Of a stretch of DNA of 64,000 nucleotides, positions 1 through 64,000 are shown piece after piece; position 1 is the stretch's first letter, and the number at the start of each line of letters is the position of its first letter. The notes beneath the pieces were generated by a model that was not told the origin of the DNA, did not search any database, and was given only the letters and a program-made list of their open reading frames with translations. The stretch is from Capitulum mitella (taxonomy: Eukaryota > Arthropoda > Thecostraca > Pollicipedomorpha > Pollicipedidae), in the NCBI GenBank assembly GCA_030062745.1, contig CP099839.1, positions 21,585,324 through 21,649,323 on the forward strand. Direction: 5' to 3'. The translations under genes and the position numbers were made by a program.

Positions 1-2680
1 ATGTTGTAGCAGACATTTGCGAGCATTGCGGGGAAACCATTTTTATCGAAAGATTGAAAGAAAAGTGAATCACAGCGTTCCTCTGCGCATTCTCTCTCTC
101 TTCTCCCCCTCTCTCTCTCTTCGTCTTTTTCTTTCTCCTTATCTTTCTCTCTTCCTTTCTTCAGCTCAGTCAAAGGTCGTGACATTTTGGGGATTGGAGA
201 TGAGCGTGCTTCAGAAGAAGACACACTAGAGTTCCATACATAAGCGCACGAGGCTCCATTAAAATTCAGCCACGACCGACTTGGTAGAGGTTCTGTCGCC
301 CTGCCCTCCCATTACGTGGACTGCTCGCCATTGTACTGCACCGCTAGTCGCCCTGGCGCCGTGTCATACCGAATGCATTACGCCCCCGACTGGCCGTATC
401 CGACCGAGCCAGCTGTGGGTGCCGACAGTCTCCGGCCGACTGAGCGGAGCGGAATTGTGGAAGACCTCAGACGACTGCTGTCTTTGTCAAATGGTTCCGG
501 CCCGCTCAGCTCTGGAAGACCCCAGACCACTTCCCGGCCTCTCTGTGAGGGTCCTGGCCAGCGGGGAGGACGGCCCCTTGGAAGACCTCCGACCACGGCT
601 CGGTCTGTCTGTGAAGTAGCCTCGGCCCGTCGGGAGAGGCCTCGTGGAAAACCTTAAAACGATGCCCGGCCTGACCGCCAGCTCGGTGCGGGCCCCAGAC
701 CTAGTCGCCGGAGGCCACTTCATCGTGCCGACCAGCGAGGCGTGCCGAACAGCGTCACAGCCCCCCTGCGGCGGCGGGTTACGTTGCACCGTGGACGGTG
801 CCCCCCCCCCCCCCGCCACGGCCGGTGCGTCACGCCCGCTGGGAGATCGGCCGTCACCTAACGGGCAGCAGCAAGCCCTGCAGCGGCGCCGGCATGGCGG
901 CGCGGCCCCTCTGGCCGTCCGGTCACTGTCGTAGCATTCCAGCGCTCTCGCGGAGCCGGCTGCAGTGCAGTCGAGTACGGCGCCGAGGCGGGCTGATTAG
1001 TGGACGTCACGCGCCGGAGGTAACGGAACCGATCACTCGTCGCTCGCCGTCGGCGCGCGGCGCCGAGTCGCACGCGTGCGTCGGTGTGCCGTGCGTACTG
1101 TCGGAAGGCTCGAGCAACACGCCGCCCCTCTTCATGATCATTTTTCATTGCTTATTCGCTGGAAAAGGTCGTCATCACCGCTCCTGAACGCCCGCCTGCC
1201 GCTTCGTTCGCTGAAAAGTTGAAAGATGGCGCCCGCTCGGTCCGCGCCGCCCCTCCGCGCCGGCTTTCCGGCTCAAGAGCCGACCCTGCCACGCGTCAGC
1301 CCGGCGGACTGCCGATCCCGTCAGGCCCGCAGCCGCCCGTGTAGGCCGTTGTCGGTCTATGCCGGCGCGTGGGACGGCGGTGGCGGCCGGCGCCCGCCGG
1401 CCGTAGTGACGTCACGGTCCGGCGGTTATTGGTCCGGTATTGCCGCGGAGCAGTGACGAAATCGAACCCTGAGGCTGCCGTCGTGCCTGCCCAGCCGGCG
1501 GCCAAAACAGAGCAGCGGTTGGTTTGGAGCATCGGCCCGTCTTGAGGATGAGTTTGACGGATTATAGTCTTTGAGGCTTTGTGACCCGGCGAGTGCTACC
1601 AGTCTCTAACACGCCTAGAACACAGACTCTTGGACGGGATCCTCGACGTACACAAGCAACTATGCTGCAAGTGCAGTGGCAAGTGTCAGCGTGGTAATTT
1701 TGGTTATCGTGTGTCCATCTTCCCGTGTCTTGAAATCGTTAGTGAGCCGGTAATTGGCCCTCTTGGGACTGTAGGCTGACAAGGATCGGGCTGCATGCTT
1801 GAATAAGTGTCATAAATTCGTCATTTTGGCGTTGCATTGTTTCGTAGGATCAAATAACGAAACATTAACGCACTAAAACGAAGAGAAAGTGTCTAATGAC
1901 GTACAAAAAATGTTGTGGCTCGAACTCTTTGATGTATGTAGTCCAGCATCTGTTCGGCGGAGATATGAGTTCAGGTCCGCAGGCCCTTCTTTCCTTCGTT
2001 TTGCACCGCGACCTAGTGAAAGTGAAAGTGACGAAGTGGTGGTGTGAGTTTATGGAACCATTTTTTCGTGTGCTCAGCGTGTGTTTTGACTCAGTATCCA
2101 TTTCAGCCATTGTGTGCGTAATGGCATGCGGCCCATTATCGGGAGAAAGCGACGCCAAACAGAACCCTCTTTGCTACGCGCGAGGAAGGTCGGTCGAATC
2201 GCGCCTGAGGGACGCCTGTGGACTCCGTGCTTCCACTGTTTGTCCACGTTATCGCAGCTCCCATCTCTGACGCTGTGCTGACTGTACTATCGCTCACCAT
2301 ATGCTCTGCATCCCACCTACGCCCCGGCACTGGCTCTCCGATGTTTCGCCGACTCACCGCCTCAGCTAGCGCACCCAGCCCTCTCTCCTTCTGTCTCTCT
2401 GCAGCCGATCTCAGGCCCCGCCCCCCTCTGCCCAGTGCCTCTGGCCTCCGGGCCTGTCGGGCGCGGCGCCGGGCCCGCTCATCTGCATCCGCCGAGCCTG
2501 CGTGGCCGGGCCCGGCGGCCCCGTTTGGTGTGCGCGCACGCCGTACGCTGCCGCCGGTCAATAAGCCGTTATCTGGCCAGGGGCCAGGCCCAGCGGTGGC
2601 GGTGGCAGTGGCAGCGGCCGGCGCGCCCGCGGCCGGCTCGGCCGGCGCCGCTCACTGACGACCGGCCGGCTCGGTTTCAG
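1..2680. other. Upstream or intronic region without recognised exon
   Basis: About 90-170 is a CT-rich low-complexity tract. From about 300 the DNA is GC- and CpG-rich. 458-660 holds about four degenerate copies of a roughly 65-bp unit built around TGGAAGACC. No signal peptide or first EMI cysteine is visible, so the stretch is probably the 3' part of a long first intron of the Draper-like gene. Confidence 0.5.
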
Positions 2681-29012
<26,332 letters not shown>

Positions 29013-30465
29013 TGGGGACTGACTCCTGCTGCCCTCATGCGTCGGGCGGCCGCCGCCATACCCCCCCCCCCCTCGCCGCCGTCTGGCGCCGTTTATGACT
29101 GAAAGGACAGGCAACGGGACAGACGATGAGAAGTGCTCAGATGGCCCGCGGCTGTGGCGGGAAAACCCTGGGTCGGGGCGGACCGGTTGGGGCACGTGTT
29201 CGTTGTTCACCCCTTCGGTCCGTGATGGCTGCGTGTGCGTGGGATGGCGAAGTCGTGGAGGGTTCCATGGTTGGGTCGTGTGATATATTTTACTGATTTC
29301 AGTGGTCGTTAGGAACACTGCTATTGTACGACGTGTATCATGCATCTTGTGTAGGTTTGTAATTATGTGCATATTTTGTATGGCTTTACACTAGTTATCA
29401 GGTAAACTGCAACGTTTCAGTTAGGGTTTTTAAGGTATATTTTACCATGTTGGGCTCAGACGTATTGTCCAAGTCCATTTTGGGATTATTTTTCCTCACA
29501 TTCTGCGTATGAAGCACCAGTGTACGATTTGCTTGCTAGTTTGTCTTTCGGCTGAAGTTAAATGGCGTCTTTCCTGGTTCATTGCGTTGGATTAACCAGG
29601 CATTATCGCGAGCTTTGCGCCACTCCAGTCGGAGAATTAACCTGCCACCGCCCAGCACGCATATCACTAAGCGTCCCCAGCGGGGTCATGTTCCTCACCA
29701 AACACGGCCATATTGTCCGTCTTTACTGGCGCCCGGTCGAAGGTCACAGGAAGGTCACAAGACCGGAAGGGAGAGGACAGGCTCTGGGTTCCGAGGTCAG
29801 AGTTCCGCAGTCGGCGCGCGCACGGTCGGCCGCGGGGGTCGCCGGAGAGGCGGTCAGGCCCGGCTCGGCACGCTGCGCCGTCCGCTCAGTGCGGGGAGAC
29901 GCGCTGTGATATTCCCTGTTACCGTGTGCCGTGTCGCTGGCGCCGCTGGCCTGGACGGGCCGACGGCGTCCCATCACATCGCTATGCAATTTATGAGTGT
30001 GCAAAGGCAGTCCCTTGACTTGCCGGGTGTTGGTGAGTGAAATTTGTGCTGCCAGTGGGGCGTGTGGGTGGAAACTGGCCACCAGTGGCCGCCAGTTCGA
30101 GTGATGCTTCTATGCCGTTGTGAAGGACCGTTTTGAAGTTCTGTTTTCCGTCTGTATGTCTTTCTCTTTATGCAGGAGGCCATCTGAAAATGTCCCGATT
30201 TAGGCGTTATGGCATCGTGTCATCTCTAGGTTTCACAGCAGAAGTGAGGAGAATGTTGTAGACTTTGTTTCGTGCCGTATATGAACTCCTCAATTCCGTT
30301 TCTGTATTGGCCTATGCAGCAAATGCTTCACAGTGTGTATGCAAGCGGCGTTTTTTGTAAAAAAGGGGATGAAATACATGTTTGTAAGGTGTACGTACAC
30401 TGAGAATTTCCATATATACTTAATGAATACTGTTGTGTAAATAAACACGTCATCACCGGAACAGC
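29013..30465 (+). other. 3' untranslated region of the Draper-like gene (inferred)
   Basis: No further open frame matches the receptor. The first canonical AATAAA downstream of the stop codon is at 30440-30445, followed by a mixed tail. A 3' UTR of about 1.4 kb is therefore plausible. The exact cleavage site cannot be read from the sequence. Confidence 0.55.
30440..30445 (+). terminator. AATAAA polyadenylation signal
   Basis: A perfect AATAAA hexamer in an AT-rich context, on the same strand as the Draper-like gene and about 1.43 kb past its stop codon. It is the first hexamer of this kind after the stop. Confidence 0.5.
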
Positions 30466-31829
30466 TAAGAGAGTGCTCTGAAGTGTGTTAATGAAATGGA
30501 TATGCAGGTAAAAAGGGTGGAACGTACATCAGGTATGTCGTCATGCGACAACTGAGAGGTGTTGGTCAAGAGAGTACTCATGAACGAGGCATCGCCACTT
30601 GAAGCAATGTAGCTGTCTGCAAGCATAGCCATTGGCTCGAAGCAGAACCAGCGACCATTGAGTAAAATCTTTCACCTGGCGATGGACACTGGCTATCCGC
30701 AAAAAAAAAACGTTCACGGTCTGGTCGATCGAAAAGGGCATGAAATTAGCGGCATCGTTGGGGTCGGTGTAGTAGCCAGGGAGTCACTTGGATTCTTACA
30801 ACGCTGTAAAACGGAGGAGAGCATGTGCATTGTAGAACTTATGTAAATAAGTGTCCTCAACAGCAAATTCCCGAAAATTCTTCGCCAACTTCATAAATCC
30901 ATCAGAAATGTTAACACTTCCTCAAGTGTTTCAAGTCTAACTTACACTCGACCTTGACATGAAGACTTTTATCTAGAAATCTGAAGAATTTTCCGGGTGG
31001 CACATTTGGCGACCTTACGGCCAACCTCACTTCTGGCACCTTTACTGCTGGCAGTCAGCTTACAGCGTTGGTGGCCGAAATCTTATGCCAAGGTCGCAAA
31101 ATAGGAAACGCGCGACCGGTTTGTATGGCCTGTGGGGTATTACTGGGTATTTGTTGAGGGCAGTGGCGGCGCCACCGGGGGGTGGCAGCAGGGGCAGTTG
31201 CTCCTCCCTCGTTAAAAAAGTATGCTTTGAGAAATCTTGGATTCGTTTCTGGCTGACACGTAACCATCAAACAATTCACAAATTGATCAACATAGCAGTC
31301 GTCCAGGTAATCTTTACTATCTAACTTACCTGATCTAGGCTATTTGTCTCATCCGTCAACCTATCTAACCTCCATACCTCGTTCTACAACCTGTCAGGAC
31401 TCATGAGACAAGATCATGGTGCCTCCAGTTTGAGGGTCAAACGTCAAACGTCCACTTGCAGAACGGGAGCCGCCGCCACCGACTACGACTTCATCTCCGA
31501 AGATCCGGATACCGGTTGTTCTGTCCTTCATGACAGAGCGCATGGATGGTTTTTGTACCTCGTGGCGCAATAGTCCAGACGACTGGCTTGGCAGGTACGC
31601 GCAGAAACCGATGAACTTCGAGTGCCGCAATCGGTAGCTTCTGAAGATGATATACTTTGTCTCGCCAACACAACACGCGTGTTAATGGTCTAGTCCAATG
31701 GTCAACAGCAGCGGCCAAGGGTGAAAACCAACGCTGGAACGCGTAGCTTAAACAGTGTAGCTTAAACGGTGCAAATACCTACAACAGCCTACCTGCAGAG
31801 TTTTGTAATATGGGACAGGCCCGATTTAA
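30466..31829. other. Intergenic, no gene seen
   Basis: AT-rich with only short open frames. A CAGTGGCGGCG sequence at 31161 resembles the end of a hAT-type element but has no convincing partner. Short simple repeats of TCTAACT type lie near 31320-31380. Confidence 0.5.
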
Positions 31830-33071
31830 CCCTTTTCTCGGAGGGCTAGACGGTTTGGCCGATTTCCGGCAGGAGGGGGGGGGGCGGATTCGGCCCCCCT
31901 GAGGTCTTGAGAACTACACATCCGATTTCATCGCAACAAACGGCAATCGATTTGCCATGACGTAAGGTACATTTTTATAAAAAAAAAGTTTTCAAAATTC
32001 TGAAAGGGATAGAGGGGGCAAAAACACGCAAATCGGAGGTATATTTCGACTTCTTATAACTCTTTTGTTTACGGGCCGATTTCGATGAGATTAGCATGAA
32101 TCGAGGGATTATGAATGGGGCTTTTATCATTGTTACACACATCTGAAATTCTGAGAAGATTCATAGGCGTTCACAGGGTCTCAAAAATAGCAGGATTAGT
32201 TTTTCAACTACTGAATGAACAAAAAAGGCAAAAGTACTTTTTTGGCATCTGATAGTCGTGTTGTGCTAAAGAAGTGCAAATGGTATTACAATGTCTGTAT
32301 AATGTTAGCATAGGCGGTGCCAGGACATGAAAAAGGGAGAACGGTCATGGGCACATATTTATCAGATCAACTTGTGACATTTCACCTTAAATGACCTCCA
32401 GTGGCTTTGGGGTCGCTTGAAATGATCTCATGTGCATTTAATATTATCTGCAAACGTTCTAAATCGTTTGAATTCGCTTTATTTCAAAAATTCCACTCTA
32501 CGGCTATTGTGATATAGGGCACGCGCACTGACATTTTAGGTCATAGCTCTGTGACCCGACCTGATATCAAGCTGGAACTTGATTCCCAAGTAGAGGGCAC
32601 TATTCTACGTCATGTATACTCCCTGGTTTGACATTTCGAAAAAATAGTGCCGAAATTATTACTATCAAAACAAACTTTGACTTTTGACCTTGACCTGACC
32701 TTGTTAAATGACCTCAGATGAACAGAATTCTGTTTGCACATTGCCAAACTATTTAGCTATATATTCATGTAAAGTTTTAAGTTTTATCTTAAAAACACGA
32801 TTTTTGGCAGTCATTTTCCTTTTACCCTCAACAGGGCCAAAAATGGCCTGAGGTGCCTCCCAAAAACGTTGAATGGTTCCGCCCCTGAGCAAACCAGAAT
32901 TTCAAAATTTTGTTGCAGGACGTAGAAAAAATAGCTAAAATAGAAAATAGCATAAAAAATAAAATGCAAGATAGCAGCTTCACGAAGTTTCGTGAAGCTG
33001 CGTCAAAAACCCTGGAATTTACAAGCAAAAAATCCGAAGGGGGCGGATTCAGCCTCCTGCCGGGAATAGGG
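31830..33071. mobile_element. piggyBac-like non-autonomous element with GGTCA repeats, copy 2
   Basis: Flanked by TTAA at 31826-31829 and 33072-33075. The left terminus CCCTTTTCTCGG and the inverted right terminus CCCTATTCCCGG match at 10 of 12 positions, and CCGGCAGGAGG recurs inside both ends. Length 1,242 bp. The interior carries TGACCTTGACCTGACCTTG near 32685-32703 and scattered GACCT motifs. No transposase frame remains, so it is non-autonomous or decayed. Confidence 0.75.
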
Positions 33072-33220
33072 TTAAGTATTTGAAGTCAGTCTAAAACGAT
33101 GGTTGTCGCTGACAAATGGGAAACTTTGCGGAGGGAGCAGCATTCGACCTAAGACTACCGTTTGGACACAATCACGCGACGTCATTGGGGCATAAGTGAT
33201 GGATGTACCAAGACCAAAGT

Positions 33221-33670
33221 CAGGGTCAATGAGGGCCAAGGTCACCAAAGGTCAAGGTCAAACAGCTTGTGAACTGATCCAGATTTGATTTGCAACATGC
33301 TGGTTTGTGTGAAATATGCATTCAAAGACCCTAATAAAAAGACGTGTACGCACACTGATACACTTACATATACCAGGGTCAGTAAAGGTCAAAGTCATCA
33401 AAGCTCAAAGTCAAATATCTTGTGACCTGGCATAGATTTGCTTTGCGACAACTCGATATGTATGAAATATGCATTCAAGGATCCTAATAAAAACACGTGT
33501 GCACACATGGATACGCTTATACCAGGGTGATTTCAGGTCAAGGTCATCAAAGGCCAGGGGAACTATTTTATGACCTGGTCCCGATCTGCTTTGCAATATG
33601 TCGATTTGTATGAAATATGCATTCAAAGACCCTACTAAAACACATTTGGCACATCAATACTCACATGTAT
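33221..33670. repeat. ~150-bp tandem repeat, 3 copies, GGTCA-rich
   Basis: Units start with CAGGGT at 33221, 33374 and 33523. Each contains a GGTCA cluster (TCAAGGTCA at least twice), a CTTGTGACCTGG-like stretch, GAAATATGCATTCAARGA and CCTAMTAAAA. Divergence between units is moderate. The array lies between two GGTCA-rich transposon remnants and may be part of one. Confidence 0.85.
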
Positions 33671-34214
33671 ATACATATATACATATACACACAAACATAA
33701 ATATAAACGCTGGAAATGACCAAATGTACCAATGTTTTGGCTACCTTCACTGAAAATACGCCAAAAGATACGTGTAGCGCCCGTATTTACTGTCAAGCTA
33801 TCCCGTGATGCTCGAAATCTGACCCGCAAAAGATGGAAAAATGACGCCAAAGGTCAATGACCTGGCGTGACCTCGACCCGAAATTATCAGTCAAGACGTC
33901 AAATGAATAAAAATTGTCATATTCCCGTTTTAATGGCCAAACAAATACCCTTTTCCCGTTTCGTTCGAAAAGTTGTACAGAATGGACTGAGCGGGCCGAG
34001 AACGTGTCCAAAGTTGACCTTTTCCACCCCATTTGACCTTGCAGGTTTCGACCTAGGGTCACGAAAATTGCACACAATGTAAATCGTTATGGTCCTACCC
34101 TGTGCATAAAATTTCATGTCTCTGGCTCTTTTCCTTTCCGAGATCGGAGGGGGTACTTTTGTGCTCCCTCTCTTCCAGTGCGTGTTAACGCGAAACCCCC
34201 TCCCACTGCGCAGG
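33671..34214. mobile_element. Probable right part of a third TTAA-ended GGTCA-rich element
   Basis: TTAA at 34215-34218 is preceded by CTGCGCAGG. Read inward on the minus strand this gives CCTGCGCA, like the CCCGCGCA left end of the copy at 24366. GGTCA/GACCT motifs lie at 33850-34050. The left boundary is not identifiable, so the start given is only the end of the preceding tandem array. Confidence 0.4.
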
Positions 34215-35064
34215 TTAAGACCTGATTGACCGTAATGATGTTCGCAGAAATGGGCTTGGGTTGGTGATTGAATGTAGCGTATCGTGCTGACTGAATGCGT
34301 GTGTTTGCTTTTGTACCTGTGCCTTGATTTTCAGACTCGCTGTTGTACGTCCCTATCTATCAACTTGTAAAAGCCAAGTCATCGTGGAAAAGTTGAACTA
34401 ACATATGTCTACATCGACTGTGGAATGCGGAAGAAACTATCATGGCGCAATGCATGTATTCAGCGAGATATCACGGTTCACAGGTGCGCTTCCGACGGAA
34501 ATGACATCACCGCGAATCGCCGGTTGTTTGTTGAGTCTGAAGGACATTGAGTTTGTTGCAGCGGTTGTTTGTTTATTGTTCACAGCCCTGCTCGGAACGC
34601 TGCGGGCTTAGCAAGCATTTACCTTGGATGGATCGGTAATTTGTTTATTGTGGGCTTCGGCCGTCAGCGCTTGGTGATTCCGACACAGCCTGCGTTGTGG
34701 AAGCCAGACGCGTGCCACAAGAATGAACTACAACAGTTCCGGGAAGCCGGTTATGTGTGCCTCGTCTACATGGTCCGATTAAGGTCATCTGTGAACGCGT
34801 CTGACTGGTAGAAATGAAGCAAAGGCATGCAGACACGCATGTTATCTGTCGTAGGCACATGGTTACATCGTAGGCACACAAGGCACAGGAACGGCTCCGT
34901 CGTGCGATAAATGGCAGGTGAAAACTTTTGGCCGTTGAGAAATTTCTATTCTCGGGACGTTTCAGACTCCAGTGCTGACAAATTGCGTCGATAACTACAA
35001 GGGCCGCGACAGCATTAAGGTCCTTCGCCAAATCCCAGTGGATGAATTTCAGTATTTCCAATCA

Positions 35065-35213
35065 CAGGCGCAGCGGGGGAACCGAGCCCCCTTTGGCCCG
35101 CATTTTGGTGAAAATCATTGCACATTGTCTTCCCGGCAGTTGGTTTTCGTATGATTTCAGTTCACACTGAGCTCCGCCCCTCCCCCCTTACGAAAATCCT
35201 GGCTGCGCCCCTG
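35065..35213. mobile_element. Short hAT-like MITE remnant
   Basis: Begins CAGGCGCAGC at 35065 and ends GGCTGCGCCCCTG at 35213. The inverted right end is CAGGGGCGCAGCC, matching the left end with a small gap. The stretch CCTTACGAAAATCCTGGCT before the right end recurs in the copies at 39535 and 48315. No clean target duplication. Confidence 0.5.
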
Positions 35214-35434
35214 CATATCATGTTGGGTCCTGGAAGAAACTGGAGAAAGTGAGCAACCAGTTTTATGGCTGTCATCCAAATCCAACCACTTGCCAGGCTG
35301 AGTCTTCAATGGCATTTGTACAAAGTTGTTGATCAATAAAGTTCTTTGGACACTCTGGCAAGATGGTTCCGTCCTATATGTCAGAAGTTTGGTGCTGGCA
35401 TCATTACATTTTGTGTGTGGGGGTCAGCCAAAGC

Positions 35435-38400
35435 CAGGGCCTCGTCTAAGGGATTTTGGCTGGAGGGATCTGAAAACTTGGTGTTTCAATAACACCTACT
35501 TACTGCATTGTGTAAAAACGAAATCACGGAAAATTCTCACATGCGTTAATGTGGCCACTTGGAGCAACATTTCTGTATTCGTTTGGAGTGGTTCGCTACG
35601 TGGAGTTGACCTTCTCAAACCATGCATTTTTGCACTGCGAAAGATTGTTTATTCCTACTGTAGACCTTGTCATGAGCCATGACCTCGTTTAAACCACAGC
35701 AGCCTTATGTTTTGATCCCACCAGTCCAAAAGCGGCCCAGTATTTTGCCCCAGATGGCAACAGTGACCTTAAGGTGCGGTTTTCGGGTCACATATGTACC
35801 ATGAACATTCTTACTGCAGTGGAGCCAAGTCCGTTGGAGGATGTAAATGCACAGCTCGGAAAACGAAAGTGGGCTAGGTAACAATGTGCTGCTGCATAAT
35901 GCATGTGGTAGCCGCATACGACATAAAGAAAGGGGTACCGCACGATAACATCATTTAACATGGTGTAATTTCTTCACAAAACCGGTCCCAATAACCATGT
36001 ACGACTTTAGCGAGATTTGTTTTACCACGTCTTTTCCATGCAATACTTTAGTCATGAAGCCAACTTCCGCAAAACTCGGGGGGACGATCCCAGTCTGGCT
36101 AAGTCAATGACACATGTCATTACGTTGCAGCATTGCTTAACTGGCTGTGTTCCTTGTGGCGATAGGAACACCTGAATGATTCACAAGTACACTTTTAGAT
36201 GTTCTGGTGCTATTTCTATGTTACATGTAGGTTAATACAGTCTGTCTTTGCTCCACGTAACGAACTCTGTGACCTGTGTAGTGTGCAGCGACCACGTCTC
36301 GAACATGAGCAGGGAATTTCCGAACAGGACTGTCACCGGCTCTTCTACCTCAGTATGAACAAGAAGCGCACTATCTTTCCTATGATAGATTTGCTTTCAT
36401 CGGCGGGTATCTAGACGAGACTGAGTTCCTATGGGTGTTCCTAGCTTCACAAATCGCTAGCGCCTGCAAAGTAATATGTGAGTGGTCACGAGGGTGGAGG
36501 CGGTTTCGTGAGTTACAGGGATCCCTTGAAATGATGGTATTGTAAGATGTAAAGGTACACTGTTACTCGCAGGTACAAGAATGTATATATCTACATGCCG
36601 CGTCTAGGCCAACGAATTTACATATCAAGCATTAAAACAACTGCATGAAAAATCAATAATGATAAGGATAAGGCAATGAACGAACGCACGGTACTTGCAA
36701 GGAAAAGGCTGTAGATAAGTAGACTCCGCGTCATGACCAATAAACTTAGCTATAAAGTATCAGAACATTTGCAGAAAAAAAGTCAGCAGTGGTTAGGATA
36801 AGAAACTGTCAAAACTGATCACATTTCTGTCATGTGCCATCTGATTTATATATGCCTTGTACCACACATCATTGGTTTCTAGTCCGCGGTTATCTTCGGA
36901 ACTAGGAATGACACAGTTATCTCACAAAATGCGGTATGGTAGAATATCGAGTGCACAAATCCTGAAAACAAAACGTCATAAGCAAAGCATTAAACAGGGT
37001 AATTGTCGAAACACATGAACATCAAACGGGAGAACTCAGAACGGCAAGATGTCCAATATGGATAAATATCTAATGGCGATATTTATCGAAACGGAAAATA
37101 TTGCTGGGCGAAATATTGGATAAACAAGCAATCGCGAGGTTATACCTTATATCATCGTACCAGAGACGGGCATCGCACATGGGCTGGTATAGAATGACCA
37201 ACTTTTGCATTACAAACCATGGAGTGGGGCAATACGTAACAGCTTGATATCTCAAAGGATGAAGATCATACCAAGACATGAACCTGATGGCGAGGTGGCC
37301 AAGACTTCTGTCTGTCAAAATCGTGGACGGAATTCAAGCTCTTTCCAAGCTGACTGTCGTTGGCAGATACGGTAATAAGCGCGGGTCGTCGCCGGAGATC
37401 GGCGGTATGCTCTACGATTATTCTATCCGAGACAATGGAAAAACGTTTTCTAGTCCACTGTCATGCGTTATTATCAGTTGAAAGATCCCTGGCAACAGCG
37501 GGTCGCAGGTTGTCTTCAAAAGACGACCGGGAAAAGAGGATGGGCAATTTCCCGACGCCCAGGATCCGAACCCTCTACCGTATATGACGTGAAAAGCCAG
37601 CATCTTTGCAGCCACGCTATCAGGTCCAGTGGTGCAACCAGTGTATTTGTCTAGTCAGCTGAGTTCAGTGACCCCTGAGACAACCGGAATATTCATTTCA
37701 ATTTTAGTTTATTGGCGAAGACACCTGGAAGGTTATGTTTAAACCATGGAAAGATTTCACGGCGGTCCTGCTGAGATGTCCCCGTACAGTTTTTGGGAAA
37801 AGTCAATGCCCGTGCGCTACAAGGTGTCCGTATTGCGCTATCATTCACTTAAATATTCATCCGATGTGTTATTGATCCCTACCCCGACATTTTGTCATTC
37901 ATTCATCAATCATTTGGTATATAACAGGTTAGTGGTTATACTGCTTCGATGTTTGTGTTGAACATTTTACATTTGATGTTTTCTCATTCCATGCTTCGTT
38001 CGACGAAATAATTGTTTTTTCACCTTAATCCCTACAATGATACCCGGCATTTCGTATTCTCCAGCTTGAAACTTCCGCCCGCCGTTATTCATCTTTTTCA
38101 ATGTTTTGTTTTCGTTGGCTGTAATCCATCACGTCATTCCAACGTATTTGATTCCGCTTCTAATAAAGTGGCTGATTTTTGGGCATTATGACTTCAAAAT
38201 CGCACCAAGAGGTGCTACAGGCCAAGGGGGTGAAATATCAGGTCATTTTGGATTCCAGTGACCTCTAAATTTATTTGATTGTGTGACAAAAACAAGCTTA
38301 TGTTTTATGAGCAGGCAATTGGTTGCGAAAAACGGTCATATTCGAGGCAAAATGCATGATTAAAAAAACCTAAATTTTTCGGAAGTAGACTACTTGGAAC

Positions 38401-38870
38401 TACAGCAGTGTTGGTTTTCAAGATATGGCTTTGTACAAGGTAATTGTTTTTTTTCATCTTGTTTTTTGCCTCTACCCCGCTTTTTTCCCTTCATAGTTCG
38501 ACTGCATTGTTTTCGGTTTTTCCTTTTTGCTGCCATCGCAGCACAACAATGGTATTAAGATATGTTATTTCCAGACACTGCAACTTGTGATTTAATCGCA
38601 CGAAAAACCGATCGACGAGGCATTTTGCTGTGACTTTGCATTTGGAAAAATCTTGTGTGACCACAGAAAACCCAGTATTAATTGTGCATTTTTGCAATGA
38701 CTTCGCATTTAAAAACGGCTACGTCTCCGCAGAAAACCTGTTTCAGACTTACTGATTTTAAACATTCCAACTGCCCCCCCCCCAGTTACCTGGTTTTGCA
38801 TTGACGAGAGGGGGGCTGGTGACTCCACTGCGGGGGCTGAGCCCCAGTTAACATGTTAGACGAGGCCCTG
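35435..38870. mobile_element. hAT-like element, 3.4 kb, 15-bp TIR and 8-bp TSD
   Basis: The left end CAGGGCCTCGTCTAA (35435-35449) is perfectly inverted at the right end (38856-38870). Flanking octamers GCCAAAGC (35427-35434) and GACAAAGC (38871-38878) match at 7 of 8, as expected for a hAT-type 8-bp target duplication. The interior has no open frame over about 85 residues and no recognisable transposase, so the element is non-autonomous or decayed. A tRNA-derived SINE head lies inside it (about 37.55 kb). Confidence 0.72.
37545..37620 (-). repeat. tRNA-derived SINE head (minus strand)
   Basis: Read on the minus strand from 37620: GTGGCTGCAAAGATGCTGG fits a pol III A box, and about 35 bp on GGTTCGGATCC (37562-37572) fits a B box (GGTTCGANNCC). 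No cloverleaf acceptor pairing was found, so this is a SINE head or tRNA relic rather than a functional tRNA. Its 3' limit is not determined. Confidence 0.45.
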
Positions 38871-39331
38871 GACAAAGCTGCTTAGGCAAGTGTTTGAGAT
38901 AATGGCTACATTCTCGTGTGATAGTCCGTAAGAACTCTGTTACTGAGCTTCGAGTTGTAATTTAGTATTGTGCCAGGGAACCGTCTTTCAGCCGTTTACA
39001 GATATACGTTATAATCGAGTTGAATTCATGTTGTAAACGCAAACAACATAAGAGGCGGAAGTTTTCATCATTCGCCGTCACGTAGATGGATGCCCAAGGG
39101 CAAAGACCTGAAAAAGGTCAGTGGGGGATGGCCTGAATAAAAAATTCATGCCTTTTAGAGAACACAAGTGCACACCAGCGCCAAAACCTGGGGAAAAGTT
39201 TGCTTAAAGAAAAACTGGACGATAGCAAAAAGAACGAAATTCAGTTATTTTTGGCGAAGGGGAGAAAATAACCCAAACGAGGTCGGCCGTTGATCCAACG
39301 TAAATGCAATCCGACGTCCCTGGCTCGAATG

Positions 39332-39366
<35 letters not shown>
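39332..39366. repeat. (TA)n microsatellite
   Basis: A 35-bp TA run with one C interruption at 39346, lying just upstream of the MITE at 39535. Confidence 0.9.
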
Positions 39367-39534
39367 TTTGCTATGTGTATGTATATCATTCGGACCACCG
39401 CGGCATCATCTGATCCACACGGCCTCGTTTTCGGTTTGTGCACATAAGAACAGTGTTGCTCGCTGGGCACTGCTCTAGACGTTGCGCAAGTTTGGGCCTT
39501 GACCTGCTGATTCGTTTGTCGTTGAGATGACCGA

Positions 39535-39833
39535 CAGTTATGTAACCAGAGGGGCGCCAAAGGGGTCATCTGACCTCCTTTCTTGTACTCAGATGCTCCC
39601 AAACATTGTCAGATTACCTGTTTAGTACCTGTAAACAAACAAATTACCCGTTTAGAAGCCAAAAATATTTGAAAACTGAAAAGGAATGCACTTCTATTTT
39701 CAAAATTTCCAAATGAGTTATCCGATAGGGACAGTTTCCCCATGTTTGTAATAACATGGTGAGAGTAGTATGAAGGCTTTTTTGGCCTTGACCCCCGTTA
39801 CGAAAATCTTGGCTACGCTTCTGATCACCGAGA
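39535..39833. mobile_element. hAT-type MITE, 299 bp, with 8-bp TSD
   Basis: Left end CAGTTATGTAACCAGAGGGG. The inverted right end reads CAGAAGCGTAGCCAAGATTT. Flanking octamers ATGACCGA (39527-39534) and ATCACCGA (39834-39841) match at 7 of 8. No coding capacity. Same family as the element at 48315. Confidence 0.7.
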
Positions 39834-41124
39834 CTGTCAGGCGATTCCTGGTAAACCTCAGTCTGGATCGTCCATAGGAACATTCCCCATAAGACATCCG
39901 GAGAAGTCAAACTAGACGAATGCACGATCAGACGGTGTCCTTTCATCTTCAGACCAGGCGTACCCTCCAACGCTTCAGAAGTCATCCGAGAGCTGCAGTC
40001 GAGGTACATGGTGCAGCACCACGCTGCTGAAGCCTTCCACTCGCTGTAGACGGCATGCCGTTGTTGCTGTTGTTTATCGGATCCGTCGATTTGCCGCTAA
40101 GTTTTAAGGCTTCTCACCGTCTGAGGCAAACGCGATAAATCAAGCAGATGCGCATATTTGCACGAAAGAAACCACCGAATGCACACTGAACGAAGAAAGG
40201 CACACGGCGATGGTGAGTGTGCAGCGCCGGGTTACCATGACAACCAAACGACTCCTGGCATGATATTCTAAAGATCAGGCTAGGTCTCCGCCGGGAAACA
40301 GGGAAACGTCACCGGACACTTCGATTTGCATTGATCTTAACGAAATCTGCAGCAATTAACAGGCATCAAAAGTGTGGACCCCGATAATGCCACACCGTTT
40401 TGGGTGTTTCGTCACGTTTGGGAAGATGAATGGCGTAACTAAGGGATGAAACCCACCAAAAGTAATTGTGTGCACCGAGCGGAGTTGGCACATCACATAG
40501 CTGCATAACCTAACATTACCTTTCAATGCGAAGGCCACGATAGTAACCTCAACATTGATGCTCTGATGTCTCCAGGAATTTATCGCTTGGTAGATCATAT
40601 CTCAACCTTGCGTGAAAGGAGGGACCAAAACAAACCTAAAGCCCCTCAAAACTGAAAACTTCTTACATTTTTACTATTGTGTTTTCGGGTCTCGGATATT
40701 TTCATTCATTTCTATTTTCGGTAACGTTAAACTCAAATCCCAAGGGTAAGGGGCATGCCCCTTTGCCCCCTCTCCAGCCACGCCCCTGGCTGCACACATG
40801 CCACTCTTGTCTCTGAGGATCGGAACACCGTGCGCAAAGAGGGGCGCCATTGAGACTGGCGGGTATCAGAGACTGACAACGCGGACTCCATCGTTTGGGT
40901 CGCACGCGATCAGCCACTCAGCGACACACCTATACGTCGGCCGGCGAACCCGATAGATCTCTGCCAGGGAAGGAAGACTGCGAGGACAGTTGCTCAGACA
41001 TTCGGGAAATTTAACATGAGCCTCATGAGCCGTTGCATGTCCAATGCTCGAAAATCACTGCGTGCTACAAACATGCCGTTTATGCTACGGCATGCTGTCG
41101 GTTTGTCGTGATCTAGTGCATAAA

Positions 41125-41176
<52 letters not shown>

Positions 41177-42025
41177 ATCTCCGCTGGGCCATCCGTCTTT
41201 TGTGACGTTTTTGTTGTAAAATTGTGGAGGGACACCGAAGAGATGACGTGATTATTTTCTTCGATCAGGGCTCAGACGAGGTGAGGTGAGCGCACCGCGC
41301 TGATTAGACCGTGGCTTCCGTCTTCAGACAGGAAAGGTCGTGGCGACGCTGCCCTTCAGCTCTGCGATCTGACGCGCACACTCCACCGGTCGGTCCAGTG
41401 GCAAGTCTCTTGGGGCACGGCTGTTCTGCCACCCTCATTCCTAATTCGGGGTGCCGAGGCCCGGCGACTCGATGGCAGTAGGTGCGATGCTCAGGCGGCA
41501 GTTTCATTCTGTATCCCTCTGTAGATTCCGCGTGGATCCCTCCTCTACTCAGTACCCGAGGTCTGGGGATGGACGTGATGGCTTGTGCGTGGTTGTCGCG
41601 TCGGTGTACGCTGAGCCTATTATTGCTAAGCTGTTCATATAGTTCCAGGTTATTCACTTGAATGACTGTGTCGTGCATTTATTGCGCTGTGACAAATCCG
41701 CAAAGACTGTGAAGAATCTTTGGGGAGGAATTAGCGAGACGGGGAGAGGTTTAACGCATGAAAAAAATGGCGTAAATTAAATTGTGCCAGCGGCGGAGCC
41801 TTTCAGCGTCCAGGATACAAGGAAGTTGCAAAGCAAATGGATCGGTTGATTATTGGGGCTTGAGGGGCTGCGTAGCAGAGAAGTTCAGAATGGTCCGCCA
41901 CCTTGTTAATTATACCAAAATGAACGGAAGTTAGTTCTCAGAGAGCTCTAAAATGGCCCGTCATTTCATTCTTTATGCAGTACAACATTTTATTCTATCA
42001 CTAGTGTGCAGAGTCTGATCAGCCG
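39834..42025. other. Intergenic, no gene seen
   Basis: Mixed composition with short open frames only. 40740-40788 reads as a reversed hAT-like terminus (the inverse of CAGGGGCGTGGCTGG). An (AT)n run lies at 41129-41173. Nothing else recognised. Confidence 0.5.
41129..41173. repeat. (AT)n microsatellite
   Basis: An uninterrupted 45-bp AT dinucleotide run in intergenic DNA. Confidence 0.95.
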
Positions 42026-42348
42026 TTGCTTCCTAAAATCACAAAAAAACACCGCATACGCTCGCAGCAAGTGAACACGACTCAGGCGAGGTCTCACCGT
42101 GCTGACGACTGGGCCAGATCGACACGGGCGAGACCGCACCACGCACGCCGCCGGCTCCGGCAGCGGAGGCGTCACCTGGCGGCCGGGCAGGTGCCAGCGG
42201 AGCGGAGCGGCGTCCGACGGGGTGCTAGTCGGCTCTCGGGCGAGTGCGGCCTCCGACACCGCTGTGAGTCGACCGTGACCTGGCGGCGCGCCAGTGCCGG
42301 GGGCCAACTGTCGAAGCACCTGGGAGAGCCGAAACGCCGACGATGAGG
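42026..42348 (+). promoter_or_regulatory. GC-rich island with candidate first exon (ATGAGG|gtgagt)
   Basis: About 300 bp of CpG-rich sequence stands out from AT-rich surroundings. It ends with ATG AGG at 42343-42348 directly followed by a consensus donor GTGAGT, with A at -3 of the ATG. A phase-0 two-codon exon could splice to the phase-0 acceptor of the urea transporter exon at 49674, which would make the island its promoter and 5' UTR. This is inference; intermediate exons or an unrelated gene are equally possible. Confidence 0.3.
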
Positions 42349-45300
42349 GTGAGTGCTGGCAGCGGTGATAGAGCCCGCGCGTCTGCGGCTGTGATCCGGC
42401 GGCTGGGTCGTCGGCTGCGACTAGCATTTCTCTTGATTACGTCCTGGTATTAAGTTGGGGACGTAGCAACGTCGTCATCTTTTAATGTGATATCTGCTGC
42501 TGGATTATGCACGTAGCACACAAGAGCCCATCTGAGTAAATTAATTTATTTTGTATCGTATTCACTTAATTCAACCGTGAAGCTGATACAAAGTCAGAAT
42601 GACAGATTTAAAACCACATTGTTGGCAAAGCTACCAAAATGTCCGGTACAACGTGCACTTTGTTTGGTGACGAATATTGTGTTAGTGCACTGTTCTGGAT
42701 AAAGCATATTAAAAAGCAAAGCATTTCCACGTATGCTGTTACGTCTTGGTCATTGATTTTGACATGATTCCCGAAATTACGCGAAAAGTGCACTTTCTTA
42801 TAAGCTAGATTTGAGAAAAAAGATCCATTCATGAACTCCTTAGATATCTATTATAATGTCCTAAATCATGTTGCAGCTCCCGCACGGTGTATTTCCTGTC
42901 AGCTACTAGCGAATAGTCGTGGGCGGCTGAGGAAACATCCTGCAGGACACGAGAGTCAGCTATCAAAAAAAAAGACATTGCACATCATGGAATGTGTGGC
43001 GTGCAATTAAATTAGAGCAAAAAAAGATATATGACAGCGCATGAGATGCGACTCATTTCACTCTTGATTACTGACTGCATCTTAGGAACGGGTGAACGCT
43101 CTCCCGTCGTCCGCAGCGCAAAGCCACGTTTGTATGTTCCACAGCCATGGCCGCGGAACATGCAAACGCGATCACAGTTTACCAGGTAAACTGCAGTTTT
43201 GGCCCGTCTCCAGGATGGTGGTGCGCAGTTTGGCGCTTACCCGCCTGATCAGAGGTCGTTATGTTTGGGACTTCATAGTCGCTGGCATACGCTCCATTCT
43301 TCAGAAGGCCGAAGAGGTGCTGTGCGGGCCGCAGCTTGGGCGCTGCAGATGGCTTTCTCCTCGGATTTAGGTTTAGCTACGTCAGCTTGCAGTGCATTTC
43401 AGGCGAAGTGGGCGCTGGCAAGTTCAAGAAGCTACGTTGCCGTCGCCATACTGCTATTGTATGAAGCCCTGGAAAAGTGGGTATGCTTATCTATGAGAAC
43501 CGTGCGCATGACCCTTGCTCCTGTGTGATTTGCATGTTTGCTGCTTCATCGCTTCCAGTCATCATTTCGGAACAGCTTCATCATCAGTTTCCATCATCGG
43601 TTTTCGAAATGATGATTGGACGTTTTTCGATGTTTTAGGTAAATAATCCTTTGTTCTGGTTTCGCCTGTCATTCTTCAAAAGGAACTACTTCCTATGCCG
43701 CTTCACCAAGAATGACAGACCAGTTTTGAGAAGAGCTCATCATCTTGTACTGGACCTTTTGCTTGTTTGTCGTCTGTGATATGGTTTCGTTCCGGTTGCA
43801 TATCGACAACACTTTTTATTGGACTATCTTGCATGCACATGTTTTACCCATTTCGAATTTTGTTGCTGTAATGAGCGGAGACTTACTGGTATTTTCTTTT
43901 ACGTAGCGTGATCTGTTCTTACTGGCAGGGATCTCGGCAGGCCTATTTTCAATACCATCGTTTCTCCTAAAATCAACACCCTCAACACGTTTTGCCGTAA
44001 CTCGGTAATCCGTCGCCTTGCGGAACCCAAAGCCATGGCTGGGGATTTCCAAAAATTATTGCGGGGGTCCACGTAGGATTTCAGACCGTTTCTTTTCCAG
44101 TCATTGCCATAGGTCTAACGTTAAAATTCCCGAATATTGGGGGTTCCGGGCCCCCCCCCCATCGCCAGCCATACCCCAAGTACATTTTCAAGTGGCTCCA
44201 TGTCACTGTTTGTCATGCCACCAGGTTTCTCTATAGAATTCACGAATGAGTTTTAGGCGATGCTTCTGGTACCCCTTGGCGCCCCTTGGCGCCTGCGAAG
44301 GTTAATGGCGAAGGTTAAACTGAATGGCGGCTTACGGTGTAAAGCCTTATACGGTGCCACGAAAATGTGCAGCTTCACCATAATTGGTCTGAGTAACATT
44401 CGCCACCACTTCTCTCCAGAAACCAGAAATGTCTTTTCCATTCTCGTGTTTTCCCTGAGGGGATGCGACTTGTCAGTTCTGTACATTGCCGATGACAAAC
44501 GATTATGCCGGCAACATCGCATCGGGGCTGGAACTTACGCTGTCAGTCCTCGAGCTGAGCCACTGGCAGGTTGAGGAGCGAGTGACCTCGTCATCTCCCT
44601 CCACAGCCACTGCCATTTTAGAGCTCGCAGTGACCCACGGGTCCGGGGGTGTTCCGGTTTCGATTTATTCGGCATGTCGCGGCTCCTCCCCCCTCCCCTT
44701 TTTACAATTCCGGGCAAGACCACCGGTTTTCCTTCTATCGCCATCACTGTTGGACACTCTCCAACTGCGCCGCCTCTTCCGTGAGCTGCCCCTACCGGTC
44801 AATCCGGTTCTACGACGCGGTAATTGGCGCGTCCGAGAACGATTAAATCGTAAGATTTAGTTTTGCATCTGGACCTTACCGTGTTTTAAGCAGGGCGTGA
44901 AGTAAGACGCGTTTCGTTACTTGCTTGACTCGTTGCAATCGTGCCACCATTTCTGTTTGCGTATGATTATGCCTTGTCACGTATTTACACACATGCAATC
45001 GAGTATTATTCTACGCCGAATCTGACTTCATTTCAAGGCGCATATCAGCCGTTCTTGACGCTGTGCTGAGGACACGATCTGACGGCTTGTCGCGGCGATG
45101 GTTTGCTACCTAACAGACAGGTTTCTCTAATTGTTTAAGTACGCATCCCTATGGACGTCACAAGCGACGCCAATGACCTCGTCTCAGATACTACGGAAGT
45201 TTGCAATGTTATGTACAGATCTATTGGATTTGGCGTTAGACCTGAGTGAAATGACTGGCATATACTTCTCCATCAGCATTTTAGAACTGCACTCCGACTA

Positions 45301-47224
45301 TTGACATATGCGCACCAGCCCATAGGGCAGGTAAAGTGGTGGCCCTATCACGGTGGTCCTACCAACTTACGACAGTCCTACTACTCGGTATTGTATGCGT
45401 TAGGACCACAGACCGAAATCGGGCATTGGTCGTTTCAAACAAGCAGATCACGCTCTGGATATGACCAAACTGACAAACACCGAAGTGAAAGAGAGGTCGG
45501 CCGTTGGTGAAAAGAAAGCAGCCACAATGCGTTCCGTCAATTTATTCATTCCCAGACGCTGACGACGATGCCATTTGCCATTGTGACTTTTAGAAAAACG
45601 ACCACGCTGTGTCTGGACAAATCGGCATTTGCCGGAACGCATTCTGGCTGATTTAAGGTAAATGGCCGAAGACCGACTGATGCTGAAATTTAATTATTCC
45701 TAGTGAACGTTTTTTTCTTTCGCCCTATTAAGTAACTAACATTTTAGCTTATCAGGAGTAAAAGTTCGTTCCTGCTGGTAAATAGCACTTCAAGCACGCA
45801 CTCGTGCTGGTATTGAGGTGTGCAATGAGCAGCATCTGTTCTGCATTTACTGGTCCATGGGCTTAACCAGGATTTCGCCAGATAGTTGTCAGGTAGCTTT
45901 ATGTGAGAAAACACAAGTTAAAAAGTGCACCTTTATTCAGAACTGTTTATATGTGTAACAAGAGACTAAACTTGTATTTAAACATAGCCATATCAAATGG
46001 GAAAAGTGACATAACAAAGCAGTCTTCTCCTTCACAAAGGCAATAAATATCCTTCTTCTCCAATATTGCTTAGGCCTTTGGTCGTTTCCTAAGCAGATAG
46101 AACGCGTTCCACCAAATCGTTCAAAAGTCGTTGCTCCAAATCGTCGTGGCCTTTTTCATTATCAACAACGCGCAATGATGTGTTCATGGGTGTCTGGGAA
46201 TAGGAGAAAATTGCCGAAACGCGTCGTAGTCGCTTTCATTTGACTAATATTTGGTCGGTTTCATTTAAGTGATTTTTCTGTATTCGGTGTTTGGCAGCTT
46301 GGCCATAAGCAAAATGCGGTATGGTTGTTTGGAATGACCAACGGTCGGTTTCCGCCTCTGATCCTAACATGTGCAATGAAATTGACCAAAAATGGCTCTA
46401 GCGCTGCCAAGCTTAAAATCACTCCTCCACTGATGACTGCTGGAATCACATTCCGATTGTTTAATCCATACCTTAAAACATTTTTTTCAGGTTATGTGAA
46501 ATTGAATAGAAATAACACGGATCGTTTCTAATCACGCAACGAGAGCAAACTTAACTGTAAGTGGTGCAAAACCAACACATTACGAGTAGAGGTTATAATG
46601 GAGTGTAGCAGACAAATCCCGTAATGCCCTCAGTTAAAATGAGATATAGCATGATGTAAGCACGTGCGAATCATAAACGTACGCTCCGTGTCTATGAAAC
46701 TGGTCGTTTTTAAATGCCAGCAATCGAAACGGTAAATGCCATAACTACGCCGTTTTCAAATTCAATTCCTGAAGAAAAAATAATATTTAAACACAGGATC
46801 ACTTAATACAGTTTTGTGGTCCTGGTAAGATACCACGGAAGCCCCAACGCAGCTTCTTTAGCCGCCCAAAGTACTCCTGCATGAGAGACAAAGGGCGCAA
46901 CAATTCAATCCCGCCTGGCAAACGTTACAGGTGAACTTACAACACGGGTATGTGAGATCAGCCGTTTTCACGCCTCCAGAAACCGACGCGGCGCATTCGA
47001 CAGTAAGGTGTTCAATATTTGGTCACGTGGTTACATGTAACGGAATCAATGCGAGCCCAAATCACCCGAAACCGTCCCATGAAATCCACCAATATATCAC
47101 GACATGAGCTACGCAGATAACATTTTATACGCAATCTGAACAATATCCATGATTAATTTAGACACATTGGCATGTCGTGTCGTGGCCTTAAGCCAGGGTA
47201 GAGACGAATCCGTCGAAAAGCGCC

Positions 47225-47262
<38 letters not shown>
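47225..47262. repeat. (TA)n microsatellite
   Basis: A 38-bp TA run with a single C at 47231. Confidence 0.93.
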
Positions 47263-47263
<1 letters not shown>

Positions 47264-48314
47264 GCGACCATCATGACATTCAGGATTTGGGTGCATTAGT
47301 CTAGATTAATGCCCATCAAAGCCGCACAGAATCGTCCAGTATCAGATACAAATAAAGCCCACACTCCAGACCTGCCACATTAGATCGGTTGTTTGCGGTT
47401 CGAAGCATGGATCCAACTTCAATTAGCAGGCGGGTTTCAGGAGTTCTGTTGGTTTTGTTGGCCTTTGATCTTGTCCAAGATCACAAAATTTCGCAGCGAA
47501 TCGATTATATTTATGTCACGTCGATTGGTGCAGGTTTGGAGACATTAGTCGCGTGGCTTTAAAATACGGGTTTATTTGTAGCTTTCATCTGCTTTATTAC
47601 GTCCTGCCCAACGATGCCAGATGGAGCGCAGAACGACGAAAAATTCATGCTGCGAATCAAACTATACTCCAAAAATTCAATCACTGATGGTGCGTCGTTG
47701 ATGACACGGTGAACACGCAGTCTCAAATCAGAGTCGATAATTTTGCAATCACCGACTCGCGGAATTATTCCAGGAGCATGGTCGTGGAATGGAGTGGATA
47801 TTCGCCTTCTTTTTTTACTTCCCTTTCAACTCACTCATTGTGCAGCCTGTGCAACAACAGTACGGAAACACGGCCACAACAATGGTAACGTCCATGTCAG
47901 AAATTACTCTTCATAGGTTACTGAAAATGGGATCTAAAATCTACGTTTTCACCAAACTTTCAACAGCTGTCTTGTTGCCTGGCTGCAACTCCACATGCAG
48001 CCGTGCATCCAAGACCTATCAAAAGGACGCATGCCCAATACCTTTCCCTCAGTTGAGGAAGTGCCGGCCCTGTAGCAATTCTAGCTTGCCGCTGCAGGAT
48101 ATGCGATTCAGATGACCGTGACATGTATGCTAATGTCTGCCATCGCATTACCTGTGCCCTCCGACGGTGGCGACGCCTGCAGTGGCGCACTTGCACCGTG
48201 TTGAACACCCGTCTCGCTGCATCTCATTGCCTCTCGGCTTCAGGAGGTCTGGCCCCTGCGGAGATGTCACCGGCAACTGGTGGTACTTGCGACGTTGGAG
48301 CTGCCTGCGGTCCC

Positions 48315-48634
48315 CAGTAACGTAGCCAGAGGGGTTCAGAGGGGTCAGTTGACCCTCCCTTACGGCCAGAGGCCCCCAAAAACCGGCCATTATCACGTAA
48401 AATTTTGCAAAAATTTGACATTGATATGCTTAAGACATCTTTTTTCAAACTAAAGGTTAGTTTCACTTTTATTTTCAGAATCTCCGTGTATGTTTTTTGA
48501 AAGGGTCGGTTTAACCATTTTAGCAATGTTTCTTTTTTTGTCAGTGGTGAGAGTAATGGCAAGAGAGTACAGGAATACCTATAAAGTCTTTTCATTTTAG
48601 CCTTTCCCCTTACGAAATCCCGGCTACGCTACTG
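48315..48634. mobile_element. hAT-type MITE, 320 bp
   Basis: Left end CAGTAACGTAGCCAGAGGGG. The right end, inverted, is CAGTAGCGTAGCCGGGATTT, giving about 13 bp of near-perfect terminal inverted repeat. Flanking octamers GCGGTCCC and CTCGTCCC agree at 5 of 8, so the target duplication is eroded. No coding frame. Confidence 0.62.
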
Positions 48635-49673
48635 CTCGTCCCTAAACTCCCAGGCTCACTCGCCAATCCTCCGTGTGAAGGCGCTGCACGGTGATGCACC
48701 AAGAGTCCGTGACGGCCACTACCTCCCCCATGAGTATTGCTGGTGACGCGCACGTTCAGGGCCTCAGATAGGATCAGCGGCCGTCGAGGCCGCCAGCCCG
48801 GTTCCCTCCGCAAGCCCTCCGGCGCTGAAACGCACGGTCCAACGCAGAATAGGGTCCTGCAGTTAAGACCTTCCATAGACTTTGTCCATAGGCAGTTAAG
48901 ATAGTAGTAAGATAAGTCATCCATAGGCAGTTAAGACTTCCCATAAGACCAGCGCTCCTCCTTGAAGAGCGCTCTGAGTCAGGTTTTAAGGGTTTTGTAT
49001 CCAGACGCTGTCGCGATCTGCATGGAGAATGAAATTTTCAATGAATGTGGAATGTAAGAGAGAAGCATGACATATAACCAGTTTTCCGTTCGAAGCCAAA
49101 CAGGGGTCATACGCGGTCGTGTACTCCGGAAAACTTCATCAACCAATGAATAGTAATGTCATTATGGAATCGTATAGTTTTCACCCTCACGCCTTTCTTC
49201 TACAAGTAGCTTGGAACCGTTCAGTAGTAACGGCGAACAATCTCACGGAAGTGCGTGACGTTTAAACTTACATTTTCTCAGATGTGACGTCGACTGGTCG
49301 ACAGTCGGAATACTGAGGGTAGATCACACAGTCCTGTCGCTCATCGTCGATCGTCACGTGCATCTGCCCGGCGAGACCAACTATATGTCGGCGACACAGA
49401 GGCGCCATGGCAAGAAACCATGTTGCCACCTTTCCATTTTAATAGTGCAACGGCTATGTGAATACTTGGAATCAATCTACTCCGGACGTAAATGTTACCG
49501 TTCGCTGACTGTCCTGTCGATGTGGTGGTAGTCGTTCTGGACCCGGCGGCTGTTTAATGGGCACCCGCTCTGGGCCCAGTGGTGACCACCAGTGACCTGT
49601 GCTCTGAGGTCTGGTGGCTTCACGAGGTGTAACCGTTCTCGGCCCGGTGGTGACGTCAGTGACCTGTTCTCAG

Positions 49674-49808
49674 GTGCTCCGTGCCCTGACCCTCCTGCTG
49701 GGTGACATGCGGCGTCTGGACGAGACGCTGGAGGCCCGCAGCCGCGACTGCCATCCGGTGTGGATCTGCGTGGACGGCCTGGTGTCCACACTGCGCGGCG
49801 TTGCTCAG
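49674..49808 (+). CDS. Urea transporter exon A: start of first half
   Basis: Acceptor TTCTCAG at 49673, donor CTCAG|gttggt, phase 0 both sides. Encodes VLRALTLLLGDMRRLDETLE and ends VDGLVSTLRGVAQ, matching the pre-TM segment LTYFTGEMKE to DWILRGVGQ of UT proteins. The final Gln corresponds to a pore-lining Gln in solved UT structures. The last 39 bp plus the donor are duplicated in tandem into the following intron. Confidence 0.88.
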
Positions 49809-52800
49809 GTTGGTGGTTACGTGGACGGCTTGGTGTCCGCATTGTGCGATGTTGTTCGAGTTGTCCGCTGTGCGGAAGGCCTTGTGTTCACACTGCGCAA
49901 AGCTGCTCGGGTCGGTAGCTTTGTGGAAGGCCTGGATCCACGCTGCGCGGATGCTTGGTTTGGTGACTGTGTGGAAGGAACTCGCCGTCTTTCGTTCAGA
50001 CTAAGAAACTGTTCGTTCAGCAACAGGTCAAAACTTGTACGCAGCCTGTTTTAGATATATGGATTGCAGTTAAAGTCGTCTTATAAAAAACTGACATTGA
50101 GTCATGAAAAACAGATGGCTGCAGAACTATGAAATTCGTTTCAACACTGTGGCCAATGCAGAACGCTTTTTTGTTTTACATTATATTTCAAGAAGACTTC
50201 GTCCGTTGGATTTAGAAGACGCATAAAATATGAGTGACAAAACTATTAAACATCCACCCACAAAACATTAACATCAATCGAGGCATTTTTGTGAATGGCA
50301 GTAGAGCATGCAATGAACAAAACACTCACATACAACATTATCGTACAATGCAGTTCAAAGACGACGCAGCCGGTGCTGATGTGGTAACCAGAAGCAGTCT
50401 GTTTCGTGCAGCCACCTCCCCGTCCACAAACGCCTTCGTGGATGCAGACTTCGAGGTACGCCGATTTGCATCTTGGCAGACGGAGACCCCCGCCTGCACT
50501 CCAGATGGTCTCGCGCACCGAGGCGAAAGAGCGCTTATGATACAGCGAACGGGGAGAAGCTGGGCGCTGTCATCGTTCAACGTCTTGTGCGGAACTTTAT
50601 CAGGTCCATCCGCCTGACCAGCCCTCAATCCGCCGCCATCCCAGGGAGCGTGAGGCCGGTATGGACTGGCGTCGCCTGGTGCCATTGGTGATTCTGGCGG
50701 AGACGCTGACGGTTTAATACGACGCGTTTGAGGTGCCATCCGGCCGCGCCACCCCATACTGGAAGACAGTAGTTTTAGAAGCGATTTAACCATTCGGGAG
50801 TCAGCATGGAAATTTTCCTCACAAGACAGCAGTTGTTCTCCGGAAAACATTTTCTTCTAGGGAAACGCGTCACATGATACAGAAATAGAATGAAACAACG
50901 GCCTTTACTGCCGAAATGCGGCTCGCGTTGTCACAAAGACTACGCTTAGTGCTTCTGCTGCCCTCTACACTCTGTCAGAGTGGTTCGGCTACCGAACTAG
51001 CGAACTAACCACCTTTTTTGACGTTCTGTGAAGTTCATATTTGAAGGCAGCTGTTGAAACTAAGTAACTGTTGGAGACGCGTTGGCCATTTTTATGCTGC
51101 CGAAACCTTGGCATGTCCAAAGGGTGGCACTACCGACAGATTCGCGTGAGACACCGGTGGCAGTGGTGATTGCCTTCAGCGTCTTCCTCTGACGTTATCA
51201 CAATCAGACGCACCTCCCGGTAGCCAGAGGGAGGGGGTTCCCTCTGACGTGATCACGATCTCCCGGCGGCCACTCCTCCCTTACCTTTGATGCTACCACA
51301 CTCAGACACATCTCCCGGTGGCCAACCCTCCCCTCTCTCTGACTTCATCACGGTCAGGCGTACCTCTCGGCGGCCACTCCTCTTCTGCTTCTGACGTTAT
51401 CATGGCCAGGCGTATCTCCCGGCGGCCACTCCTCTTCTGTCTCTGACGTTATCACAGTCAGACATATCTGACGGCGGCTTCTCTTCACTTTCCTCTAACA
51501 TTATCGCTGTTTTGCGGTGCAGGTGATTTTCGTCAACAGCCCGATGGGCGGGGCCCTGATCCTGGCCGGTCTGATCTGCAGCAACATCTTCACCGGGCTG
51601 GCCGCCCTAGTCTCCGTCATCACCGCGCTGCTGGTCTCCAAGGTAATGCCAGCTCGCTGTCCACCGCTGCCTCATTTGAGAGGGCTCGCAGCTTTGCTGG
51701 AAAGCATCTTTCCATCAGATGAAGTTTGGATCTTAGAATGACTCGCTGACGTCGATTCCCGAGGTATTTTCGACGTACGTGCCTGGTCTAACGATCTCGT
51801 TTTGTTACGGGTTTGGGATCTCGCTTGGCATCACTGTAGAGTTACGGGATCAGGGAAAGGGGTTAAACATGTGGCGTTATCCACGCCAACCTAGCCGAAA
51901 TCGTCACCGAAAATTACACTTGCGGGCACTGCCACTATAAGGTACAGGACACCGAAAACTGCCTCAGGTGGGTTAGAATGTTGTCACTACAGGGCTTCTA
52001 AAACACTTTTGTCGAGCTGAAGAACGAATGACGTGGCATCTTTGACGACATTAAGGATGACAGATAACACCCAATTTATTGTATGTACGACAGAACACCA
52101 TTGATGTATGTACGTACGGTTGTATGTACGATGTATAGAACACCACTCAGTGCTCTGTGCAAGACAAAATGTCTAGTTCGACTGGAAATCCGCTCAAGTC
52201 ATGGTTTGACCTTTCTGTATGGGCCCCGACGGTTTCATAAAAACTTGTGTATCAAGCATCATGTAAGTACTGGTCTAGGCCAGATTAGCCTCGTTGACCA
52301 GCCTCGACCTGAAATCAAAAGCCTGTGTTCTGGAGACCAGTTACTCAAGTTTGTTCTCCAGGTAAATGCCACATCTTTTCGTATATTTAGAGGATGTTTT
52401 TTGCCATAGTGATTCAGAGGACCGTTCTATAGCGGTCATTTTTTTCGGCGCACTTCATGCTTTGAAAAAAGTAACCATTAACAGGAACAGTCTTTTGCAT
52501 CTGACGAGCCGTACCCAACCATTTTTTCTTAATGGGATGATGAAATACAAATATTTCGGAAAACGCCAAACAACTACATGACACTTCATCGACAGTTCCC
52601 TGTCCAACATTTTGCTTGATTTTTCCCAGCAGCTGTCACCATTGTACCACTAAAACACTACTGTAAAATCCGGTTGTCCTAATGTTCCGACTTTTCCGTT
52701 TCTACAAATGCAGAAACCTGCGGTGCCGCTGACGTTTCCATTCAGAAGTTTGACGGCACCTCCCTGGCTGCTCTTCCCCTTCACTGCGTCATCCTGCCCA

Positions 52801-55800
52801 TGTCGTCCACTTTACCTCGAACCTGGCCCATCCAGCTGTCTGACTGTCCTACCTGATGGGTTTCCAGCTGCTGGACCAGCCGTGTTCTGCTATCCGAGCC
52901 GGCCTGACCTCGTTCAGCGCGTGCCTAGTGGGCACGGTGACGGTGGAGCTGGTGCCGCTGCTCTACGGACAGCCGATCAGCGGCGGCCTCTTTCTGTGGG
53001 TCATCCTCATGTCCGCCCTCAGGTCAGTTTCCGTCGCGTCCGCCACGACGTCGGTGCTCCATGTGCCTACCGCGAACCCAGCTGTCACGTACTGAAGCCA
53101 GCTTGTCGTCTCCTCGCTAATCAGGCCAAGCGCATCCTGATCTTAAATCCACCATGTCTTCCCTAAGGTGAGCTGTCCTCATGGCGGCCCCGACGTCAGC
53201 TGTCTTCGTGTTCGCTCTGAGTTCAGCTGTCATCATGTTCACCTTGAGGTCAGCTGTCCTCATGTCCTCCCCCGAGGTCAACTGTCTTCATGTCCGTCCT
53301 GAGGTCAACTGTCTCATGTCCTTCTTGAGTTCAGCTGTCCTCACGCGCGCGACAAGAGCCCCGTTCTCCTCTCAGCTCTGAGGGCAGTCATCATTGTGTC
53401 CGTGTTGCCATTGGGCGTTTGGTTTGCCAAGTCCTTTATCTGAGGTCACCGGCATTGAGCTCACGTCAGAGCCACATCAGATGTTGCCACCATTCCATCT
53501 TTTGCGAGTTCTGTTCCTGAATGTGGCCGATTGTCATCACTGAACGTAATCTCCAAGACTTATGAACAGTGCTGGCTTATGCGCCATTTCTCCAGGTCTT
53601 TAATGCGAGATGGAGTTCTGTTTTTTTGGGTGCACGTTTCACCACTGAGAGATTGCCGTGGCCTATTATTTCGCTGGGGACGGCCGAATGCACCTTTGGC
53701 GAGGACCCACTCGAACACCCGTCAGTCTGATGGGGGACTTCAGTCGGCCCGTCATTCTGATGGGGAGAATTCGGTCGGCACCTCCCTGCCGGCCTCCGAG
53801 ACGGGACCCGCTCTCGCCGCAGCGTCCCGGTCGGCGGCGGTTTGGGCAACATCCTGGGCCACCTCCAGCTGCCGGCGTTCACGCTGCCGTTCAACGCGGT
53901 GACGTCGGTGCTGTTCCTGTGCCTCCACCCCGTCCCGTCCGCACAGCAGGAGGCGGCCGCCGCTGCCAACGCCACAGCGGCCGCCGTGCAGTGGGACCAG
54001 GTGAGGGCTGTCCGGTGGAGACTGAGTGGGAAGGGGGTGCGTTAAGATCAAGAAATACGCGCTGTATGAGCCGTCTGCTGAAAGGACGGTCCAAAGAAAC
54101 TGCTGAAAAACACTTTCCGTTGGTCATCTTGTAATACACAAACAGATATCGCTGCAATACATTGATTTAATTTCCAACGATTCGTCTATGCCTTGTACCT
54201 TTTAAGTAAGTTCTTTGCCATACTTTTGACACAGCGTGAAGAGGCATTGAATGTCTCTTGATCTGAATGCCCAGTCGTGCCAGTTTTTCGTGCAGTTTTA
54301 ATGAATAACAAACGTGAAGAGCAGAAAACTGCAGCAATGCTGATTTACATGGCTCTGTCATGCACAGCTCCACGACTGGCATATCAGCACCGGCTGATCC
54401 TTAAACTCATGCCGATGTACGAACCTCGGCGCCTCTCCGGTGTCCTCTGGTTCGCCAGGGCTCACGCGGCGTCAGACCTCGCGCGCTGAGCCCGGCTCTC
54501 GTGCCGCAGGTGCTGCTGGGCTCGGTGTACAGCATGGGCCAGGTGTACGCCTCCTACACGCTGCTGGGCAGCCTGTTGATGTACGCCGGCTGCCTGGTCT
54601 GCTCGCCGATCCTGGCCGCCGCCTCCTATGTCGGGGCGCTCACGGGCACGCTTCTGGGTACGCTACGCTGAGGCCAGAGCGAGGCAAGGTCCGATGGGTG
54701 TGGCTCGAGCAGGAACTCATGGGAGATATCCAGGTTAACGGCCGCGACCCGCGACGGCTCACGCCGAGCCTCGCTGTATGTCCATTCCATATTTCTTGGC
54801 GATTTGTAGTCAAGGCGGTCCGCAGCCGCAAATGTGATTCAGCGACACCAAGGTTATAGCGAGTCGCCATGCGCCTCTTGCGCAATGCCCAGTGGTGAGT
54901 GTCCTTTGGTGCGAGGACGCTTGCTCATTGGTATGCTATCCGAGGAGAGAGATTTTCGGCTGCTGACGCAGCGTGAGGAATGGCGTTTACAGCAACGCTT
55001 GATGAAGAGCTTGCTGCTCGCTTAGGGGTACCCGTTTGATCTGATAATGAACGAACCTGTCACGGGTCCCAAGTGGAGGTTATCTGATTTGTAGCGGGCC
55101 GGTCTGGAAGGGGAACAGTTTTAGACCGAGTCGGGTTGAAGGACATTGTATATCTTGCGTCCTTCGTCACGACTACTGCCGACGTTAGCTGCCCTACACT
55201 TTGCGTGCCGCTGACGTCAGCTGTCCTGTGTCCCGAGCACCGCTGATATCAAGTGTCCTGTGCTTTGTGCATTGTTGATGCCAGTGTCTTTACAGAAAAC
55301 CTTGCCGTATATATCTGCGATTTTGCGATCGGGCTAGATATTCTCAGTTCGCCCTCTGGCTAGGTCAATGCAAATCTGACAGTTTTATACGTCTCCCTCA
55401 TTGTCATGCAGCGAGTACAAGCCAGCCTTCCAACCACGGTGCTGTAATTAACAATTAAACGTCGTTATTTTCAACTGCGACTTGCTGGGAGGCAGGCCCC
55501 ACCTGGGCTGCCCAGTGGGCTGCCCAGTCGGGGCTATGCAGATATAATACTGCAAACGCCGACGAGGAAGTATATCCAGCCCGTTTGGTGGTGATACACC
55601 ACCCAGCTTGGTGGTGACATACCACAGCAGCTGGCGACTTCACAAAGGCAGAAGGTTCCACGTACATAACAATGAAACCTATTGCTGCTTCCTAACAGGG
55701 ACGTTAGGCAGCAGCAGTAAGTCTGCAGGACGTTGCTGCGTTTGCGAGATTTTGTTCCTTTCGACCTTGCATTGAGAACGGATGCAAGACGGTGGATGAC

Positions 55801-58800
55801 GAAGGCCGAATGTGCTGCGTTTCATCGTACATTTGCACTCATGCCTGAGCGAATGGTATCGCCGAGCAGCTTGTGCTCGTTCGAAACCGATCAGCAGATG
55901 TTCGACACTATGGGCGCATTATATCGTTTTGAGCAGCCGCTTCAACGACGGGTAAATGTGAGAAAACCGTAAATCGTTTCTGGCGTATTTTCTACGTGGA
56001 ACTGGTTTTGAGAACTCAAATCTAAACACCGGCTTGTGATCGGTAGCTCAATTGGTGGACAGCTGGTCTCTCTGCCTTGGGAAATGCAGGCATGGGCTGT
56101 TTCAGCACGTGGTATGCGGTCCGCGGGACGACTGAAAATTGACTCGAAATGGCTCGCACTATATAATACATGCGATGTACTGCTTACTGACCACACCGAG
56201 CGACGTGTCGTTCGTTGCGGCACGGTGCTTTCGCCATGAAATCGGCCGTCAACTTAGAACAGCGCAATCGGATGTGGGGTCAAAAGCGATGATGGAAACC
56301 CCCGTCAGATATCCCCACGCGATTACTCCGCAACCAATAAATCGATTCGGCTGATTCGAACAGCTTTCGATTATCCTCGTTAATGCAAACCCAGGAATGT
56401 CACATTTTTGGCGGTAGGATTATATCTTAGACCACAGCTAACACCAAAGGGCATTATTTGGCCAATTTGGGATGTATGGTTTTTTGTGTACAAATCAGAG
56501 ATTGCAGACGTCGTAAGGCCAAAATATTTGAAGACGCATCCATAGGACGCTAATTACGTCGATTCGAGAACAATGGTGATACATGTCAGCCTAGGTCATG
56601 CAGTAAAAAGAGATCAGTTACATCCTAGTTTTAAGCACACGTAGTCTGGAGCATAATAGTCCAAAAACATTATACTACTCCATCAGATCTCTACAAGTAT
56701 TCATGTTTACATTAGAAGATAATCAAGTGGCCTTCACAGTCGGTTTGACGTGAAGTGAAACGGTATTTGAAAAACTGCAATTGCATGAAATTCACCTATA
56801 AATTATGACCTTGGCGCGGCTCGTCAACATGACTCGTTTACGTGACCTTACATAACATTAAAAAACACTGTACGCTATCGGCCATCTTACACGTCGAGTG
56901 TTTAGTCATCTCTTATGCCCAGTATGCAGATAAATATCAATAAAACTCAAAACAACGGCAAAATTGAAAAAAAACTTGAGCATCTTTGTGACGTCGTATT
57001 GACATGACCTTGGATGGCCTCGACAGAACTTTTTCTCCCGAATTGTACCGAGGGGTACTAAAAATCTGAAGATGCTTCATTGTTTGGTGGCGGAGTTATG
57101 CCGCACGCGGCCGCGTGCGGTCACATGCGGCCGCACGTGTGGCCGCTAGTCTGCCAAAAAGGCCACCAAAGCGCCAAAACGGGGCCTTGAGGTGACTGAA
57201 GGGACCTCAAATTCTTTTAAAACGGAAATGGATCCCGTGGTTTCAAATGGGCATGCGATATTTTAAAACGGCATTTGATCCTTCAAAAGGATCCGGTGTC
57301 ATGGAAAGGGCACTTGGTCCCTCCAAAGAATCCTAAAATTTTGAAAGGGTGCCAGGCTTTCATAAAGGCTGCTGGGCTTTCAAAAACGTTTCCTGGCTTG
57401 CAAAAAGATCTCTGAGCTTCAAAAACCGTAAGCCTTTTGAAGGGCTTTGTGTAGCAAGGAGCACTCTTTGACGGGGCTTTTTCCTTCTATTCATCTAAAG
57501 CGAACCTTTCTGGGCGCAACCGTAGCCGGTTTTAGGGAAAAGGGTGGCCTTTGTTGCTCGAAAAAATGCTGTTTTTATACCGGAAGGTGGGCTGTTTTTG
57601 ACACAGAACTGGATTCGTTAAAAAAACATACTACATTTTGCTGGTAACGTAGGACTTTTTCTGCCCAAAAGCAGGCCCTTTTGGTTTACACTTCCCTACG
57701 AAATATGACTGTACCACTGTTTGAAATGCAGCAGAAAGATATGTACGCGCACTGCTGCCAAACGCGTTAGTTCACTTATGCTTAAATACTGCCTCTTTGT
57801 GTCCTACTGTCGCCAACGTTTTTCTGCCATAGTAACTGTCTTCTGTTTGTTTCCTTGGTGGCCGTTCATACCCGTACGGATTTGTAGTTTGTTCCTGTTT
57901 AATGTGTCGCGCTCCTGAAAAGTGCGTACCGAGGCGAATGTTTTTACACGATTCGGATCGTTTTCCGAGTCTGTCTCGTGACTACCTGTCAGCAGGAACA
58001 AGGCCAGCCAACTGGTTTTACCACCAAGGCCGTCAGCCGGTCAGAGCAAACGTAAAGGGTGAGGTCTTTTGGTCTTTCTACCTTTACGTTAATGATTACG
58101 TTGATGTCCAGGAGTCCTAAAACGAAAAAAATAGATGCATCTTGTCGATTTTGTACTGCATTGTAAGATTGTACGGTAGGTGAGCTGATGGCCAGGTAAA
58201 GGAAGGCAAGGGAATTAGACCATTATCGTCACTATAAGTCATCTGCGTGGGAAGGGAGACTGCTTTCAAAATGAGAAAGGGAACGAACGAAAGAAACGAC
58301 CGGTGTCCATGTAGGATCCTCGTTTTCCACAAAGAAACTAGTCCCCGATGTCGAGAGATTTAGAAGCGTCATGAAGCATGGACGTCCCCTTGGTTTTCTT
58401 CTTTTCCCTTCGTCATCCCTTCCCCCCACGATCCGCAGTATATTGCTATCTGGCTTTAAGCCGATGATTTGTGAAATACAGATTTTCTTTTGGCCGTGCA
58501 ACGCATCTAGTTGATTATTTGAATCAACCGTCAACAATGTCGATTGATTTCATCCATTCCATATTTGAGTAGTCCGATGTATTTCTAGTTATGTTTTAGG
58601 CTGTGATCTCATCATAAAAACCAAAACATCCTATGTATAGTAATTCCTTTATTGAAGGTTCGTCTGTATTAATCACCTTGATGCATTTACCGATAAGTGA
58701 TGTTATAATCTGACGCTGTTGATTCACATTGCACCATGTTTATGCATTATAGTCATGGAATATTGCCACATCGCATGACCTTTATGTTAATGGGGTCGGC

Positions 58801-60045
58801 AATGTGTCGATTTTATGCGCGATGATAAATGTTACACATCAGTTTGTGCGTTCACCACTGTACTTCCATGTTCTTGCAATCTCTTTGCACGCCTGAGTCG
58901 TCCCCACAGGACACCATCTGTAACCCGCTTTGCAGGTGTCGCATTCAGCAGTGCGCCTTACGACAGCGTCTATAACGGCGTCTGGGGCTACAACGGCGTC
59001 CTGGCCGCCGAGGGCATCATGTTCTTCTTCGTGCCGTCGCCGCGGTCCGCGCTGCTGGCGGTGATGAACGCCGTTTTCGCCACCATGGTCCAGGCGGCGC
59101 TGGCAGTCAGCCTTGGCGAGGTGAGATGGCGTCACTGTACCGCAACCTGAGAGCCTCCCGGTGGGCTGGATGTTGCGCTCCCGGCGAATTTCACGTGCCG
59201 TCAGCGTCGGAAAAGACGTCGCCGTCTGCAAATTTTTGTCTGTTATTGCATGTTTTCCGTAGGGTTCAGGCTACACTGACAGTTGCTGTGCGGCTCGATT
59301 CATCAGGTAAGCTATTCAAAACATTTGGCGCGTAGTATGAAGACATCAATAGGAAGGATACAGTCAGGGGAATTTTGAATGTTGTTCTTACAGAGACAGA
59401 CATGCGCTGCCTCAAGTGCTTCGAAAACAGTTGGCGCTATGGTGTTGCCAGTCGGATTTTATTAAGGAGACATATTCTCATCTCCCATTTCGCTTAGTGT
59501 TTCGAAGCAGTTTTCACCGAATTGTGTTGGCCTAGGTCGTCCGCATATTTGGAAGATATTTTTAAGACCAAGGTTAGCAGATGCTCTTTGATGTTGTTTT
59601 CATTTTCACGAATTACTGTCGTTTTTGGGAACCGCTAGTACTGCGTTACTGTCGGATCTGAGATGTTTTTCTCTTCTTCGCTTCAGTGTGCTCCTGAAAT
59701 TTTCCCCCAAAAGCTCCTGCGCGTAAATGGGAACGCATGCAGCGACGTGCTTGTTCGTCATATGAAGCCGTATGGCGTATCACATATTTATACATCCCTT
59801 TCAAAGGATTTGAGCCCGTAAGAAAATATTGTGACACCAGAGCATCACCAGCTGCTTTCCAATTTTTTTTCTTCCGCCCAAGTCGGTGATAGCATCGGCT
59901 TAAGACGCCAATTCATTTGGCTCGATAACCGTTGACCTGACCTGACGCGACATGCGGTCGGAATTTCAGATCGGACTGCCAGTTTTCACCTTTCCGTTCG
60001 TCATATCGACGCTGTTAATGATGGCAGTTTCCACCACGGGGACAG
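49674..60045 (+). CDS. SLC14-type urea transporter, 7 exons, both ends missing
   Basis: Joined exons 49674-49808, 51523-51642, 52868-53022, 53823-54000, 54510-54657, 58936-59120, 59970-60045 give about 332 residues in one continuous frame. Family role (established): a channel-like transporter for facilitated urea diffusion, built from two homologous halves. Seen: GVAQVIFVNSPMGG against the UT consensus (Q-V-x-FVNNPLSG), LPAFTLPFN and its second-half counterpart LPVFTFPF, and SMGQVY plus VWGYNG in half two. A sequon NAT lies in the long loop between halves. The NPLSG and NPWTG signatures are divergent. Human UT-B is about 389 residues, so a short N-terminus and a C-terminal exon are lacking; the latter presumably lies beyond 64000. 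Confidence 0.9.
49770..49980 (+). repeat. 51-bp exon-derived tandem array spanning the exon A donor
   Basis: Units start at 49770 (inside exon A), 49821, 49872 and 49923 (the last 48 bp), with a fifth beginning at 49971. Unit 1 codes VDGLVSTLRGVAQVGGY; the others read VDGLVSALCDVVRVVRC, AEGLVFTLRKAARVGSF and a diverged VEGLDPRC-type copy. The 17-codon period keeps the frame open to 50052. Only unit 1 fits the transporter, so copies 2-5 are taken as intronic. Confidence 0.85.
49981..51522. other. Remainder of the intron between exons A and B
   Basis: AT-rich to about 50.3 kb, then mixed. A roughly 52-bp minisatellite occupies 51183-51510, just before exon B. No exon seen. Confidence 0.6.
51183..51510. 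repeat. ~52-bp minisatellite, about 6 degenerate copies
   Basis: Units follow the pattern CTCTGACGTTATCACRRTCA, then GRCRYAYCTCCCGGCGGCCA and CTCCTCTTCTGT. They run up to about 13 bp from the exon B acceptor, so the last copies supply its pyrimidine-rich tract. Confidence 0.75.
51523..51642 (+). CDS. Urea transporter exon B: first-half pore segment
   Basis: Acceptor GTGCAG at 51522, donor AAG|gtaatg, phase 0 both sides. Encodes VIFVNSPMGGALILAGLICS and a second hydrophobic helix ending TALLVSK. It aligns with UT VVFVNNPLSGLLILVGLFVQ, but with NSPMGG in place of NNPLSG. Confidence 0.92.
51643..52867. other. Intron between exons B and C
   Basis: 1.2 kb, GTAATG to TTCCAG. AT-rich in the middle, pyrimidine-rich near the end. 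No repeats or genes recognised. Confidence 0.6.
52868..53022 (+). CDS. Urea transporter exon C
   Basis: Acceptor TTTCCAG at 52867, donor CTCAG|gtcagt, leaving in phase 2. Encodes LLDQPCSAIRAGLTSFSACL, then VGTVTVELVPLLYG and a further helix ending VILMSALR/S. It aligns with UT DRSAIASGLHGYNGMLVGLL; the usual GYN is SFS here. Confidence 0.88.
53167..53347. repeat. ~27-bp minisatellite, about 7 copies, in intron C-D
   Basis: Repeats of GAGGTCAGCTGTCCTCATGT with variable 3-9 bp spacers. Each unit carries CAGCTG or CAACTG (E-box-like). The rest of the 53023-53822 intron shows no other feature. Confidence 0.75.
53823..54000 (+). CDS. Urea transporter exon D: LPxFTLPFN helix and inter-half loop
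   Basis: Acceptor CCGCAG at 53822, donor GACCAG|gtgagg. Enters with one base completing Ser, leaves in phase 0. Encodes LGNILGHLQLPAFTLPFNAV, the most conserved UT block (its Thr lines the pore in known structures), then an Ala-rich loop with an NAT glycosylation sequon, ending VQWDQ. Confidence 0.93.
54001..54509. other. Intron between exons D and E
   Basis: 509 bp, GTGAGG to CCGCAG. AT-rich centre, no recognised feature. Confidence 0.6.
54510..54657 (+). CDS. Urea transporter exon E: start of second half
   Basis: Encodes VLLGSVYSMGQVYASYTLLG, then SLLMYAG and a hydrophobic segment ending GALTGTLLG. It aligns with UT [20 protein letters not shown] and GSLLGIAAG. The GQV glutamine is kept, but the CDNPWTGG signature is replaced by ASYTLLGS. 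Leaves in phase 1 at CTGG|gtacgc. Confidence 0.9.
54658..58935. other. Intron between exons E and F (4.3 kb)
   Basis: GTACGC to TTGCAG, mostly AT-rich. A hAT-family right end lies at about 57719, preceded by several hundred bp of degenerate short repeats. A tRNA A-box-like sequence (TAGCTCAATTGG) lies at 56043-56054. No exon needed by the transporter is missing here. Confidence 0.55.
57085..57719. mobile_element. Probable hAT-family repeat with degenerate internal repeats
   Basis: The right end CCCTACGAAATATGACTGTA followed by CCACTG is the inverse of the family end CAGTGGCGTAGCC...TTTCGTAAGG seen at 39535 and 48315. A TGGTGGCGGAG at 57085 is a possible left end. The interior is a series of roughly 30-bp degenerate units (AAAGGGCACTTGG-like, GGATCC). 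No target duplication is evident, so the left limit is uncertain. Confidence 0.42.
58936..59120 (+). CDS. Urea transporter exon F: second-half GYN helix
   Basis: Completes Gly, then encodes VAFSSAPYDSVYNGVWGYNG, VLAAEGIMFFFVPSPRSALL and a helix ending AVSLGE. It aligns with UT LSAPFENIYFGLWGFNSSLA and the following helices. Acceptor TTTGCAG at 58935, donor GCGAG|gtgaga, phase 0. Confidence 0.93.
59121..59969. other. Intron between exons F and G
   Basis: 849 bp, GTGAGA to TTTCAG. AT-rich, with no recognised feature. Confidence 0.6.
59970..60045 (+). CDS. Urea transporter exon G: second LPxFTxPF helix
   Basis: 76 bp encoding IGLPVFTFPFVISTLLMMAV then STTGTG. It is the second-half counterpart of LPAFTLPFN and aligns with UT VGLPPCTWPFCLATLLFLLL. 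Acceptor ATTTCAG, donor ACAG|gtgagc, leaving in phase 1. A last exon for the short cytoplasmic C-terminus should follow, but none is recognisable before 64000. Confidence 0.9.
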
Positions 60046-61200
60046 GTGAGCGTCCCCGCATCCACCGGTGCTCCTCGGCGTTCCTGTATCGTGGGATACA
60101 GAAACGCCGTGAGGGCCTGATTTGCGTTTGGTCAGTTTTTTTCTTCTTTTGGTTTAGCTCTTCGTCGTGTTTCCATGCGATGCAAAACCGCGACATCCGA
60201 ATCAAATAGAATTCACTTGACACGAACGATATTATTCAAAACGTTTGGCAATTCGACATGTATTTTTAGCCCCTTTGCCACGATGCTTCGGAACATTGCA
60301 ACAAGATGCTCGGCGAAACGTTGTACAGTGACATGCAGGTCTCGCATAAATTTCATCCTCCCTCACTCCCTAAAAATGAATTAGGTTAATAGCCAGTTGA
60401 CCTGCAGCCACACTCCTGCATACCAGTGAGCAGGCCAGCCGTCCAGCTGTTTTTCTGAGTCACGACCGCATGTCCTGGTGTTTCACTGCTGCACCCACTC
60501 CCACCCCGTCCCCGCACCGCGTATCATCGCGCTGGCATGGAACATTAGTGGCCAGTGCGCCAGGCGGCAGGCATTCTCACGGCTCGCTGCAAGCTGAAGC
60601 CGCCCGGAAGGACGGCTTCGCAGGGCAGCGATCTTTGTTGGCTATTTCTTGTTTGAAGACGCTATGTTCAGGATCTTATGACACATTTTGTTCTTGTAAA
60701 ACACTCCAAAAGGGTGAAATATGGCGAATGTAGAAAATAACTCGTGCATCGACTTTTTTCAGAGCGTGATCTACTAATGTTGAGACAAATACGCGCGTAA
60801 GGGCCTGATCATGGGCATGCCGCCACTGAGAACCTTTCCTAAAGCGTGGCTTGTTCAGATGGTGTAAAGAAGCGAGCGACGTCACGCACGCCAGCGGCAG
60901 TTCAGATTACTGAATGCTTAGCTGCGTGTTTGCTTGCTTGGGTTTCGTAGGCTGGTAATGAAGTGATATAACAAAGACAGCAAACTGGATATCAAAATTT
61001 GCGTTATGCAGCCGAATCCTTGTTGCTTAGGCGACGTTTTGACATGATACGCTCCTTGCCAGCTTGAGCGAGCTCAATATTTGCAAAGTGTTTAAGACAC
61101 TGATGTGTGATAGCAGAAAACGTTCTGATGTAGGTATGTGGTGCCTTTGTTTTCCAAATGCTTGAACGAAATTGCAGTAAATCATTAAACACTCGCACGG
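60046..61200. other. Downstream intron of urea transporter, no feature seen
   Basis: AT-rich with short open frames on both strands and no recognisable transporter C-terminus. Confidence 0.5.
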
Positions 61201-62734
61201 GTGGCCTGTCAAATACAAGGCGCTCGGACGGGGGTCAGTTTGACACCCCAAAGATCTCAAAAACTGACAGAGCTAGATTCACCAAATTTGCAGCGTAGAT
61301 GCAACCATGACCGAAATCTCTCATGCAGAAATTTGATATTTCCAGAGCGTGAACGTCAAGGTTAAACGAGGTCAAATAGGGTCAAAGTTGGTGCGGCTCG
61401 CCAGACTTTCGCTTCCAACGCGAAAACGTTTCGTTACAGCTCCAAGATGTATAAACCATTTTCGAAGGCCTCACAGAACTGCAATAGATGACATAATTTG
61501 AAATTCTTGGGCCGGTACTTATGCTTAAATTGGTGCTTCAGTACAACTTTAGCCATAGGGCTATATTTTCACGAAGTGTCATTTATCTTGTGTTGTGGTA
61601 TCTCGGGGTAAGTTCTGGCGCTAAATTCGAAATCAAATTTGGATGCGAATTCGAATTTGCACCCAAAAACACCGAACGACTTAAATTTCTGTCACCAAAG
61701 CCACCGAAGGTCATCTGAGGTCAGCTTAGGTCACTGACCTAAAATGACCTCGAAAAAATGAGAATGGCGAAAATGTACTCCCCAGAGGCGACTATCGTCA
61801 TCCGGTTCAATTTTGCCATTAAATATTTAGCACTAGTAAGCAAAAATTTCATTGCGTCCTCCGGCTTCGTCAGAATAGTACGCGGTCACGAAATGCTACA
61901 CCGAAGGCAAAACCCATCTGATCCATTTCTTTTTGACACCTATTTACCCCAACGTGAACCACACCTGGATAATTTCGGGCGTTGAATTTGAAATTAGCGT
62001 CAGAAATCACCTTTGAAAGCAGGTTGTTGCAGAAACATGTGTACCAAAGTCAGTAAAGTTCATCTCAAGTCAGTGACCTGAGATGACCGAGAAGGGATCA
62101 AAATCATCGGAATGTATGTTAAATCACCCTGACATTCCTTTATATCGATTTAACCTTGAAAGAAGTATTGAATAATAAATTGGTGGCGTTCCAATGTTTA
62201 CCTTCTACAGAAAATGGGTACGCGCGAACACATTTTTGGTCTGTGACTTGACATCACATCTCTCTGTGACCTGACCTGATATCGACCTGAAACTTGGTGT
62301 ACCTGTAGTAGGCGAAGAGGCCTTTTACATACCTAGCGATGTTTTTACTGCGATGATTAGAACAGTCGTTCTATGCGCGGAAAACATTTTTGAGCTTTGG
62401 CCTCGATCTGACCTCGGGGCCGGACCTGGCATAAATCAAACCATTTTTTAATTTTCAGTTGGTTATCTGTGCGTGCTTAAAAAGTCTGAAAGTATGTGTT
62501 TAAAACTATATTCATGACAGCAATTTGGAGCTAACCTTAAAATGACCATTTCCTGAAAACCTCGACCTGAACTTTGACGTACTCCAACTTCCTGATCCTG
62601 AAAGACCTTGACATTTTGTAGTATCGGAAGGTTTGCTATTCAGTTCTGTATACCTGTACCAAATTTGGTGTGGCTGCACTGCACCGTTTGGGGCCTGTTA
62701 CGGAAAAACCCTGGGGGATCAAACTGACCCCACC
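61200..62734. mobile_element. GGTCA-rich transposon-like element, copy 4
   Basis: Near the left end GGGGGTCAGTTTGACACCCC (61234-61253), and near the right end its approximate inverse GATCAAACTGACCCC (62718-62732). The interior repeats GGTCA/GACCT many times. A GTGACCTGACCTGATATCGA-type segment (about 62270-62289) parallels GTGACCCGACCTGATATCAA at 32550-32569 in copy 2. No coding frame. The left limit is approximate. Confidence 0.5.
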
Positions 62735-64000
62735 CAGTGGCGTAGCCAAGGGGGGCTTAAAGTGGCCATGGCCCCCCTGGAGGCCAAGGGGCCAAAAGCC
62801 CCAGTTCCTTGAATAGCGTGGTTCGCCCTTAGGGCGTCTTACGTTGTTCGAAACAGACAAAGTAAAATAAGAATATTTTAAGCATTAAAGAAGGCTTACG
62901 AACCTAAAGAAAACGTACTCCGAATATACAAGAGGGCTTTGTGTGCTATGGAGGAGAGGTCCGTGGTCTGAACGAGCGTTTAGGGGCTCTTTCTAGCTTG
63001 TAGGGGAGTTCACTGCTTGTCTGGGGAGGGCCCCCTGCCGGCCCATAAAGAGCCCCTGTCAGCCTCTGAAAGGGACCTCCTTTCGGTCTGGAAGAAGGCC
63101 CCTTCCCCTGCCTCCAGAGGTCGACAGGGGCCCTTTATAGGCGGAAAGGGTGCCCTCTACAGTTAGGCAGTGATCCCCCTGGCCAACAGAGGACCCCTAA
63201 ACGATCATTCAGGGGTTCCTGCTTTCCTGTACAGATGTCCCTGCCGACCTGTAAGAGGCATCCGCCAGGTCGGCTAGAACATCTTTACAGGCGAGCTTGG
63301 ACCTTAGTTACACGACAGCGGGGCCCCTTTATAAACCGACAATAATTTTAACCACATGGGCCCCAACTGATTACGAGGGCCAGGCGCGGATCCAAAGAGG
63401 GGAGCAATTTGAGGCGATCGCCCACTCCTCCCTGAGGCCTGAGAAGGGGCCCGTCTCAGACTTAAAAGGAGCCCCAAAGGGGTCCCGTATGAGCTTCACG
63501 GGTCTATATATATATAAGAACCTGGCGGGCTCTTCATGCAGTCAGGGAGACCTCCTGGAGGGTTAGATGACCTCTGAGACACATAGAGGGCCCCTTAAGC
63601 TCCCAAAGGGCCCCTGAGGCCACAACAGGGCCCCAACACGGCAGAGTGTCCCTGAGACCCTCAGATGGCTCATAGGGTCCCTAAGATGGCCCAGATGAGG
63701 ACTGAGTCCCTCGGGGGGCCCCTGTGAGTTAACAGCTGAAAGTTCTTGATGTTGTCAAAGGGCCTCCGGGAGGGTAAATGAGACCCTGACTCTGTAAGAT
63801 GGTCCCTAAGATGGAAAGAAGAGCCCTTGAAACTCTTCAAGGGCCCCAACACGGCAAAGTAGTCCATGAGTGCTAAAATTTCCAGAGAGGCACCTGAGAC
63901 GGAAAGAACTTAAGGGGGTGCCTGGTACGGGCTAAGAAGACCCTGGCCAGCCAGAGCGGCCCCCTGAACGGGGGTTCGTCGGTGACCTTCTCAACGTCGA
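62735..64000. mobile_element. hAT-family left end followed by GGCCCC-rich degenerate repeats, open at window end
   Basis: CAGTGGCGTAGCCAAGGGGG at 62735 is the family's left terminus, inserted exactly at the edge of the preceding element. From about 63010 to the window end the DNA is a run of roughly 20-30-bp degenerate units around AGGGCCCCTGAG. No right terminus is seen before 64000. A second hAT-like start (CAGGCGCGGATCC) lies at about 63380. Confidence 0.5.

Follow-up and report, generated by a model that had tools for sequence, protein, structure and literature searches.

Is a minisatellite that spreads from the end of a coding exon into the following intron still used by the gene? This question is raised by an SLC14 urea-transporter gene on the plus strand, found within a window of 64,000 nucleotides (the whole stretch of DNA that was analysed). 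Seven exons, A to G, were modelled. As shown in Table 1, a 51-bp array crosses the donor site of exon A, and other duplications lie in the same gene.

Table 1. Exons of the predicted urea-transporter gene and the duplicated elements in it. Coordinates are those of the window; a slash marks a splice junction.
Feature	Position	Strand	Basis or remark
Exon A, urea transporter	49674..49808	+	3′ end in phase 0; spliced protein against PDB urea transporters
Exon B	51523..51642	+	Canonical junction to exon A; Pfam UT and PDB alignment
Exon C	52868-53022	+	Gene model
Exon D	53823-54000	+	Gene model
Exon E	54510-54657	+	Gene model
Exon F	58936-59120	+	Gene model
Exon G	59970-60045	+	Gene model
Array copy 1, coding	49770..49820	+	Exon A end and 12 intron bases; authentic donor between 49808 and 49809
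Array copy 2, intronic	49821..49871	+	36/51 identical to copy 1; aligned donor position CGA/GTTGTC at 49859
Array copy 3, intronic	49872..49922	+	37/51 identical to copy 1; aligned donor position CGG/GTCGGT at 49910, in frame
Array copy 4 (49 bp, 49923-49971) and the start of copy 5 (about 8 bases)	49923..49979	+	51-bp register
Single duplication of the exon A acceptor region (68-bp step)	49565..49671 (49565-49604 vs 49633-49671)	+	Score 24, reached in 0/500 shuffles (maximum 16)
52-bp array, 3′ end of intron A-B	51182..51505	+	Last copy scores 18, reached in 0/500 shuffles (maximum 16)
27-bp array, 128 bp 3′ of exon C	53150..53343	+	Unit resembles exon C end and donor (TCATGTCCGCCCTCAG/GTCAG)

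The gene model was assessed by homology. The phases of exons A to F are compatible, and their splicing gives an open product of 307 residues. Against the PDB, this product has a best urea-transporter match with an E-value of 9.6e-49 and 12 distinct sequences at an E-value of 0.001. The homology to urea transporters runs across the whole spliced A-F product, and the predicted gene is on this alignment a member of SLC14. When single pieces apart from exon D were used as separate Pfam queries, the pieces with exons B, C, E, F, and G matched UT. The curated cut-off was passed by E and F and was missed by B, C, and G (for exon B, an E-value of 3.9e-05 and 23.4 bits against a cut-off of 25), and a search with exon A alone at an E-value of 1 gave zero matches. 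Exon A is closed at 49808, in phase 0, by VDGLVSTLRGVAQ, and VIFVN follows from 51523. The stretch LRGVAQ/VIFVN across the junction is gap-free against the vertebrate transporters in the PDB, with a 3-residue gap slightly upstream. Since the spliced protein is gap-free there against solved urea transporters, the junction of 49808 with 51523 is right. A search of prokaryote contigs with the transporter protein gave 67 pattern matches, none of which was confirmed.

The 51-bp unit consists of the last 13 codons (39 bases) of exon A and the first 12 bases of the intron. The array extends from 49770 to about 49979 and holds about 4.2 copies: three are full, the fourth measures 49 bp, and about 8 bases of the fifth are present. 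TRF reports it with a period of 51 at 49769-49949 (score 152). The full copies are about 65-73% identical to each other, copies 2 and 3 sharing 33/51 positions. The exon A end aligns with the downstream stretch with a score of 27, while 500 dinucleotide shuffles averaged 9.9 and never exceeded 16. Thus, a chance origin of the array can be excluded. The first-pass annotation had described about 4.2 tandem copies of the exon end plus 12 intron bases, and TRF, the register, and the shuffle score agree with it. Its view of the first unit as the coding one is confirmed by the conservation of the copy 1 product against PDB urea transporters, by the junction, and by the phase; exon identity, junction, and phase likewise bear out a birth of the array from a coding exon end and its donor. 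The 17-codon period that it gave holds for copies 1-3 (51 bp each) but not for copy 4, which is 2 bp short. From the gap-free product across the junction, I infer that the coding copy 1 is the ancestral one.

Does the open frame of the array tell of its use? The coding frame remains open past the donor to 50051. This makes 81 codons, and the earlier count of more than 70 stands. Of the forward frames over the whole array, the coding frame and one other are open, and the third has two stops. In a simulation, the coding frame of two copies decayed by 25-35% was still open in 48-63% of runs, and 267 stop-to-stop frames of at least 80 codons exist in the window. Thus, the open frame in itself says little. 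It may simply follow from the fact that one frame was coding at the outset and that 51 is a multiple of 3. The matches between copies are spread over the three codon positions as 12/12/12 (copies 1 and 2), 11/11/11 (copies 2 and 3), and 15/11/11 (copies 1 and 3). The pN/pS ratio in the coding frame is 0.47 for copies 1 and 2, 0.93 for copies 1 and 3, and 1.0 for copies 2 and 3, both of which are intronic. Since the other frames span 0.31 to 1.0, such figures are little informative at this length. Coding selection on the array copies was rejected by the codon-position counts, the pN/pS ratios, and the simulation. The frame had also been offered as a sign of use ("still in frame"), and this part of the earlier reading is not supported, on the same evidence together with the second open frame. 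Where an array was copied from an exon, its open reading frame should be regarded with caution, as it is no evidence of use.

The array across the donor of exon A is not the only duplication in this gene. A second array, with a 52-bp period, lies in the same intron, and 17 bp separate its last copy from the end of the exon B acceptor. No relation between the 51-bp and the 52-bp arrays was detected (scores of 8 and, on the reverse strand, 9; the shuffles averaged 9.5 and peaked at 16). Most copies of the 52-bp array contain a CTGAC-like branch-point motif. The 27-bp array downstream of exon C aligns with the exon C end with a score of 18 (reached in 0/500 shuffles; maximum 17), while a control region scores 9, which was reached by 242/500 shuffles. 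Among 12,745 window anchors, the exon C end is the best match to this array, with a score of 17, the next place having 16. Because the lead is just 17 to 16, this array is probably, on sequence similarity, derived from the exon C donor. In the exon C reading frame, a stop follows shortly after 53092, ahead of a GT site of the array at 53167. Another candidate, a duplication at the acceptor of exon D (array 53718-53779), scored 13, a value reached in 3/500 shuffles, and was not taken as support.

Are such duplications enriched at splice sites? The window also contains an EGF-repeat gene on the plus strand (12144-22904), with laminin-type and PEAR1-like EGF domains in Pfam, which I take to be perhaps of the MEGF10/Draper kind. 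Local duplication was scored at the 14 splice sites of the transporter gene and at 16 sites of the EGF-repeat gene, hand-picked from score lists, against 1550 window anchors. An empirical p below 0.05 was obtained for 2/14 transporter sites and 1/16 EGF-gene sites, the latter lying within the coding EGF repeats. Over six thresholds, the enrichment at the transporter splice sites was not significant (binomial 0.07-0.24 with the window background and 0.15-0.39 with the local one). Clustering of minisatellites was not significant either: TRF gave 37 rows in the window, 18 of which have a period of at least 15, and 15 were kept after removal of 3 overlapping ones. The chosen span from exon A to exon D holds the starts of four of these (Poisson 0.008), but four within an equal distance somewhere turn up in a fraction of 0.46 of uniform placements. 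Other repeats of the window include a 35-bp minisatellite of 10.3 copies at 5303-5664 with a minus-strand frame open through it, a perfect (TC)86 dinucleotide run at 11725-11896, and an AAGGTCA-rich 153-bp tandem repeat of 2.8 copies at 33221-33640. Searches of the whole window for tRNA genes and Rfam families gave zero matches.

It was assessed whether the array could provide alternative donors adding 17 or 34 residues ahead of the first pore segment, as the units of human IFI6 do. The frame is open through the array, an in-frame GT is retained in copy 3, and IFI6 sets a precedent (PMC4526556). Donor sites were scored with an approximate matrix, GT sites in 49760-50059 being listed down to -3. 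On this approximate scale, the authentic donor CAG/GTTGGT scores 2.0 and is the best GT in the region, the runner-up (0.7) is out of frame, and scores between 0.0 and 7.1 are obtained for the seven modelled donors. Given its place in that range, the authentic donor is a weak one, and some leaky splicing from copy 3 is therefore conceivable. However, the copy 3 site reaches only -0.3 and the copy 2 site falls below -3 with the same approximate matrix, and the copies are free of coding constraint. The sites had been called donor-like, which is loosely right for copy 3 and hardly so for copy 2. The proposed 17-residue blocks would moreover split RG-[VT]-AQ/V-[IM]-F, a stretch that is gap-free against vertebrate transporters. 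In-frame alternative donors are therefore possible but not supported, and this use of the array, suggested by the first-pass annotation, is very improbable.

A different function would need no coding frame: repeated donor decoys might slow or regulate the splicing of the intron. The 27-bp array of the same gene, which is probably also derived from a donor, fits this idea, having at 53167 a site AAG/GTGAGC that scores 6.6 with the approximate matrix, above the 4.5 of the authentic exon C donor. On the other hand, the copies decay without visible constraint, and the splice-site enrichment is insignificant (at a score of 18, 2/14 sites; binomial 0.07 with the window background and 0.17 with the local one). 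A decoy function is decidedly improbable. Short tandem arrays are often mis-assembled, and the array might be an artefact of assembly. A duplicated read or a collapse error would not yield copies that diverge at about 30% of their positions, and an artefact is extremely unlikely.

Very probably, the 51-bp array is an old, decaying intronic minisatellite of the kind called "mirage" in amphioxus, with splicing most likely via 49808 only and with an open frame that is inherited and unselected. Slippage or unequal exchange would most likely have copied the 51 bp across the exon A donor, with the last part of the exon, tandemly into the intron. The exon copy may then have been kept by coding constraint, while the intronic copies drifted to their present identity. 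The donor at 49808 would be the sole one used, the rest of the array leaving with the intron, and the open frame would be a legacy of the coding copy without selection. The significance of the array, the conserved coding copy 1, the intronic copies without a coding signature, the top score of the authentic donor, and the anatomy shared with amphioxus speak for this origin. The weakness of the authentic donor and the low pN/pS of copies 1 and 2 count against it. The latter was discounted because copy 1 belongs to a genuine exon and because the same pair yields 0.44 in frame 1.

How does the array compare with known systems? Amphioxus mirages are described as tandem duplications of exon-intron boundaries, with the globin genes BflGb6 and BflGb9, Adh3, and PGBD5 as examples (PMC3087553, PMC3902484). 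They occur at 5′ and 3′ boundaries, have units of 10-72 and 150-160 bp, vary in copy number between haplotypes, and reportedly leave regular splicing undisturbed (PMC3087553, PMC3902484). The globin paper suggests that new introns may arise from them. The present array is alike in being minisatellite-like, in spanning an exon-intron boundary, and in having a unit within the reported 10-160 bp. Its authentic boundary is the terminal copy 1, and copies 2-5 are intronic, downstream of 49808. Mirage copies may hold splice signals; here, GT is kept in copies 2 and 3 in degraded contexts. The PGBD5 copies are imperfect, as are those of the 51-bp array. In contrast, the amphioxus globin copies are 81-100% alike and differ in number between haplotypes, whereas the full copies here are more diverged and come from one sequence. 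The GC content of the window is 0.43-0.65 by 4-kb block. That of lancelets is about 0.41, beside which the window looks high. If the host is not a lancelet, the mirage class would extend beyond cephalochordates. It is very unlikely that this is a non-lancelet animal gene with several mirages (at the donors of exons A and C and the acceptor of A) in which low-level use of the in-frame donor array adds 34 residues to the transporter. If that were true, new protein sequence and new introns would quite generally arise from boundary minisatellites.

Among the papers listed by a literature search that included urea transporters and tandem repeats, none described an array of this kind in a urea-transporter gene. 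The minisatellite of human IFI6 (6-16) is said to have been originally described by Turri in 1995. In this gene, minisatellite repeat units serve as donors and give three mRNAs (PMC4526556). Both arrays place repeat units, each with a donor position, where a coding exon ends; the downstream units are used in IFI6, whereas the copies here carry donors that appear degraded in the sequence. In human duplicated genes, internal tandem repeats lie at exon-intron boundaries and minisatellite expansion can create alternative splicing (PMC2812944). The expansion at a boundary is shared with the 51-bp array, but those repeats are young and variable between paralogues, while the array is old and diverged. 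In the potato RdRp gene, an intron was gained via tandem duplication across an intron-exon boundary (PMC4974935). The duplication carries splice signals along in both cases; a new intron resulted there, while an existing intron was enlarged here. The array adds a case to the small class of minisatellites born across splice sites. This kind of repeat is already known from lancelet genes, and the urea-transporter case adds to it.
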